This document shows positions 1 to 64,000 of a DNA stretch of 64,000 nucleotides, one piece after another (the first letter of the stretch is position 1; every line of letters begins with the position of its first letter). The stretch is from the NCBI RefSeq assembly GCF_900182925.1, contig NZ_LT900024.1, forward strand, positions 496,001-560,000, in the 5' to 3' direction. Below the pieces are notes generated by a model. That model saw only the letters and a list, made by a program, of their open reading frames with translations. It did no database searches and was not told the DNA's origin. Made by a program: the position numbers and the translations under genes. Source of the stretch: Psychrobacter sp. LV10R520-6. GTDB taxonomy: Bacteria; Pseudomonadota; Gammaproteobacteria; Pseudomonadales; Moraxellaceae.

Positions 1-57
1 ATCCCCCGTTGGGGACGCTGGCGTCAACTCGTTGCTGCTTCACAAGCCAAAAAGTGA
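1..57 (+). CDS. C-terminal end of an unidentified upstream gene (partial)
   Basis: The first 18 codons are open in frame 1, read IPRWGRWRQLVAASQAKK, and end in TGA. The fragment is basic and ends in AKK, like the cytoplasmic tail of many proteins. The next gene lies on the same strand about 115 bp away, so this is probably the end of a co-oriented neighbour. It is too short to assign a family and could be chance open frame. Confidence 0.3.
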   Translation: MPRWGRWRQLVAASQAKK

Positions 58-171
58 TATCAACTTAGTGTAAAGCTGTTACTGATACAGTACACTTGGT
101 ATTGAACGGACAGACAAACTGTTGGTTGGATCAAGCGTGAACTGCGTTACGCAATACCGAGGAGAACCAAG

Positions 172-450
172 ATGAACAAATTGAATTCAACAGCGAATGC
201 TTTAAGAATTGGCCCGGTGGGCAATAGCATGTCTTTGTTTCTACTCATCAGCTATCTCTTATGCGTAGGCTTTGGCCTACTCGCACCTGAGCAGATAAGT
301 ATGCATGAGGCTTGGGCACCGCTGCTACCTGGTTTTGAATGGTTAACATGGTCAGGTTTCCTGATTGGGCTTGTCGAATCCTATCTTTATGGTTGGTATT
401 TTGCGATTGTGTTTGTGCCGCTATATCGCTGGTTTGCCAAAGCACGATAA
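172..450 (+). CDS. DUF5676-type small membrane protein
   Basis: A 92-residue protein with two predicted membrane segments: about residues 18-38, ending in LLCVGFGLLAP, and about 60-85, containing GLVESYLYGWYFAIVFVPLY. The length, the central LTWSGFLIGLVES and the C-terminal YLYGWYFA pattern resemble the DUF5676 family, often found next to copper/heavy-metal ATPases; that is recall, not a search. A strong ribosome binding site (GAGGAG, 161-166) supports the ATG at 172. It lies about 140 bp before the copper ATPase on the same strand, so a role in metal handling is plausible but unproven. Confidence 0.65.
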   Translation: MNKLNSTANALRIGPVGNSMSLFLLISYLLCVGFGLLAPEQISMHEAWAPLLPGFEWLTWSGFLIGLVESYLYGWYFAIVFVPLYRWFAKAR

Positions 451-590
451 GTTTATTGTAGCCGTTGAATCTTTGGCTCAGGTAGGTCAGCTATGCTGAG
501 AACGACGAACAGTGCACTAATCTTGGATGGCATCAAAAGCTGGCAACTTAGTCCTAAACTATCATTGTAATCAATAACGGGAACATAGTC

Positions 591-3260
591 ATGAAACACG
601 ATACGACAAAAAAGACTTCGGACAGTGAAGACCATGATTGCTGTGACGGTACAGCGAATACAGATGTAAAGTCTGTCAAAGGCGGCAAATACGATAAGGT
701 GCCGACCAGCTACAGTGGCACAGTTTACACCTGCCCAATGCATCCAGAAGTGAGAGACGTTGAAGATAGCGGCTGTCCAATATGCAAAATGTCTCTCAAA
801 CCTGAAGACACTGTTGCCCAAATGACAGATAACCACGCAAGCGGTAGCGGTACGGCGAATACAGATATAAAACCTACTAAAGGTGGTAAGTACGATAAGG
901 TGCCTGTCAACTACAGCGGTACTGTTTACACCTGCCCAATGCATCCAGAGGTGAGAGATATTGAAGATAGTGGCTGTCCAATATGTAAAATGTTTCTTAA
1001 ACCTGAAGACTCTGATAATGAGATATCTGATAATGAGATGAAAGATGACCACGCAAGCTGTCATGGTACAGCGAATACAGATGTAAAGTCTGTCAAAGGT
1101 GGCAAATACGATAAGGTGCCAGCTGGCTACAGTGGTACTGTGTACACCTGTCCCATGCATCCTGAGGTCAGGGATGTTGAGAATAGCGGCTGTCCTATAT
1201 GTGGAATGGCGCTTGAGCCAGAAACTATCACCGCCGGAGAAGAAGATACCTCAGAGCTCGATGATATGACGCGTCGACTTTGGATTTGCACGGTGCTTAC
1301 CATACCGCTATTTCTGTATGCAATGAGCGATATGGTAGGGATAAACCTAGATAATATTGGTCAATATAATCTCTCTGGGCAGATTGCACAATGGATTCAG
1401 CTAGCGCTTGCAACCCCAGTTGTGCTTTGGGGTGCAGCGCCTTTCTTCGTTCGAGGATGGCAATCAATAAAAAGTCGAAACTTGAACATGTTTACTTTGA
1501 TTGCGGTAGGCGTAGGTACGGCTTTTGGTTTCAGTCTGGTGGCCACCTTTTTGCCGAATATTTTTCCAGACAGCTTCAGGAACACCGCTGGTCAAGTTGG
1601 GGTGTACTATGAAGCAGCAGCGGTTATCACGACACTGGTGCTACTGGGTCAGGTTCTAGAGCTTAAGGCTAGAAGTCAGACCTCTGGTGCGATTCGTGCT
1701 CTGCTCGAGCTAGCCCCGCCAACGGCAAGACGTGTAGATGAGAACGATGTTGAGACAGAAGTGTCACTTGACGAGGTTGTCAGTGGCGACAGACTGCGGG
1801 TGAAGCCCGGAGAAAAGCTTCCTGTAGACGGCACTGTACTTGAGGGCAGTAGTAGCATCGATGAGTCGATGGTGACTGGTGAACCAATTCCAGTCTCGAA
1901 GGCGCAAGGTGATACGGTCACCGGCGGTACAGTGAACGGTACGGGAACACTATTGGTTGAAGCGGTCGATGTTGGTGAGGACACCGTATTGTCCAAAATC
2001 GTCAAGATGGTTGCTGAAGCCCAGCGCAGCCGTGCGCCGATACAGCGACTGGCAGATCAGGTGGCAGGTTGGTTCGTACCGATCGTTATTGTCTGTTCTG
2101 TTGTGACCTTTATTGTCTGGGCACTGTTCGGACCTGCGCCTGCTATGGCCTATGCACTGGTCAATGCTATCGCTGTATTGATCATAGCTTGCCCGTGTGC
2201 ATTAGGACTTGCCACGCCGATGTCGATTATGGTTGGCACCGGAAAGGGTGCTCAACATGGGGTACTCATCAAGAGTGCTGAAGCACTAGAGAGCATGGAA
2301 AAAGTCGACACCATCGTTGTAGATAAAACGGGAACACTGACAGCAGGCAAACCAGAACTCACTGCTATCGAAGCGCTTGGTGGCTTAGATGAGGATGAAC
2401 TCCTTATACTTGTCGCAGCCGTAGAGAGTGCTAGCGAACATCCTTTGGCAGAAGCTATTGTCAATGCTGCAAAGGCAAAATCTCTCGATACTGCTAAAGC
2501 CAGCGATTTTAGTTCGACCACCGGTGAAGGCGCTCAGGCGCTTGTTGATGGCAAGCAGGTAGCCGTAGGCAACTCAAAATTCATGCAGCGACTCGACAGT
2601 TTTGATAGCTCTCTTTCAGAACGCGCTGACAAACGTAGGAAGGACGGTGAAACCGTAATGTTCGTCGCAGTAGATGGGCAAGCCGCTGGTTTAATTTCAG
2701 TCGCCGATCCGATCAAGCCGAGTACCAGTGAGGCAATATCGCTACTCCATAAGGCTGGACTGCGGGTGGTCATGCTGACAGGTGACAACGAAGTAACGGC
2801 CAAAGCGGTTGCCAGCAAGTTAAATATTGACGAGGTACACGCTGATGTCTCTCCGGAGGACAAAAACCGTATCATTAAGGAGCTACAAAATAGTGGTAAG
2901 GTCGTAGCTATGGCAGGTGACGGTATCAATGATGCCCCCGCGCTTGCACAGGCTGATGTCGGCATCGCAATGGGTACTGGCACAGATGTGGCTATGGAGA
3001 GTGCAAGCATCACCCTAGTGAAGGGTGATCTAATGGGTATTGTCAGAGCACACAAACTGAGCCGTTCCACGATGCGTAACATCAAGCAGAATCTATTTTT
3101 TGCGTTTATATACAACGGACTCGGTATACCGCTTGCTGCTGGCCTCCTATATCCATTTTTTGGGCTTTTACTCAGTCCAATGATAGCGGCCGCTGCCATG
3201 AGCTTTTCTTCGGTATCGGTTATCGGTAACGCGCTGAGATTACGCCGTCTGAAGCTGTAA
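591..3260 (+). CDS. copA: Copper-translocating P-type ATPase with three N-terminal heavy-metal-binding modules
   Basis: An 889-residue P1B-type ATPase that would export Cu+ (or Ag+) across the inner membrane using ATP. The N-terminus carries three copies of a heavy-metal-binding domain with the pattern [11 protein letters not shown]...GCPIC.M, starting at residues 46, 113 and 185. They replace the usual ferredoxin-like CxxC domains. Seen next are the membrane CPC motif (534-536), the phosphorylation motif DKTGTLT (Asp578), the hinge motif GDGINDAP (776-783), a YN pair in the seventh helix and MSFSS in the last helix. CPC plus YN plus MxxSS is the known signature of Cu+-selective IB-1 pumps. 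The N-terminal polar linkers are themselves repeated. No CueR-type regulator is visible nearby. Confidence 0.93.
643..1225 (+). repeat. Three tandem repeats encoding the metal-binding modules of the copper ATPase
   Basis: Three units of about 200 bp begin near 643, 845 and 1065. Each starts with GGTACRGCGAATACAGAT, passes through AAATACGATAAGGTGCC-like sequence and ends after the CPIC.M codons. Units 1 and 3 share more than 30 consecutive identical bases at their starts, whereas unit 2 is more diverged. This pattern fits duplication within the gene and possibly later recombination. Confidence 0.85.
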
Positions 3261-3340
3261 TAGTAGTACGGTGACAAGATTTATACAGCACTATTATAAA
3301 TACTGGTCTTATCAAGACCTCAAAATATAAGGATACCGTT

Positions 3341-3595
3341 ATGGGTAGTTTTTCTATTACACATTGGCTGATTTTATTGGTTGTGGTGGTGGTCGTATTT
3401 GGTACCGCTAAGCTTAAAAATGCTGGTAAAGATTTAGGTGGTGCAGTGAAAGGTTTTAAAGAAGCGGTCAAAGATGAAGAGACCGAGCATGACCGCAAGA
3501 ACCGCGCACTTAATCATGAAGGCAATCTGCCAGTACCAGATACTGATTCAAGTACACAGGCTGGCACTCAGGTTGATGATAAGCACAAGGTGTAA
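3341..3595 (+). CDS. tatA: TatA-like twin-arginine translocase subunit, orphan
   Basis: An 84-residue protein with the TatA layout: a short N-terminus, one hydrophobic helix ([16 protein letters not shown], about 9-24), the FG hinge, an amphipathic helix ([22 protein letters not shown]) and an acidic polar tail. TatA oligomers form the protein-conducting part of the Tat system, which exports folded proteins. An AAGGAT ribosome binding site lies 7 nt before the ATG. No tatB or tatC follows, as the next gene is on the opposite strand. It is either an additional TatA/TatE or the cell's TatA encoded apart from tatBC. Confidence 0.85.
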
Positions 3596-3987
3596 ATAGT
3601 GCCGCGTATAGATAGCGACACTCAATAACTTGCTAATCGATATTTTAGAAAAAGCTATCAGTTGTGCAAAGTAGGATATTTAGTAGAAAACGTTTTTAAC
3701 AGCTCAGTCAATCGTTTCGAGCAGCTGCCAGCAGATATAACAAGCGAAAGCAACGTTATGAAAATACGGTTGCTCGCGCTTGCGCTGATCTATAGTGGAA
3801 ATGATGAATGTTCAAAACTCTCTAATAGTGGCTAATATAGGCAATGCTAAATAAAAGCGATATGTAGATAAATGCGTGCAGCTGGTAAAAATTTTCTAGC
3901 GTGCTTTGCGCTTCGCCAGACAGAGGCTGCAAAAATTTCTACCAGCCACACTGTCTCTGTTTTAAAGTGTACCGACTATACTTTGAA
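3596..3987. other. Intergenic region between convergent genes
   Basis: A 392-bp gap between tatA and the YeeE-type gene. I see no convincing open frame. Its right half (3880-3980) holds a palindromic dispersed repeat described separately. The left half is AT-rich and unremarkable. Confidence 0.6.
3880..3980. repeat. Dispersed palindromic repeat, copy A
   Basis: An imperfect inverted repeat: GCTGGTAAAAATTTT (3881-3895) pairs with AAAAATTTCTACCAGC (3931-3946), followed by CACTGT...TTTTAAAGTG...GACTATA. A related copy occurs at 36595-36706 with the same skeleton (GGTA.AAATTTT, CCAGAGGCT, CGAAAAATTT, CACTGT, AAAGTG, CTATA). Both copies sit between convergent genes. Confidence 0.75.
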
Positions 3988-5262
3988 TTAGCACACAGAG
4001 TCATTAGATTTTGGCACAGACAGCCCGAACATTGGACGCAAGTATAACGCTAAGAAAGTACCCGCCAGTGCAAGTATTCCCCAAATATAACCGTGCAAGC
4101 TGAAGGATGCTATACCACCAAAATAAGCACCGATGTTGCAGCCAAATGCAAGCCGGGCACCGTATCCCATCAACAATCCGCCAATAACTGAAGCGGAAAA
4201 ATTACCTACAGTCACTTGTGTGAATTTGAACAACCCACCAGCCGCCGACGCGATAAAAGCGCCCATAATGATACCGATATTCAATACAGTAGTTGAATCT
4301 GCAAAAATAGAGGCATCAAGCGCCGCTGCATTGGTACCTTGCCAATAGCCCCAGCCGGCCACGTCTACACCCAAAGCCCCAGCAATCTTAGAGCCCCATA
4401 ATGCAAATGCGGAAGTAATGCCCCATGGTTGGCCACGGGTCGCCAATGTCAGCGCATTAAGAACGGCTAATACAATCGCCGCTGCAAACAGTGGCCAAGA
4501 CCCGCGGAAAATCCGTTTCCATCCGCTTGTAGAAGGTATGGGTGCCATCTTAGGTGCTTGTCTTTTCTTTTCAATGGTTAACGTGAACCATGAGATCAAA
4601 CCGAAAAGCGCAAGCGATACTAGCCAAGCACCGCTGTAACCAAGATCAGTGGACGTGGCAAGTGAATAGGATCCAAAAGCAGGCATCTCTTCTGTCCAGA
4701 ACGGCAAATGGTAAGCACCAATGGTCGCGCCGATTATAAAGAAGATAAAAGTTACAAACATGACAGAACGTCCACCGCCTAATGCATAGAGAGTACCAGA
4801 AGCACAGCCGCCACCAAGCTGCATTCCGATTCCAAATAGGAAAGATCCGACTATTAGGCTGACACCCACCGGCGCTACGTAGCCTGCAACCGAACCTCCA
4901 AAAAATGTGCTGCCATAAGCAAGGATTGGCGCAAATAAAGTAACTGCGACAGCTAACATTAGCATATGGGAGCGCATAGCCTGCCCATTGCCCACCGACA
5001 TTATACGTCTAAAGGCAGAGGTAAATCCGAAACGGGCATGAAAAAGGGTATAGCCTAGCAGCAAACCGATTCCAAGAAGAAGCGATTGGGAAATATGCTG
5101 TGTATCAAGTAAATAAATGAGTAGAAGCAATACAGCAATGGCTCCTCCTGCTATCAGGATTTTCTGTGGGGCATTCAATGCCAGATCTTCTCTTATGATC
5201 GGACCTTTTGTATCGTTCACAGGTTGAACTCTAGTAGTCAATGTAATAACGTCCTTTTCCAA
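3988..5262 (-). CDS. YeeE/YedE family (TsuA-like) membrane transporter
   Basis: A 424-residue polytopic membrane protein with about ten hydrophobic segments and the two signature Cys loops of the family: GGGCASGTLYALGGG in the N-terminal half and FGCNIGAYFGGIASFSLHG near the C-terminus. Family members (TsuA, YedE) import thiosulfate or handle reduced sulfur or selenium compounds, with conserved Cys lining the path. The start is uncertain. The longest frame opens with TTG at 5262, and a second TTG at 5241 has AAGGA about 10 nt upstream, so it may be the real start. It is convergent with tatA. The substrate cannot be read from sequence; thiosulfate is the best inference. Confidence 0.85.
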   Translation of the reverse strand: MEKDVITLTTRVQPVNDTKGPIIREDLALNAPQKILIAGGAIAVLLLLIYLLDTQHISQSLLLGIGLLLGYTLFHARFGFTSAFRRIMSVGNGQAMRSHMLMLAVAVTLFAPILAYGSTFFGGSVAGYVAPVGVSLIVGSFLFGIGMQLGGGCASGTLYALGGGRSVMFVTFIFFIIGATIGAYHLPFWTEEMPAFGSYSLATSTDLGYSGAWLVSLALFGLISWFTLTIEKKRQAPKMAPIPSTSGWKRIFRGSWPLFAAAIVLAVLNALTLATRGQPWGITSAFALWGSKIAGALGVDVAGWGYWQGTNAAALDASIFADSTTVLNIGIIMGAFIASAAGGLFKFTQVTVGNFSASVIGGLLMGYGARLAFGCNIGAYFGGIASFSLHGYIWGILALAGTFLALYLRPMFGLSVPKSNDSVC

Positions 5263-5738
5263 CGCATTTTGTTGGAACTAATTTTTATAATGTTTGAGGA
5301 TGTTTAAGTCGATTTGTTGTGCTTGTCGATAACGGCAAGTGTCAATAACGGCGAGGAGAATTACTCTTAAAGGTCAAGGAGTAGGGCTTTACTAAGCTGC
5401 CCTTCTTGGTGGTATTGAACGACCGACAAGTAATCACTACATCATAATCTTATTGGCATTAAAGTAAACCTGAGGCGACTAGAAGAATAGGGATTAACAT
5501 ATGAGAATATGGAATAATAGATAATTTAGCTAAGGTTAGTTGATATTTGTATCAGGGAATTTTTGATATTAGCAATAAATTAATGGTAAAAAATAGCGAG
5601 CAGTATCTTTAAATTTTCATATAGAAAAGATGCCATTTGCTATGCTTTGCATAATGCTCACTGACTATAAGTGGATGAGACTAAGGCCAAGAATAGAAGG
5701 TGTCATCACTGTTTCGGTACTGTTCCGTTAGTATATAT
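5263..5738. other. Gene-free region upstream of the YeeE-type gene
   Basis: AT-rich with no credible coding frame. It contains GGTATTGAACGACCGACAAG (5411-5430), which resembles GGTATTGAACGGACAGACAA at 98-117 on the other side of the copper/sulfur genes. Promoter elements for the YeeE-type gene must lie near 5280-5330, but none is clear. Confidence 0.5.
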
Positions 5739-5876
5739 ACCGAGGCACCGTTTGCTGGCGTCTCCCAACGACAGATCAGACTGCTACCTGCTGCACGTGT
5801 TTATCAAGGTCAGACGACTAACTTCCGTACGCCAGGAGGTGGATTTGCGCCAGTTTTCCAAGTGTGATTGTGTGGT
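5739..5876 (+). pseudogene. Truncated C-terminal coding remnant, copy 1
   Basis: In the frame starting at 5739 the sequence reads TEAPFAGVSQRQIRLLPAAR, then VYQGQTTNFRTPGGGFAPVF-QV and a stop. A closely similar tail occurs at 6469-6597. Differences between the copies are mostly at third codon positions or give conservative changes (V/I, T/V), which indicates both once evolved as coding sequence. Upstream the frame lacks a plausible start and the two copies share nothing, so each looks like the broken 3' end of a gene. The parent family is not recognised. Confidence 0.55.
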
Positions 5877-5912
5877 GGGCTAAGTAACACCAGCCGCCTT
5901 TAATACGAACAT

Positions 5913-6398
5913 CTATTGCTTGGATACCTGCCAACCTAGAAACATCCATTTGACAGCGTAGATCAATGCCGTCGGAATGACCATCCACTGAGCAAGCGGC
6001 AACGCACCTATGCCTAGCAACGGAATGTCAGGCATAAGATCACTATAACTCCACCTCTGGCCAGCTCCAGTTGCCCAGTACTCAAAGATTATTGTCACAA
6101 TCAGGCCGAAGCCAATGTATACCGATAAAGTCGACAGACGCCACGGCTTTGTAATCCAGAACCAGTCTTTTACAAACAACGCCCCGAGAACGTAGGCGCC
6201 AAAAGCAATATTTGCATCACCGACGGTCGCACGCGTACAAAGCCAGACCACGTCCCAGTGTCTCGCTTCGGCCATGCCAGAGAAGAACGGTACCTGTGCC
6301 ATCTCCCAAAAAAAATGGAGAAAAAAACTGACGCTCCACACCATCAGGGCAAGCACAGCTGACGCCGCTGCTCGGCGCGATTGGCTTACAAGAGTCAT
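5913..6398 (-). CDS. Unrecognised integral membrane protein
   Basis: About 161 residues with four to five hydrophobic segments (residue numbers from the chosen start): around 10-30 with FFLHFFWEMAQVPFF, then 60-77, 90-112 and 125-152. Conspicuous motifs are FFWEMAQVPFF, RWSYSDLMPDIPLLGIG and LPLAQWMVIP. The chosen start, ATG at 6398, has a near-perfect ribosome binding site (GGAGGA) five bases upstream. Longer starts up to 6431 read MAMAMA from a hexanucleotide repeat and lack such a site. I do not recognise the family. It sits between two copies of the same truncated coding tail, which suggests that it was inserted or rearranged there. Confidence 0.7.
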   Translation of the reverse strand: MTLVSQSRRAAASAVLALMVWSVSFFLHFFWEMAQVPFFSGMAEARHWDVVWLCTRATVGDANIAFGAYVLGALFVKDWFWITKPWRLSTLSVYIGFGLIVTIIFEYWATGAGQRWSYSDLMPDIPLLGIGALPLAQWMVIPTALIYAVKWMFLGWQVSKQ

Positions 6399-6410
6399 AA
6401 TTCCTCCAAA

Positions 6411-6435
6411 AATAGCCATAGCCATAGCCATAGCA
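6411..6435. repeat. Hexanucleotide tandem repeat ATAGCC x4
   Basis: ATAGCC is repeated about four times just upstream of the ribosome binding site of the membrane protein gene. If translated on the minus strand it gives Met-Ala repeats. Changes by whole units would keep frame, so it would tune spacing or the leader rather than switch a frame. Confidence 0.7.
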
Positions 6436-6468
6436 ATAAATACAATTCCATGTTTGCTCGATCGTCGT

Positions 6469-6597
6469 TACCAGACCGAGGCACCGTTTACTGGCGTCTC
6501 CCAACGGCAGATTAGCATGTTGCCTGCTGCGCGTATTTATCAAGGTCAGGTGACTAACTTCCGTACACCAGGTGGTGGATTCGCGCCTGTGTTTTAG
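6469..6597 (+). pseudogene. Truncated C-terminal coding remnant, copy 2
   Basis: Reads TEAPFTGVSQRQISMLPAAR then IYQGQVTNFRTPGGGFAPVF and a TAG stop. It is homologous to the tail at 5739-5876. The open frame continues upstream to about 6274, but that part lies over the opposite-strand membrane protein gene and shares nothing with copy 1, so I do not regard it as the original N-terminus. Confidence 0.55.
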
Positions 6598-6672
6598 GTG
6601 TAATTGTATGCCTTTGCTTGTATGCTACTCTTAGAACACTTTCTAAAACACCCTCTTAAATCGGAAAAAGCG

Positions 6673-7062
6673 ATGATTCAAACTGTTACCCATTATTTTC
6701 TACATTTTGGTATGCCGTTGATTATCGCCTACACGTTTTTTCGTAATGACTATAAGCGAGTATATTTGATCCTACTAGCAACCATGCTGGTAGATTTAGA
6801 TCATCTGCTAGCAACACCTATTTTTTCGCCCAATCGCTGTAGTATTAATTTTCATCCGCTGCATACTTATTATGCGATGGCAGTATATGTAGGCATGTTT
6901 TTTTTACCGAAGCCCTACAAATTAATTGGTTTAGGATTATTACTGCATATGTTGACTGATTTAAATGACTGCGTAATGACTTATCTTGATTGTCCACAAT
7001 GTTTGAGCGAGGCTGCTGCCCGTGAATTGGTAGCGTGGTTAGGTAGCAATATTCGGAGTTAG
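6673..7062 (+). CDS. DUF6122-like small membrane protein
   Basis: About 129 residues from the ATG at 6673 (MIQTVTHYFLHFGMPLI). It has four hydrophobic stretches and a notable set of charged or His/Asp motifs: HYFLHFGMP, TMLVDLDHLLATP, NFHPLHTYYAM and LLHMLTDLNDCVMTY. This His/Asp-rich membrane layout matches the DUF6122 family as I recall it and resembles the metal-dependent membrane hydrolase-like YdjM group. A TTG start at 6604 would add 23 residues without a better ribosome binding site. Function is unknown. Confidence 0.65.
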   Translation: MIQTVTHYFLHFGMPLIIAYTFFRNDYKRVYLILLATMLVDLDHLLATPIFSPNRCSINFHPLHTYYAMAVYVGMFFLPKPYKLIGLGLLLHMLTDLNDCVMTYLDCPQCLSEAAARELVAWLGSNIRS

Positions 7063-7307
7063 AGAGTAGGTACCGACACTAAAAATTTCGTATATGAGTG
7101 CAGCTTTAGAAAATGGGGAATGAAGCATATTAAGCATAATTGGAGACCAATAGCCACTGGTATAGCGTAGCAATTGAAACACTTAGGTCTGAATAACTAC
7201 GTAAATATAGGTTCGAGAGAGTTTATAAGAAGAAAGCGCGAACAGAGCTGGTCAGCATTTTTTTAGAACTGAACAACACATATTGCACTGTACCATCAGC
7301 TGTACGA

Positions 7308-8504
7308 CTATTGCTCCCAACCATATACTACATCTATAGTACTTAAGTGATCTATTACCTTCGGAGAAAGTTTAACAAATGGATTTCCATTAAGATTAAT
7401 CCATTCTAAATTAGTTAGCTGTGTGAGACTGTCAGGTAAATCTCTAAGATTACAGTCAGTAAGGTTAATCTTAGTTAAGTTAGTAAGCTGACTAATACTC
7501 TCAGGCAAATCTCTCAGCTCACAATTAATAAGATTAAGCTCAATTAGGTTAGTCAGTTTCCCAATACTATCAGGTAGCTCTCTGAGGTCACAGTGGATAA
7601 GATCAAGCCTAGTAAGATTAGTGAGTTCTCCGATACTGTCAGGTAGCTCTTTAAACTCAGAATGGCTAATAAAAAGCTCAGTCAGGTTACTGAGTTGACC
7701 AATGCTATCCGGTAATTCTTTAAGCTCACAATGATTAATATAAAGCTTATTTAAATTAGTAAGCTGACCAATACTAGCTGGCAAATATTTGAGTTTACAG
7801 TGAATAAGATCGAGCTGAGTAAGATTAGTAAGTTGACCCATACTATCCGGCAGATGTTTGAGCTCACAATAGCTAATAAACAGCTTAACAAGTTTGTGGA
7901 GTTGACCAATGCTGTTAGGTAGCTCCCTAAGCTCACAATGCACAAGATCAAGTATCGTAAGGTTGCTAAGTTGCCCAATATTGTGGGGCAAGCATCTAAG
8001 CTGACAGCGACTAATAAAAAGCCTATTGAGGTTGGTAAGTTGACTGATACTGTCAGGCAGTTCTTTAAGTTGACTTTCATCTATAAAGAGTTCAGTAAGG
8101 TTACTGAGTTGTCCGATACTATCAGGTAATGCTGTAAGGTTAGAATGACTAATAGAAAGTTTGGTCAGGTTAGGGAGTTGGCCTATATTCTGCGGTAAAT
8201 GACTCGAATAGATACCACTAATAGTTATTTCTACGAGATTGGTGAGAAAGGTGAGTTCATCAGGTATATAGTCCATTCTATAGACATCTCTAGAGTGTTG
8301 TTCATCCAGCTCAGGCTCTAAAACTTCCAGCTTCTTTATGGCTAGTAGCGCCTCTTTATTACGAGGGACTTCAGAGTCCAGTAACTCAAAATCGTCTGCC
8401 CATACCCATATTTTCTCAATCCAACTGTCATCAGTATCTAGAGCTTTATTGGTAGCATTAGATTCAGGGGTATCTTGATAACTCTTATTATTATTTTGAG
8501 CCAT
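7308..8504 (-). CDS. Leucine-rich-repeat protein, cytoplasmic type
   Basis: A 398-residue protein with an acidic N-terminal region of about 85 residues (no signal peptide or membrane segment), then thirteen consecutive 23-residue leucine-rich repeats (about 87-385) of the pattern LTNLTxLxLxxCxLxELPDSIGQ. Such solenoids usually form a curved protein-binding surface. There is no attached enzymatic, anchoring or E3-ligase domain. AAGGAG lies upstream of the ATG. The gene stands alone, flanked by gaps and by the oppositely regulated lipid A locus. A role in protein-protein interaction is the only supported inference; bacterial LRR proteins are sometimes effectors, but no secretion signal is visible here. 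Confidence 0.85.
   Translation of the reverse strand: MAQNNNKSYQDTPESNATNKALDTDDSWIEKIWVWADDFELLDSEVPRNKEALLAIKKLEVLEPELDEQHSRDVYRMDYIPDELTFLTNLVEITISGIYSSHLPQNIGQLPNLTKLSISHSNLTALPDSIGQLSNLTELFIDESQLKELPDSISQLTNLNRLFISRCQLRCLPHNIGQLSNLTILDLVHCELRELPNSIGQLHKLVKLFISYCELKHLPDSMGQLTNLTQLDLIHCKLKYLPASIGQLTNLNKLYINHCELKELPDSIGQLSNLTELFISHSEFKELPDSIGELTNLTRLDLIHCDLRELPDSIGKLTNLIELNLINCELRDLPESISQLTNLTKINLTDCNLRDLPDSLTQLTNLEWINLNGNPFVKLSPKVIDHLSTIDVVYGWEQ
7350..8246 (-). repeat. Thirteen 69-bp repeats encoding the LRR solenoid
   Basis: A 69-bp periodicity runs through the LRR gene, visible as recurrent stretches such as CTATCAGGTAGCTC and GTTAGTAAGCTGACCAAT on the plus strand. Several units are close enough in sequence to recombine, so repeat number could vary between strains. 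Confidence 0.8.
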
Positions 8505-8615
8505 AACCTTACTCCTTCCTATATTGACAGAATGTATCTAGGACTTAATAAAGTTAAATAATAGCACAACCGCTATTGCTAGCGTCAGGCGAACTATCAA
8601 AAAAGGATAACCAAC

Positions 8616-9353
8616 CTATATCGCTGTTCTTATGTTTATAGTAGGCCTTTTGAAAAAAACACTTGCGAACGCGCAAGCTATCGTCAATGACAGCAACATA
8701 GATATCAAAGTATGACTAAAAAAATGGTCGCCAAAGAGCATCTTATACAGACCCATTGTCCATCCTAAAATAGTGACTATTGTAAATATTTTGTAGCGAT
8801 GCTGTCGTAGGGTTGGTAAAAACGCTAACCCATATAAAGAAAACCCTGCGCTAGCATGAGCGGCTGGAAAGCATTTTTCTGGTGTCATGGCTACTATGTT
8901 TTGCCAGAGGTTAAGATAGGGCAAATCGCCATTGAAAAGAGTCAAGTGATTCGGGCAACTAACGTGGGTTACGCCTTTTAGCAGTGCAATACTAGTAGGT
9001 ACCATAATTATGGTCATTAACAGATAGCCTAGCTCTCGGCTGGATAATGCTGAAATTGGCTTAACAAAGAATAGCTTAGCAATCTTGATATTAGAATATC
9101 GACTTTGCCAATACCGCCAAGTTAATGTCGTTATTAAGTAGATGCCCAATAAAATTAATAGTAACTTAGGGAAGTCATAAAAAATAAAAGCATAAGGCTG
9201 CGCGCCTTTTTCTAACAGCCAATGTCCGTTTGAATAGAAGAGCTCACTAATACGAACATCAAGTTGGCTGTGCTCAAATGTCAGGGTCGCAATGATAGTT
9301 AAGCACAGTAATTTGAGCCAGACCCAATCAGTTGAGTTATTTTCTGAAGTCAT
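8616..9353 (-). CDS. PAP2-superfamily membrane phosphatase
   Basis: A 245-residue integral membrane protein with six hydrophobic segments and PAP2 motifs: CFPAAHASAGFSLYG (catalytic-pocket motif 2, a PSGH variant) and GDHFFSHTL (motif 3, with the nucleophilic His in GDHFFSH). PAP2 enzymes dephosphorylate lipid phosphates such as phosphatidate, undecaprenyl diphosphate or lipid A 1-phosphate. The gene follows dgkA by 48 bp on the same strand, so the two are probably co-transcribed. With EptA and DedA nearby, a role in lipid A or carrier-lipid recycling is likely. It could be an LpxE-, PgpB- or LpxT-like protein; the sequence does not decide. Confidence 0.85.
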   Translation of the reverse strand: MTSENNSTDWVWLKLLCLTIIATLTFEHSQLDVRISELFYSNGHWLLEKGAQPYAFIFYDFPKLLLILLGIYLITTLTWRYWQSRYSNIKIAKLFFVKPISALSSRELGYLLMTIIMVPTSIALLKGVTHVSCPNHLTLFNGDLPYLNLWQNIVAMTPEKCFPAAHASAGFSLYGLAFLPTLRQHRYKIFTIVTILGWTMGLYKMLFGDHFFSHTLISMLLSLTIACAFASVFFKRPTINIRTAI

Positions 9354-9401
9354 TGATACGCCTTATAAAATATATTAACTTGTGATATACCTAAGTATTA
9401 C

Positions 9402-9875
9402 TCAATACAAAAGGCTTGATAACGCCATTAACCATAATATCAACAAAAGTAATAATGCCAAAAATTGCGCAGCAGAACCCACATCTTTGGCTATTTTAGC
9501 GAGCGGATGTTGGTTCGTTGAGGTATGGTCAACACTGGCTTCAATACCCGTGTTAAATAACTCAACGATAAGGGATAAAAAAGAGGCGATTATCAGCATC
9601 ATTTTTATACTGGTATCAAAAGGGATGAATATAATGGCAATGAACAACACAAGATTAAGCCAAAAAACCTGTCTAAAAGCCGCCTCAAACTTGTAAGCCG
9701 CTTTAAAGCCATCTAAAGAGTAACCTGTGGCTTTCATAACACGAGAAAACCCTTTTTTGCCTTTAGCATGACTGGCATAGCTATCGGGATCAAGCAACTG
9801 GTTGGCGGGCGTTTGGTTTAGAGGGTCGCAATTGACCTGGTCGTCATCAAGATTAATGGGATTAACTTTGCTCAT
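9402..9875 (-). CDS. dgkA: Diacylglycerol kinase
   Basis: A 157-residue protein with the DgkA core from about residue 40: GFSRVMKATGYSLDGFKAA, then KFEAAFRQVFWLN and the signature VELFNTGIEASVDH...KDVGSAAQFLAL, with three membrane helices. The enzyme phosphorylates diacylglycerol to phosphatidate in the inner membrane and so recycles the product left when EptA takes phosphoethanolamine from phosphatidylethanolamine. The first 40 residues are a polar extension absent from the 122-residue E. coli enzyme. A PmrA-type box with a -10 sequence lies 112 bp upstream of the start. It is followed by the PAP2 phosphatase gene. Confidence 0.95.
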   Translation of the reverse strand: MSKVNPINLDDDQVNCDPLNQTPANQLLDPDSYASHAKGKKGFSRVMKATGYSLDGFKAAYKFEAAFRQVFWLNLVLFIAIIFIPFDTSIKMMLIIASFLSLIVELFNTGIEASVDHTSTNQHPLAKIAKDVGSAAQFLALLLLLILWLMALSSLLY

Positions 9876-9969
9876 ACTAATTTCTTAATAGTCATTGACG
9901 GTAGGGTATGTTGTGAATTTCAAGCAGTATAGAAAACAGTTAAAACCAGCATACCTTCATTGTAAAACC

Positions 9970-10003
9970 AGTATAAAACAGTGAAGATTAAGAAAACGTT
10001 AAG
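9970..10003 (-). promoter_or_regulatory. Predicted PmrA box and promoter of dgkA-PAP2
   Basis: On the minus strand: CTTAAC-GTTTT-CTTAAT (box 10003-9987), an 11-nt spacer, then the -10-like TATACT (9975-9970). The box matches the YTTAA-N6 direct-repeat half-sites known for PmrA/BasR. The same box and the same 11-nt distance occur before eptA and dedA. Confidence 0.7.
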
Positions 10004-10173
10004 ACAGTATTAGTTCTCGCATATAACAATCCGTTAAGTGCGAGGGTTATTGTTTTAGGGGTCTTGTAATAGAGTTTTCGTTGAGCTTATAAGATAAAGG
10101 ACATTCAGTACCATTCGCCGTCCAACCAATTTTTCAAAGACAGTCCATTTATAGCCGCTATTTATGAGAAACA

Positions 10174-11538
10174 TTATTTATAATAAATACTAAACGTACT
10201 GCCACCGGTCTCATTCGCTTGATGCGTTAACTGCCAGTCCATATGAGTCATAATACGCTGCACGATACTAAGCCCCAGACCTGTACCTTCTACGTCACTA
10301 CTAGAGCTAGAGTATTCATGCGACGCGGACTGATTTTTGGACTCGTTATCACTTTGATCGCCTGTACTTTTATGATCTAAACGTTCAAATCTTTCGTATA
10401 GCAAAGGCATCATAATCTCAGGAATACCAAGGCCAGTATCGGTCACCGTAATCTTTTCAGCATCGATAGTGACGATTACTTCGCCATCATCGGTGTATTG
10501 AAAAGCATTTTTTATTAAATTACCCAAGGCCATTTTTAGCAGTTCAGGTCGTACGTCTGCCACATAGTCCTGCTCAGCAACTATTGTGCAAGTCACGGGT
10601 TTGTATTTGAGTAAATATTTTAGGCGTGTAACCTCATTCATGGCAATAGTATTGATAGACGTCTGCGGTGTGTCCAGTTGTTCAGGATTACGAGATAGCA
10701 GCAATAAAGCACTGATAATCTCAGAGGTTTCTTTAGCGGTATTGCTGATACGGTCGGTAAATTCGCTCAAGCGACTATTATCTTCTAATTGCGCTGCAAG
10801 CACTTCTGATGCTCCTAAGATAATAGTCAATGGTGTGCGTAGCTCGTGACTGACATCCCCTGTAAACAGCTGCTCTCGCTTTAAATACTGTGCTAGCTTA
10901 TGATTTTTATCATCAATGGCCCGTGCCAATACCCCAACTTCTGAAGGCAGATGGGTCAATTGGGTTAAATTTTGATGATCAGTCTCTACTGCTTGCTTTA
11001 GGGATAATAACGGCTTAGTGATTTGTTTGGAGGATAAATGAGAGAATATCGCTGCGATAAGTAAACTCAAAATGACAGCGATTTTCAGCGCATCAGCAAA
11101 TATGTCTTCTAGGTGCTCAAAAATTGCTAAGACCGGATAGTTTGCCATCACCATTTCGGTGTCTTCTAAGTAAGTCAAAATATAATCTCGTTTATTTTTT
11201 TTATAATTGAAAAAATGAAGTTTAGTCTTAGTTTTATTTTCTTCAGTGTTTATAGTCACCGAAATTTCTTGCACCATTTCAGTTGCCAGAGTTTGTAGGC
11301 TCAAAGGTGCCTTGTCGTAATGGTAAATCTTAATGCCCGGATCGGCAGTATAAATAGCCCGTTCGCCATACTTCTCTTGACTAAGCTCTAGCTGCTGTAA
11401 GAGACGACCTTTTACCAATTCTTGTTCCATTCTAACCTCAGCATATAAGAAAATACTGACGAAAGTCGCACACAGCAAAACCGCAAACACGAGGTAGGAT
11501 AGCCGAAATTTATTGACGATGGAGGTTAGATTGAACAT
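10174..11538 (-). CDS. pmrB: PmrB-like sensor histidine kinase
   Basis: A 454-residue sensor kinase: membrane helix about 14-34, a periplasmic sensor loop of about 110 residues, a second helix about 150-168, HAMP region, phospho-acceptor motif SHELRTPL with His231, N box NLIKNAFQYT, and DTGLGIP and GTGLGLSIV ATP-binding motifs. It would phosphorylate the OmpR-type regulator encoded upstream. In the Acinetobacter pmrCAB operon the kinase directly follows the regulator; here an IS200/IS605 element separates them by about 1.8 kb. The kinase frame itself is intact, but its expression may now depend on read-through or an element-borne promoter. The name is inferred from context. Confidence 0.85.
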   Translation of the reverse strand: MFNLTSIVNKFRLSYLVFAVLLCATFVSIFLYAEVRMEQELVKGRLLQQLELSQEKYGERAIYTADPGIKIYHYDKAPLSLQTLATEMVQEISVTINTEENKTKTKLHFFNYKKNKRDYILTYLEDTEMVMANYPVLAIFEHLEDIFADALKIAVILSLLIAAIFSHLSSKQITKPLLSLKQAVETDHQNLTQLTHLPSEVGVLARAIDDKNHKLAQYLKREQLFTGDVSHELRTPLTIILGASEVLAAQLEDNSRLSEFTDRISNTAKETSEIISALLLLSRNPEQLDTPQTSINTIAMNEVTRLKYLLKYKPVTCTIVAEQDYVADVRPELLKMALGNLIKNAFQYTDDGEVIVTIDAEKITVTDTGLGIPEIMMPLLYERFERLDHKSTGDQSDNESKNQSASHEYSSSSSDVEGTGLGLSIVQRIMTHMDWQLTHQANETGGSTFSIYYK

Positions 11539-11630
11539 AGCGTTTACTTCTTAGATAGTAAGAAACGACAAATAACTGAGTCGTAACGGTTGTAGATGTG
11601 ATTGGTTGTTTATCAAAAAGTGCCGTAAAA

Positions 11631-11651
11631 CCACGTCGTTCTAAGGCGTGG
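11631..11651. repeat. Left-end hairpin of the IS200/IS605 element
   Basis: CCACG (11631-11635) pairs with CGTGG (11647-11651). The loop resembles that of the right-end hairpin. In this family TnpA recognises such hairpins as single-stranded DNA. Confidence 0.65.
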
Positions 11652-11664
11652 ATGTAAGGCATTT

Positions 11665-12075
11665 CTAGTTAGGTACTTGCTGTTGGTCGATATATTGTCT
11701 AATAACTTCAATTGAAGCCCCGCCACAGCTTGAAGCAAAATAACTGGGCGACCACAGTGCGCTACCCCAAAGTTCTTGATTGATAGAAACGTAGTTTTTT
11801 TTACGAATCATTCTGCTAGACACCCCTTTTAAGCTATTTACTAAAGATGAAATGCTGACTTTTGGCGGGTAATTAACCAAAAGATGCACATGATCTTCTT
11901 CACCATTAAACTCTACGAGCTGAGCATTAAAATCCTGACAGACCTGATTTAATATTAAGCTCAGTTCATCTAACCCCTCTTTGGTAAATACTTTTCCTCT
12001 ATATTTAGTAACAAAGACCAAATGAACGTGAAGATTATAAACAACGTGTCTACCACGCCTTAATGTGTTTGACAT
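11665..12075 (-). CDS. tnpA: IS200/IS605-family Y1 transposase TnpA
   Basis: About 136 residues from the ATG at 12075 (MSNTLRRGRHVVYNLHVHLVF). An alternative upstream start at 12102 adds nine residues. It shows the HUH motif HVHLLVNYP and the catalytic Tyr in EVIRQYIDQQ, the Y1 single-strand transposase layout, at the normal family length. It cuts and rejoins single-stranded DNA at the hairpin ends. The frame is intact, so the element may still be mobile or able to mobilise related ends. It is transcribed in the same direction as the downstream kinase gene. Confidence 0.9.
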   Translation of the reverse strand: MSNTLRRGRHVVYNLHVHLVFVTKYRGKVFTKEGLDELSLILNQVCQDFNAQLVEFNGEEDHVHLLVNYPPKVSISSLVNSLKGVSSRMIRKKNYVSINQELWGSALWSPSYFASSCGGASIEVIRQYIDQQQVPN

Positions 12076-12123
12076 ACCATTAGACCAAATGTAAAATAAC
12101 ATTAAATCATTATAGTTTAAACC

Positions 12124-13279
12124 ATGAAAACACTCAAGCTACGTATCAAAGATAAGCACGCCAATCAGTTAAATAAGCTGTCTGGCGCGGTGAATTTTGT
12201 GTGGAACTATGTGAATGATTTGAGTTTTAAGCACTTACAACGCACCGGGCATTTCTTTTCAGCATACGATATAGCAGCCTATACCAAAGGCAGCGGTGAA
12301 TTTCTAAATCTGCACAGCCAAACCCTTCAAGCGATCACTGAAACCCATGCCAAAAGCCGCAAGCAATTTAAGAAAGCAAAACTGAATTGGCGCACTAACA
12401 ACCCTAAAGCCAAGCGTAAAAGCTTAGGCTGGATTCCTTTTAAAAAATCGGCCATCAAGTATTTAGGTGTCAAGAAGGCGGGTAAGAAAAGCCTTAAATC
12501 CACCATTCAATTCAGTCTTACCAAAGGTAAAAACCTGACTATTGATGTGTGGGATAGCTACAATTTAGCCCTCTACACCATCAATACTTGTGAATTAATA
12601 CAAGACAGTCGTGGTCTTTGGTATGCGTGCGTGACGGTTAAAGAGTTTCCAAAGATTGAGCGCGGTACTGGTGAGGTTGGTATCGACTTAGGGTGCAAGG
12701 ATTCAGCGACGACAAGCGACGGTGACACCTTAGTAACCAAATTGACCCATAAATACGCACCAAAACTAGGCATCGCTCAACGCGCTAATAATAAAGAGCG
12801 GGTTAAGGCCATTCATGCCAAGATAAAAAATACCCGCCAAGACTTGATCCATAAATTCACCACTAAGCTTGTCAAAGATAATAAAACAATCATTGTTGGC
12901 AAACTACAATCAAAATCATTCACTTCAAGCAAACTGGCCAAGTCCGTCTATGACGCTGGTTGGTTTGAAGTAAAACGGCATGAGCGAGGATAAAGTAAAG
13001 CACTGCTTTGCCCGAGCGCAAGGCGTAGGGCTATGCCTGAAGTTAACCTATAAATGCGAGAACGCAGGTTGCCATTATGACGAGGTGAATGAAAGCTACA
13101 CCACCCAAACCTGTTCGTGCTGCGGCTCACGCCAAAACAGTCCGAAAGGTAGGACAGATTTGAGAATAAGAGAATGGCTTTGCGAGTGCGGTGTCACTCA
13201 TCAACGCGACGTTAATGCGGCAAAAAACATTCTTGCGCTCGGGCTTGAGCGTCTAGCAGTAGGAATCACCGTCGTTTAG
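12124..13279 (+). pseudogene. tnpB: tnpB (RNA-guided nuclease family), broken by an internal insertion and frameshift
   Basis: A TnpB split over two frames. 12124-12993 carries the N-terminal part, including the RuvC-I Asp in GIDLGCKDSATTSDG and VGKLQSKSFTSSKLAKSVYDAGW. 12980-13279 carries DEVNESYTTQTCSCCGS, the zinc-ribbon partner LCECG and the last RuvC Asp in RDVNAAKNIL. Family members normally read GW.....L.YKC without interruption; here about 61 extra bases (near 12979-13039) separate GWFEVKR from LTYKCENAG, shift the frame and add a TAA at 12991. The RuvC-II Glu is not in the usual I.vEdL position (VGKL here), and EVNESYTTQ is the candidate, as in the rearranged-active-site TnpB group. 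It is probably inactive as written. Confidence 0.8.
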
Positions 13280-13287
13280 GGCGGTGA
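13266..13287. repeat. Right-end hairpin of the IS200/IS605 element
   Basis: TCACCG (13266-13271) pairs with CGGTGA (13282-13287) around a TCGTTTAGGG loop. In this family the 3' end of the tnpB transcript, which forms the guide-bearing RNA, ends at this region, so a reRNA gene may overlap it. No RNA boundaries can be set from sequence alone. Confidence 0.6.
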
Positions 13288-13348
13288 GGAAGTCAAAGAA
13301 GCGCGCATTAGAATTAGGTCATAAAACGTCAACAATTACCATTAATGA

Positions 13349-14026
13349 TCAGAGATCTATGATCTGATAGCCGACACCTGGTACCGTAACTATAAGGGCT
13401 TTGGAAAATGGCTTGTCGACCTGTGTACGGACACTATGCATATGTGTACGCAAAGCATCACTACTTGGAATATCTTGCCCCCATATCTTTTCCTCAAGCT
13501 CGGTTTTACTGACTACCCGAGGCGAGGCACTCATTAACGTATGCAAGACCTTAAACCCTATCGGTGTCAGTTTTATCAGTCGATCTTCTCGCTTCACATT
13601 ATGCTCATTAGGATTTAAAAACAATGCCCCTACGGTAAGGTTGTGCTGAAAATGTTCATCTTGATCACGTCGTATCAAGGCTTTGATACGGGCTTCTAAT
13701 TCGACTAGTGAGAACGGTTTAACCAGATAATCATCGGCACCACTATCAAACCCTGCCACCTTATCCATAATAGTGTCACGTGCTGTGAGCATTAATACTG
13801 GAGTCTTATTATGCAGATCTTCTCTAAGCTTTTTGCATAATTTGGTGCCATTTATACCTGGGAGCATTACGTCCAACAATATAACGTCATAACGATTGCT
13901 TGACGCCAGTGCCAAGCCGCTAAGTCCATTATGAGCATTGTCTAGCTCAAAACCTTTTGGCTCAAAAAAAGCATAAATATTTGCCACAATATCGGGATTA
14001 TCTTCAATAACGAGTATTTTGTACAT
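13349..14026 (-). CDS. pmrA: PmrA-like OmpR-family response regulator
   Basis: About 225 residues from ATG 14026 (MYKILVIEDNPDI), preceded by GGTGG. An ATG at 14038 would add four residues. The receiver domain shows the acidic pair ED, the phospho-acceptor Asp in VILLDVMLPG and the Lys in DDYLVKPFS. The C-terminal winged helix has TPIGFKVLHTLM and LRTHMHSVR. It lies 44 bp downstream of eptA on the same strand. The order eptA-regulator-kinase mirrors pmrCAB of Acinetobacter, where it activates lipid A modification. Three matching boxes nearby are likely targets. An insertion sequence separates it from its presumed kinase. Confidence 0.88.
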   Translation of the reverse strand: MYKILVIEDNPDIVANIYAFFEPKGFELDNAHNGLSGLALASSNRYDVILLDVMLPGINGTKLCKKLREDLHNKTPVLMLTARDTIMDKVAGFDSGADDYLVKPFSLVELEARIKALIRRDQDEHFQHNLTVGALFLNPNEHNVKREDRLIKLTPIGFKVLHTLMSASPRVVSKTELEEKIWGQDIPSSDALRTHMHSVRTQVDKPFSKALIVTVPGVGYQIIDL

Positions 14027-14070
14027 AATTGCCACCATCTCAAAAAAGCTTAGCTATAATAAAAGAATGT

Positions 14071-15744
14071 TTAATTAGCAGATTCAAAAAAAGTGGGTGC
14101 TGCTGTAACTTCTTGAGTAGTAATACCAAAAAAGCTCAGTAAAGTTGGCGTAATAAAATCATGAGATACCGGCTGATTGGTCATATCAGATAGACTGTCA
14201 GAATTAATACTATTGTCTTTGGGAGACCAGATAATTACTGGTACCTGCTTTTGGGCATTTGGCGCAATACTGTAGGGAAGGCCATGCAAATAGATGTTGT
14301 TTTCACCCAAACTCTCCCCATGATCACTAATATATACCATCACCACATCATAATCTTGCTGATAGGGTTTTAGCGTATCGATAACGGTATTTAAAAAGTA
14401 ATCGGTATAACGAATCGCATTGTCATAACCATTGATGACGGACTGGGCATCACATTTTGAAAGCTCGTTAGTCATACATACCGGCTTGTATTCCTCAAAC
14501 GCTTTGGGATAGCGTTTGTAATAAGCAGGGCCATGATTACCCATCTGATGCAATAAAATTAGCGTATCTTTTGGTGCTGCGTCTGACTTTACTAACTTAT
14601 CAAAACCGTCAAGCATACCAATATCTCGACATTCACTATCGCAATTAGGATTTACCTCGGGGGTTTTATAGTCCTCAAAAGTCACTCGGTCTGCCACACC
14701 TTTAGAGTTAGAGTTATTGTCTCGCCAAATAACATTAACGCCTTGCTTATTTAACGTATCAAGCACATTTTCGTTATACTCAGCAGTATCGACATCGTAG
14801 TCTTCTCTATTGGCATAACTGAACATGCAAGGCACCGAATACGCTGTAGATGTCCCGCAAGAAGTCGCATCTTTAAAACTATAAATATCTGGTTGGCTGG
14901 CGAGTAGTGGCATCGTATCGCGCTTATAGCCATTCAAGCCAATATGATCAGCGCGAACCGTTTCTCCTACTACAAATACCATTAGCTTAGGCTTCGCATT
15001 GCCGACAGTATTTGTCCGCTTAGCATCTACAGCGTGAGCAGTCATCGTATCAGGGCGATTTAGCTCATCCATGTAGTCCATACCGAGCTTAACAACTGAA
15101 TAGATGGGCGTAATTGGATTGGTATAGCTACGCACTAATTTATGTTGACGAAAAAAGCTGGCGTACTGATCACCGAATGGCAATAGGCAGACTGCTATTA
15201 GGGCAATAGACAGTATCAAAGTGGCTGTCTTTTGCAATATTGCTCGACGCCAAGAAGGACGCTTTAAACGAATTTTGCTAATAATAAAGGCTGGTAGTAC
15301 GCCTAATAACAGCAGTCGAATAATCAAGCTTGGTGCCATCAATCCCATCGCTTCAGCTTGATCGGTTTGCAAGCTATTGACCAGCATATTACGGTCAAAT
15401 ATCGTTCCGTAGGCATCGGTAAAATAGCCACAGATTGCAGCAATAATCACCATTGCAATCAATACTACCTTTGCCGTTGGTCGATAGCATAGCAGTTGGA
15501 ATAGCAACCACATCAACCCAAACAATAAGCCAGTAAGAGAAACTATAAAGCCGATATTATCAGCGAACGGATAGACAGTTAATACTTGCTTAAAAAAGCC
15601 AATATTTGCTGTAGCGACCAAATACAGTGCAACCACTATGATCAGGTAATTAAGATTTATCTCACGATGGTAGAATTTGCTTATATAGCCGTTTTTACTA
15701 TCAGCTTTAGTAACATTGATGCTAAGTGCTTGAGGTATTGACAT
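14071..15744 (-). CDS. eptA: Lipid A phosphoethanolamine transferase
   Basis: About 557 residues from ATG 15744 (MSIPQALS); a longer start at 15780 is less likely. Five N-terminal membrane helices span about residues 30-195, followed by a periplasmic sulfatase-fold domain. Visible motifs are VGETVRADH (metal ligand Glu), SCGTSTAYSVPCMFS (containing the nucleophilic Thr and conserved Cys) and YISDHGESLGE...HGLPY (Asp/His metal ligands). The enzyme moves phosphoethanolamine from phosphatidylethanolamine to lipid A, lowers surface charge and is linked to polymyxin resistance. It heads the putative eptA-pmrA-pmrB operon and has a PmrA box with a -10 sequence 42-75 bp upstream. Confidence 0.95.
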   Translation of the reverse strand: MSIPQALSINVTKADSKNGYISKFYHREINLNYLIIVVALYLVATANIGFFKQVLTVYPFADNIGFIVSLTGLLFGLMWLLFQLLCYRPTAKVVLIAMVIIAAICGYFTDAYGTIFDRNMLVNSLQTDQAEAMGLMAPSLIIRLLLLGVLPAFIISKIRLKRPSWRRAILQKTATLILSIALIAVCLLPFGDQYASFFRQHKLVRSYTNPITPIYSVVKLGMDYMDELNRPDTMTAHAVDAKRTNTVGNAKPKLMVFVVGETVRADHIGLNGYKRDTMPLLASQPDIYSFKDATSCGTSTAYSVPCMFSYANREDYDVDTAEYNENVLDTLNKQGVNVIWRDNNSNSKGVADRVTFEDYKTPEVNPNCDSECRDIGMLDGFDKLVKSDAAPKDTLILLHQMGNHGPAYYKRYPKAFEEYKPVCMTNELSKCDAQSVINGYDNAIRYTDYFLNTVIDTLKPYQQDYDVVMVYISDHGESLGENNIYLHGLPYSIAPNAQKQVPVIIWSPKDNSINSDSLSDMTNQPVSHDFITPTLLSFFGITTQEVTAAPTFFESAN

Positions 15745-15785
15745 ACACGGACTTCTTAATAGAATGAGAAAGGGTGTCATTCTTT

Positions 15786-15819
15786 AAGGTAGCAGGTGTG
15801 GTGTTAAGAAAATGTTAAG
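15786..15819 (-). promoter_or_regulatory. Predicted PmrA box and promoter of eptA-pmrA
   Basis: On the minus strand: CTTAAC-ATTTT-CTTAAC (15819-15803), 11 nt, then TGC-TACCTT (extended -10-like, hexamer 15791-15786). The layout is the same as before dedA and dgkA. Confidence 0.75.
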
Positions 15820-15897
15820 CTGGTTGGGCTTGAAAAGTGGTTTAGAGCTTGAGTCAAAAACTATGAGAGCTGAGTATTCAATGAGAGATTTTTAGCA

Positions 15898-16533
15898 TTA
15901 GATATCGGTTGTATTGAGCTGGTTATGAGTAGACCGTCGGCGTTTGATAAACCAACCTATGATAATCATCACAGTAAGTAGCAAGAAAACTTTGGAATAT
16001 GGCGCGAGTGTGGCTTCGATAACTTCATAATTGCTACCGAAGTGATAGCCTGCAAGCGTTAGTAAAGTTATCCAAATGCTTGATCCTAAAGCAGTGAGTA
16101 GCAAAAAAGGAAGCATCGGCATTTTATTCATACCTGCAGGAATAGAGATAAGCGAGCGAATGCCTGGCACCATGCGTCCAAAAAATACCGTTTTTTTGCC
16201 ATGTTTATCAAACCAATGACTCGAAGCCAGTACGTCATCAGACTTGACAAACACATACTTGCCATATTTTTTAGTAAATATCATTAAACGCTCTTCATTG
16301 AACAAGCTTCCCAGATAATACAAAGGTAATGCTCCAAGCACGGTGCCAAGCGTACCGGCTAGTATGACTACTATAAGATTTAGATCACCTCTTGCCACTG
16401 CAAAACCTGCTGCTGGCATGATAACTTCAGAGGGTATAGGGGGGAAAACATTTTCGGCAAACATGGCAAAGATGATACCGAAGTAGCCAAACTTTGCCAT
16501 AATAGTCAGCACCCATTCGCTAATTTGGTTCAT
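15898..16533 (-). CDS. DedA-family membrane protein
   Basis: A 211-residue polytopic protein of the DedA/SNARE-associated family. Motifs include ENVFPPIPSEVIMPAAGF near the N-terminus, the re-entrant-loop signature FFGRMVPGIRSLISIPAGM, and a basic C-terminus. DedA proteins act as proton-dependent lipid flippases, several of them for undecaprenyl phosphate or phospholipids, and loss often sensitises cells to polymyxin or alkaline pH. The PmrA-type box 50 bp upstream and the adjacent eptA operon suggest co-regulation with lipid A modification. It is transcribed separately from eptA, with a gap of 153 bp. Confidence 0.9.
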   Translation of the reverse strand: MNQISEWVLTIMAKFGYFGIIFAMFAENVFPPIPSEVIMPAAGFAVARGDLNLIVVILAGTLGTVLGALPLYYLGSLFNEERLMIFTKKYGKYVFVKSDDVLASSHWFDKHGKKTVFFGRMVPGIRSLISIPAGMNKMPMLPFLLLTALGSSIWITLLTLAGYHFGSNYEVIEATLAPYSKVFLLLTVMIIIGWFIKRRRSTHNQLNTTDI

Positions 16534-16565
16534 TGTGAACGCTCGCTAAATGATTGAAGAAGACT

Positions 16566-16599
16566 AGCGTAGCAAGTTAGATGTTAAAAAAGGGTTAAG
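16566..16599 (-). promoter_or_regulatory. Predicted PmrA box and promoter of dedA
   Basis: On the minus strand: CTTAAC-CCTTT-TTTAAC (16599-16583), 11 nt, then TGC-TACGCT (hexamer 16571-16566). The TTGCTAC stretch matches the TGCTAC before eptA at the same position. Confidence 0.7.
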
Positions 16600-16671
16600 A
16601 TTAGAAGTGTTATTAGATATGTTTATCAGATCATGGATGCTTCAATTCTAAATATTTAAAATAACAGACAC

Positions 16672-16702
16672 AAAAAAACCCCAAACAAAGTTATGTTTGA
16701 GG
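16672..16702 (-). terminator. Terminator of the tRNA-Val/tRNA-Asp transcript
   Basis: On the minus strand: GCCTCAAACA-taactt-TGTTTGGGG followed by TTTTTTT. The stem has one G-T wobble and a T tract, and it lies about 55 bp after tRNA-Asp. Confidence 0.75.
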
Positions 16703-16755
16703 CAAAACTTGCTTAAACTCGAAAGTCTAAATTCGTTTTAGCTTTTTACTAAATA

Positions 16756-16832
16756 TGGCGCAGCGGACGGGACTCGAACCCGCGACCCCCGGCGTGACAG
16801 GCCGGTATTCTAACCAACTGAACTACCGCTGC
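16756..16832 (-). tRNA. tRNA-Asp (GTC)
   Basis: A 77-nt cloverleaf with acceptor stem GCAGCGG/CCGCTGC, D arm GTTCAGTTGGTTAGAAT, anticodon loop CTGTCAC (anticodon GTC), T arm GCGGGTTCGAGTCCCGT and encoded CCA. It follows tRNA-Val by 54 bp on the same strand. Confidence 0.97.
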
Positions 16833-16886
16833 TTAGGTCGTTTTAGCGTCTTGCCCTTATAAATAGGACCCACTTCGCTAAATGAG

Positions 16887-16962
16887 TGGTGGGTGATGAC
16901 GGATTCGAACCGCCGACATTCTGCGTGTAAGGCAGACGCTCTACCAACTGAGCTAATCACCC
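16887..16962 (-). tRNA. tRNA-Val (TAC)
   Basis: A 76-nt cloverleaf with acceptor GGGTGAT/ATCACCC, D arm GCTCAGTTGGTAGAGC, anticodon loop CTTACAC (anticodon TAC), T arm GGCGGTTCGAATCCGTC and encoded CCA. It is first in a two-tRNA transcript. Confidence 0.97.
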
Positions 16963-17005
16963 TGAGAAGCGTTAAAAAATTGCAGTGCAATTTTAGCTTC
17001 GCAAG

Positions 17006-17029
17006 AGAAATCCTTTAAATAGGATTTCT
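17006..17029. repeat. Perfect 9-bp inverted repeat in the tRNA leader
   Basis: AGAAATCCT (17006-17014) and AGGATTTCT (17021-17029) are separated by TTAAAT. It lies in the leader of the tRNA-Val/Asp transcript, between promoter and first tRNA. It could be a processing stem; its function is not known. Confidence 0.5.
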
Positions 17030-17120
17030 TAGAAGTTTGACTATCTAAAGGTGTCATGCTCTAGAATCATAAAATTTCCAACAACCTAGAACTGTTTAAA
17101 GCCCCTTGCTGTGGGTGTGT

Positions 17121-17148
17121 ATTATATACATTTACATTGGCCTGTCAA
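17121..17148 (-). promoter_or_regulatory. Consensus sigma-70 promoter of the tRNA-Val/tRNA-Asp operon
   Basis: On the minus strand: TTGACA (17148-17143), 16-nt spacer, TATAAT (17126-17121). Both hexamers match consensus. The transcript would carry a leader of about 150 nt before tRNA-Val. Confidence 0.85.
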
Positions 17149-17325
17149 ATATTATTTCACATATTTTATAAAATGGTCGCTATTATGTGGCAAAGGTAAA
17201 TGATTAGGGGCAAAGGCAGGCTACACAGTTGCCTATTGTGTGACTGCCAAAAGTTACTATACTAGTAACGTTTTAGTAAAGGTGCTTATATTTAGTTGGT
17301 TTTAATTAATGAGTCGTATTGGTTG

Positions 17326-18963
17326 ATGGAGGTGAACATAAAAGCTTTAACTACTGAGTCGCAACTTGCAGCGTGGTCGTGGGGCGACTTTGCAGGGTAC
17401 GGTCTCATATTGAACATTATCTTGATGGTGGTGCTGACCCTACGTATTGTTTCGGTGCAGCGCAACATTGGGGTAGCCATTGCGTGGATAGCCGTGTTGT
17501 ATACGCTACCTCTAGTAGGGCTGTTTGCTTATATTTTGGTGGGTGAGCCCATGATTGGTCGCCGTTATCGTCAACGGATGGAACAGGCAGGCCTCATTAT
17601 GAATGAGATGGCAGAGCGTGAACGTTTGGTTTTTGATAAAGGCCAAGAGCTACTGCCTGAACACTATCGCGGTGTTAGCCAAATGGGCACCCGCTGGACA
17701 GGGTTTGGGGTATTTTCAGACCATGATATGCAGCTATTAACTCACCCTAATGCTATTTTTGAGCTTTTGATTGATGATATCAATGCCGCTCAACGTACTA
17801 TTTTGATGGAGTTTTATATTATCTATCCGAAGGGGCAGGTACTAAATGTCATACAAGCGTTGATGGCGGCCGCTCAGCGCGGTGTAGAGTGTCACCTTCT
17901 CATAGATAGTGTGGGTAGCTTTAGTTTCTTTAATAGCGCCGAGCATAGGGATTTAGAACGTGCTGGCGTTTTTGTGCACCAATCGCTGCCAGTAGGTTTA
18001 TTTAAGACCTTATTTAAGCGTTCTGATCTGCGCAATCATCGCAAGATTATGGTTATTGACGAATATATTGGTTATATCGGTAGTTTTAACTTGGTCGATC
18101 CCAAGTTTTTTAAGCAAGATAAAGATGTCGGTCAGTGGATTGATGTGGCGATACGTAGTGTCAGTCAGCAGCCAATAAGTATTGCCACTGCGATGGCTAA
18201 GGTAGTGGTCACTGATATTGGCGCTGAGAATAGTGACAATTTAGATGCGTTGCATCAACGAGTTAACAACTATACTCGTAAATTATACGTGTTAGATCCG
18301 ACTATTAACGATATGAACAGTCGAATAAAGGTGCTAGATGATGGCGTAGATCATTTTGAACAGCTTAACACTGGGTCAACGTCGATTGTAATTCCGCAGA
18401 TGCCGGTGGTAAAAGGTGTGGTAGCGCAGCTGATTCCTTCAGCACCACAAGTGACCGCACATGTGATTTATAATACTTTAGTAACCATTATCCACCGCGC
18501 TAATAAACGTATTCAAATCACCACGCCATATTTTGTTCCTGATGAAGCTTTATCAGGAGCGTTAGTCACAGCGGCTAAGCGGGGGGTCGAGGTCACGCTG
18601 ATTGTCCCTGAAAAGGTCGATTCGTTTTTGGTACAGCATGCTTCGCAAGCTTATTATCAAGAGCTGTTAGAGGCGGGGGTGACCATTGCGCTATTTAAAG
18701 GCGGCCTGTTACATGCCAAAACAGTGATTATCGATGATGACTATTGTCTATTTGGTACGGTCAATATTGATATGCGCAGCTTTTATTTAAATATGGAAGT
18801 TAGTTTGGCGATTTATACGCCAGAAATGGTCGCGCAGGTTGCTGACTGTCAGGAGTCATACTTACAAAGCTGTCGTTTTATGGGCTTAGAAGAATGGGAG
18901 CAGCGCCATGATTATAAACGCTTATTCGATAATGTCGTACGCCTGTTTAGTCCCTTGCTGTAG
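17326..18963 (+). CDS. cls: Cardiolipin synthase (phospholipase D superfamily)
   Basis: About 545 residues from ATG 17326; a TTG at 17296 would add ten. Two N-terminal membrane helices are followed by two phospholipase D domains with HKD motifs: HRKIMVIDEYIGYIGSFN in the first and HAKTVIIDDDYCLFGTVN in the second. The enzyme condenses phosphatidylglycerol molecules into cardiolipin at the inner membrane. Both catalytic His/Lys/Asp sets are intact and length is close to the family norm of about 480-510. It is monocistronic, with the next gene 118 bp away. Which Cls paralogue this is (A, B or C) is not clear, but the N-terminal membrane region argues for ClsA-like. Confidence 0.93.
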   Translation: MEVNIKALTTESQLAAWSWGDFAGYGLILNIILMVVLTLRIVSVQRNIGVAIAWIAVLYTLPLVGLFAYILVGEPMIGRRYRQRMEQAGLIMNEMAERERLVFDKGQELLPEHYRGVSQMGTRWTGFGVFSDHDMQLLTHPNAIFELLIDDINAAQRTILMEFYIIYPKGQVLNVIQALMAAAQRGVECHLLIDSVGSFSFFNSAEHRDLERAGVFVHQSLPVGLFKTLFKRSDLRNHRKIMVIDEYIGYIGSFNLVDPKFFKQDKDVGQWIDVAIRSVSQQPISIATAMAKVVVTDIGAENSDNLDALHQRVNNYTRKLYVLDPTINDMNSRIKVLDDGVDHFEQLNTGSTSIVIPQMPVVKGVVAQLIPSAPQVTAHVIYNTLVTIIHRANKRIQITTPYFVPDEALSGALVTAAKRGVEVTLIVPEKVDSFLVQHASQAYYQELLEAGVTIALFKGGLLHAKTVIIDDDYCLFGTVNIDMRSFYLNMEVSLAIYTPEMVAQVADCQESYLQSCRFMGLEEWEQRHDYKRLFDNVVRLFSPLL

Positions 18964-19081
18964 CAGTTTATTGTAGCCATTCAAATTTTAGGTTAAGGTA
19001 AGCTCCTACTATTTTAGTATAGTCGCCGTCGACTCATTACTGCCACTGCCCACTTATTTCATCAAAGGATACGCTTGCCTC

Positions 19082-20797
19082 ATGCCTGCTATATCTGCTT
19101 CTTCCTTAACGCCCCTCGACTATACTGCAGAAGATTATTGGCAAGACTTCTTAGCTAGGCGTTCTATCGCTGGCGGTATTGCTTATGAAGAAGCGCTGCA
19201 TAACTGCCAGTTAGATGAGTCATTGGTAAGCTTACAGCGGATAGATACGCTATTATCGCAAATACGCCGTGATAGGGTTAAAGCGGGTACATGGGACGAA
19301 ACCACGATACTAGCTGATGAGCGCTATCGTAATTTGCTAGTGTTTTTAGCGTTTTACGCAGGACGAATATTGGCGCGGCAGTGGCAAAATACGCCGCATT
19401 GGTATGGTCAATTTGAGCTGCGTGCTCGCTATCCTAAATTAGCAATGACAACTGATGACTTTTATCAGCATATGGCGGTTTTGTACAATGACACCTCCGT
19501 TTTCATTGCTGCTACCCACGATACAAATAGCAATGAAAGTGAAGACAACAATAGAGATGAAAGTAATAGAGCTGATAGTAGTTATAAAAACTATAACTAT
19601 AAAGCAATTGCGCCCGTATTTTTTGCCTTAGAGCCAATAGGGCTGCGTCTGTTTGGTCATATAGATCGGCAGTTTGAGGCAGTACATGGGGGACAAATAG
19701 CCAGCGGCTTATATCAAGCAGTTATCGCACGGCTACCCAACGTCACTGCTGATCCTGTGACTGCTGATCAGACTTCTACTGTGCCAATTGCAAATGCCCG
19801 TTTAAATACAAACTCAGACGTAAGCTCCAAGACAGGCTTAAACGCAACCCAAGCTGTCACGCTTGCTAAGACCACAGAAGGTGACGTTTTACCTGAAATG
19901 GATTCCAAAGACGCTTCCAACATTGCTCCTAAAATTACTCATAAAACTGCTCTTAAAGTAACCAGTGTTACGACAGATAAGAGGTCAAATAGTTCTGCTG
20001 GCGATACGCTTAAACCAGTAGACAATCCGGTTGATAAAGTTTCTGCTAATAAAGTTCCTATAACTCCCACACTAGTCGCTGTGACTGATGCTGGCTCATC
20101 TGGCGACGAGACTCATGCAAAATCAATTCTAACTGAAGATTTATCTTCACTACCAAAAAAAGTAGCTCCTCTCGTAGCACCGCCAACGCCTGAAATTTTT
20201 ACCCAACTGCTCACAAAGCTAGATGAGATTGAGGTAGCACAAACTGCCGGCAACGATGACTATCAACAAGCGCGAAAAATTCTCGACCAGTTTGAACAAC
20301 ATATCGCTAAGCAAAATAAGCCACGTGCACAAGTCATTTTCTCCGAGTCCCATCAAGCTGCAAAGCAACAAGCTCTTATGCAGTTAAAAATTTCTGCTGA
20401 CCTTAGTAATACCGCTGCCATGCTACGCCTTGCTATGTATGAACTGTTAGATGAAGGGCTGACAACAGGTAATGAAAAAGGTAAAGACACTGGCAAAGAG
20501 GCAGGGGTTGAGTGGATCAAGCAAGCTGCTAATAAAAAAGACAGCCGCGCCCAGCGCTTGCTTAGTAGAATGTACTATCAAGGGATAGGTTTGCCGCAAG
20601 ATATTAATAGTGGTAAACACTGGCTTGAGCAAGCGGCAGAAAATGGTCACGTAGAAGCAGCCAGTCTCGTTGGGCAGTGGCAGCAAGCGCAAACGTTGAT
20701 AACGACACGCCAGCAGGAGCAACATAGCCTTAAGCGCTATCAATTATTGATTGGCGCTGTGATAGTAGCCGCGTTATTGTTAATCATTTTTGTATAA
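19082..20797 (+). CDS. Sel1-repeat protein with long disordered linker and C-terminal membrane anchor
   Basis: A 571-residue protein in three parts. The N-terminal domain (about 1-145) is mostly helical and not recognised. A long Asn/Thr/Ser/Lys-rich linker spans about 145-370. The C-terminal part has Sel1-type repeats (GVEWIKQAANKKDSRAQRLL and YYQGIGLPQDINSGKHWLEQ) and a final hydrophobic helix LLIGAVIVAALLLIIFV ending at the C-terminus. With no signal peptide, the body should be cytoplasmic and tail-anchored in the inner membrane. It precedes waaA by about 180 bp on the same strand. Sel1 repeats bind protein partners; the partner is unknown. Confidence 0.75.
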   Translation: MPAISASSLTPLDYTAEDYWQDFLARRSIAGGIAYEEALHNCQLDESLVSLQRIDTLLSQIRRDRVKAGTWDETTILADERYRNLLVFLAFYAGRILARQWQNTPHWYGQFELRARYPKLAMTTDDFYQHMAVLYNDTSVFIAATHDTNSNESEDNNRDESNRADSSYKNYNYKAIAPVFFALEPIGLRLFGHIDRQFEAVHGGQIASGLYQAVIARLPNVTADPVTADQTSTVPIANARLNTNSDVSSKTGLNATQAVTLAKTTEGDVLPEMDSKDASNIAPKITHKTALKVTSVTTDKRSNSSAGDTLKPVDNPVDKVSANKVPITPTLVAVTDAGSSGDETHAKSILTEDLSSLPKKVAPLVAPPTPEIFTQLLTKLDEIEVAQTAGNDDYQQARKILDQFEQHIAKQNKPRAQVIFSESHQAAKQQALMQLKISADLSNTAAMLRLAMYELLDEGLTTGNEKGKDTGKEAGVEWIKQAANKKDSRAQRLLSRMYYQGIGLPQDINSGKHWLEQAAENGHVEAASLVGQWQQAQTLITTRQQEQHSLKRYQLLIGAVIVAALLLIIFV

Positions 20798-20974
20798 CAG
20801 GACTTTATTTACAGTACTGGATTTAAAGATCTGTTTTTAAATAGCTAGGTTTAAAAACCTTAGTTTAAAAGGTTATTGTTAAGCGCTAATTTCAGGTAGA
20901 ATTAACGCATTTTTTGACGCCATCTTTTTATTATTTTATTCATTACTTCATCCATTATTAACCCGGGCTTTTGC

Positions 20975-22669
20975 ATGCCATCTTTTCATTTACCTCCACA
21001 GCCGTCTACCAAGCGCGATTCGCTCGCGCCTGTCAATCAGCTAGACGCTATCTCAGTACCATTAACCACACGCACGCCTAGCACGCCACCTTGGTATTAT
21101 CGATTTATTATTACCTTATTAAAACCACTATACCGCCTGCAAGTATGGCGGCGTTCGCATAAGCGTGATAATTATCAGCAAGAGGTTGCACAGCGTTTTG
21201 GTAAACATTACCCACCGCGTCCCGTGGCCAATGTCAGCACTGATGCTAACAAAGCAGATGTTAATAATTTTAACGTTATTAATAGCTTCGATGTTAATAA
21301 TAAAACCATTTGGTGTCATGCGGTCTCTTTAGGTGAGACCAATACGATTGCGCCATTATTAGACGCTTTATTAGCGCAGGGCTATCAGATATGGCTGACC
21401 AATACCACGCAGACCGGTTTTGCTCGGGGTGCTAGCCGTTTCGCAGATGATATTGTTCAAGGTCGACTGAGTCACAGCTATGTACCAGTGGACAGTCCGG
21501 TAGTGATTGAAACCTTTTTGGCGCATGTGCAACCAGTCGCTGCGCTGTTTGTAGAAACTGAGCTATGGGCAAATATTCTAGTTAAGCTCTCCGAGCATCA
21601 TATTCCAAGTATCTTAGTCAATGGTCGCTTATCAGCAGCGTCTTTTACCCGCTACCAAAAAATTAGCGCGGTGAGTCGCAGCATGATGCAAAATCTGACC
21701 TTAATCATCGCCCAAGATGATGAATCTGCTACGCGTTTTCGGCAGTTGGGCGCTTATAGTGCACAGATTCGCGTGGCCGGCTCGCTTAAATGGGTTATTA
21801 ATAGCCCTAAAATTGATGTTAAAATCACTGATATAAAAGACGATAATGACGTTATACAGAAGCAAATAGAGAAGCAAGAAAGTGGTATTGAGAGCGATAT
21901 TGAAAATGGTGTTGAAAGTGGTACTGAAAGTGACATAGGAAACGACCCTAAAGCTGAATTAGAGCAGTTGAAACAGTTAGACCGTCCTATCTGGGTGGCA
22001 GCAAGCACACATAGCGGTGAAGAAGATACCGCGCTGTCATTACAACAGCAGCTATTATCAATAACTGCCCTTGCTGAAACTTTATTAATTATCGTACCGA
22101 GACATCCTGAACGCTTCGATGAAGTGGCAGACCTTATTCAAAAGTCAGGGTTACAAATGGTGCGCCGTAGTAATCAGGAAGCCATCAGAGCGCAGACGCA
22201 AGTTTATCTGGCAGATAGTATGGGTGAGCTCATGCACTGGTACGCATTGGCTAATGTGGCATTAGTTGGCGGTTCATTGGTTGATATTGGTGGACATAAC
22301 CCTGTTGAGCCGGCGAGTGTGGCAACGCCTGTATTGATGGGACGCTATACCCAGTCTTGTCAAAGTGTGGTGGATAAGCTTGCTAGCGCTGGCGCGCTGT
22401 ATCAGCCGAGCAATCATTTTTATCGACCTATTACTATTGATGGCCAGCCAGTCGAGCAGGATAAATCCGAACCCCTTCTGCAAGCTGCGGATGCTGATGA
22501 TAGCGTTCTTATTTATGAACAACTGCAGTTTTGGCTCAGTCATCCGCAACTAGCGTTGCTGGCAGGGCAGGCAGGGGAGCAGTTGACCTTACAGCAGCAA
22601 TCAGTACTTACTCGTCAGCTTACTATGATTGAAGAGGTTGTTAAGCAATTTTCGAGCAGTGAACTGTAA
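20975..22669 (+). CDS. waaA: 3-deoxy-D-manno-octulosonic acid (Kdo) transferase
   Basis: A 564-residue GT-B/GT30 enzyme that adds Kdo from CMP-Kdo to lipid IVA on the inner-membrane face. Motifs include WCHAVSLGETNTIAPLLDAL, FVETELWANIL, a C-terminal donor-site region VALVGGSLVDIGGHNPVEPA, and an N-terminal hydrophobic anchor (about 40-58). It is longer than the usual 420-430 residues because of an N-terminal extension of about 35 residues, an Asn/Asp-rich insertion near residue 90, and an acidic Glu/Ser/Asp-rich insertion at about 270-325. These fit the low-complexity insertions common in this genus. The number of Kdo residues it adds cannot be inferred. Confidence 0.93.
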   Translation: MPSFHLPPQPSTKRDSLAPVNQLDAISVPLTTRTPSTPPWYYRFIITLLKPLYRLQVWRRSHKRDNYQQEVAQRFGKHYPPRPVANVSTDANKADVNNFNVINSFDVNNKTIWCHAVSLGETNTIAPLLDALLAQGYQIWLTNTTQTGFARGASRFADDIVQGRLSHSYVPVDSPVVIETFLAHVQPVAALFVETELWANILVKLSEHHIPSILVNGRLSAASFTRYQKISAVSRSMMQNLTLIIAQDDESATRFRQLGAYSAQIRVAGSLKWVINSPKIDVKITDIKDDNDVIQKQIEKQESGIESDIENGVESGTESDIGNDPKAELEQLKQLDRPIWVAASTHSGEEDTALSLQQQLLSITALAETLLIIVPRHPERFDEVADLIQKSGLQMVRRSNQEAIRAQTQVYLADSMGELMHWYALANVALVGGSLVDIGGHNPVEPASVATPVLMGRYTQSCQSVVDKLASAGALYQPSNHFYRPITIDGQPVEQDKSEPLLQAADADDSVLIYEQLQFWLSHPQLALLAGQAGEQLTLQQQSVLTRQLTMIEEVVKQFSSSEL

Positions 22670-22792
22670 GCTTTATGCATGATTGTTCACCGCTGTTTTT
22701 AGTTACTGCTTCAAGTTACCTCTTTAAATCATTAGCTACCAATCATCTGCTTCTACCCAACGCTCACCACTTATTATTAAGCGACATGCTGT

Positions 22793-23587
22793 ATGAACTG
22801 TATTTTATTGCCAGCGGCTAATTTTTCGCTAACACAAGCTCTAATTGATGCGCCTAGGCAAATCGAGCATATTAATAAGGTCTTAGGCGCACAAATCGGT
22901 GATACGTTAAAAATTGGCCAACTTGGTGGCCATCTTGGTACTGCTGTCGTTGATGCGATGACGCCTGCTAAGATTCAGCTTTGCGATGTACAGTTGACTA
23001 TTGAACCGCCTCCCAAGTTAGATGTCACCGTAGTTTTGGCATTGCCGCGCCCAAAAGTTTTGCGGCGCCTAATTATGGATATGACCGCGCTGGGTGTGCG
23101 CGATATCGTCCTTATTAATAGCTATCGTACTCAAAAAAGCTATTGGCAAAGTCCCTTATTAGCGCGTCTTGATGAGTTTGTATTAGAAGGGTTGCAACAA
23201 GGCGTCGATACCCTTGTTCCGCGTATTACCCTACAAAAACGTTTTAAACCGTTTGTCGAAGATGAGCTGGCAAGTTTAATAACCAATCGTGCCATTGTGG
23301 CACACCCTTATAGTGAGCTGTCGTTAGGGCAGTATTTACAGCAGTATGCTCAGCCTACAGTAGTCTATACTTTGAACAGCGCTGCAAGTATTTCTAATCA
23401 AGAACATGAGCAATCACATATGAAATCGGCCTTGCCTAGTGTGGTCTTTATTGGCGCAGAAGGGGGCTGGATTGACTACGAGATTGAGTTGCTGGCGGGG
23501 CAAGGTTGCCAAACGGTTAATATGGGGCGGCGAGTATTACGAACAGAGGCCGCTGTAAATGCGCTTCTTGGACAGTGGCTACTATGA
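22793..23587 (+). CDS. rsmE: 16S rRNA (uracil1498-N3)-methyltransferase
   Basis: A 264-residue RsmE with an N-terminal PUA-like domain (MNCILLPAANF, HINKVLGAQIGDTLKIG) and a C-terminal SPOUT knot domain: LALPRPKVLRRLIMDMTALGV, then VFIGAEGGWIDYEIELL and the knot end NMGRRVLRTEAAVNALLGQW. It methylates U1498 of 16S rRNA in the assembled 30S subunit using S-adenosylmethionine. Family length is normal. It lies 123 bp after waaA on the same strand. Confidence 0.95.
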   Translation: MNCILLPAANFSLTQALIDAPRQIEHINKVLGAQIGDTLKIGQLGGHLGTAVVDAMTPAKIQLCDVQLTIEPPPKLDVTVVLALPRPKVLRRLIMDMTALGVRDIVLINSYRTQKSYWQSPLLARLDEFVLEGLQQGVDTLVPRITLQKRFKPFVEDELASLITNRAIVAHPYSELSLGQYLQQYAQPTVVYTLNSAASISNQEHEQSHMKSALPSVVFIGAEGGWIDYEIELLAGQGCQTVNMGRRVLRTEAAVNALLGQWLL

Positions 23588-23680
23588 AGTTTATGGCAAA
23601 ATATTACCATTAAATATCCTTTTGGTGAGTGTTTTGGAGACAGAGTAAACATGTAAATTACAGGGTTATATAAATGTATT

Positions 23681-23699
23681 GATAACTAATATCATTTGT
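23681..23699 (+). promoter_or_regulatory. Fur-box-like site upstream of the iron ABC transporter
   Basis: GATAACTAATATCATTTGT matches 12 of 19 positions of the classical Fur box GATAATGATAATCATTATC. It lies about 125-140 bp before the ATG of the iron-binding protein gene. Fit and context are suggestive, not decisive. Confidence 0.45.
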
Positions 23700-23822
23700 A
23701 TTAGTATATCACCTTCAGTTTTTATTATTTACTCATCAGCCTCTTTTCGGTTTTTTTATCCATTAGCCGTTGATTCTATAATTTTACTTTACCTATTTAT
23801 CGCACTATTTATGGAGAAAACC

Positions 23823-24932
23823 ATGTCGTTGAATGCGATTACAGCCCCTCTATCTTTTACCCGCCCTGTCAAAGCCACTTTATCTGTTGCTGTATTTAGC
23901 ATGATGTTAGGTTTGGTAGGTTGTAATAAAGCGGAAACGCCTGAACAAAGTGCTGATGCCGAAACGCCAGTAGAAACGACTGCGACGACTAACAATGATC
24001 AAGTGGTTACCATTTACTCTTCACGTAATGAGCAGTTAATCAAGCCATTATTAGATAAATATACCGAAGAAACGGGCGTGAAGATTGAGCTGATCACCGA
24101 TAAAACCGGCCCACTCATGGCGCGCCTACAAGCTGAAGGTACAAATACTCCAGCAGATATGCTACTGACCGTTGATGCCGGTAACTTATGGCAAGCGGCG
24201 CAGCAAGACTTATTGCAACCAGTCGCTTCTACTATCTTAGAGAGCAACGTACCTGCTAAATACCGTGATCCAAAAGGTCAATGGACGGGTCTGTCTCTTC
24301 GTGCCCGTACTATCTTCTATGATCCAAGCAAAGTCGATGCCGCCGAGTTATCCACTTATGCAGATCTAGCGGATCCAAAATGGAAAGGTAAGCTATGTTT
24401 ACGTACCTCGAAAAAGGTCTATAATCAATCACTCGTTGCTAGCATGATGGAGCATTTAGGCGAGGAAAAAACCGAACAAGTCATTCGCGGCTGGGTCGAT
24501 AACTTAGCCACCGATGTGTTCAGTGATGATACCCGCATGCTAGAGGCTATTGCTGCTGGCCAGTGTGAGGTTGGGATTGCCAATAGTTATTATTATGGTC
24601 GTATACTGGATGAAAAACCTAACTTCCCTGTGAAAATATTTTGGGCAAACCAAGAGTCTACAGGGACTCATGTAAACATCTCTGGTGCCGGTGTGGTCGC
24701 AAACTCAGACAATCCTGATGGCGCGCTTAAGCTGATGGAATGGTTATCGTCTGATGAACCACAGGGTATTTATGCCAGCGCTGATAAAGAATATCCGGTA
24801 AAAGCGGGTATTGATGAATCGGATATGCTCAGATCATGGGGCGAGTTCAAAAAAGACGACATTAATGTACAGAAATTTGGCTCACTGCAGACCCAAGCGA
24901 TCCAAATGATGGATAAAGCCGGATATAAATAA
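23823..24932 (+). CDS. fbpA: Ferric-iron ABC transporter substrate-binding lipoprotein
   Basis: About 369 residues from ATG 23823, preceded by GGAG; the open frame extends upstream to 23679 without a better start. The N-terminus is a lipoprotein signal ending in the lipobox LVGC. The mature part is an FbpA/AfuA-type binding protein: VTIYSSRNEQLIKPLLDKYTEETG at its start, LSLRARTIFYDP, and the tandem tyrosines in IANSYYYGRI that coordinate Fe3+ in this family. It would capture ferric iron in the periplasm and deliver it to the permease encoded next. A Fur-box-like sequence upstream suggests iron repression. Confidence 0.9.
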   Translation: MSLNAITAPLSFTRPVKATLSVAVFSMMLGLVGCNKAETPEQSADAETPVETTATTNNDQVVTIYSSRNEQLIKPLLDKYTEETGVKIELITDKTGPLMARLQAEGTNTPADMLLTVDAGNLWQAAQQDLLQPVASTILESNVPAKYRDPKGQWTGLSLRARTIFYDPSKVDAAELSTYADLADPKWKGKLCLRTSKKVYNQSLVASMMEHLGEEKTEQVIRGWVDNLATDVFSDDTRMLEAIAAGQCEVGIANSYYYGRILDEKPNFPVKIFWANQESTGTHVNISGAGVVANSDNPDGALKLMEWLSSDEPQGIYASADKEYPVKAGIDESDMLRSWGEFKKDDINVQKFGSLQTQAIQMMDKAGYK

Positions 24933-25001
24933 CCGCTGGTCAGTAAGTTTATAGGATGTTATGGGTCATGGTCTTTATGCGTCTGATATGGTAATAATTT
25001 T

Positions 25002-26690
25002 ATGATGACAATGCCAGAAGCGTCTGCTAGTAAAGACAACACTGTCAACGATAATAGTAATGGTAGTGATAATAGCAACCAGGCTGTCAGCCAAGACCAC
25101 GCAGTCCGCAAACGTATTATCTCGAAATCAGTCTTAGGACTGATTTCGTTGTTTATGCTAATACCGATTTTAGTGGTGCTTTTATCGTGGACGCAACCTG
25201 TGGCAGATATCTGGACCCACATGCGTGAGTATGTGCTGCCGCAAGTGCTCAAAAATACCGCCATTTTATTATTAATGGTCATAACGATTTCCGGTAGTAT
25301 CGGTACGGCGCTGGCATGGGTGACGAGTATGTATCGTTTTCCTGGGCAGCGATTTTTTTCTTGGGCGCTGATGTTGCCACTGGCGATACCGGCTTATGTG
25401 CTGGCCTTCGTCACGATAGGTATTGTTGATTTTAGCGGACCGTTACAAACCGGGTTACGCGATTTCGGTATCAGTACTGCCATACCCTCAGTGCGTAATG
25501 TCTGGGGCGCAGGTTTGGTCTTGTCGCTGGCGTTTTATCCTTATGTTTACTTGCTGGCACGCCAAGCCTTTTTGTCACAGGGGCGACGTGCGATTGAAGC
25601 GGGTCAAATGCTGGGTCTGAGTCGCAGTCGGGTATTTTTTCGTTTGGCATTACCGCAAGCACTCCCTTGGGTGGTTGGTGGTTTGTTACTGGCCAGCATG
25701 GAGACCCTTGCTGATTTTGGGGCGGTGTCCGTATTTAATGTGGATACCTTTACGACTGCTATTTATAAAGCCTGGTTTGGATTTTTCAGTTTAACGACCG
25801 CCGCTCAGTTAGCTGCTCTGTTAATTGGGGTCATATTTATCGTCGTGCTTTTTGAGCAATATTGGCAAGCAAGACGCGGCAATACCGTAACCCAAGGCAG
25901 TAACCGCCGTTTTGATGCCAGCCCTCCGGCCAAAATTGCGATGACCTTGTTGTGTACGTTAGTGTTTTTAATTGCCTTTTTAGTACCCTTCTTACAGCTG
26001 GTCTATTGGACAGCGATGAATTTTCGCCAAGATTTTGATCAGCGCTATCTTGATTTTGTTACTAATAGCCTAATAATTGCTAGTATGACCACGCTTTTTA
26101 TTGCCTTTTTAGCTATCATCATTGCGTGGGTTAAGCGTCAATATCCAGATAAAACCACTAAATTGCTAACGACTTTAGCCAATTTAGGGTACGTGGTACC
26201 GGGTACGGTATTGGCCGTTGGGGTATTTATACCTATTGCTTGGGTTGATAATCAACTGATTGCTTTTGGTGTTACCTCCCATCAAGTGCTATCAGGTAGT
26301 GTTGTCGTGATGCTGCTGGCATTATCGACGCGCTTTATGACCGTCAGTTTTCAACCAGTAGACCGTCAATTGCAGCGGCTAACGGTTAATCAAGAAGCCG
26401 CCGCTGAATTGCTCAGTGACAGTCCGATACAACGCTGGCGGCAAGTGGTACTGCCCGTGCTCAGCCCAGGGGTATTAACTGCCTTACTAATGGGTTTTGT
26501 TGAGGTTATGAAAGAGATGCCCATTACTTTAATGACGCGGCGGCAGGGTTGGGATACGCTAGCAGTGCGGGTATTTGAGATGACCAGTGAAGGGATGTGG
26601 GGACGCGCCGCATTGCCTAGCTTATTGATAGTGTTGGTTGGCCTGCTTCCTGTTTGGATCTTGCTGCGTCAAAGTGACAAAACGGGTTAG
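25002..26690 (+). CDS. fbpB: Ferric-iron ABC transporter permease (two fused permease domains)
   Basis: A 562-residue membrane protein with about twelve hydrophobic segments and two copies of the binding-protein-dependent permease EAA loop: EAGQMLGLSRSRVFFRLALP in the first half and EAAAELLSDSPIQRWRQVVLP in the second. This fused form is normal for FbpB/SfuB. It forms the inner-membrane channel for Fe3+ and couples to the ATPase encoded next. The first 35 residues are a polar Asn/Ser-rich extension. It follows fbpA by 69 bp. Confidence 0.93.
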   Translation: MMTMPEASASKDNTVNDNSNGSDNSNQAVSQDHAVRKRIISKSVLGLISLFMLIPILVVLLSWTQPVADIWTHMREYVLPQVLKNTAILLLMVITISGSIGTALAWVTSMYRFPGQRFFSWALMLPLAIPAYVLAFVTIGIVDFSGPLQTGLRDFGISTAIPSVRNVWGAGLVLSLAFYPYVYLLARQAFLSQGRRAIEAGQMLGLSRSRVFFRLALPQALPWVVGGLLLASMETLADFGAVSVFNVDTFTTAIYKAWFGFFSLTTAAQLAALLIGVIFIVVLFEQYWQARRGNTVTQGSNRRFDASPPAKIAMTLLCTLVFLIAFLVPFLQLVYWTAMNFRQDFDQRYLDFVTNSLIIASMTTLFIAFLAIIIAWVKRQYPDKTTKLLTTLANLGYVVPGTVLAVGVFIPIAWVDNQLIAFGVTSHQVLSGSVVVMLLALSTRFMTVSFQPVDRQLQRLTVNQEAAAELLSDSPIQRWRQVVLPVLSPGVLTALLMGFVEVMKEMPITLMTRRQGWDTLAVRVFEMTSEGMWGRAALPSLLIVLVGLLPVWILLRQSDKTG

Positions 26691-26815
26691 ATTTCCCTGT
26701 CACAAAATGATAAAAGCCTGAATAAATTATTATTTTAGGGTTATAAATACAACCCTTTATTGCACTGCTTTATTTTTACCGCTTCACTCATTCATCGCTT
26801 TTTATTTATCGCCTA

Positions 26816-28180
26816 ATGGTGCCGTCTATGTATACTAACTTGATTAATGACTCGTCAGACCAATCAGACCCAAGGTTAGCCAAAACTAAGGCGCGATCTG
26901 CTAATTCCAAAAAAATTTCAGCGCCTACAAAGCTGCAAGCTAGAAAGCTTGAATCTAAAAACAAGCATGCAGATAACAATCAGAGTTCTAGTCAAAATAA
27001 CGGCCATAGTTATCCTCATGAAACGAGTCTTGATAAAACAGGCATCCCTGATAAGCCCTATTTTAGCGTGCAGGATTTAGTCGTTGGTTATGACGATATC
27101 ACGGTGGTAAATGGGCTATCGCTGACCTTACAACAAGGTGAAATTGGTTGCTTTTTGGGCTTTAGCGGCTGTGGAAAGACCACAGCGTTGCGCGCAATTG
27201 CAGGTCTAGAGCCAACGCGCCTTGGAACGACTAGCTTAAATAATCAGTGCTTAACTGAGCAGACGGCGCGTACGTCATTTGCGGTGGCACCCGCCAAGCG
27301 TGGTATGGGTATGGTGTTTCAAGACTATGCGCTGTTTGGGCATCTAAGCGTTGCCAAAAATATTGCTTTTGGTCTTAATAAGTGGTCAGCTGCTGACAAA
27401 AAAGCACGGGTCGCTGAGATGCTTGCTCTCGTTGAGCTGTCTGAGCATGCGGATAAGCGGCCAACTGAGCTCTCAGGTGGTCAGCAGCAGCGGGTGGCTT
27501 TAGCACGAGCATTAGCACCGAAACCTAAATTACTGTTACTTGATGAGCCATTTTCTAATCTAGATGTGTTGCTGCGTGAGTCGCTAGCGATGAGCGTTCG
27601 CGATATTCTTAAACGTACCAATACCACTGCAATTTTAGTCACTCATGACCAAAACGAGGCCTTTGCATTGGCGGATAAAGTGGGGGTCATGCACCAAGGT
27701 AAGCTGGTACAGTGGGCGACTCCAACTAAGCTATACCATGAGCCAGTCAGTCCTTTTGTTGCTGAGTTCGTCGGCGAAGGCGCGATGATAGATGGCATCA
27801 TTAAAGAAGGCCATGTTGAAACCGCGCTTGGCGATATTTACCGGCGGATGGAAGTATATGATGCAGCAGGGCAGCCACAGTACTGCGAGTATGACTACCC
27901 TAATGGTACGCTAATCAAGGTGCTGGTGCGCCCTGACGATGTCATTCATGATGATGACAGTACACAAACAGCACTGGTGGTTGGACGCGTATTCCGTGGG
28001 GCAAACTATCTATATCGCTTGCAATTAGATGACGGACAAACGGTATTGGCTTTGGTTTCCAGCCATCATAATCATGATATTGGCACGCGTATTGGTATTT
28101 TACCGATGCTTAAGCATGTGGTGGTTTTCGATGAAAAGAATATCAACGCCACCACGTGGTCAGAATATGATATGTCATAA
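26816..28180 (+). CDS. fbpC: Ferric-iron ABC transporter ATP-binding protein
   Basis: A 454-residue ABC ATPase of the FbpC/CysA-like class. Walker A is GFSGCGKTT (about 115-123), followed by the Q loop VFQDYALFGHLSV, signature LSGGQQQRVALARAL, Walker B LLLLDEPFSNLD and the switch His in VTHDQ. A C-terminal TOBE-like regulatory region follows (ending about 445). The first 80 residues are a Lys/Asn/Ser-rich extension not found in typical 350-residue family members. It powers ferric-iron uptake with the two preceding genes. The 125-bp gap after fbpB holds a weak hairpin (AGGGTT...AACCCT, about 26737-26756). Confidence 0.92.
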   Translation: MVPSMYTNLINDSSDQSDPRLAKTKARSANSKKISAPTKLQARKLESKNKHADNNQSSSQNNGHSYPHETSLDKTGIPDKPYFSVQDLVVGYDDITVVNGLSLTLQQGEIGCFLGFSGCGKTTALRAIAGLEPTRLGTTSLNNQCLTEQTARTSFAVAPAKRGMGMVFQDYALFGHLSVAKNIAFGLNKWSAADKKARVAEMLALVELSEHADKRPTELSGGQQQRVALARALAPKPKLLLLDEPFSNLDVLLRESLAMSVRDILKRTNTTAILVTHDQNEAFALADKVGVMHQGKLVQWATPTKLYHEPVSPFVAEFVGEGAMIDGIIKEGHVETALGDIYRRMEVYDAAGQPQYCEYDYPNGTLIKVLVRPDDVIHDDDSTQTALVVGRVFRGANYLYRLQLDDGQTVLALVSSHHNHDIGTRIGILPMLKHVVVFDEKNINATTWSEYDMS

Positions 28181-28246
28181 GGTATGGTTAAGCTTATATA
28201 AGTGTTGATCGGTATCTAACAGTCATCAAAGCCTAAGAAAAATTAA

Positions 28247-29200
28247 TTAGGCCTGACGAGTGGCCAAAATGTGTAAATAACGCCCCAACCATTTATAAGG
28301 CTCTTGCTGTGAGTAGCGTAGCTCCATCCGGATTACTGCTTCGGGATCAGTATTGCCGCCGCGTTTTAACGGCGTATAATCATGAAACACGCGCAGACCG
28401 CTGGTAATCATCGTCTGATAATGATGGCGTTGTAACCATGACTCAACTTGCTGCTTGGCAACGGGATGATTCGGGGTCAAGCTTGTTTTATTGTCCGATT
28501 TATAGTCTGTATTATCGAGCAGATTGAAATTACCCATAATAAGATTGCGATACTCATAGCTTACCGGATTATAAAAGCATAACGACAGCGCGCCATTATC
28601 GGTAAGTTGCCGATCAAAAAAGTCCATGATTGCTGCCGGTTCTGCCAGCCACTCAAGTAGCGCATGACACAAGATTAAATCAAACTTGGTTCCTTGATTA
28701 TTGCCAGTAATATCAGCGCTACTATTACAACTGCTAACATTCTCTTCAAGTTGTTGATATGGACAGACAACCCATGTCATCTCCCCGAAAGCCCTCATAT
28801 TAAAAGCATCAATATTTGCAGCAGCCTTTTGTTGTTCAAAATTAGCTTTTGCTTTAGCAAGCATATTAGCTGAGATGTCGTTTACCACAACCTCATGACC
28901 TTGCGCGGCAAGATCGATGGCTATTTGCGCAAGGCCTGCGCCGACATCTAAAACACGTAGCGGACGCCCAAGATCTTTAGTCATCTGCGCCGTATATTCA
29001 AAGATGTCACGCCGTAAGACCGCCAGTCGTATCTCGCCTTTTAAACCCCCATAAACCTTTTTTTCAAAATGATCGGCAATGGCATCGAAACTACGATCAG
29101 TACGTTCGTCTGCTGGGTCTGCCAAGTCTGGCGCTTGGCTATTATGGTCGGTCAAAGCAGCAGTGACTTGGTTGCGATTGTCTTTATTATCAGTTTGCAT
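28247..29200 (-). CDS. cmoM: tRNA 5-carboxymethoxyuridine methyltransferase CmoM
   Basis: A 317-residue class I S-adenosylmethionine-dependent methyltransferase. It starts its conserved part with DRSFDAIADHFEKKVYGGLKG and has motif I VLDVGAGLAQIAIDLAAQGH, motif IV FDLILCHALLEWLAEP, and the family-specific SLCFYNPVSYEYRNLIMGNF, RVFHDYTPLKR and RYSQQEPYKWLGRYLHILA. These match E. coli CmoM (SmtA), which methylates cmo5U34 to mcmo5U in tRNAs reading family-box codons. The first 35 residues are a polar extension. It is convergent with fbpC. Confidence 0.88.
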   Translation of the reverse strand: MQTDNKDNRNQVTAALTDHNSQAPDLADPADERTDRSFDAIADHFEKKVYGGLKGEIRLAVLRRDIFEYTAQMTKDLGRPLRVLDVGAGLAQIAIDLAAQGHEVVVNDISANMLAKAKANFEQQKAAANIDAFNMRAFGEMTWVVCPYQQLEENVSSCNSSADITGNNQGTKFDLILCHALLEWLAEPAAIMDFFDRQLTDNGALSLCFYNPVSYEYRNLIMGNFNLLDNTDYKSDNKTSLTPNHPVAKQQVESWLQRHHYQTMITSGLRVFHDYTPLKRGGNTDPEAVIRMELRYSQQEPYKWLGRYLHILATRQA

Positions 29201-29267
29201 AGGGATTTACGCTGTCTTTATTATAATTGCTATGTTAAGTGAGATTATCTAAGCAACACGGCCTAAA

Positions 29268-29549
29268 CTAACGCTTACGCCGTCGATTGATAACCCACTT
29301 AAATATAAGCTTAGATAAAGTGATGATCACAAATACCACCGCAACGAACACCCAAATACCAGACCCTTGCAAGTTGGCTTGATAGGCAGAGGCGAGATAA
29401 GCTGATAATCCCATAGCCACCAGTAGCGAACCCCAACGCACAAACGGTAAGGCGCTATTATTATGATTGGGAAAGCTGACGGCATAATCGCTAGAAAAAC
29501 TGTATAACACCATCGCCAAAATCCAAACGATAGCAAGAATGATATCCAT
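29268..29549 (-). CDS. Small hypothetical membrane protein
   Basis: A 93-residue protein with three hydrophobic segments (about 2-18, 36-54 and 64-83) and a strongly basic C-terminus ending in RRRKR. It lies 67 bp upstream of cmoM on the same strand and may be co-transcribed with it. No family is recognised. Confidence 0.65.
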   Translation of the reverse strand: MDIILAIVWILAMVLYSFSSDYAVSFPNHNNSALPFVRWGSLLVAMGLSAYLASAYQANLQGSGIWVFVAVVFVIITLSKLIFKWVINRRRKR

Positions 29550-30131
29550 AATAAGTAAGGCCTATATATAAGTGGCGATGTTTTGAGGGTTTAAATCATC
29601 AATGTTAAAACGAAACTGCCACTAGTGTAGCGGGTAGAAATATTTTGTCTACAATAACTGAAAATTTCATGAGATTGGCAACTACTGATTTTGAATGAAT
29701 AAAATGGGTGGTATATCTCATTGTTCGAAAGATGGTAAGTTTGTGTGTAAAAATGGCAAAATCAGTCAATCTAAAAAAATATGTCGTTGATATTATTTGA
29801 ACAGTAGCTCCATAAATTGGTCATTTTCAGACCCTAATAAATAATCCGAAATAATCACCATAAAAGACCTGATTCGTTACGGGTTAATAGCACGCTAATG
29901 CCCCCAAATAGGCAAATTTGTGCTAAAATAGCTTCTTTTATTCAACATTACTTTTAACAAAAACAGTATCTCCATTTTCCCTTTGTTTTGCACGTTTAGT
30001 AGTGCTTTTTTATTGTTCGTATGCCAATAATAACGATGCGTTTGCGTCGCTATATTGGTTTATGCTGGCACTTAATTTTAGCAAAAGCAAAAGTGTAACC
30101 ATTAGGGAGTGTGAGCAGTGAAGGAATGTAT
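29550..30131. other. Upstream region of gyrA
   Basis: About 580 bp without a credible gene. It holds a likely extended -10 promoter (29921-29929) and an AT-rich leader of about 200 bp. No riboswitch or strong hairpin was seen. Confidence 0.55.
29921..29929 (+). promoter_or_regulatory. Extended -10 promoter element for gyrA
   Basis: TGCTAAAAT matches the extended -10 TGnTATAAT with one mismatch. No clear -35 is seen, as expected for extended -10 promoters. The site is about 200 bp before the gyrA start. Confidence 0.5.
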
Positions 30132-32846
30132 ATGAGCGAATCGGTCAGTCCTATTGGCATCGTCGATGAATTAAAGCAATCCTATTTGGATTATGCGATG
30201 AGCGTGATTGTCTCGCGTGCGCTACCTGATGTGCGTGATGGGTTTAAGCCAGTACACCGCCGTGTGATGTATGCGATGCACGTGTTATCTAATGACTATA
30301 ACAAAGCTTATAAAAAGTCGGCGCGTGTGGTCGGTGATGTCATCGGTAAATACCACCCGCATGGCGATAGTGCTGTCTATGATGCTATTGTACGGATGGC
30401 ACAGGATTTTAGCTTGCGCTACCCGATGATTGACGGTCAAGGTAACTTTGGCTCAATTGATGATGATCCACCGGCAGCGATGCGTTATACCGAAGTACGT
30501 ATGACCAAGCTGACCCATCAAATGCTCGCTGATTTGGATAAAGATACGGTCGATTGGGAAGACAACTACGACGGATCTGAACGCATGCCAAGCGTCCTAC
30601 CTGCGCGTGCTCCTAACTTGCTGGTCAATGGCGCAACAGGTATTGCTGTTGGTATGGCGACTAACATGGCGCCGCATAATCTGACCGAAGTAGTTAATGC
30701 TTGCCTAGCTTATGCAGAAAACCCGCAAATCTCAGCCGAAGAGCTGATGACTTATATCTCAGGTCCGGATTTCCCGACAGGCGGTATCATTTATGGCCGT
30801 GCAGGTATCTTAGATGCTTATCGCACTGGTAAAGGTCGTTTGCATGTTCGTGGCCGTTATATCATTGAGGCCATGAGTGACACGGGTGTCAACCGTGATC
30901 GTGAGCGCATTGTCTTCACTGAAGTTCCTTATCAGACCAACAAAGCAAAACTGATTGAACGTATTGCTGAATTAGTACGGGACAAAAAAATAGAAGGCAT
31001 TACCGAAATACGCGATGAGTCTGATAAAGACGGTATGCGTATCGCTATTGACTTGCGTCGTGGTGAGACCGCTGAGGTTATTGTCAACAATTTGTTTCTT
31101 CAAACGCCTCTTGAATCCAGCTTTAGTATCAATATGGTGGCGCTGGACAATGGTCAGCCTAAGTTATTGACCTTGCGTCAGCTGATTGCCGCTTTTGTAC
31201 GTCATCGTCAAGAGGTAGTGACGCGCCGTACTATTTATGAGTTGAATAAAGCGCGCGTACGTGGTCATTTGCTTGAAGGTTTAACCGTTGCTCTCGCTAA
31301 TATTGACGAGATTATTGCCGCTATTAAAGCCTCTGCAAACCGCGGTGAAGCACGTGAAAGCTTACTAAACAACACTTGGGGTTCAGGCAGCGTACAAGCG
31401 ATGCTCACTGCTGCAGGTAGCCAATCAGTACGTCCTGACTTCATTGAAGGTGAAGATCCAAAAGCACCGTTTGGACTTATTGAAGGGGCTGAAAACTATC
31501 GCTTGTCATTAGATCAGGTCAATGCAATTTTAGAGATGCAACTGCACCGTTTAACGGGACTTGAACAAGATAAACTGACCGAAGAATACCAAGATTTGTT
31601 ACGTGAAATCGCGAATTTAGAATCTATCCTTGGTGATTTTGATAAATTAATGACCATTATTTCTAATGAGATGATTGAGATTCGTGAAAACTTCGGTGAT
31701 GAACGCCGTACCGATATTATTGATTCACGTACTGACTTTAGCCGTGAAGATCTTATTCCTGAACAAACGGTCGTGATGACCGTCTCGCGTACTGGTTATG
31801 CAAAAACCCAACCGATCGACGACTATGTCGCCCAAAAACGTGGCGGTAAAGGCAAATCATCCACTGCTATGAAAGAAGACGATGTGATTGATCATTTAGC
31901 AGTGACCTCAACCCATGCCACCGTGTTGTGCTTCACCGATACGGGTCGAGTGTTTAGTCTGCGCGGTTTTGAAGTGCCGATTGCCAGTCGCGGCGCACGC
32001 GGTCGTCCCTTGGTTAATCTGATTGGGCTTAATAATGATGAGACAGTAACGACTATTTTACCGATACCGCAAACCACTGCTGAAGTGACCGGTCATTTTG
32101 TGTTCTTTGCTACCGCTAACGGTACGGTAAAACGGGTAGAGCTTGAGCAGTTTGCCAGTATTCGTTCTAATGGTTTGATTGCCGTTGGTTTAGAAGAGGG
32201 CGACAAGTTAGTTAGCGCCCGTATTACTGATGGCTCGCAAGACGTAATGCTGTTTGCTTCTAGTGGTAAAGCGATACGTTTTGATGAAAATGACGCACGC
32301 TCTATGGGACGTACCGCTAAAGGTGTTCGCGGTATGCGCCTTGCTGACGATGAGTTTATCAAGTCACTAGTGGTCATCGAACAAAATGTTCGAGAAATCT
32401 TGATTGCCTGCGAAAACGGCTTTGGTAAGCGTACCTTTATTGAAGAGTTTAATAAACAAGGGCGTGGCGGTGGCGGTGTTATCGCTATCAAAACCAGTAA
32501 ACGTAACGGAGCACTGGTACGGGCGACTAAGGTTGAACCTGAAGATGATATTATTTTAATATCTGATAAAGGTACCTTGGTACGTACACCCGTTGAACAC
32601 GTGGCCAGTGCGGGACGTAACACTCAAGGCGTCACCCTGATTCGTTTGTCAAAAGATGAAAAACTCGTTGCTATGGCGCGGGTTGAGTATGTAGAAAGCG
32701 ATAATGCTTTAGTTGACGCCTTAAAAGAAGAGGGTGTCTTTGAAGTAGAAGGTCAGGAACAAATGGACGTAGATGCTGCGACTGAAAGCACTGTTAGTGG
32801 TGGCAGCGTTGATGATGACAACGTTATCGACAACGATGCAGAATAA
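30132..32846 (+). CDS. gyrA: DNA gyrase subunit A
   Basis: About 904 residues from ATG 30132 (MSESVSPIG), chosen because AAGGA lies six bases upstream; GTG 30111 and ATG 30126 are alternatives. Together with GyrB it introduces negative supercoils by double-strand passage. Visible are the active-site region [14 protein letters not shown] (catalytic Tyr119), the quinolone-resistance region [10 protein letters not shown] with Ser80 and Asp84 (E. coli Ser83/Asp87 equivalents, both wild type), and the GyrA box QKRGGKG in the C-terminal DNA-wrapping domain. The C-terminal tail is acidic (ending [11 protein letters not shown]). A strong terminator follows 140 bp downstream. Confidence 0.98.
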
Positions 32847-32989
32847 TCGTCTGAGTTTGTAATTCATAGACTGGATAAGCAGGATTATTGCCTATTCAGT
32901 CGGCGTTTGACATAATACTGACATATGATTTGAGTACCATAAAGTAATACCGATTGTCTTAGCATTGTTCTAATGGCAAAGTGAAAGGA

Positions 32990-33030
32990 AGCCTCTGACG
33001 TTCGCGTCTGAGGCTTTTATGTTTTTTTTG
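32990..33030 (+). terminator. Rho-independent terminator after gyrA
   Basis: AGCCTCTGACG (32990-33000), tetraloop TTCG, CGTCTGAGGCT (33005-33015), then TTTATGTTTTTTTT. The 11-bp stem has one mismatch. Confidence 0.85.
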
Positions 33031-33101
33031 ATAAAGCATTATCGATATAACCTATTTATAAAGGGTTGTTTTTTCAAGGCTATTTTTTCAAGGCTGTTGT
33101 T

Positions 33102-34172
33102 ATGTTGACCACTAACCAAACTGTACAGGGCACCTCTGCTGCGACGTCGGCAAATTTTTTATTTTCGTTATTGTTTTTGTTTGGACTATTTTTGCACCCG
33201 TTATCGGGTACACAAGTGGCATCATGGCGCGTGTTGTTGATGCTATTCAGTCTGGTTTTATTGGTGAGTATATTAAAGCAGTGGCAGCATGTTTTTGATT
33301 ATCTAAAGACATTAAAAACACGGAAAGAGTGGTTTTTGTTTATATTACCCACACCAATTTTGGGTGGGCAGATTTGGCTGTTTATGTGGGGGCCGGTTAA
33401 TGGCTTAGGCCTCGATGTGACCTTGGGCTACTTTTTATATCCATTAGTCATGATACTGGTTGGACGTTTTTTTTATCATGAGTCAATGAGTGCGTTGCAG
33501 TGGGTTGCGACCTTGTGCGCCGCTGCAGGTATCGCTTATGATGTGTTGCAACACGGCACCGTATCATGGGCGACGTTATTTGTATGCTTGGGTTATCCGC
33601 CTTATTATTTATTGCGGCGCAAACTAGCCGTACCCCCTATCACCGGTTTGATATCCGATCTTGTGCTGCTAACACCAGTTGTCTTGGTGGCGTTATATAG
33701 CACTGGTGGCTTTGAGCTGGCCGCATCGACCAGTAAACTGTGGTATTTGTTGCCACTGCTGGGTATTATTAGCACGGCGGCGATGTCACTAACGATGATT
33801 GCCAGTCGTAAGTTGCCAGTCTCTTTATTTGGTACGTTAAGCTATCTTGAGCCTATATTTCTATTTATATTCTCTATTACCCTTTTAAACCAAAACATTG
33901 AAGAGGGAGGTTCTTTATTCATGTACGGTATGATCTTTGTCGCGCTATTGATTATGATTATGGATAGTGCAATGGGGTATGTGGGTCGCCGGCGTGATAA
34001 CCGCTTGCATGGTTATAATGAGCCACAAATTAACAACTTTCCACCGCGTCGCCGCCTAAAAAATCGCCGTATTAAAGGCGTGTTAACCGCGCGTCGGTTT
34101 CGCAAAATCAAGCGTTATCAACAAAAAATCGATAAGATGACCAATAAAATTGAACAGCTACATTCAAGATAA
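33102..34172 (+). CDS. RarD-like EamA-family transporter
   Basis: About 356 residues from ATG 33102, with AAGG upstream; a TTG at 33066 would add 12. Ten hydrophobic segments form two EamA repeats. Motifs such as QIWLFMWGPVNGLGLDVTLGYFLYPLVMILVGR correspond to the RarD subfamily. The C-terminal 60 residues are cytoplasmic and strongly basic (RRRLKNRRIKGVLTARRFRK), longer than in typical RarD. RarD-type proteins are drug/metabolite exporters or permeases of undefined substrate. It is monocistronic. Confidence 0.75.
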   Translation: MLTTNQTVQGTSAATSANFLFSLLFLFGLFLHPLSGTQVASWRVLLMLFSLVLLVSILKQWQHVFDYLKTLKTRKEWFLFILPTPILGGQIWLFMWGPVNGLGLDVTLGYFLYPLVMILVGRFFYHESMSALQWVATLCAAAGIAYDVLQHGTVSWATLFVCLGYPPYYLLRRKLAVPPITGLISDLVLLTPVVLVALYSTGGFELAASTSKLWYLLPLLGIISTAAMSLTMIASRKLPVSLFGTLSYLEPIFLFIFSITLLNQNIEEGGSLFMYGMIFVALLIMIMDSAMGYVGRRRDNRLHGYNEPQINNFPPRRRLKNRRIKGVLTARRFRKIKRYQQKIDKMTNKIEQLHSR

Positions 34173-34332
34173 GGCTGCTATGGGATTGTATTTCAAACCT
34201 GACTAGACAGGCATCGTTTTTGGTAACGGTAGCGCGCGTAGGCTGTGTTAAAGGTAAGGTAAGTACGCTATTATTAATAACAAGTGTATATTACTATGTT
34301 TGACTCACGATAATTTATTATTAGGATGGTCT

Positions 34333-35001
34333 ATGTTACATCTTCATCATTTAGAAAATTCGCGTTCATTTCGCATTGTGTGGTTATTAGAAGAGTTGAA
34401 TGTGGATTATCAACTGACCTGTTATGAGCGCACCAAAGCTTATCTTGCGCCAGATAGCCTAAAGAAAATTCATCCATTAGGTCACGCCCCAATATTAGAA
34501 GTGGACGATCGCGTGCTAGTCGAGTCCGGCTTTATCATTGAGTACTTGCTCAGACACTATGATAAAGAACAGTTGCTTAAGCCCTTTGGTGATAATGAAG
34601 CGGCGTGGGAAGCCTACACTTTTTGGCTGCATTTTTGTGAAGCGTCGATAATGCCGCCATTGGTTATGCGTTTGGTCTTCACTAAAGTAGTGGAAAGGTC
34701 GCCAATGCTAGTCAAACCCATCAGCAAGAATATCCAAAAGCAAGTCGAAAGCAGTATGATTGAGGACAGTATTACCAACATATTGGCCATGATGGAGCAA
34801 CAGCTACAAGACAATCATTGGTTCGCAGGTGAAGCTTTTAGTGCCGCAGATATTCAGATGTACTTTGCGGTGGTCGCAGCCAAATCACGTACAGGATTAA
34901 GCGACGGCAAATATGCTAATGTATTAAATTGGCTCAAACGCTGTCAGGAACGTGACGCCTTTAAACGCGCTGAAGAAAAGGGCGGTCGTATTCAGTTTTA
35001 G
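34333..35001 (+). CDS. Glutathione S-transferase family protein
   Basis: About 222 residues from ATG 34333 (MLHLHHLENSRSFRIVWLLE), with AGGA seven bases upstream. The N-terminal thioredoxin-like domain shows the GSH-site features HPLGHAPILEVDDRVLVESG, and the all-helical C-terminal domain ends with DNHWFAGEAFSAADIQMYF, the N-capping motif of GST folding. The active residue is probably Ser or Asn near SRSFR, as in beta/theta-like GSTs. The natural substrate is unknown; detoxification or stress roles are usual. Confidence 0.9.
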   Translation: MLHLHHLENSRSFRIVWLLEELNVDYQLTCYERTKAYLAPDSLKKIHPLGHAPILEVDDRVLVESGFIIEYLLRHYDKEQLLKPFGDNEAAWEAYTFWLHFCEASIMPPLVMRLVFTKVVERSPMLVKPISKNIQKQVESSMIEDSITNILAMMEQQLQDNHWFAGEAFSAADIQMYFAVVAAKSRTGLSDGKYANVLNWLKRCQERDAFKRAEEKGGRIQF

Positions 35002-35112
35002 CTACAGAAGATGCTGCGTTTGATGTTTTTATTTAGCATTGACTATACTCAATAACGAATCAATAACGAATCAATAGCAAATTAATAGACAGAGTCTTGA
35101 TAAGGTAACGTG

Positions 35113-35361
35113 ATGACAGACCTCAATAAATTGGACACCAAGACGGCTCATACTAAGGTCGAAAGCCGTACAGAGCCACCCATAGATCCGCAGCAGGTAT
35201 CGATCAAAGCATGGTCACAAAAATTGCTGGTCATTTTATTATGTGTGGCAAGTTTTTATGGCGGCTGGAAGTCACATGAGTCGAGCATGGTTAATCAATG
35301 TTTTGCTAGCGGTGGACAAATCGTTGAGGGCGGTAAGACTATCTTATGTGAATTATCATAG
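35113..35361 (+). CDS. Small single-pass membrane protein
   Basis: An 82-residue protein: polar N-terminus (about 33 residues), one membrane helix (LLVILLCVASFYGGW, about 38-52), and a short C-terminal tail with two cysteines (NQCFASGGQ and TILCELS) that could form a periplasmic disulfide. ATG 35113 overlaps a GTG at 35110. It lies 45 bp before rnz and may be co-transcribed. The family is not recognised. Confidence 0.65.
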   Translation: MTDLNKLDTKTAHTKVESRTEPPIDPQQVSIKAWSQKLLVILLCVASFYGGWKSHESSMVNQCFASGGQIVEGGKTILCELS

Positions 35362-35405
35362 ATTATGTGTTTCATAACCAATACGTGCTCTATGCATAAT
35401 AAGCC

Positions 35406-36578
35406 ATGCTACAGCTGACCTTTTTGGGTACATCAGCCGGCGTACCCACCAAGCAGCGCAACGTTACTGCGCTGGCTATTGAGTGCCTAAACCCGTATTC
35501 GTCGTCAGGATCTAAACAGCAAAGCCGCCAGTATAATAACCATTATAATAACAAGCCGCACAATAAGAAGTCGCGGCCGTGGCTGCTGATTGATTGTGGA
35601 GAAGGTACTCAGCAGCAGCTATTACATACTAAGTTATCGTTACATCAACTGACCGTTATCTGCATTACCCATGTACATGGCGATCACTGCTACGGGCTAC
35701 CTGGCTTACTTGCCAGTATTGCTATGTCAGGACGTACTGCACCGCTCACCCTTATCGCACCACAAGCTATTGCTTCGCTGCTTGATGCTTTTACCCTAAC
35801 CACCGAATTATACCTTCCCTTTGCTATTAACTTCATGGCGATTGAGGAGGTCCTGTCCCAGCAAGATGGCAAAGTCAGTTTGTATTTAGACAGTCAGCAG
35901 CAGCATCAGTATGAGGTTAGCATTGATATCACAGCGTTATCACATCGGGTTGCTTCACATGCGTTTGGCGTGACTCAAACTATCAATCACCGTACATTGG
36001 ATACGGACAAGCTTGAAGCAGCAGGCATTCCAGCAAGTGCGCTTTGGGGTAAACTGCAACGAGGCAAAGACGTCTATACAGAAAATGGGCAGTTATTGCT
36101 GTCGGTAGATTATGTTCAGAATGAGCAACAGCGTACTAGAGTCGTCGTGGCAGGAGACAATGACACGCCAAGTTTACTTACGGATGCTGTCAAAGATGCT
36201 GATTTATTAGTTCATGAGGCAACTTATACTTCTGACCTGCTATCTAAAATGAAGTCTAAAATTCAAGCTAAAAATTCAAATTTTGATCCAATGCATAGCA
36301 GCGCTCAACAGGTCGGCAAGTTTGCCCAAGCTATCGGCGTTAATAATCTAATACTGACTCACTTTAGCGCCCGTTATCAGAGCTTTGACAATCCAAATAG
36401 TCGCACGCCTAATATGGGTCATATTCGCTTGGATGCAGAAAGTGCGTATCAAGGTAATCTTTGGCTGGCAGCGGATTTTGCTCAGTATGTGATCAATGGC
36501 GCAGCGGAAGTAGATGAGCAGTCGGATAGCCGCGTACAGTATTTAGGTTCTATATATAGTCAGTTAAGAATAAAATAG
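35406..36578 (+). CDS. rnz: Ribonuclease Z
   Basis: A 390-residue metallo-beta-lactamase-fold endonuclease that trims tRNA 3' ends. It shows FLGTSAGVPTKQRNVTALAI at the N-terminus, the zinc motif THVHGDHCYGLPGLL (His89-His94 HxHxDH) and later ligands in VVVAGDNDTP, ATYTSD and LILTHFSARY. Compared with the usual 305-330 residues it is longer, with an Asn/Lys/His-rich insertion at about 33-58 before the first catalytic motif. Since the tRNAs in this window encode CCA, its natural role here may be in RNA decay or in processing CCA-less tRNAs. Confidence 0.93.
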   Translation: MLQLTFLGTSAGVPTKQRNVTALAIECLNPYSSSGSKQQSRQYNNHYNNKPHNKKSRPWLLIDCGEGTQQQLLHTKLSLHQLTVICITHVHGDHCYGLPGLLASIAMSGRTAPLTLIAPQAIASLLDAFTLTTELYLPFAINFMAIEEVLSQQDGKVSLYLDSQQQHQYEVSIDITALSHRVASHAFGVTQTINHRTLDTDKLEAAGIPASALWGKLQRGKDVYTENGQLLLSVDYVQNEQQRTRVVVAGDNDTPSLLTDAVKDADLLVHEATYTSDLLSKMKSKIQAKNSNFDPMHSSAQQVGKFAQAIGVNNLILTHFSARYQSFDNPNSRTPNMGHIRLDAESAYQGNLWLAADFAQYVINGAAEVDEQSDSRVQYLGSIYSQLRIK

Positions 36579-36594
36579 GCACAAGTATGATAAC

Positions 36595-36706
36595 GTGCTA
36601 CTGGTACAAATTTTACTCGCTTGCTGTGTGGCTGCGCCACTCCAGAGGCTTCGAAAAATTTATCCTAGTAGCACTGTATTCTTTCTAAAGTGAATCTGCT
36701 ATATAA
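36595..36706. repeat. Dispersed palindromic repeat, copy B
   Basis: GTGCTACTGGTACAAATTTT (36595-36614) pairs imperfectly with AAAAATTTATCCTAGTAGCAC (36655-36675), followed by TGTATTCTTTCTAAAGTGAA and CTGCTATATA. It matches the skeleton of the copy at 3880-3980 and also sits between convergent genes, here rnz and the DUF815 gene. Confidence 0.75.
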
Positions 36707-36835
36707 CAATGGCACGCGGCAATAAGGAGTGATTTTTGAATAAAGCTGTAGGGCATGTTATCAATTAGTATATACACTCATTTTAAGTCTCTTAATCTAA
36801 TTGACGACCCGCCTTAGCATTTTGTCTTAAGTATT

Positions 36836-37807
36836 TTAAAGTTGATTATCTGCAGCTTTTAACTGCGCTTGTCCTATCCAATATCGGCTAAATTGATACG
36901 CTATACGCCCCGAACGTCCACCACGCTCTGATGCCCATTGTAGCGCATCGGCCCTAATATCTTCGGGCAATCCGTTATCATTAACCTCAGTATCAATGTT
37001 GCTATCAATACTATTATCAACAATGCTCTCTGTTATTTGCGCTTGTTGTAAGCTTAAATAATGTTGAACAATTTGCAAATAGGTCTGCTGGTTCATTGGA
37101 TAAAACGACAGCCATACGCCAAAGCGATCAGATAGTGATACAGTCTCATCAATAGTCTCATAAGGATTAACCTCATCAGTTTGACCATCATAAATATTGA
37201 CGTTATCTTTCATCAGCTGTGGCAGTAGATGACGGCGGTTACTGGTCGCATAGACCAATAGCTTGTCTTGTTCGGAGTCCAGTGAGCCATCAAGGACACT
37301 TTTTAGGGTATGGTAGCTCTCATCTTGACCGTTAAATGACAAGTCATCACAGTACACCACATAGCGGCAATTACAGTCAGCAGGTAAGGCGTTGATGGCC
37401 GCGCGAATCTTATCTAGCACGAGTAAGTCATCACGGGCAATCTCAATAATGCGCAGTCCTTCGCTATGATAGGCTTGTAGCAGGGCGCGAATCAGCGATG
37501 ATTTACCTGCGCCGCGTGTACCAGTCATCAACACGTGATTGGCCGGATAGCCTTTTAGGAACTGCCGCGTATTTTGTACCAGTTTCGATTTTTGCGTATC
37601 GATACCGTGCAAGTCATCTAAACTTAAAAATAAATTGACCACTAAGGGCTCTAAGTGACCAGTACGCCCACCAACCCAGCGATACGCCAGCTGCTCAGGG
37701 TCAATCTCAATAGTTGGGGTCACTTGCTGCTGTAAATACTGGCTGAGTAAATCCAGCAGTGGATCGGGCAGGGCGTAAGGGGATGATGGCTTAGATGAGG
37801 AAGACAT
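36836..37807 (-). CDS. DUF815-family AAA+ ATPase
   Basis: A 323-residue P-loop protein. The N-terminal part has YRWVGGRTGHLEPLV. It then shows Walker A GTRGAGKSS, the Walker B-like YVVYCDDLSFNGQDE, sensor 1 LVYATSNRRHLLPQ and the arginine-finger region SLSDRFGVWLSFYPMNQQTY. The pattern is that of the widespread DUF815 family, which has no established function. Polar insertion at about 260-285. It is divergently transcribed from the protein kinase gene, with 87 bp between starts, so they may share regulation. Confidence 0.85.
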   Translation of the reverse strand: MSSSSKPSSPYALPDPLLDLLSQYLQQQVTPTIEIDPEQLAYRWVGGRTGHLEPLVVNLFLSLDDLHGIDTQKSKLVQNTRQFLKGYPANHVLMTGTRGAGKSSLIRALLQAYHSEGLRIIEIARDDLLVLDKIRAAINALPADCNCRYVVYCDDLSFNGQDESYHTLKSVLDGSLDSEQDKLLVYATSNRRHLLPQLMKDNVNIYDGQTDEVNPYETIDETVSLSDRFGVWLSFYPMNQQTYLQIVQHYLSLQQAQITESIVDNSIDSNIDTEVNDNGLPEDIRADALQWASERGGRSGRIAYQFSRYWIGQAQLKAADNQL

Positions 37808-37894
37808 AATGGCTCTTAATTAATTTATCGTTAATAAAAAATAAAATTTATGTTTAATAGTTCGGTAGCGGCTTTATAAGGGTTTGACTGTACC

Positions 37895-38959
37895 ATGAAA
37901 AATAGTGCCAGTAATTCGTCCATAAAACAAGCCTCTAGCGCTCAACAGATTTTAAAAGAACAATCTGCCCTTCTATTACCGGCATTGACTACTGCGTTGG
38001 CAAAGTTGGGTTATGTTGAGATAGGCCAACAGCGTATTAGTCAGCAGGGAAATATTAAAACCAATAGCTATCAAGGCTTAACGCGCGCGCAGTACCCGAA
38101 ATTTGGTAGCGTCATTATTAAGTGGCAACTTAACTCTGATAGTAACCATGACCCATTCAATAATCTCAATCATGAAATAGCTGTTTTGACTGCCTTAAAT
38201 ACATCACAAAAAAATAAGAATAATACCGTACCTATATTAGCTATAGCACAGCCAGTATTGGCTTATGATACTTTGCAAATAGAGATCTTTAAACAGAAAC
38301 AACAGCTAACTATCCTGGTTGTGCCTTATTATAAAAATGGCAACTTGGCGCATTATTTACGCCAGCCATTAACAGATAAGCAAAAATATCAACTCATTTT
38401 TCAAGCCGCACATCTTATAGCCAATTTACATAAAATCGGTTGGCTACATAACGATATTAAACCCAGTAATATTCTGCTCAGTGAGCATCAAACATATTCT
38501 GCTGACAGTGAAATCGTAACGCCTAGTTTATTACTGACCGATTTTGCTTTAGCTGAACGTTTAGGTGAAGTAGCTAATAAATGCTTTGATCAAGAATGCT
38601 CGATAAATCCTGCTGGCACGCCCGCTTATCTCGCACCTGAACGCTGGCAAGGGCAAAATGCTACTGAGCAAAGTGATATCTATGCGTTTGGGATAATAAT
38701 CTATGAAGTTTTAACAGGCACGCGCCCGTTTGAAATAGCGGCGCAAAGTAGTGAGCCGCTAAAAGATTGGGCGATACAACATTGTCAAAAGCCCATTCCA
38801 TTACTGCCTATAGAATATCAACATTATCAGGCGATTATTGATAAGGCGTTGGCGAAACGGGTGGAGAGGCGGTATAAGAGTATGGAGGAAGTTTTGAGGG
38901 ATTTGGAGAAATTGTATGCTATAGCTAGTATAGCTCTTGCAAAATACCAGCCCACTTGA
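37895..38959 (+). CDS. Hanks-type serine/threonine protein kinase, cytoplasmic
   Basis: A 354-residue protein kinase without membrane segment or extracellular sensor domain. Visible are the ATP-binding Lys76 in VIIKWQL, the likely paired Glu94, the catalytic loop HNDIKPSN (185-192, Asp187, Lys189, Asn192), a DFG replaced by DFA (Asp216-Phe-Ala218), the APE-like APERW and DIYAFGIIIYEVLTGTRPF. The glycine-rich loop is weak (QQGNIKTNSYQGL). Catalytic residues are otherwise complete, so it could be active. No phosphatase or FHA partner lies next to it; its nearest neighbour is the divergent DUF815 ATPase. Substrates are unknown. Confidence 0.85.
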   Translation: MKNSASNSSIKQASSAQQILKEQSALLLPALTTALAKLGYVEIGQQRISQQGNIKTNSYQGLTRAQYPKFGSVIIKWQLNSDSNHDPFNNLNHEIAVLTALNTSQKNKNNTVPILAIAQPVLAYDTLQIEIFKQKQQLTILVVPYYKNGNLAHYLRQPLTDKQKYQLIFQAAHLIANLHKIGWLHNDIKPSNILLSEHQTYSADSEIVTPSLLLTDFALAERLGEVANKCFDQECSINPAGTPAYLAPERWQGQNATEQSDIYAFGIIIYEVLTGTRPFEIAAQSSEPLKDWAIQHCQKPIPLLPIEYQHYQAIIDKALAKRVERRYKSMEEVLRDLEKLYAIASIALAKYQPT

Positions 38960-39027
38960 GTGATAGGCATCTTTAAGTACTTACATCTAACATAGACCTT
39001 TAACAATGAAAAATCTAACCACAACGC

Positions 39028-40215
39028 TTAGCGTAATGCAGGAAAGCGTTGGATCATAAATATCATGAGTAGCAGCGCCACACTAGCGAAGGCAGCACCC
39101 ACGAATCCCACGCTCGACAGCGAGATATGGGTGACGGCATAGCCTCCGAGCAGAGCACCGGTACCAATGCCTAAATTAATCATACCAGAGAACATCGACA
39201 TCACTACGTCTTGAGCCTTTTCATCAATTATAATGACCTTAGCTTGGGTGCAAATCACCAGCAGCATGAGTGCGGCTCCCCAGAGTAAGGTAATCACACT
39301 CAGCGACCATATAGATTTAACCACCAACAACAGCGTGGCCATAGACAGTAACATCAGTACTGTAGATACCAACATTAGCTTCGTACTGGATTTATCACCC
39401 CAACGACTGAATATTACACTGCCAATCAGCCCAGCGCCACCGAATAGTAGCAGCACGAAGGTGACCAAGTTTTCGCTGATAGAACCGACCTGACGCATAT
39501 AGGGTTCGATATAAGAGTAAGCGGCGTAGTGGGCAGTAAAGACCACAAAGCAGAACAAATACAGGCAGACCAATAAGGGGTTTTTGAGTAATTCTGGTAC
39601 TTTTTTGACCGACCCATCAAACATACTTGGCAGGGTTGGCAATAGCTTTGCTTGTAGAACAAAAACTACAAAAGCAATCACACCAATGCCACCAAACGTG
39701 GTTCGCCAGCCAAACCATTGACCCACCAATCGTCCTATAGGAACACCCAGCACCATGGCCAATGATGTACCCGTAGCAAGGACACTAAGCGCCAGCGCCT
39801 TTTTACCTTCAGGGGCAACTCGCAGTATTATCGCCGCCGTAATTGACCAAAATATTGCATGTGATAAAGCAATACCAACTCGGCTGATTAGCAGTACTTG
39901 AAAACTCCACGCAAAAACCGACAGTACATGGCTGGCAATAAATACCACAAAAACGGCCAGTAGCAACCGTTTGCGCTCCAATTTACCGGTCAATAACATC
40001 AGCGGTAACGACATGGCAGCGACGATCCAGGCATAAAGCGTCAACATCCAACCCGTTTCTGCCGTGGTGATTGAAAAATCTTGGGCAATATCACTTAATA
40101 GCGCCACAGGGACGAATTCTGTGGTATTCACCACGAACGCACTGATGCCCATTAAGATCACTCTAAAATACTGAGTCCGCAGAGAGTCTGTACCCGCTTC
40201 GAGGTTGTGTTTCAT
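39028..40215 (-). CDS. MFS transporter, sugar-efflux (SotB) type
   Basis: About 395 residues from ATG 40215 (MKHNLEAG); the longer frame from 40293 adds 26 polar residues. It has twelve hydrophobic segments. Signature stretches are AFVVNTTEFVPVALLSDIA in helix 1 and LTGKLERKRLLL (the MFS loop 2-3 motif). SotB and related DHA1 members export sugars such as arabinose or IPTG, or small amphiphiles; the substrate here is not determinable. It is convergent with the kinase gene, only 68 bp away. Confidence 0.85.
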   Translation of the reverse strand: MKHNLEAGTDSLRTQYFRVILMGISAFVVNTTEFVPVALLSDIAQDFSITTAETGWMLTLYAWIVAAMSLPLMLLTGKLERKRLLLAVFVVFIASHVLSVFAWSFQVLLISRVGIALSHAIFWSITAAIILRVAPEGKKALALSVLATGTSLAMVLGVPIGRLVGQWFGWRTTFGGIGVIAFVVFVLQAKLLPTLPSMFDGSVKKVPELLKNPLLVCLYLFCFVVFTAHYAAYSYIEPYMRQVGSISENLVTFVLLLFGGAGLIGSVIFSRWGDKSSTKLMLVSTVLMLLSMATLLLVVKSIWSLSVITLLWGAALMLLVICTQAKVIIIDEKAQDVVMSMFSGMINLGIGTGALLGGYAVTHISLSSVGFVGAAFASVALLLMIFMIQRFPALR

Positions 40216-40304
40216 AAAATCCAATAAAAGATTAATAGTAGAAAGTAGAGAGGTAACATGCGGGTTAGTATGTTCAGAAGGTTTACTTATCAAATGACAA
40301 ACAC

Positions 40305-40331
40305 AAAAAAACCTGCTTAATAGCAGGTTTA
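40305..40331 (-). terminator. Terminator downstream of tRNA-Leu
   Basis: On the minus strand: AAACCTGC-tatt-aGCAGGTTT followed by TTTTTT (plus-strand A tract at 40303-40310). The stem is about nine base pairs. It lies about 70 bp after the tRNA. Confidence 0.8.
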
Positions 40332-40397
40332 ATTTGGTATATATATATAGTTTGAGACAAACGTTTAATTAAATAAACTCAAGTCACTATCGAAAAA

Positions 40398-40482
40398 TGG
40401 TGGGGCTGGAGAGACTCGAACTCTCACACCTTGCGGCGCTAGAACCTAAATCTAGTGCGTCTACCAATTCCGCCACAGCCCC
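40398..40482 (-). tRNA. tRNA-Leu (TAG)
   Basis: An 85-nt type II tRNA with a long variable arm, acceptor GGGGC.../GCCCC, anticodon stem CTAGA/TCTAG and loop TTTAGGT (anticodon TAG), T arm GAGTTCGAGTCTC and encoded CCA. It reads CUN leucine codons. Confidence 0.96.
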
Positions 40483-40569
40483 ATTGTCGTTACTCTATCA
40501 TCATTAATGTTTAAATTCAAACATCATTCAAATAGCTAACTGATTCGGTAGTGCGTCTCAGTGGTTGGC

Positions 40570-40597
40570 ATTATATAGAGTTTGAATGGTTTGGCAA
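40570..40597 (-). promoter_or_regulatory. Promoter of tRNA-Leu
   Basis: On the minus strand: TTGCCA (40597-40592), 16-nt spacer, TATAAT (40575-40570), about 90 bp before the tRNA. Confidence 0.8.
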
Positions 40598-40679
40598 GCC
40601 TTTTACACAATTATTTTTGAATTATTCGCATTTTTTTGTACTTAATTTTATAAATATCTGATATTGCTAATTTTTTATA

Positions 40680-42524
40680 TCAGTCTTTTTGCGTGTTTGG
40701 TTGCTCTTCTGCCTGACCTCCTGATATAGAAACATTCAGCTGCTGAAGCTTACGGGTCAGCGTATTGCGGCCCCAACCTAATAGATTGGCCGCGGCTATT
40801 TTTTTACCATCACTGTGATTAAGAGCAGCGATTAGTAATACGCGCTCAAACTCAGGCGCTGCTGTTTGCAAAATGTCCACTTCGCCTTTTTTTAGCGAAT
40901 GCTCAGCCCAATCTGCCAATGCTTGCTGCCAGTTTGGGTTAGCAGACGGATAGGGCAGCGAAGCTGTCGGTTGTGAATGCATTGTGCTATTTGCTCCTGC
41001 AACCTGCGGAATAGCTTGTGACGGTGCTTGAGTGTTATTTTGACCATCAGATTGTTGCATAAAGCTTTGATGACTATGGACATTGGTGTTTAGGGTTATA
41101 TTGGCATCAGCTAGCAACTCTGGCGGTAGATCCTCAGTTAATACGGTGTCACCAGTTGCCATGACCGTCAGCCATAAACAAACGTTTTCAAGTTGGCGAA
41201 CATTACCGCGCCAGTCAAAGGCTTGCATAATTTGTAGGGCATTGCGATGTAGTTGTTTGGGAGCAGTGTTCATTTGCTCGCCTGCACGCTGCATAAAGTG
41301 GGTAGTTAGTTCTGCAATGTCTTCGCGGCGTGCCCGTAGTGGCGGCAGGGGCAGACGAATGACATTAAGGCGATAAAATAAATCTTCACGGAACCTGCCT
41401 TGCTGTACGAGGTGCTCTAGGTTTTGATGCGTGGCCGCAATAATGCGTACATCGACTTTGACCGGCAGCTGACCGCCAACACGATAAAACTCGCCATTGG
41501 CCAATACTCGGAGTAATCGTGTCTGCGTGCTAAAGGGCATGTCACCAATTTCGTCTAAAAATAACGTACCGCCATTTGCCTGCTCAAATCGACCTTGTCT
41601 TTGCGTGGTTGCGCCTGTGAATGCGCCTTTTTCGTGGCCAAATAGCTCAGACTCAATTAAATCATGCGGAATGGCTGCCATATTCAGCGCAATGAAGGGT
41701 TGCTGTTTACGCGGTGAATGCTGATGTAAGGCGCTGGCAACCAGCTCTTTACCCGTACCTGACTCTCCGGTAATCAGAACCGTAATCGGTGAGTGAGCCA
41801 AGCGTCCAACCGCGCGAAAGACGGTTTGCATGGCTTGTGACTGGCCAATAATGCCGCTGGGATTGTTATTGGCATTGCTATTAGTTTGAATATTAGAACT
41901 GCTGGCTGGCTTGTTATTAGATCTAGGTTGGCTTTCTTTTTTTGCGTTAGCTTTTATCTTAGAATCTGGTGTTAGTTCAGTATCAGTATTAGTTGTTTTA
42001 TCATTCGTATTACCAGCTGGCTGATCATTAGTAGTTGGCTGCTTATTGATAGTGCTAGAGTTAATCGCTTTATAAATAGTTGCGACTGCATCATCTAAGT
42101 CAAAGGGCTTGGGCAAGTAGTCAAAAGCGCCCGTTTGATAGCTATTAATCGCTGAGGTCAGATCTGAATGAGCCGTCATAATAACGATGGGCAGATCAGG
42201 AAACTGCTTGTGTACCCAGTCACTGAACGATAGGCCATCCATTAGCGGCATGCGGATATCGGTTAAGATCACATCGGGTAGCTGGGAGGTGGGTTCGCGC
42301 TGCTGCAAGATATCGTTAAGACGCGTCCACGCTGCTTGTGCTTGCGTGAAGCTCACGACTTCAAGACCAGCATCGGCGAAGGTATCGGCTAATACCAAGC
42401 GTAGTGCCGCATCGTCATCGATGAGCCACAAGGTTGCGGGGTTTTCCCGAAGCACATTATCGCTAGTCGTTGTGGATAATTGGTGATTATTTTCAGAAGT
42501 AGGGTTAATGCTGTGGTCAGTCAT
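40680..42524 (-). CDS. ntrC: Nitrogen regulation response regulator NtrC
   Basis: A 614-residue sigma-54 activator: receiver domain about 31-150 with Asp89 in LTDIRMP and the Lys in YLPKPFD; an Asn/Thr/Lys-rich linker of about 75 residues; AAA+ domain with Walker A GESGTGKE (253-260), the sigma-54-contacting GAFTGAT loop (300-305) and Walker B GTLFLDEIGDM; a second Gln/Asn-rich linker; and a C-terminal Fis-type helix-turn-helix AAANLLGWGRNTLTRKLQQL. It would switch on nitrogen-limitation genes after phosphorylation by NtrB, encoded just upstream. It is longer than the usual 470 residues because of the two low-complexity linkers. Confidence 0.95.
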   Translation of the reverse strand: MTDHSINPTSENNHQLSTTTSDNVLRENPATLWLIDDDAALRLVLADTFADAGLEVVSFTQAQAAWTRLNDILQQREPTSQLPDVILTDIRMPLMDGLSFSDWVHKQFPDLPIVIMTAHSDLTSAINSYQTGAFDYLPKPFDLDDAVATIYKAINSSTINKQPTTNDQPAGNTNDKTTNTDTELTPDSKIKANAKKESQPRSNNKPASSSNIQTNSNANNNPSGIIGQSQAMQTVFRAVGRLAHSPITVLITGESGTGKELVASALHQHSPRKQQPFIALNMAAIPHDLIESELFGHEKGAFTGATTQRQGRFEQANGGTLFLDEIGDMPFSTQTRLLRVLANGEFYRVGGQLPVKVDVRIIAATHQNLEHLVQQGRFREDLFYRLNVIRLPLPPLRARREDIAELTTHFMQRAGEQMNTAPKQLHRNALQIMQAFDWRGNVRQLENVCLWLTVMATGDTVLTEDLPPELLADANITLNTNVHSHQSFMQQSDGQNNTQAPSQAIPQVAGANSTMHSQPTASLPYPSANPNWQQALADWAEHSLKKGEVDILQTAAPEFERVLLIAALNHSDGKKIAAANLLGWGRNTLTRKLQQLNVSISGGQAEEQPNTQKD

Positions 42525-42588
42525 ATCTAAGCCTTAATGAGCTGTTAAGTCGGAGCTATTATTTAAAACTATAATTTAAAAGCCGCAT

Positions 42589-43950
42589 TTAAGCGGTAGG
42601 TGCTGGCTGGCTAAATGGTAAATACACTGTAAAGCGCGTCTGACCGCTGACTGAGCTGACGTCAATCATACCATGATGTCGGTTGATAATATCTTGCACG
42701 ATTGCCAATCCTAAGCCTGTTCCTGACGCACGGCTAGTCACCATGGGAAAGAATATCTGTCCGATAAGCAATGGGTCTATACCGCTACCATTATCAGTGA
42801 TAGAGATTTGCAGGACTTGTTTGTGCTGCTGGCTACCAATGGTATGTTGAAAGGCGACTCGCGTTTGAATATGCAGCTTCGGCTGGTAGTTGCTGTCTGT
42901 TTGATAGTTATTGTTGTTCTTGACAAGGTTAGTCTGGGCAGGTGTGCTCTGAGCCATAAGTTCTTGCTGATATTCAGCCATTGATTCACAAGCATTATTG
43001 ACCAGGTTTAAAAACACTTGAATTAATTGGTCTTTATCTGCGTTCAGCTCAGGCAATGATAAGTCATAGTCGCGCTCTAACGCAACTCTCGGGTACTGGC
43101 TGAGCACCAGTGTCAAAACGTGCTCAATGGGCTCATGAATATTCATCATTTGCCATTTTGGTAATTGATTGGAGCCAAGCAATTGACCGATAAGTTGGGT
43201 CAAGCGATCAGTCTCTGAAATAATGATATCGGTATAAGTGCGTAGTTTTTTTACGGTTGCTTGAAGGTTTTGATCCGTATTTGAGCTGGCGATAACAGTA
43301 GAGGTTGTAGGCATAGCAAAGTCACCAAACTTGACAAACTGTCGTTGTAACAGTTGTGCGGCCCCGCGAATGCCAGCCAGCGGATTTTTAATCTCATGAG
43401 CGACAGAGCGGAGCATGTGACGGGCAACGCTATATTGTTGTTGCCGTTGCTCCTCCTCTGAGATACGACTTTGGCGGTCTTTACCCCACATCTCGATGAT
43501 AAAATAAGCCTGCTGCTGGTAGATGACGGGGGTTACGCTATAGTCAATGGACAACACTGCGCCACCGTTCAGCTGCGGGTTTATCGTATGGTCATGGTCA
43601 ATAAAGGGCTGCTGATATTGCTTTGCTTGATTAAAGCGTTCGGTTAAAGTGCAGGTTTTATACCCATTAGCTAGCCTATCTTTATCTTTTTGCTCATTTA
43701 AATGGTCGTTATTTAGACTGTCGCTATCTATAATATTAGCGTTTTTTAGTGGTAATTCTTCAGGTGCGAGCAGTGCCAATATAGACTGATTTAATAATCG
43801 TACACGGCTGATCGCCAGTAACTGTTCAGCTTGGGCATTTAACCATATGATGGACAGATCATCATTGACCAATAAGATAGCGGTAAATAAATGTTGTGAC
43901 ATAAAGGCTAAGTCAGGAGTCGATTTAAAGGTTATGGGATCAGCTGTCAT
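42589..43950 (-). CDS. ntrB: Nitrogen regulation sensor kinase NtrB
   Basis: A 453-residue soluble histidine kinase: N-terminal PAS-like domain (LFTAILLVNDDLSIIWLNAQ), His185 in SVAHEIKNPLAGIRGAAQ, N box FLNLVNNACES, and ATP-lid motifs ITDNGSGI and GTGLGLAIVQDI. There is no membrane segment, as expected for NtrB, which senses the PII protein. Insertions (about 70-100 and 335-360) make it longer than the 350-residue enterobacterial protein. It lies 64 bp before ntrC in the same direction; glnA is not adjacent in this window. Confidence 0.93.
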   Translation of the reverse strand: MTADPITFKSTPDLAFMSQHLFTAILLVNDDLSIIWLNAQAEQLLAISRVRLLNQSILALLAPEELPLKNANIIDSDSLNNDHLNEQKDKDRLANGYKTCTLTERFNQAKQYQQPFIDHDHTINPQLNGGAVLSIDYSVTPVIYQQQAYFIIEMWGKDRQSRISEEEQRQQQYSVARHMLRSVAHEIKNPLAGIRGAAQLLQRQFVKFGDFAMPTTSTVIASSNTDQNLQATVKKLRTYTDIIISETDRLTQLIGQLLGSNQLPKWQMMNIHEPIEHVLTLVLSQYPRVALERDYDLSLPELNADKDQLIQVFLNLVNNACESMAEYQQELMAQSTPAQTNLVKNNNNYQTDSNYQPKLHIQTRVAFQHTIGSQQHKQVLQISITDNGSGIDPLLIGQIFFPMVTSRASGTGLGLAIVQDIINRHHGMIDVSSVSGQTRFTVYLPFSQPAPTA

Positions 43951-44085
43951 TGTAAACGCCTCATTGATGAGTAGATGCAGCGTAATATTTAACCATAAAT
44001 CAACACATTAGCGCGTCAAAACTGGTGATTCTCACAAAAAAAACGTACAATGCGCTGAGCCAATTTATCTCTAGCAAGGTCAGCC

Positions 44086-45663
44086 ATGCCCAAAACTTCT
44101 ACCCAACCAGTCAATACCAACATAGCAACAGCGCTTTCAGCTTCAACAACGCCAAAAGATACTGCTACTATGTTCAATCCTGCGCAAACTCCAACGCTAT
44201 CAGAGCAAAATACGACAGATAGTGTCCAGCCTTACCACCATAAAGCCAATCACAATCAAAACCGCAGCATCGCACAAAGTAGTGATGCAACTACCAGTGC
44301 GACAGCTTCTAGCCCGGCAACGGCCGCGCCAAAGATTGGTTTTGTGTCGCTTGGTTGCCCTAAAGCGTTGGTCGATAGTGAGCGTATTATTACTGAATTA
44401 AGCCGCGATGGCTATCAGGTCGCGAGCGACTATGAGGGCGCAGATTTAGTGGTAGTCAATACTTGCGGCTTTATTGAATCAGCCGTACAAGAGTCGCTAG
44501 ATGCGATAGGGGAAGCCATCAGTAAGAATGGCAAAGTTATCGTCACCGGTTGCTTGGGTAAAGAGGCAGATAAAATCCGCACGATGCATCCTGCCGTATT
44601 GGCAGTGACCGGCGCGCACGCTTATGATGAAGTGATTAGAGCGGTCGCGTTGCATGTTCCTAAGCCGGATCGCAGTACCGATAAAGATTATAATCCTAAG
44701 ATAGATTTGATTAATGAGGCGGGTATTAAATTAACGCCCAGTCATTATGCCTATTTAAAGATTTCAGAAGGCTGTAATCATCACTGCACGTTTTGTATTA
44801 TTCCAAGTATGCGCGGGAAATTGGTCTCGCGCCCGATTGATAGTGTGATGAACGAAGCAATGGCGCTCAAGAACGCTGGGGTCAAAGAGCTGCTGATTAT
44901 CTCGCAAGATACCTCTGCCTATGGGCTGGATATCAAGTATAAAACCAGTTTCTGGAATGGTATGCCTCTCAAGTCTAAATTTTATGACTTATGCCAAGCG
45001 CTAAATCAATTAGGCATCTGGGTGCGTCTGCATTACGTTTACCCGTATCCACATGTGGATAAAGTGGTTGAACTCATGGGCGAAAAGAAGCTTTTGCCTT
45101 ACCTCGATATTCCATTTCAACATGCCAGTCATAGCGTCCTAAAGGCGATGAAACGCCCAGCCCATAGCGAAAATACCTTAGCGCGTATTCACGCTTGGCG
45201 CGCGATTTGTCCTGATATCGTGATTCGCTCAACGTTTATAGTCGGCTTCCCTGGTGAAACCGAAGAAGATTTCCAATGTTTGCTAGATTGGTTAGTTGAA
45301 GCGCGCCTTGATCGAGTGGGCGCTTTTACTTATTCAGAGGTTGAAGGCGCAGTTGCTAATGACTTGTCCAATCCAGTGCCTGAAGAAATTAAACAATCTC
45401 GTTATGAGCGTTTCATGGCGTTACAGCAACAGATATCCGCGCAAAAGCTGCAAGAGAAAATTGGTAAGACCTTAACGGTATTAGTTGATGAGATTGATAG
45501 CGAAGAGAATATCGCTATTTGTCGCAGCTATGCGGATGCGCCAGAAATTGACGGTCATGTCTATGTGGATGATATTACTCCCGCGGTACAAGTGGGACAA
45601 TTTTTGACGGTTACTATTGATGATGCTAGCGAATATGACTTATTTGCTAGTTACAATCAGTAA
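44086..45663 (+). CDS. rimO: Ribosomal protein S12 methylthiotransferase
   Basis: A 525-residue radical-SAM methylthiotransferase that modifies Asp89 (E. coli numbering) of ribosomal protein S12. The N-terminal iron-sulfur domain starts [18 protein letters not shown] (Cys91) and includes VVNTCGFI and VTGCLG. The radical-SAM cluster motif is [15 protein letters not shown], and the C-terminal TRAM domain ends [19 protein letters not shown]. The first 82 residues are a Thr/Ser/Asn-rich extension absent from the 440-residue norm, so an internal start is possible, although no in-frame ATG near the domain edge is obvious. It is divergent from ntrB. Confidence 0.95.
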
Positions 45664-45757
45664 AGAAATATAACCATTAGAGAAATATGATTACTATAAA
45701 AATATAGCCATTAAAGTATAACCATTATATGAGCAGACTCGCAATTCAATGTAAAGA

Positions 45758-45788
45758 TTGCCCAATAGTGGGCAGTTTTTGCTACAAT
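45758..45788 (+). promoter_or_regulatory. Hairpin/promoter region between rimO and pyrH
   Basis: TGCCCA-atag-TGGGCA followed by GTTTTT (45759-45780) could terminate rimO. The same stretch supplies TTGCCC and, 19 nt later, TACAAT (45783-45788), a possible pyrH promoter. The sequence supports either reading. Confidence 0.45.
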
Positions 45789-45905
45789 TAGCGAAATTTA
45801 ACCTTTTTAGCAGGTCTTGGTCTATAGGCTAACTCTATTTGTGTTTTAACGATTTCTATTTGTATATTAATGACAATTACAATTCAATGATAACAAGGTG
45901 ACCCC

Positions 45906-46631
45906 ATGTCTGATAAAAATCCCCGTTACTCTCGTATATTGCTCAAACTCTCAGGCGAAGCCTTAGCTGGCGGTAAAGATATGGGCATTGATACTGAAGT
46001 ACTAGACAAGATGAGCTTGTCTATCGCGCACCTGCGGGGTCTTGGAGTGCAAGTCGGCATCGTAGTCGGCGGTGGTAACTTATATCGCGGCGCGCAGCTA
46101 CAAAAAGAAGGCCTAGTCGGCCGTGTTACCGGTGATCAGATGGGCATGCTAGCGACCGTCATGAATGGTCTGGCAATGCGTGATGCGCTTGAGCGCCGTA
46201 ATATCAAAACGCGCTTGATGTCCGCCTTACCAATAGGGGAAGTGACCGAAAGCTATAGTAGCCGTAACGCTATTCGCTATCTTAAAAATGGCGAAGTTTG
46301 TATCTTTGTCGCAGGTACCGGTAATCCGTTCTTTACCACCGATACCGCTGCTTGTCTGCGCGGCATTGAGATTGAAGCAGGCTTGATTCTTAAAGCGACC
46401 AAAGTTGATGGGGTTTATGACAAAGATCCAAGCTTGCATGCTGATGCGGTCAAATATGATGGCCTGACATTTGATGAAGTGTTAGAGCAAAAATTGGGTG
46501 TGATGGATTTGACTGCCATTGCCTTATGCCGCGAACACAACGTGCCGTTACAAGTTTTTGATATGACCAAGCCCAATGCATTGTTGAATGTCATTATGGG
46601 TGAAAACGAAGGCACACGCGTTTATCATTGA
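45906..46631 (+). CDS. pyrH: UMP kinase
   Basis: A 241-residue amino-acid-kinase-fold UMP kinase. It shows [20 protein letters not shown] at the N-terminus, the glycine loop [19 protein letters not shown]-like [37 protein letters not shown] and the [13 protein letters not shown] loop. It makes UDP for RNA, sugar nucleotides and peptidoglycan and is usually GTP-activated and UTP-inhibited. Length and motifs are standard. It is followed 89 bp later by frr in the same direction. Confidence 0.97.
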
Positions 46632-46720
46632 TGCCACGCTATAATTTGTGATAAAAAATCAACCTCCATTAACACCGAACAGTAATGAATATTATCGGGA
46701 ACGATAAATAAGGACACGTA

Positions 46721-47275
46721 ATGATTAAAGAGATTAAGCAAGACGGCGAAGCGCGTATGCAAAAAACGTTAGAAGCGCTTGAAAGTACCTTTAGTAAAGT
46801 TCGTACTGGGCGCGCGCATCCAGGCATGCTGTCAGGCGTGATGGTTAGTTACTATGGTTCAGATACACCGCTAAACCAAGTCGCTAGCGTCAACGTTGAA
46901 GACTCACGCACGCTATTAGTACAACCATTCGACCGCACTATGGTACAAGCGATAGATAAAGCCATTCGTGAAGCAGATTTGGGTTTGAACCCCATGACTG
47001 CGGACGTTATCCGTGTACCTATGCCAGCCTTGACAGAAGAAACCCGCCGCGATATGCAAAAGCTAGCACGTGGTGAGGCCGAAAACAGTCGGGTTTCTAT
47101 CCGTAATATCCGCCGAGATATGATGAATAATATCAAGGACCTAGCCAAAGAAAAAGAAATCTCAGAAGACGATGAACATCGTGCTAGTGATGATATCCAA
47201 AAAATTACGGATAAGTTTATCGAAACCATCGATAGCCGTCTGAGTAAAAAAGAAACTGATTTGATGGCAGTATAA
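46721..47275 (+). CDS. frr: Ribosome recycling factor
   Basis: A 184-residue RRF with domain I helices ([22 protein letters not shown]) and domain [17 protein letters not shown]. The C-terminal helix region is [25 protein letters not shown]. It splits post-termination ribosomes with EF-G. The length is typical. It is preceded by AAGGA. The normal neighbour uppS lies 464 bp downstream because of an inserted MITE. Confidence 0.97.
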
Positions 47276-47370
47276 GCAGTCACTTTATTTCTGTCATAAT
47301 TTTTAAGCGGATGGCCAGTAGTGTGATGCTATTGGCTGTTTGTCGTTGCGACATTTAGATTGGATAACTA

Positions 47371-47574
47371 GGGCGTGTTGAACATTCACAAATAAGCACT
47401 GCTGATAGCTAAAAGTGTTCCAGACAAGAGCTATGCTCGCAGTTGGACAGGACTCTTTTTTGCCGCTACTTTGCCAAAACTATCCGCTTAGAATGACTAA
47501 ACTAGATACTTTTGACTTTGAACCGCCTAAAAAATAGTCGCTGTCAGTGCTATGATCGAATGTTCAACACGCCC
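47371..47574. mobile_element. 204-bp MITE with 17-bp terminal inverted repeats
   Basis: Perfect inverted termini GGGCGTGTTGAACATTC (47371-47387) and GAATGTTCAACACGCCC (47558-47574), flanked on both sides by TA. Internally AAGCACTG (about 47395) and CAGTGCT (about 47545) extend the symmetry. The interior has no coding frame. The TA flanks suggest TA-target duplication, as for IS630/Tc1-like or some IS5-like elements. It separates frr from uppS. Confidence 0.85.
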
Positions 47575-47739
47575 TAAACGCAAGGGTCGTTATCTCCCGT
47601 AATACCATATGTTTATGATAAGTTTGTGAAATTTAGAATAGGGGCTTTTTAAAAGTCTAAACGCGCGTTATTATAAAAAATATGACTTCCTAAGTCGTTA
47701 ACACTAACAAACTTACCTCAATAATAAGCAGTATAGTCC

Positions 47740-48492
47740 ATGTCAATTTCCCCTCCTTTGGCTCCTTTCCTTGTCCCTCGCCATATTGCCATCATTATGG
47801 ATGGCAATAACCGTTATGGTAAAGCCAATGATTTAGGTAAAGGCGAAGGCCATGTTGCCGGCAAAGATGCTTTAGATCCTATCGTCGAGTACTGTCTTGA
47901 TGCCGGAATAGAGGTGTTGACTGTATTTGCATTTTCAAGTGAAAACTGGCAACGTCCACCGAGTGAGGTGGCGTTACTCATGCATTTATTAGCCTTGACT
48001 ATTAACCAGCAAATGCCGCGTATGCAGAAGTACCGTATTCGGCTGCGTTTTGTTGGTGACCGCAGCCAACTTACTGCTGACTTGCAAGAGTTGATGGCCG
48101 ATGCCGAAGCCAAAACAGCTCATTTTGACGCAATGTCACTGGTGATTGCCATCAGCTATAGCGGTCAGTGGGATATCGCTCATGCCGCTCAACAGCTTGC
48201 GCAGCAAGTACAAGAGGGGCAATTACGTGCAGAAGATATCGATAAAAATATGCTTGGACAGTATGTACAATTGGCAGATGAGCCAGCAGTAGATATGTTA
48301 ATACGTACTGGCGGCGAATACCGCCTTTCCAACTTTTTATTGTGGCAATCCGCATATGCTGAGCTTTTCTTTACTCAAACGCTATGGCCAAACTTCGAAA
48401 CAGCAGAGCTTAAAGCGATGGTAGCAGATTTTTGCCAACGTCAACGCCGCTTTGGCAAAACCAGTGAGCAGATAGAGACACAGACTTCATAA
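47740..48492 (+). CDS. uppS: Isoprenyl (undecaprenyl diphosphate) synthase
   Basis: A 250-residue cis-prenyltransferase. It shows the catalytic HIAIIMDGNNRYGK (the Asp binding Mg-diphosphate; typical sequence is MDGNGRWA, so Asn replaces Gly), AFSSENWQRPPSEV, and the C-terminal RTGGEYRLSNFLLWQSAYAELFF. It makes the C55 carrier for peptidoglycan and O-antigen. The length is standard. It is first of the uppS-cdsA-dxr-rseP-bamA series downstream of the MITE. Confidence 0.96.
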   Translation: MSISPPLAPFLVPRHIAIIMDGNNRYGKANDLGKGEGHVAGKDALDPIVEYCLDAGIEVLTVFAFSSENWQRPPSEVALLMHLLALTINQQMPRMQKYRIRLRFVGDRSQLTADLQELMADAEAKTAHFDAMSLVIAISYSGQWDIAHAAQQLAQQVQEGQLRAEDIDKNMLGQYVQLADEPAVDMLIRTGGEYRLSNFLLWQSAYAELFFTQTLWPNFETAELKAMVADFCQRQRRFGKTSEQIETQTS

Positions 48493-48638
48493 TCATTAAA
48501 TTAATAATCATTAGAACAATATTTGATTTAAATAAGCCGAACTAAGTAGGGTTAACTGGTATCAATGAGCTGTTAGCGATTAACTGTTATAATGCATTTT
48601 TGACCAGATTTTTCTCATTATTATAAGGCTCGATAAGT

Positions 48639-49448
48639 ATGTGGCAACGGATTAAAACGGCAATCATCTTAATTATTATCGTTGGTATTGCACTGTTTGC
48701 GAGCCAAACACCTATTCTTTTTGCGCCCTTGTTGGCAATTGGCGTTACCATTGCTGCCCATGAATGGACAAAACTGATGCCAAAATGGCGTCTGCCGGCA
48801 CGTTTTGTGGTATTAGTACTGGCGGTAACCCTAGTTTCACTGATGTTTGAAGTGACTTGGGTGTTTTGGTGGGCGGCGTCATTGGTAATATGGCTAATGG
48901 CCCTGTCTTGGGTTGGTAAATTCCCAACACATACCAATTGGTATGGTAAGCAGCTGGCACTGATGGGCGTGGTTATCCTAACTGCATCCATCACTGCGAT
49001 GTTTTACTTGTGGCAACTGTCGCCATGGTGGCTACTGTATGTATTCTTGCTAGTCTGGTGTGCCGACAGCGGTGCTTACTTCGTTGGGCGTAAGATCGGT
49101 CGGCGCAAAATGGCACCGAACGTCTCGCCTAATAAAAGTATGGAAGGACTGGCGGGCGGGCTTGTTACAGGTTTGCTGGTGGTTATCGCTATTAGTGTCT
49201 TTAAGCTACAACTGACTGGTGTGGCTCTAGTTGCTTTTGTCATTTTATCAGCGCTGACGATTTTGGTATCGGTACTTGGGGACTTATTCGAGTCGATGCT
49301 TAAGCGTCGCGCTGGGGTCAAAGATTCAGGCACTTTTCTACCGGGACATGGCGGAATACTTGATCGTATTGATTCACTGTTGTCTGCGACTCCGATATTT
49401 GCACTTGGCTTTTGGGGTCTACAACAGTTGGGTTTATTGGTCGTTTAA
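48639..49448 (+). CDS. cdsA: Phosphatidate cytidylyltransferase
   Basis: A 269-residue membrane enzyme with seven to eight hydrophobic segments and the CdsA signature near the C-terminus: SPNKSMEGLAGGL followed by GDLFESMLKRRAGVKDSG and LPGHGGILDRIDSL. It converts phosphatidate plus CTP to CDP-diacylglycerol, the precursor for all phospholipids. It lies 147 bp after uppS in the same direction. Confidence 0.96.
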   Translation: MWQRIKTAIILIIIVGIALFASQTPILFAPLLAIGVTIAAHEWTKLMPKWRLPARFVVLVLAVTLVSLMFEVTWVFWWAASLVIWLMALSWVGKFPTHTNWYGKQLALMGVVILTASITAMFYLWQLSPWWLLYVFLLVWCADSGAYFVGRKIGRRKMAPNVSPNKSMEGLAGGLVTGLLVVIAISVFKLQLTGVALVAFVILSALTILVSVLGDLFESMLKRRAGVKDSGTFLPGHGGILDRIDSLLSATPIFALGFWGLQQLGLLVV

Positions 49449-49623
49449 ACTCAAACACTTCTCAGTTTTTAACACGCTTTAGTTTTTTGAAATTTGAAAG
49501 TAACTTAGTCTTTTTTATCCTTGCTTATACGCTGTTTATCATAGGTATGCTTTTCACTTTTCACTTTTTATTATTTATTCTCTTCATTTTTTGATGATAT
49601 CTTTCATAAAATTATAGGCACGA

Positions 49624-50832
49624 ATGATTATGACGCAACGCATCGCTGTACTAGGCGCAACCGGCTCTATTGGCGATAGCACGTTGGCAATTTTGGCGGC
49701 GCAACCTCATAACTACGAGGTTTACGCGTTATCAGGCTATCAGCGCTTAGATAAGCTGTTTGCGCTCTGTCAGCAGTTTACGCCCCAGCGTGTTTGCGTT
49801 CCTGTGACCGCCGTCGATGATTTTGCGCAGCGGCTCAGTGAGGCAAGTCTGCGTATCGATGTAGTAGGCGGAGCGGCAGGTCTAATAGATATTGCCGCCG
49901 ACTCGCAAACAGATACTGTGGTCGCGGCTATTGTCGGCGCGGCAGGCTTGTCGTCCACATTAGCGGCAGCGCGTGCTGGTAAGCGTATCTTGCTGGCCAA
50001 TAAAGAGGCGCTGGTCATGGCAGGACAAGTGATGATTGAGGCCGTGAAGACCCATCATGCCACTTTGCTGCCGATTGACTCTGAGCACAACGCTATTTTT
50101 CAGTGTTTGCCAGCCTCTATTCAACAGGATAATACTCAGATTCATAATCAGAGACACGGTGTGCGCAAATTATGGTTAACTGCTTCTGGCGGGCCATTTT
50201 TGAATCAATCTTTTACCCATATGCAACAAGCAGGGGTAGCCGAAGCGATCAAGCATCCGAACTGGTCTATGGGGCAAAAGATATCCGTTGATTCTGCAAC
50301 TATGATGAATAAAGGCTTAGAGTTAATAGAAGCCTGTCATTTATTCGATCTGCCAGAAGATAAGATAAATGTGGTTATTCATCCACAAAGTATCATCCAC
50401 TCAATGGTAGAATATAGCGATGGCAGCTTCTTAGCGCAGCTTGGCAGCCCAGATATGAAAACCCCAATTGCCCATGCGCTAAGCTATCCTGAGCGTATCG
50501 AGAGTGGCTCACAACCGTTAGACTTATATGCGCTCAGTCATTTAGAATTTATTAAGCCGGATTTGCATAAATTTGCCTGTTTGCGTCTTGCGCGTCAAGC
50601 GATGCAAGCAGGAGCTCAGGCGACTATCGTGCTTAATGCAGCCAATGAAATGGCAGTAGCAGCGTTTTTAGCCGGACAAGTCCGCTTAACGGATATTGCT
50701 GATATTAATGAGCAAGCGTTGAGTGAAGTACCAGTAGCAAAGTTGAGCACGGCTGCAGATATTGAAGATATTTTAGCCATTGATGCGACAGCCCGACGTT
50801 ACACCGATGCTATTATTGCAAAAATGGCGTAA
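49624..50832 (+). CDS. dxr: 1-deoxy-D-xylulose 5-phosphate reductoisomerase
   Basis: A 402-residue enzyme of the MEP isoprenoid pathway that uses NADPH. Seen are the nucleotide loop VLGATGSIGDSTLAIL, ANKEALVMAGQVM, the substrate/metal site PIDSEHNAIFQ and the flexible-loop region KHPNWSMGQKISVDSATMMNKGLE. An ATG two codons in is an alternative start. It supplies IPP/DMAPP used by UppS in the same cluster. Confidence 0.97.
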   Translation: MIMTQRIAVLGATGSIGDSTLAILAAQPHNYEVYALSGYQRLDKLFALCQQFTPQRVCVPVTAVDDFAQRLSEASLRIDVVGGAAGLIDIAADSQTDTVVAAIVGAAGLSSTLAAARAGKRILLANKEALVMAGQVMIEAVKTHHATLLPIDSEHNAIFQCLPASIQQDNTQIHNQRHGVRKLWLTASGGPFLNQSFTHMQQAGVAEAIKHPNWSMGQKISVDSATMMNKGLELIEACHLFDLPEDKINVVIHPQSIIHSMVEYSDGSFLAQLGSPDMKTPIAHALSYPERIESGSQPLDLYALSHLEFIKPDLHKFACLRLARQAMQAGAQATIVLNAANEMAVAAFLAGQVRLTDIADINEQALSEVPVAKLSTAADIEDILAIDATARRYTDAIIAKMA

Positions 50833-50865
50833 CCCAATTGAGAGCAATTTAAACGAGAAACAGTG

Positions 50866-52242
50866 ATGACGTTCTTATTAACGCTACTAGCGGCAATTTT
50901 TGTTTTAGGTCCACTGATTGCTTTACATGAGTGGGGTCACTATATCGTGGCGCGGCTGTGTGGTGTTAAAGTGCTGACCTATTCTATCGGTTTTGGCCCT
51001 AAGCTTACCGGTTGGACCAGTAAACGTAGCGGTATCGACTATCGTATTTCAATGCTGCCGCTTGGTGGTTACGTCAAGATGCTCGACGAGCGTGAAGGTG
51101 AAGTTGCAAAGGATGAACAGCATTTAGCATTTAATCGTCAACATCCGCTGAAGAAAATAGCGATCGTTGCTGCCGGTCCTATTATGAACTTTATTATCGC
51201 TATAGGGCTGTTTTGGGTATTGTTTATGACCCCATCTGAGCAGCTGGCGACTAACATTGGACAGGTATTACCAGATACACCCGCAGCTATGGCACAGTTA
51301 CCGGTTGGTGACAAGGTGGTCGCCATTGACAGTCATGAAGTACAGACTTGGGAAGAAATTAACTACCGCCTCGCTGGACGCATGGGTGAGACAGAAAATG
51401 TCAGTGTCACTTTGCAGTCACCTTCAGCCTCTGTTGAAAATCTAAAAACTTATCAAGCGCCTGTTACCAGCTTTATGCAAGGGGATGCACAAGGTAAGGA
51501 TCCCATAAGCAGCTTTGGTATGTTGCCGTGGCAGCCACAAATTGCACCTGTCGTTGGTGATTTGTCAGCTGATGGCGCTGCTATTCTTCAAGGTCTACAA
51601 GTCGGCGATCGTATCACGGCTATTAATGATACTCCAGTGACCGATTGGATTAGCGCCACTCGAATCATTCGGGACAGCCCCGAGGTTTTGTTAAACTTTA
51701 CTGTGCTGAGGGATGATAAACTCGAACAGTTACAAATTATGCCGCAAGGTAAAAAAGACAATTTGGGTAACGACTATGGGCAAATTGGTGCTATGGTTGC
51801 ACAAACTGACATTACTATTCCGGATGCGTATAGAACCACGGTAGTTTATGGTCCTGGTGAAGCCTTGATCAAGTCGTTTAAAAAGACTGAACAACTTGCC
51901 GTGATGACGGTAAGCTCGATGGGAAAAATGCTTTCAGGAACGATAGGTATTGATAATTTATCTGGGCCCATTACTATTGCTAAAGTTGCCAAACAGAGTT
52001 TTGATATTAGCTGGGAGATGGTATTATCTACTGCCGCCTTGATCAGCTTGAGCCTTGCGGTACTCAATCTTCTCCCTATTCCGATATTAGATGGCGGTCA
52101 TATTGTCTATTATCTGATTGAGCTTATCCGCGGTAAGCCGTTATCCGAAGGTATACAAATAGCAGGTTTAAATATCGGTTTACTCTTGCTGGCAGGTTTC
52201 ATGGTGTTAGCGATTGGTAATGATATCAGTCGGCTGTTTTGA
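50866..52242 (+). CDS. rseP: Site-2 protease RseP
   Basis: About 458 residues from ATG 50866. It is an intramembrane zinc metalloprotease with HEWGHYIVARLCGVKV (HExxH) in the first helix, tandem PDZ domains (residues about 120-330), and the third zinc ligand in PIPILDGGHIVYYL. In the sigma-E pathway it cleaves the anti-sigma factor RseA and removes signal-peptide remnants. It follows dxr by about 33 bp, so it is probably in the same operon. Confidence 0.96.
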   Translation: MTFLLTLLAAIFVLGPLIALHEWGHYIVARLCGVKVLTYSIGFGPKLTGWTSKRSGIDYRISMLPLGGYVKMLDEREGEVAKDEQHLAFNRQHPLKKIAIVAAGPIMNFIIAIGLFWVLFMTPSEQLATNIGQVLPDTPAAMAQLPVGDKVVAIDSHEVQTWEEINYRLAGRMGETENVSVTLQSPSASVENLKTYQAPVTSFMQGDAQGKDPISSFGMLPWQPQIAPVVGDLSADGAAILQGLQVGDRITAINDTPVTDWISATRIIRDSPEVLLNFTVLRDDKLEQLQIMPQGKKDNLGNDYGQIGAMVAQTDITIPDAYRTTVVYGPGEALIKSFKKTEQLAVMTVSSMGKMLSGTIGIDNLSGPITIAKVAKQSFDISWEMVLSTAALISLSLAVLNLLPIPILDGGHIVYYLIELIRGKPLSEGIQIAGLNIGLLLLAGFMVLAIGNDISRLF

Positions 52243-52494
52243 TTGCACGATACCTGTCTAACAGAGTAAGATGTGATGCACTAACGTCTACAAGGTGCTA
52301 GCGTTCTGATTATGTAGGTAATACGCTGGTGTGACTACTATACTAATGGCAATTTTTAGTTTATTTTATGATACGTTTTATATAAAGTGTCTTGAGTCTC
52401 CCATGACTGAGTCAAAGACTTCTCAATAATCGGGCTAGACAACCAGTACTTTTTACCTTAACTTAAGCAAGTTTTTTATTGACGGATAGTGTTT

Positions 52495-54921
52495 ATGCGT
52501 ACGCCTTTATTTATGAGCGCGGCTGGGTTGCCATTAGTGGTAGCGATGATGAGTGTGTCGGCACAGGCCGCAGACTTTGTGGTAACCGATATTGGCTTTA
52601 CTGGTCTACAACGCCTAACCGCGGATAGTCTTTATCCGGTCTTGCCTGTTTCGGTAGGTGATACGGTTACTGATAGCAATCTGGCGGCCAGTATTAAAGC
52701 ACTGTATGCCACCGACAATTTTGCCAATATCCAAAGCCGTGTTGAAGGCAATCAGCTGCGTTTTGAGGTCGTTGAACGTCCGATTATTGCCGAAGTGAAC
52801 TTTGATGGCAATAAACTCATCCCTAAAGAAGGGCTTGAGGAAGGGCTAAAAAACGCCGGTTTATCAGTTGGGGATTTGCTTAAGCAGTCGACGCTACAAG
52901 GCGTGGCCAATGAGCTACAGCAGCAATATATCAGCCAAGGCTATTATAATAGTGATATCGAAGTTGACCAAACGGTGCTTGATGGTAACCGGGTCAAATT
53001 AGACGTGCGCTTCGTCGAAGGCAAGCCAGCAAAAGTGGTCGATATTAATATTATCGGCAATAAGCATTTTAGCGATTCTGAGATTAAGGACGTATTTGCT
53101 GTAAAAGAATCCTCATGGACTCGTCTGTTGTCTAAGTCTGATCGTTATGCCAAAGAAAAGCTGGCCGCCAGTTTAGAGAACTTAAAAGCGCTATACCAGA
53201 ATGATGGTTACGTGCGCTTTGTTGTTGATAACGCTGTACTTAATATCAGTGAAGATAAGCGCAGTGTCTTTATTGAAATCAGTCTAAATGAAGGTGAACA
53301 ATATCAATTCGGTGAAGTCAATTTCTTAGGTCAGCCAACATTTGATATTAATGAGCTAACAGAGCTGGTCACTTTTGCGCCAAATGAGCAGTATTCACAA
53401 GCCAAGCTTGATGCCACGACCGCAGAGCTCAAAAGCCGTTATGGTAATGAAGGTTACTATTTAGCTCAAGTTCGCCCAGTACCGCGCATTAACGATGATA
53501 CTAAAGTGGTTAATGTTGATTACTATATCGATCCTGCACGACCTATCTATGTACGCCGTATTAACTTTAATGGTAATTTAGGTACCCAAGACGAAGTGCT
53601 ACGCCGTGAGATGCGTCAATTAGAAGGCGCACTTGCTTCTAGTGAGAAGATCCAACTGTCACGCACACGTTTGATGCGCACAGGGTTTTTTAAAGGCGTT
53701 AACGTAGATGTCAAGCCCGTACCCAACCAACCCGATCAAGTCGATATCAATTATACCGTTGAAGAGCAACCCTCTGGTAGCTCAACCATCGCTGCGGGTT
53801 ACTCACAAAGCGGCGGTGTTACCTTTCAGTTAGACCTTACTCAAAACAACTTTATGGGTACCGGTAACCGGGTCAAAGCGGCGTTATCACGTTCAGAGAC
53901 CCGTGATTCTTATAGCTTAGGTTATACAGATCCGTACTTCACTGAAAATGGGGTATCGCAAGGTATCAGTGCTTATTACCGTGAAACCAAATACGATGAT
54001 AGAAACGTCAGTAACTATGTGACTGACTCCTACGGTGGTACGCTGAACTACAGCTATCCGGTTGATGAGACCAAACGCGTTAGTGCGGGTCTCAATATTG
54101 ACCAAACCTCAGTTCGTGGTGGTAGTCGGCTAGGGGTATCCAACGTTCAGCAGCTAATTGATGATGGCGGCTCATCTACTCCCTTTGACAATGGTCGTAC
54201 TGGTTTTAAAAATGATTACAATACCTATAACCTACTATTTGGCTGGGATTATAGTACTTTAGACCGTCCAGTATTCCCGACCAAAGGTATGAGCCATACT
54301 GTCGATGCGACCATTGGTCTTGGTGATACCAGTTATCAGAAGCTTATATATAGTGGCAACCTGTATTATCCTATCTACAAAGATTGGGTTGCACGGGGTT
54401 ATGGCAAGCTTGGCTATGGTAATGACTTGCCCTTCTATGAGAATTTTTACGCTGGGGGTTATGGTTCCGTACGCGGTTATGAGTCTTCTACGCTTGGTCC
54501 AAGATCACAAAGTTATAATGATGCAATAGATCCAGATCCTCTTGTGCGCTATAAAGACGAAGAGGTTGGTGGTAATGCGCTAGTCAGCTTTGGTACTGAG
54601 CTAATCTTGCCGATGCCATTTAAAGGGGATTGGGCCGATCAAGTGCGTCCGGTACTGTTCGCTGAAGGCGGTCAAGTATTTGATACTACTGACAAAGAAG
54701 ATCGTAACTTTATTGATCCAGCTGGCAATGCTACTACCAACCCAGACGGCAGCCCTGTAAAGTTATTGACTCAGGATAATAACTTGCGCTTTAGTGCCGG
54801 TGCGGGTGTTACTTGGTATACCCCTATTGGACCTATTTCATTAAGCTATGCGGTACCGATTGGTGATAAAGAAGGCGATGAGACTGAGAAAGTTCAGTTC
54901 CAGATCGGTAGCACGTTCTAA
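52495..54921 (+). CDS. bamA: Outer-membrane protein assembly factor BamA
   Basis: About 808 residues from ATG 52495; a GTG at 52489 is the alternative. It has a signal peptide ending VSAQAADF, five POTRA domains (about 25-425), and a 16-strand beta-barrel (about 430-808). The loop-6 motif reads GSVRGYESSTLG, a VRGF variant with Tyr, and the C-terminus ends in Phe (FQIGSTF), the barrel-assembly signal. It is the core of the BAM machine inserting outer-membrane proteins. In related genomes skp often follows; here lpxD follows directly. Confidence 0.97.
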   Translation: MRTPLFMSAAGLPLVVAMMSVSAQAADFVVTDIGFTGLQRLTADSLYPVLPVSVGDTVTDSNLAASIKALYATDNFANIQSRVEGNQLRFEVVERPIIAEVNFDGNKLIPKEGLEEGLKNAGLSVGDLLKQSTLQGVANELQQQYISQGYYNSDIEVDQTVLDGNRVKLDVRFVEGKPAKVVDINIIGNKHFSDSEIKDVFAVKESSWTRLLSKSDRYAKEKLAASLENLKALYQNDGYVRFVVDNAVLNISEDKRSVFIEISLNEGEQYQFGEVNFLGQPTFDINELTELVTFAPNEQYSQAKLDATTAELKSRYGNEGYYLAQVRPVPRINDDTKVVNVDYYIDPARPIYVRRINFNGNLGTQDEVLRREMRQLEGALASSEKIQLSRTRLMRTGFFKGVNVDVKPVPNQPDQVDINYTVEEQPSGSSTIAAGYSQSGGVTFQLDLTQNNFMGTGNRVKAALSRSETRDSYSLGYTDPYFTENGVSQGISAYYRETKYDDRNVSNYVTDSYGGTLNYSYPVDETKRVSAGLNIDQTSVRGGSRLGVSNVQQLIDDGGSSTPFDNGRTGFKNDYNTYNLLFGWDYSTLDRPVFPTKGMSHTVDATIGLGDTSYQKLIYSGNLYYPIYKDWVARGYGKLGYGNDLPFYENFYAGGYGSVRGYESSTLGPRSQSYNDAIDPDPLVRYKDEEVGGNALVSFGTELILPMPFKGDWADQVRPVLFAEGGQVFDTTDKEDRNFIDPAGNATTNPDGSPVKLLTQDNNLRFSAGAGVTWYTPIGPISLSYAVPIGDKEGDETEKVQFQIGSTF

Positions 54922-55031
54922 GTTAGATTAATGATTTAGTGTTACTTCGGTTATATCATTTTAATGGGCTGCCAAGCTGAAATTTTAGCTTGGCGCTGGT
55001 GCCATTTTTATTACTCATATTAGTCTTAGCT

Positions 55032-56048
55032 ATGATAACGATTGAGCAACTTCTCTTCCAAATTGAGCAGCGCCAGCCAGTATTGAATAAAGCTGAGCTC
55101 AGCCCTGCGCAGCTGTGTGTCAGCTTAAATGGTGTTGGTAGCTTAACTGATGCTAATGATATGCAGCTGAGTTTTTTAGCCGATCCTCATTATATATCGA
55201 GTCTGGCTAACAGTCAGGCCGGGGCCGTACTGGTCACTGAGCAATATCGCGCGCAAGTACCAGAAGCGTCTTTGGCATTGGTGGTGGCAACGCCTTATTT
55301 GGCTTATGCCAGTGGCAGTCAGCTGTTTGCACGAAGCTCATCTGCCAGCGGTATTCATCCTAGCGCAGTGATTGCTGATAGTGCGGTGATTGGTCAGGAT
55401 GTTAATATTGGGCCTTTTTGTGTGATTGGTGAGCAGGTACAAATTGGCGCGCGCAGCTTTTTGAATTCTCACGTAGTTATCGAAGCGCATACCAATATCG
55501 GTACTGACTGCGTCTTTGAGTCACAAGTAGTAATAGGGCATGATTGCAGCATCGGTAGTCATGTTCGGTTGCATGCCGGAGTAAGTATAGGGAGTGAGGG
55601 CTTTGGCTTTGCGCCAACGCAGAATCCTAGTGTTCATGGCTGGGAGCGTATTGCCCAGCTTGGCCGTGTGATCATCGGTGACCATGTACGTATTGGTAGT
55701 AACACCTGTATCGACCGCGGTGCCATTGAAGATACTGTGATTGGCAACCATGTTATCATTGATAATTTGGTACAAGTGGCGCATAACGTACGTATCGGTG
55801 ATGGCACCGCTATCGCTGCAAACACAGGTATTGCTGGCAGTACGACTATTGGTAAGCGTTGTATTATTGGCGGTGCTGTCGGTATTACCGGTCATGTTGA
55901 GATTACAGACGATGTTACTTTATCGGGTATGACCATGGTGACTAAATCGATTAAAACTGCCGGTTCTTACTCTTCAGGTACGGCAGCGATGCCAACAGCT
56001 AATTGGCGCCGAGCAGCCGTACGCTTTCGTCAACTTGGTCGTAACTAG
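55032..56048 (+). CDS. lpxD: UDP-3-O-(3-hydroxyacyl)glucosamine N-acyltransferase
   Basis: About 338 residues from ATG 55032 (MITIEQLLFQIEQ); the frame extends to a TTG at 54990 that would add a hydrophobic stretch unlike LpxD. The N-terminal uridine-binding domain is followed by a left-handed beta-helix with hexapeptide repeats (IGPFCVIGEQVQIGARS...) and the catalytic His region NLVQVAHNVRIGDG. It performs the third step of lipid A synthesis. It clusters with fabZ and lpxA. Confidence 0.95.
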   Translation: MITIEQLLFQIEQRQPVLNKAELSPAQLCVSLNGVGSLTDANDMQLSFLADPHYISSLANSQAGAVLVTEQYRAQVPEASLALVVATPYLAYASGSQLFARSSSASGIHPSAVIADSAVIGQDVNIGPFCVIGEQVQIGARSFLNSHVVIEAHTNIGTDCVFESQVVIGHDCSIGSHVRLHAGVSIGSEGFGFAPTQNPSVHGWERIAQLGRVIIGDHVRIGSNTCIDRGAIEDTVIGNHVIIDNLVQVAHNVRIGDGTAIAANTGIAGSTTIGKRCIIGGAVGITGHVEITDDVTLSGMTMVTKSIKTAGSYSSGTAAMPTANWRRAAVRFRQLGRN

Positions 56049-56224
56049 TTTTATCAAGATTAGCCCTATTATAATTAGCCATATAACGATTAATGCTATG
56101 GCAAGCGAATAAAAAATGCATAAAACAAAAGGTATGTTCATAACAACATACCCTATTGGTATTAAAAACAAGCAACAGTAGCCTATAAACCAACAGCCTA
56201 TAAAAATAGCAAGGAAGCGCCGTT

Positions 56225-56734
56225 ATGAGCAGCATAGATATTGATACTTTAACCGATGAAGACCTAAAAGCCTTGTCTAAACAAGGTCTGACGTTACCGT
56301 TAACTTATGATACGCTCAAACATTATTTGCCGCATCGCTATCCTTTTATGCTGGTAGATAAAATCACGGCTTGTAAGCCTGGCGAATGTATTACTGGCAT
56401 CAAGAACGTTACCATCAACGAAGAGTTCTTTAATGGACACTTTCCTGATGAGCCGATTATGCCAGGGGTATTGATGGTAGAGTCAATGGCACAAGTCTCA
56501 GGCGTACTGGGTTTTATTAGTGCGGGACTGACCGCAGAAGATGGTTATTTGTATTTGTTTGCAGGCGTTGATAAAGTTCGCTTCAAACGGCGAGTAATTC
56601 CTGGTGACCAGCTGGTTATTCGTGCAAAGACTGTTATGCAAAGGCATGGCATTTATAAGTTCGACTGTACTGTCCATGTCGAAGATGAGCTTGCTGCTAG
56701 TGCGCAAGTGATGATTGCTCGCCAAGAGCAATAA
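56225..56734 (+). CDS. fabZ: 3-hydroxyacyl-[acyl-carrier-protein] dehydratase FabZ
   Basis: A 169-residue hot-dog-fold enzyme with LPHRYPFMLVDKI, the catalytic His in FNGHFPDEPIMPGVLMVES (His and the following helix Glu), and FKRRVIPGDQL. It dehydrates 3-hydroxyacyl-ACP in fatty-acid elongation and competes with LpxA/LpxD for 3-hydroxyacyl-ACP, which explains the conserved clustering. The N-terminus has about 20 extra acidic residues. Confidence 0.97.
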   Translation: MSSIDIDTLTDEDLKALSKQGLTLPLTYDTLKHYLPHRYPFMLVDKITACKPGECITGIKNVTINEEFFNGHFPDEPIMPGVLMVESMAQVSGVLGFISAGLTAEDGYLYLFAGVDKVRFKRRVIPGDQLVIRAKTVMQRHGIYKFDCTVHVEDELAASAQVMIARQEQ

Positions 56735-56970
56735 GCGTCTTATAATTGCTAGTAATGAATAACATAGTTTTTATCGCAATAACTGGATTACAATAACTGG
56801 TGATAAAAGCTAGCGCTAATTATCACTTGATATAAGAAAATAATTGATATAAACAACAATGTCATTCACATTATTAGTTATTAGATTCACTTCATTAATT
56901 GTTAGAACACTTAATCATAAGTATTTTTTTTTACCATTTACTCGCATTAGATGATACAAAGGCCCACATT

Positions 56971-57750
56971 ATGAGTCAGATCCATCCCACAGCACTCATC
57001 TCACCGTCCGCTACGATTGATGACACCGCAACTATCGGACCTTATTGTATTGTCGGTGATGAGGTGACAATTGGCGCACATACAATTTTGCATCGGCATG
57101 TGGTAGTGACCAAGCTAACTCGTATTGGTGAACACAATCAGTTTTATCAGTTTGCTAGTATCGGTGAAGACTCGCAAGATTTGAAATATGCTGGCGAGCG
57201 TACCTGGCTTGAGATAGGCGACCATAATACTGTCCGCGAGGCTTGTAGCTTGCACCGCGGAACGGCTCAGGATAAGGGGCTGACCAAGATTGGCAGTCAT
57301 AACCTGCTGATGGTAAATACCCATATTGCTCATGATTGCTTGATTGGTGATCACAATGTATTGGCTAATAATGTCGGTATTGCAGGACATGTTATTATTG
57401 GCGATCATACGATTATAGGTGGTAACTCAGGTATTCATCAGTTTTGCCGAGTTGATGACTACAGCTTAGTAGGTGGTGCCAGTTTAATTTTAAAAGATGT
57501 AGCCGCGTTTACTATGGTGTCGGGAAACCCAGCAGGTGCGCATGGTCTTAATATAGAAGGGATGCGTCGCAAGGGATGGTCTCAACCGACCATTGATATG
57601 CTACGCCGAGCTTATCGCATTATTTTTAGATCGGGTCTGACTACGGTCCAAGCACTTAGTGTTTTACAAGAAGATCTGTTACCAAAAGAGCCGAAAATCC
57701 AATTACTTATCAACTCTCTTGAGCAGAGTAAACGCGGTGTTGTCCGCTAA
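56971..57750 (+). CDS. lpxA: UDP-N-acetylglucosamine acyltransferase
   Basis: About 259 residues from ATG 56971 (MSQIHPTALISPSATID). The open frame begins earlier at 56899 but adds non-homologous hydrophobic residues. It shows a left-handed beta-helix of hexapeptide repeats, LHRGTAQDKGLTKIG, the catalytic His in NTHIAHDCLIGDH, and a C-terminal helical domain. It catalyses the first step of lipid A synthesis. A strong terminator ends the cluster; lpxB is not adjacent. Confidence 0.96.
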   Translation: MSQIHPTALISPSATIDDTATIGPYCIVGDEVTIGAHTILHRHVVVTKLTRIGEHNQFYQFASIGEDSQDLKYAGERTWLEIGDHNTVREACSLHRGTAQDKGLTKIGSHNLLMVNTHIAHDCLIGDHNVLANNVGIAGHVIIGDHTIIGGNSGIHQFCRVDDYSLVGGASLILKDVAAFTMVSGNPAGAHGLNIEGMRRKGWSQPTIDMLRRAYRIIFRSGLTTVQALSVLQEDLLPKEPKIQLLINSLEQSKRGVVR

Positions 57751-57799
57751 AAAATACTACCACTTTTCTTATGATATAAGGAAGTATGTGTTACCTTAA

Positions 57800-57827
57800 A
57801 AACCATAACTATTAGTTATGGTTTTTT
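57800..57827 (+). terminator. Rho-independent terminator after lpxA
   Basis: AACCATAACT (57801-57810), loop ATT, AGTTATGGTT (57814-57823), then a T tract. Ten perfect base pairs. It closes the lpxD-fabZ-lpxA transcript. Confidence 0.9.
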
Positions 57828-58023
57828 GTCTTTATGACCACTTGACTTTTTAGACCGCTTAGCAGAGACTGATTGTCTATAAAATTGTAAACAATTCTTT
57901 CTTAATGTTGCTGGGTACGTTACGTTACATTACATATTGATAGATAGTTTGAACAATTAAATACTATTTATAATTATAAGCTACGAGTGCTAGCAACAGT
58001 GAGGCAAGTACAAGGAAGGCAAA

Positions 58024-59376
58024 ATGGCTAATAATAAACAGGATCATGCGCAGTGGAGCTCAAGCTTTGGCTTTGTGCTTGCAGCAGTAGGGTCAGCAGT
58101 TGGTTTGGGGAATATTTGGAAGTTTCCTTACATGGTCGGGGAAAGTGGCGGTTCAGCTTTTGTTATCGCTTATTTGTTTTGTATTGCATTGGTTGGTTTT
58201 CCGGTACTGGTTGCCGAATGGTTAATCGGTCGCCGTGGGCAAAAAAACCCCATTAATACTTTCACAGATGTGGCAGCAAGCGAAGGTAAATCACGCAGCT
58301 GGGGAATTGTCGGTGTAACCGGTATTTTAGGCGGTTTCTTAATTCTATCCTTCTATAGTGTCATCGGTGGCTGGGCGCTTAATTATGTTACCAAAATCGG
58401 TACTGGTAGCTTTGTCGGACAAGATAGTGATACGGTTGGCGCCACCTTTGATGCCATGCTGGCTTCAGCCGGTACGTTAACTATTTGGCACACAGTATTT
58501 ATGGCAATAACTGCGCTGATTGTCGGTATTGGTGTGACTCGCGGTATCGAAACCACGGCTAAAGTACTGATGCCACTCTTAGGCCTCATTCTATTCGTCA
58601 TCGTCGGTTATAACGTAATAAATGGGGGCTTTGGTGAGGCAGTTAATTATTTATTTGCCCCTGATATGAGTAAATTAACGGGTGATGTTATGTTAGCGGC
58701 ATTAGGCCATGCCTTCTTTACGCTCTCTATTGGTATGGGTATTATGGTTGCTTACGGCTCTTATTTAGACCGTGAAGTAAACCTACTCAAAACAGCACGT
58801 ACAGTGGTGATTTTAGACACGGTCATTGCCCTAGCCGCTGGGTTAGCTATTTTCCCAATTATCTTTAATAATGGTCTTGATCCCGCTGCAGGTCCTGGGC
58901 TTATCTTTGTCAGCTTACCGATTGCCTTTGGTAGCATGACTGCTGGTACTCTCATCGGTACTTTGTTCTTTTTATTAATTACCTTTGCAGCATTGACCTC
59001 ATCGATATCTTTACTTGAGCCAACTGTTGAGTTCTTAGAAGAGCGGACACCAATGAGTCGTACCGTATCAACCATTGTTGCTAGTACTGTCATTTGGCTA
59101 TTAGGTATCGCAGCGCTATTATCATTTAATCTATGGTCTGACTTTACTATCATGGGTAACGGTATATTTGATGCGTTAGATAAAATTACTAGTAAGTTCT
59201 TATTGCCATTGACAGGTCTTGCGGGGATTATCTTCTTTGCTTGGAGAATGGATCAGCGTACCATTCAACAAGAGCTTGGCTTATCTAATGGGGCTTGGCA
59301 GATATGGCAAGTTGTCGCTAAGTTTGTCGCGCCAATCGCTATTAGCGTAGTGTTTGTTACTACGCTACTAGGTTAA
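58024..59376 (+). CDS. Sodium-dependent transporter of the neurotransmitter-symporter (SNF/NSS) family
   Basis: A 450-residue polytopic protein with eleven to twelve hydrophobic segments. The N-terminus has the NSS signature FVLAAVGSAVGLGNIWKFPY, containing the Na+ and substrate-site GNIWKFPY, and GGSAFVIAYLFCI. Bacterial NSS members such as LeuT and MhsT import amino acids with Na+. AAGGAAGG lies before the ATG. The amino acid transported cannot be read from the sequence. Confidence 0.93.
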   Translation: MANNKQDHAQWSSSFGFVLAAVGSAVGLGNIWKFPYMVGESGGSAFVIAYLFCIALVGFPVLVAEWLIGRRGQKNPINTFTDVAASEGKSRSWGIVGVTGILGGFLILSFYSVIGGWALNYVTKIGTGSFVGQDSDTVGATFDAMLASAGTLTIWHTVFMAITALIVGIGVTRGIETTAKVLMPLLGLILFVIVGYNVINGGFGEAVNYLFAPDMSKLTGDVMLAALGHAFFTLSIGMGIMVAYGSYLDREVNLLKTARTVVILDTVIALAAGLAIFPIIFNNGLDPAAGPGLIFVSLPIAFGSMTAGTLIGTLFFLLITFAALTSSISLLEPTVEFLEERTPMSRTVSTIVASTVIWLLGIAALLSFNLWSDFTIMGNGIFDALDKITSKFLLPLTGLAGIIFFAWRMDQRTIQQELGLSNGAWQIWQVVAKFVAPIAISVVFVTTLLG

Positions 59377-59449
59377 AATAGCTAAGATTAGGCTAAACTA
59401 TTTGTAGTGTTGAGTGGAAAAAACTGACGTTAACGATTACGCGTAATAA

Positions 59450-59479
59450 AAAGGGCTTAAGATTATCTTAAGCCCTTTT
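59450..59479. terminator. Bidirectional terminator between the NSS transporter and tgt
   Basis: AAGGGCTTAAG (59451-59461), loop ATTAT, CTTAAGCCCTT (59467-59477), with T tract on the right and A tract on the left. The perfect stem serves both convergent genes. Confidence 0.9.
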
Positions 59480-59577
59480 TGTATTTTGAAGGTTATAAAA
59501 GCGATTACTATTCTTTAGTAGTAAAGGCTAGCTTTAAAATGAGTAGTCATTAGCATAAATTAATCAGAGTAAAGTAA

Positions 59578-60762
<1,185 letters not shown>

Positions 60763-60941
60763 CTAATTATAGCACTGCTAGGTATTTTTTTGGACATGGA
60801 TATTAGTAGGGTAGCCCATATCAATAAAGTCTGACTTCATTCACTTTTTTATCCTATACTTAAAAGACACAGACAAACCAGTTGGTTGATTGGTAAAGTA
60901 AAGAATTGACTGCCTTGTAAGTAAAGTAGTAACTAAACCCC

Positions 60942-61061
60942 ACTCTCAACTATCATAATTTTTGGCGTAGGCTGTGGCTTTAGCCCAGCGTTTTTGGCAA
61001 ATGGTTACGATTGACTGGGCTAAAAGCGCCAGCCTACGATAGCCTATATTAAGTTGAGAGT
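60942..61061. repeat. Palindromic MITE-like element with 10-bp termini
   Basis: Perfect terminal inverted repeats ACTCTCAACT (60942-60951) and AGTTGAGAGT (61052-61061). Further nested symmetry comes from CGTAGGCTG (60966-60974) with CAGCCTACG (61030-61038), and TAGCCCAG (60981-60988) with CTGGGCTA (61015-61022). The 120-bp unit could fold into one long hairpin. It has no coding frame. Confidence 0.75.
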
Positions 61062-61161
61062 CGCGTTAACTAACTAAGATATTAATTAACCAAAGTGTTC
61101 ATTAAATTCATTATTAACTAGTTACAGTACTAAAAGCGCCATTCGAATGGAGAGACAGGCT

Positions 61162-61830
61162 ATGAAGACCGCTATTTATCCACTGCTTGGCAGTTTATTG
61201 TTGATATCAGGAGCTGCCATGGCAACCGAAGAACCTAACTATACGATTTTGGCGCAAACCGAAGACTTTGAGCTGCGGCGCTATGATCCACAAATCGTCG
61301 CGCAAACATGGGTAACAGGTGACCAAGATGCTGCCAGTCGGCAAGGGTTTAAGACCTTAGCCGATTATATTTTTGGTAACAACACAGCAGTAAATGGTAG
61401 TAGTAGTAAAATCAGTATGACCGCACCCGTGATGATGCAGCCACAAGGTGCTAATGATGGTCCTGCTAGCAATAAAGATAACAAGTCACAAAAAATTGCG
61501 ATGACCGCGCCCGTGAGTATGCAACAATCCAATGGTAAGTGGCGGGTAAAATTTATCATGCCAAGTCGTTACACCCTGCAAACGCTGCCCAAACCAAACA
61601 ACCCAGACATCACGATTACAGAGCTGCCGGTTAAAACTTATGGTGTCATTAAGTTCTCGGGGTTGGCTGGCACTAAAAAGGTTGCAGAAAAGACAGAAAC
61701 GCTGCGCTCATGGATGCAAAGTCAAAAATTAACTGTAACCGGTTCCCCTGAGCTGGCACGTTATAACCCACCGTGGACGTTACCGTTTATGCGTCGCAAT
61801 GAGATTATGATTCCCTATCAGAAAAAGTAA
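61162..61830 (+). CDS. SOUL-family heme-binding-like protein, periplasmic
   Basis: About 222 residues from ATG 61162, chosen because GGAGAG precedes it; ATG 61147 is upstream. The signal peptide ends SGAAMA-TEE. The mature protein has the SOUL/HBP pattern: YTILAQTEDFELRRYDPQIVAQT, KISMTAPVMMQ, KIAMTAPVSMQ, and WKVKF-like WRVKFIMPSRYTLQTLPKP, ending in LPFMRRNEIMIPY. Bacterial SOUL proteins may bind heme or hydrophobic ligands; the role is unproven. The Asn/Ser-rich stretch between the two MTAPV motifs is longer than usual. Confidence 0.88.
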   Translation: MKTAIYPLLGSLLLISGAAMATEEPNYTILAQTEDFELRRYDPQIVAQTWVTGDQDAASRQGFKTLADYIFGNNTAVNGSSSKISMTAPVMMQPQGANDGPASNKDNKSQKIAMTAPVSMQQSNGKWRVKFIMPSRYTLQTLPKPNNPDITITELPVKTYGVIKFSGLAGTKKVAEKTETLRSWMQSQKLTVTGSPELARYNPPWTLPFMRRNEIMIPYQKK

Positions 61831-61878
61831 TGCTTTAGGTTCTTCAAGCTTGGTTTTTTAACATTTTAGCGCAGAAGT

Positions 61879-62147
61879 CCCCTACCTCTAAGGTAGTGGG
61901 GTGAATGGGTCTTGACAAAATCTCGCTTAGTTGCTAAATTCTACTTAAGGAACAGCATTTCAGACCTTTAGAGCAATCTAATAACATCATCGTTAGTCTG
62001 TCACCGAATTGCTTAAAAACAGCAATAATGTGAACCCTCGGTGCGAGGGGGATAGCTCGGTAAACTTGCCTAACCGCTATTGCAGAACATCGCAAATAAG
62101 TATGGGTATTACCCAAGAAACTCCTATCTCTTAGGTAGTGGGTAGTT
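61879..62147. mobile_element. Non-autonomous IS200/IS605-type element (PATE-like), no protein gene
   Basis: Two similar hairpins bound the region: CCCCTACCTctaAGGTAGTGGGG (61879-61901) and AACTCCTATCTCTTAGGTAGTGGGTAGTT (62119-62147). Between them lies a GC-richer stretch (62034-62075, with CCCTCGGTGCGAGGG) resembling the structured 3' end of a tnpB/reRNA region. No transposase frame remains. The hairpins differ in sequence from those of the element at 11.6-13.3 kb, so it belongs to another IS200/IS605 subgroup. Confidence 0.65.
62034..62147 (+). ncRNA. Possible reRNA/omega-RNA-like remnant
   Basis: A GC-rich hairpin CCCTCGGTGCGAGGG, then GATAGCTCGGTAAACTTGCC, GGGTATTACCC and the terminal hairpin ending GGTAGTGGGTAGTT. 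This resembles the 3' scaffold of TnpB guide RNAs from IS200/IS605 right ends; with no tnpB left, any RNA would be orphaned. Inferred from layout only. Confidence 0.35.
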
Positions 62148-62192
62148 CATTAAGTACATTGTACTAAATCATATCAGTAAAATTAGCCCACA

Positions 62193-62222
62193 AAAAAAAG
62201 ACCGCTTAAGCGGTCTTTTTTA
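62193..62222. terminator. Bidirectional terminator downstream of asd
   Basis: AGACCGCTTAAGCGGTCT (62200-62217) is a perfect palindrome, with an A tract on the left and a T tract on the right. It ends asd on the minus strand and blocks read-through from the plus strand. Confidence 0.9.
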
Positions 62223-62254
62223 TCTTATTGCCAATGACTACTAATACACTTCTA

Positions 62255-63400
62255 TTAAAAATCCGCTTGGCTTTTTTGCTCGCGGATAATGTTTAGCATC
62301 CGGCGTAATGGTTCAGCAGCGCCCCATAACAGCTGATCACCAACCGTAAACGCACCTAAGTATTCACCACCCATATTTAGCTTACGCAAGCGACCGATTG
62401 CCACGGTCAATGTACCGGTGACTGCCACTGGCGTTAAGCGGTTCATGGTCGCTTCTTTGTCATCTTCGACCACATCTAGCCATTGGTTACCGCTGTTTTT
62501 CAGTGCCGCTTCAATTTCTTCTAATGGAATGTCTTTTTTAAGCTTAATGGTTAAGCCTTGCGCGTGACAGCGCATCGCACCGACGCGTACACACATACCA
62601 TCAATTGCAATATTGTCTGCTCCTGAATTGCCAAGGATTTTGTTGGTTTCAACGCCGCCTTTCCATTCTTCGCGTGACTGTTTGTTTTCCAGTTGCGAGT
62701 CAATATATGGGATTAAGCTACCGGCTAATGGCACACCAAAATACTGCTTAGGAAAATCCTCTGAGCGTTGAGTCTGCGCAATCTTTTTATCAATCTCTAG
62801 TATCGCGCTGGCAGGATCAGCTAGCTCATCTTTTACCGCATCATGTAGCATTCCCATACCATTGATTAGCTCGCGCATGTTGTTCGCGCCTGAACCACTG
62901 GCTGCTTGATAGGTCATCGCGCTGACCCATTCTATCCAGCCTTTATTGAACAGCTCACCGATGGACATCAGCATCAGTGATACGGTACAGTTACCACCGA
63001 TAAAGTCTTTTTTACCATTAGCAAGGGCGCTATCAATGACCTTGCGATTGACAGGATCGAGGATAATAATACTATTATCTTCCATTCGCAGCGTGCTAGC
63101 CGCATCAATCCAATAGCCGTCCCAGCCGCTATCACGTAATGGCTGATGTACTTTTTGGGTATAGTCACCACCTTGGCAGGTAATAATCACATCACAATCA
63201 GCTAACGCTTTAATATCATGAGCATTTTTTAGTGGGCTTGCGTTAATACCATCAAAACTTGGCGCATCGCCACCTGCATTACTGGTTGAAAAAAACACGG
63301 GTGTCATACCGTCGAAGTCGTTTCCTTCGCGCATACGTTGTACCAGTACCGATCCTACCATTCCGCGCCAGCCTACTAAGCCTACCGTTAAGTTACTCAT
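62255..63400 (-). CDS. asd: Aspartate-semialdehyde dehydrogenase
   Basis: A 381-residue enzyme of the lysine/threonine/methionine/diaminopimelate pathway. It shows the N-terminal NADP loop [25 protein letters not shown], the catalytic Cys in [14 protein letters not shown], the substrate region [16 protein letters not shown] and the catalytic His in [14 protein letters not shown]. It is the gram-negative type, of usual length (about 370). It is monocistronic, with a strong terminator behind it. Confidence 0.97.
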
Positions 63401-63797
63401 TAAACCTCATCCTATTTACAATAATTTATGGCTTTGCCAACCAATAACAATGCCGTGAATGACTATAAAAAGCAAGGCGTTTTACTTAATTTTAACTGTT
63501 TTTTGAACACTATTAACTATAGCCACTATAACTTTAGGTTATTAACCAAAAGGTTGTTTATCTGGATGAAATAAGTATCGCTGATTTTAAATGCGTGCGC
63601 TATGATGGTAATTTTTTGATTATAGCTTATGATAACTAAAGGCTAGCAGTAGGCGATTGATGTGTGAAATGCTAAAGTAAGCATTGGCTGTCAAAGCAAA
63701 GCAATCATAATTTCATCATGACACTTACAATTTTATCATCACACTTGCGATTGGCTATTGGTTTGGCCATCAACTCAATAATAGGTTTATAGACCCC
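63401..63797. other. Intergenic region between divergent genes
   Basis: About 400 bp, AT-rich, presumably with promoters for asd (minus) and the next gene (plus). A tandem pair of imperfect 21-bp repeats (TCATCATGACACTTACAATTT at 63713 and TATCATCACACTTGCGATTGG at 63734) is the only structure noticed. Confidence 0.5.
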
Positions 63798-64000
63798 ATG
63801 GATTTCTCCCCACTATATTATGGCGTACAGCTGCTGGCAGGGCTAATAGCTTTCATAACCATCTGGGGTTGGCTGCCACTGGATAACTGGTGGGTACGTA
63901 GCGTTGATTTCCCGCGTATACAAATTCTGGTACTCGGTATTATTGCCTGGCTTAGTATGCTGATATTTTGGTCGCAGTGGCAGTTCGGGCAGTGGTTATT
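63798..64000 (+). CDS. N-terminus of a membrane protein, cut by the window end
   Basis: ATG 63798 opens a frame that runs off the window after about 67 residues: MDFSPLYYGVQLLAGLIAFI, then two hydrophobic helices with a charged WVRSVDFPRIQI between them. The pattern of two to three helices with a VDFPRIQ loop is reminiscent of N-termini of endonuclease/exonuclease/phosphatase-family membrane proteins, but not enough is visible to be sure. Confidence 0.6.
   Translation, partial: MDFSPLYYGVQLLAGLIAFITIWGWLPLDNWWVRSVDFPRIQILVLGIIAWLSMLIFWSQWQFGQWL

Follow-up and report, generated by a model that had tools for sequence, protein, structure and literature searches.

The closest described systems are two-component regulators of lipid A modification. 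In A. baumannii, where 21 genes are named in the Pmr regulon by Wright et al. (PMC5340874), the PmrA box is given as HTTAAD-N5-HTTAAD (PMC12654582). In P. putida, ColR is described as activating dgkA, the PAP2 gene PP0900 adjoining colR, and cptA (PMC2689224, PMC4074579), and the sensor kinases ColS and RaxH are described as carrying an ExxE motif at the same position, just before the second transmembrane stretch, TM2 (PMC8306577). Two-component genes in the neighbourhood of mcr-8 have been named "copR-baeS" (PMC9310643). No paper joining Psychrobacter, eptA and pmrA was found in our literature search. In the Psychrobacter locus considered here, part of a 64-kb stretch of DNA that was analysed as a whole (hereafter the window), three promoters carry similar boxes, which are likely the binding sites of the regulator encoded beside eptA; this regulator, predicted to be of the zinc-sensing ColR type and not the well-known polymyxin regulator PmrA, would activate eptA, dgkA-pap2 and dedA.

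Boxes, promoters and genes in the window

Within the window, the direct repeat YTTAAY-N5-YTTAAY occurs at three places only, all on the minus strand and upstream of dgkA, eptA and dedA (Table 1), with the -10-like hexamers beginning exactly 11 nt past the respective boxes. A preliminary description of this DNA had reported these 17-bp repeats, and their coordinates, strand and spacing were all confirmed, as was the TGCTAC common to the eptA and dedA promoters at the -10. The loose box averaged 0.43 occurrences in shuffled versions of the window, with one shuffle in 100 reaching three. A start of eptA at 15744 appears likelier than the listed one, because the latter falls 5 nt past the -10.

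Table 1. Features of the locus, in window coordinates
Feature	Position	Strand	Remarks
pap2, PAP2-family lipid A phosphatase	8616..9353	-	48 nt past dgkA
dgkA, diacylglycerol kinase	9402..9875	-	
-10-like hexamer, dgkA	9970..9975	-	TATACT
Box, dgkA	9987..10003	-	CTTAACGTTTTCTTAAT; window pattern search and genus-wide conservation
Sensor histidine kinase	10174..11538	-	EHLE (ExxE), residues 141-144, just before second transmembrane stretch
IS200/IS605 element genes	11665..13279	mixed	between regulator and kinase genes
tnpA of IS200/IS605 element	11665-12102	-	
tnpB-like reading, two frames	12124-12993 and 12980-13279	+	
Response regulator, OmpR/PhoB family	13349..14038	-	probably of ColR type and not PmrA; candidate cognate activator
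eptA, lipid A phosphoethanolamine transferase	14071..15780	-	
-10-like hexamer, eptA	15786..15791	-	TACCTT, TGC just before
Box, eptA	15803..15819	-	CTTAACATTTTCTTAAC; window pattern search and genus-wide conservation
dedA	15898..16533	-	VTT domain; UptA is the closest curated model, score under its cut-off
-10-like hexamer, dedA	16566..16571	-	TACGCT, TGC just before (extended -10 type)
Box, dedA	16583..16599	-	CTTAACCCTTTTTTAAC; window pattern search and recurrence in 4 relatives

Across the 3.22-Mb genome the loose box is not rare by itself, with 37 occurrences against 16 for the backward control (context examined for 30 of the 37). From the other 34, 0.07 loose boxes are expected in the 6.6-kb stretch that holds the three, giving a Poisson P(≥3) of ~5e-5. 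The preliminary description had suggested a genome-wide search for the box followed by N11 and a -10 motif; this search, with TANNNT as the -10, returned the promoters of dgkA, eptA and dedA and nothing else (three matches, backward control two), a count not independent of these sites, since the TANNNT form was fitted to them. A tighter pattern derived from relatives matched the genome 16 times with up to three mismatches, as compared to none for its backward control. The three window boxes were the only matches with 0-2 mismatches, the remaining 13 having three, and no further regulon site was found at that level elsewhere in this genome. Nearly the same tight pattern gave three matches in the window vs. 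a shuffle mean of 0.08.

As regards the enzymes, EptA scored 756.3 bits against NF028537 (cut-off 500). Its identification as an mcr allele was rejected, the nearest models, MCR-6, MCR-2 and MCR-1, being matched (585, 579, and 571 bits, respectively) far below their cut-offs. The gene pap2 presumably lies in the same operon as dgkA, and its product is more likely to modify lipid A than to act on diacylglycerol, because it matched the lipid A phosphatase model NF028538 above its cut-off (372.1 bits vs. 275). The connection between phosphoethanolamine (pEtN) transfer and diacylglycerol recycling, proposed previously, keeps its support; PAP2 as a diacylglycerol enzyme becomes less likely. With the IS200/IS605 element lying between the eptA promoter and the kinase gene, signalling in this strain may be impaired.

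Conservation in Psychrobacter and the place of dedA

Upstream regions were compared across Psychrobacter, as the preliminary description had also suggested. A relaxed box precedes all 84 eptA copies counted (81 distinct, three having been counted twice), and the exact box 81 of the 84. For dgkA, 73 of 88 genus copies have the exact box upstream, and 13 of the 15 box-less copies lie away from the regulator, two of them (G001 and G059) only because fragmented assemblies place them on other contigs; dgkA copies away from the regulator had no box in any of the 13 cases, one of which offers less than 150 nt of upstream sequence. In genomes that have dgkA-pap2 and the kinase gene kilobases apart, the box stays with dgkA-pap2. 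No box was found before the regulator gene (0/82) or the kinase gene (0/79) in the genus.

Of the 75 Psychrobacter genomes carrying the linked regulator, 73 contain the refined motif CTTAACN4TCTTAAYN11YANNNT, as does one of the 25 lacking it (Fisher 1e-19, relatedness ignored). These counts are not independent, because a single copy of the cluster, 99.8% identical, recurs in six genomes, and the co-occurrence is partly built in because eptA, box and regulator form one cluster gained or lost together and the genomes are related. The two exceptions, G052 and G086, have a box before eptA with G as first base, and the backward control of the motif matched once over the 100 genomes. In relatives, DUF347, cytochrome b561 and YceI genes also carry boxes. 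That other genera generally carry a box at dgkA was rejected on 24 dgkA loci outside Psychrobacter: HTTAAN-N5-HTTAAN was absent within 300 nt in all six loci of g7 and g10, and in g15 such repeats were patchy and mostly not of the form seen at eptA.

Boxes were found at seven of 23 dedA loci in genomes with the regulator and at none of seven in genomes without it (30 of the 43 dedA places examined); one additional locus had none. In four relatives (G080, G085, G049, and G029) a box with an equally spaced -10 lies 49-53 nt from the start of dedA, and that of G029 sits 180 kb from the regulator. A regulon of eptA and dgkA-pap2 only, with a decayed or chance box of no function at dedA, would agree with this box being the weakest of the three (two mismatches to the tight pattern) and missing before 23 of the 30 loci, but we consider it unlikely, given that the dedA box is among just three genome sites with 0-2 mismatches, that same-spaced boxes recur in the four relatives and that regulator-less genomes have none at dedA. 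We retain dedA as a lineage-restricted member of the predicted regulon. The single regulon originally proposed thus stands for the cis-element shared genus-wide by eptA and dgkA-pap2, and for dedA in a subset of genomes only. The DedA protein had been called a lipid flippase; UptA models are indeed nearest, but with 143.4 and 138.5 bits against NF052605 and NF052604 (cut-offs 300 and 250) it falls far below them, and the function is still a guess.

The linked response regulator

The gene order eptA-regulator-kinase had led to the locus being described as an Acinetobacter-like pmrCAB operon, with the regulator as PmrA and the boxes as PmrA boxes. The direct repeat with its 5-nt spacer is indeed like the A. 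baumannii box (PMC12654582), dgkA is reported under BasRS control in E. coli (PMC8138132), and a dgkA gene is reported to rise alongside pmrC in colistin-resistant A. baumannii (PMC6330354). We nonetheless find this identification improbable. The regulator shares 36.4% identity with BasR and 37.3 and 35.3% with two PmrA proteins of Acinetobacter-like origin, and a tree (100/99; 97/93 with the first set) places it outside the clade that holds these PmrA proteins and BasR of E. coli; the program warned of long branches for this tree, and the Acinetobacter-like standing of genus g15 is inferred. Against the PmrA equivalog model NF007928 it reached 165.3 bits (cut-off 330), with four other models scoring higher, and in its own genome it ranked third for PmrA (235.3, 169.9, and 164.7 bits). 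This cut-off alone is not decisive, because three eptA-linked regulators of g15, with PmrA as their best model (205-219 bits), likewise fall under it. No match over it was found in 60 genus genomes. The residues T187, N188, V192, H195, N196, and R210, by which K. pneumoniae PmrA contacts DNA, correspond here to S, D, T, H, S, and P, as mapped by hand via the E. coli BasR alignment; of the six base-contact residues five differ, one of them by S for T, and H195 is identical. The eptA and dedA boxes carry C at base 6 of each half-site, and the dgkA box does so in its first half, which places them outside HTTAAD, as compared to G in the g15 box. Clade, rank and contact residues all speak against PmrA, and both the regulator, of a different OmpR/PhoB lineage, and the C at base 6 set the locus apart from pmrCAB. 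A family-wide search at 1e-60 returned the regulator in the genus only (20 of 119 genomes).

Little probability can likewise be given to binding of the boxes by a PmrA/QseB-type regulator ~670 kb away rather than by the linked one. Such a protein exists (G000:C1:1180319-1180963, 235 bits) and its recognition helix resembles that of BasR; however, among 60 genomes (G000-G059), boxes occur in 18 of 19 that have the linked regulator and no PmrA/QseB type of at least 200 bits, and are lacking in four of the five that have the PmrA/QseB type only, one of these five having them. Over the same 60 genomes, boxes accompany the linked regulator in 44 of 45 cases and occur in one of 15 without it. Lastly, a chance origin of the three repeats in TTAA-rich spacer DNA, in spite of the 37 loose matches in the genome, has a negligible probability in view of their clustering (P ~5e-5) and the uniqueness of the box with its -10, and is refuted by conservation of the box across the genus.

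Predicted mechanism and comparison with known systems

If the linked regulator binds the boxes, two of its DNA-binding domains, in head-to-tail arrangement, would occupy the TTAAC half-sites, which follow each other with an 11-bp step, in the place of a -35, and RNA polymerase would be recruited to the -10 starting 11 nt downstream. The regulator would switch on eptA together with its own gene, dgkA with pap2 and, in this lineage, dedA. EptA would transfer phosphoethanolamine from phosphatidylethanolamine to lipid A, DgkA would convert the diacylglycerol left over to phosphatidic acid, and PAP2 would trim phosphates off lipid A. Together, the three promoters probably switch on genes for coating the outer membrane under cationic stress and for recycling the waste lipid. 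The likeliest signal would be an excess of Zn2+ or Fe3+, detected through the ExxE motif of the kinase, because the two-component system appears to be of ColRS type.

Judging by targets, motif layout, kinase ExxE and neighbourhood, the linked regulator may be a ColR ortholog. The ColRS-like target set (PAP2/lpxE, pEtN transferase, dgkA) is present here, by box and gene order, and ExxE precedes TM2, a stretch judged by eye, in 78 of 79 genus kinases, that of the window included. The ColR consensus (T/C)(T/C)NA(C/G)NN(T/C)TTTTT(C/G)AC is matched at eptA, dgkA, and dedA with 2, 3, and 1 mismatches over 13 constrained positions, respectively, and the box alone does not single out ColR, because 0-2 mismatches occur at 45 places in the window. 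Letter for letter, the eptA and dgkA boxes are at least as near to the enteric PmrA box, CTTAAT-N5-CTTAAT.

Among the matches listed, the nearest relatives of the regulator outside the genus are on plasmids, beside eptA-pap2 in one case and beside mcr-8.2 and dgkA in the other; the regulator of the mcr-8 cassette, on Klebsiella plasmids, is 51% identical to that of Psychrobacter. Among chromosomal relatives outside the genus, the closest one found (Neptunomonas, 47.9%) adjoins an RND-type gene, as judged by eye, and not eptA. Neither plasmid relative shows the box of the window, because TTNA(C/T)-N6-TTNA(C/T) was absent from the 300 nt before their regulator, pEtN transferase, PAP2 and dgkA genes. 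On the Klebsiella plasmid, a single TTNAC repeat was seen 186 nt upstream of the kinase gene, within the regulator gene. We tentatively suggest that one ColR-type module, separate from PmrAB and made up of regulator, kinase, pEtN transferase and PAP2, dgkA or both, may be shared by Psychrobacter, the mcr-8 cassette and the plasmid of Janthinobacterium. It would control lipid A remodelling as a self-contained regulon and move between genomes as a unit, the near-identical cluster of the six Psychrobacter genomes being a possible instance. Were this so, mcr-8-type mobile colistin resistance would derive from part of a ColR-type regulon, captured together with its lipid-recycling partner, and Psychrobacter would hold the chromosomal form with the binding site and extra members (dedA, and in relatives the three further box-carrying genes). 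Mobile pEtN transferase genes are often found in the company of pap2 and dgkA, which may be their co-regulated partners.

Operons of eptA with an adjoining two-component system are readily named pmrCAB, and the present case calls for caution in naming by neighbourhood: a different regulator lineage seems to control the same enzymes via a similar box, which yields a metal-signal prediction, a precise putative binding site and a small regulon of three promoters in this genome. The locus shares with PmrAB/BasRS of enterics and pmrCAB of Acinetobacter the eptA-regulator-kinase order, the control of eptA and dgkA and the TTAA direct repeat with a 5-nt spacer, whereas the regulator clade, the contact residues and base 6 of the half-site, here C, are different. 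With the mcr-8 cassette it has in common a related regulator gene in the vicinity of dgkA and a pEtN transferase gene; in that cassette, however, mcr-8.2 is divergent from the regulator, an IS3 transposase gene lies between them, and the kinase has no ExxE at the aligned place. As compared to ColRS of Pseudomonas and RaxRH of Xanthomonas, the second half-site is TTAA(C/T) here vs. TT(C/G)AC for ColR, and eptA and the regulator form one operon, while in Pseudomonas the transferase gene lies elsewhere in the genome. The likeness to these systems, as far as they are described, extends to two-component control of a pEtN transferase, dgkA and an adjacent PAP2/lpxE gene (PMC2689224, PMC4074579, PMC8306577), to the ExxE of the kinase just before TM2 and to direct repeats readable as TTNAC units 11 bp apart.

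Arrangement of the locus and its shared promoter element

The window spans bases 496001-560000 of one 3.22-Mb contig, and its minus strand carries, in order, dedA, eptA, a response regulator gene, an IS200/IS605 element, a histidine kinase gene, dgkA and a PAP2 gene (see table). The regulator linked to eptA is 99% identical to that of Psychrobacter sp. 72-O-c, its nearest named relative; dedA is absent from the corresponding place of the nearest relative (locus L094). Among 83 regulator-kinase pairs counted, the element occurs only in the window strain, where the gap is 1810 nt vs. a median of 108, and a tnpA match was absent from the other loci compared. With this insertion, the kinase may no longer be coupled to the eptA promoter. 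Matches of the leucine-rich-repeat protein to named families of this kind in NCBIfam were all below cut-offs.

Features of the window and of compared loci
Feature	Location	Strand	Remark
Leucine-rich-repeat protein, 398 aa	7308-8504		directly after PAP2
Box before dgkA	9987-10003	minus	
IS200/IS605 element	11665-13279	Y1 transposase minus; tnpB-like gene plus	between regulator and kinase genes; tnpB-like gene in two overlapping frames
Linked regulator	13349-14038	minus	
Box before eptA	15803-15819	minus	
Box before dedA	16583-16599	minus	
tRNA-Asp and tRNA-Val	16756-16962		just past dedA
PLD-family (cardiolipin synthase-like) gene	17296-18963		just past dedA
Best PmrA/QseB-type regulator, same genome	G000:C1:1180319-1180963		~670 kb from eptA
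Locus of boxed eptA, genome G011	G011:C1:1477500-1483500 (L221)		
Boxed DUF347 membrane-protein genes of relatives	L096:12114-12908; L152:2516-3199; L183:12124-12930		similar box and -10
Boxed cytochrome b561-family and YceI-family genes of relatives	L096:14809-15333; L122:2249-2869; L092:1607-2263		
Klebsiella plasmid neighbourhood	L356:2861-8459		mcr-8.2, regulator, dgkA

The three 17-bp boxes (YTTAAY-N5-YTTAAY) and their -10 hexamers agree with the preliminary description. The loose repeat is frequent (37 in the genome); three inside 6.6 kb, against 0.07 expected, are unlikely. The genome-wide search for a box with a -10 at 11 nt returned exactly these three sites (backward control 2), and a tighter pattern taken from relatives matched with 0-2 mismatches only there, with 13 more sites at 3 mismatches (backward control 0). 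A sigma-70 scan picked up none of the three -10 hexamers with a -35, as expected if the promoters are activator-dependent. A 17-nt spacer would put the -35 hexamer over the N5 together with the final base of half-site 1, a position that would fit an activator bound across it, and the -35 element likewise lies at the half-1 site in the account of K. pneumoniae PmrA (PMC4660055).

The linked regulator was found in 75 of 100 Psychrobacter genomes, at 82 places whose surroundings were all included. The exact pattern precedes 81 of 84 eptA copies, and the relaxed one (first base free, 10-12 nt to the -10) all 84, 81 of them distinct and three seen twice, on a background of 175 matches, true ones counted in, per 2.81 Mb strand-bases of the same loci. 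In its exact form the box also precedes 73 of 88 dgkA copies; the comparison across the genus bears out a box shared by both genes. Of the 15 box-less copies, 13 (L205-L217) are at a distance from the regulator, although one of them has <150 nt upstream and two are known only to be on other contigs; four of the 13 belong to genomes without it; the remaining two belong to G096, with one base changed, and G020. In several genomes dgkA-pap2 is kilobases from the kinase gene, yet the box is kept with dgkA, while in G010, where dgkA was not found, it precedes PAP2. No box was detected before kinase (0/79) or regulator (0/82) genes.

Extent and spread of the predicted regulon

A single promoter type had also been proposed for dedA. 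Here the claim held only in part, and dedA is the weak member of the regulon: among 30 loci covered of 43 places, the box precedes dedA at 7/23 in genomes with the linked regulator and 0/7 in those without. Two of these seven boxes, those of G006 and G048, have a -10 that departs from the N11 rule. In G029 dedA is boxed although 180 kb from the regulator. Fragments of dedA upstream of eptA in G017, G069 and G019 suggest an old neighbourhood. The boxed DUF347 genes of G022, G068 and G092 are away from the regulator stretch. The cytochrome b561-family and YceI-family genes are possible further members.

In a collection where each species is represented by one genome, six (G036, G039, G044, G050, G051, G085) have a common copy of the cluster (L117, L186, L188, L189, L190, L191). 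It begins at the eptA box, takes in the regulator and kinase genes, and is 99.8% identical across 4.2-5.8 kb; dgkA-pap2 is equally 99.8% identical where the sequence continues, and on separate pieces (L219, L220). The whole regulon therefore appears to move between species, a recent horizontal spread in which a plasmid may have been the carrier; the G085 gene order would fit a ~49-kb circle opened between kinase and dgkA.

The regulator likely to act on the boxes

The refined motif (CTTAACN4TCTTAAYN11YANNNT) occurred in 73/75 genomes with the linked regulator and 1/25 without, a co-occurrence that is partly circular since eptA and its box belong to a single cluster with the regulator. The exception, G011, has one full box directly before eptA, which may be an orphan or newly acquired target; dedA and, by eye, a YceI-like gene are nearby. 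A sharper comparison covered 60 genomes, and boxes were present in 44/45 with the linked regulator vs. 1/15 without. When a PmrA/QseB-type regulator was defined as scoring at least 200 bits with the PmrA family model (a threshold set in this analysis), boxes were found in 18/19 genomes with only the linked regulator and 1/5 with only the PmrA/QseB type.

The boxes had been ascribed to a PmrA-type regulator, an identity rejected for the linked regulator on model scores, trees and contact residues. Among the models it matches, the PmrA equivalog ranks no higher than fifth (165 bits), and two other regulators of the same genome outscore it with this model, which is the best-scoring one for three eptA-linked regulators of another genus (g15). 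Maximum-likelihood trees, which carry a long-branch warning, set it apart from E. coli BasR and the g15 regulators (support 97/93 and 100/99), and the second also from its own PmrA/QseB-type paralogue. Five of the six base-contact places reported for K. pneumoniae PmrA (PMC4660055) are changed. In loci mostly of g15 (L284-L297), HTTAAG-N5-HTTAAG boxes precede eptA in most, and in several also a PAP2 gene close by; g15 thus seems to follow the same logic with a different regulator and a different base 6.

Likeness to ColRS and plasmid modules

The nearest relatives of the linked regulator found outside Psychrobacter are plasmid regulators: one from Janthinobacterium (53.6% identical), adjoining a kinase, a pEtN transferase and PAP2, and one from Klebsiella (51.1%), which groups in the tree with the linked regulator and not with PmrA, and whose published layout is mcr-8.2-ISEcl1-copR-baeS-dgkA (PMC9310643). 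In neither plasmid locus do the 300 nt preceding the regulator, pEtN transferase, PAP2 or dgkA genes contain a TTNA(C/T) repeat.

P. putida ColRS is described as activating dgkA, the PAP2 gene PP0900 and cptA, binding direct repeats and sensing Zn and Fe through ExxE (PMC2689224, PMC4074579), a motif placed just before TM2 in ColS and RaxH, whose genes adjoin lpxE (PMC8306577). The window kinase is alike, with EHLE at this place, and ExxE is kept in 78/79 kinases of the genus. The ColR consensus at 0-2 mismatches matches 45 places in the window and is too loose to discriminate. By its target genes, motif layout, ExxE position and neighbourhood, the system would work like ColRS and probably belongs to that type.

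EptA releases diacylglycerol from phosphatidylethanolamine, and DgkA recycles it. Published statements that MCR-type enzymes depend in some way on pap2 and dgkA (PMC10285318), that dgkA is under BasRS control in E. coli (PMC8138132) and that colistin-resistant A. baumannii has raised levels of a dgkA gene along with pmrC (PMC6330354) indicate that the coupling of pEtN transfer to dgkA is itself already known; what is new is its form in Psychrobacter, with the linked regulator.
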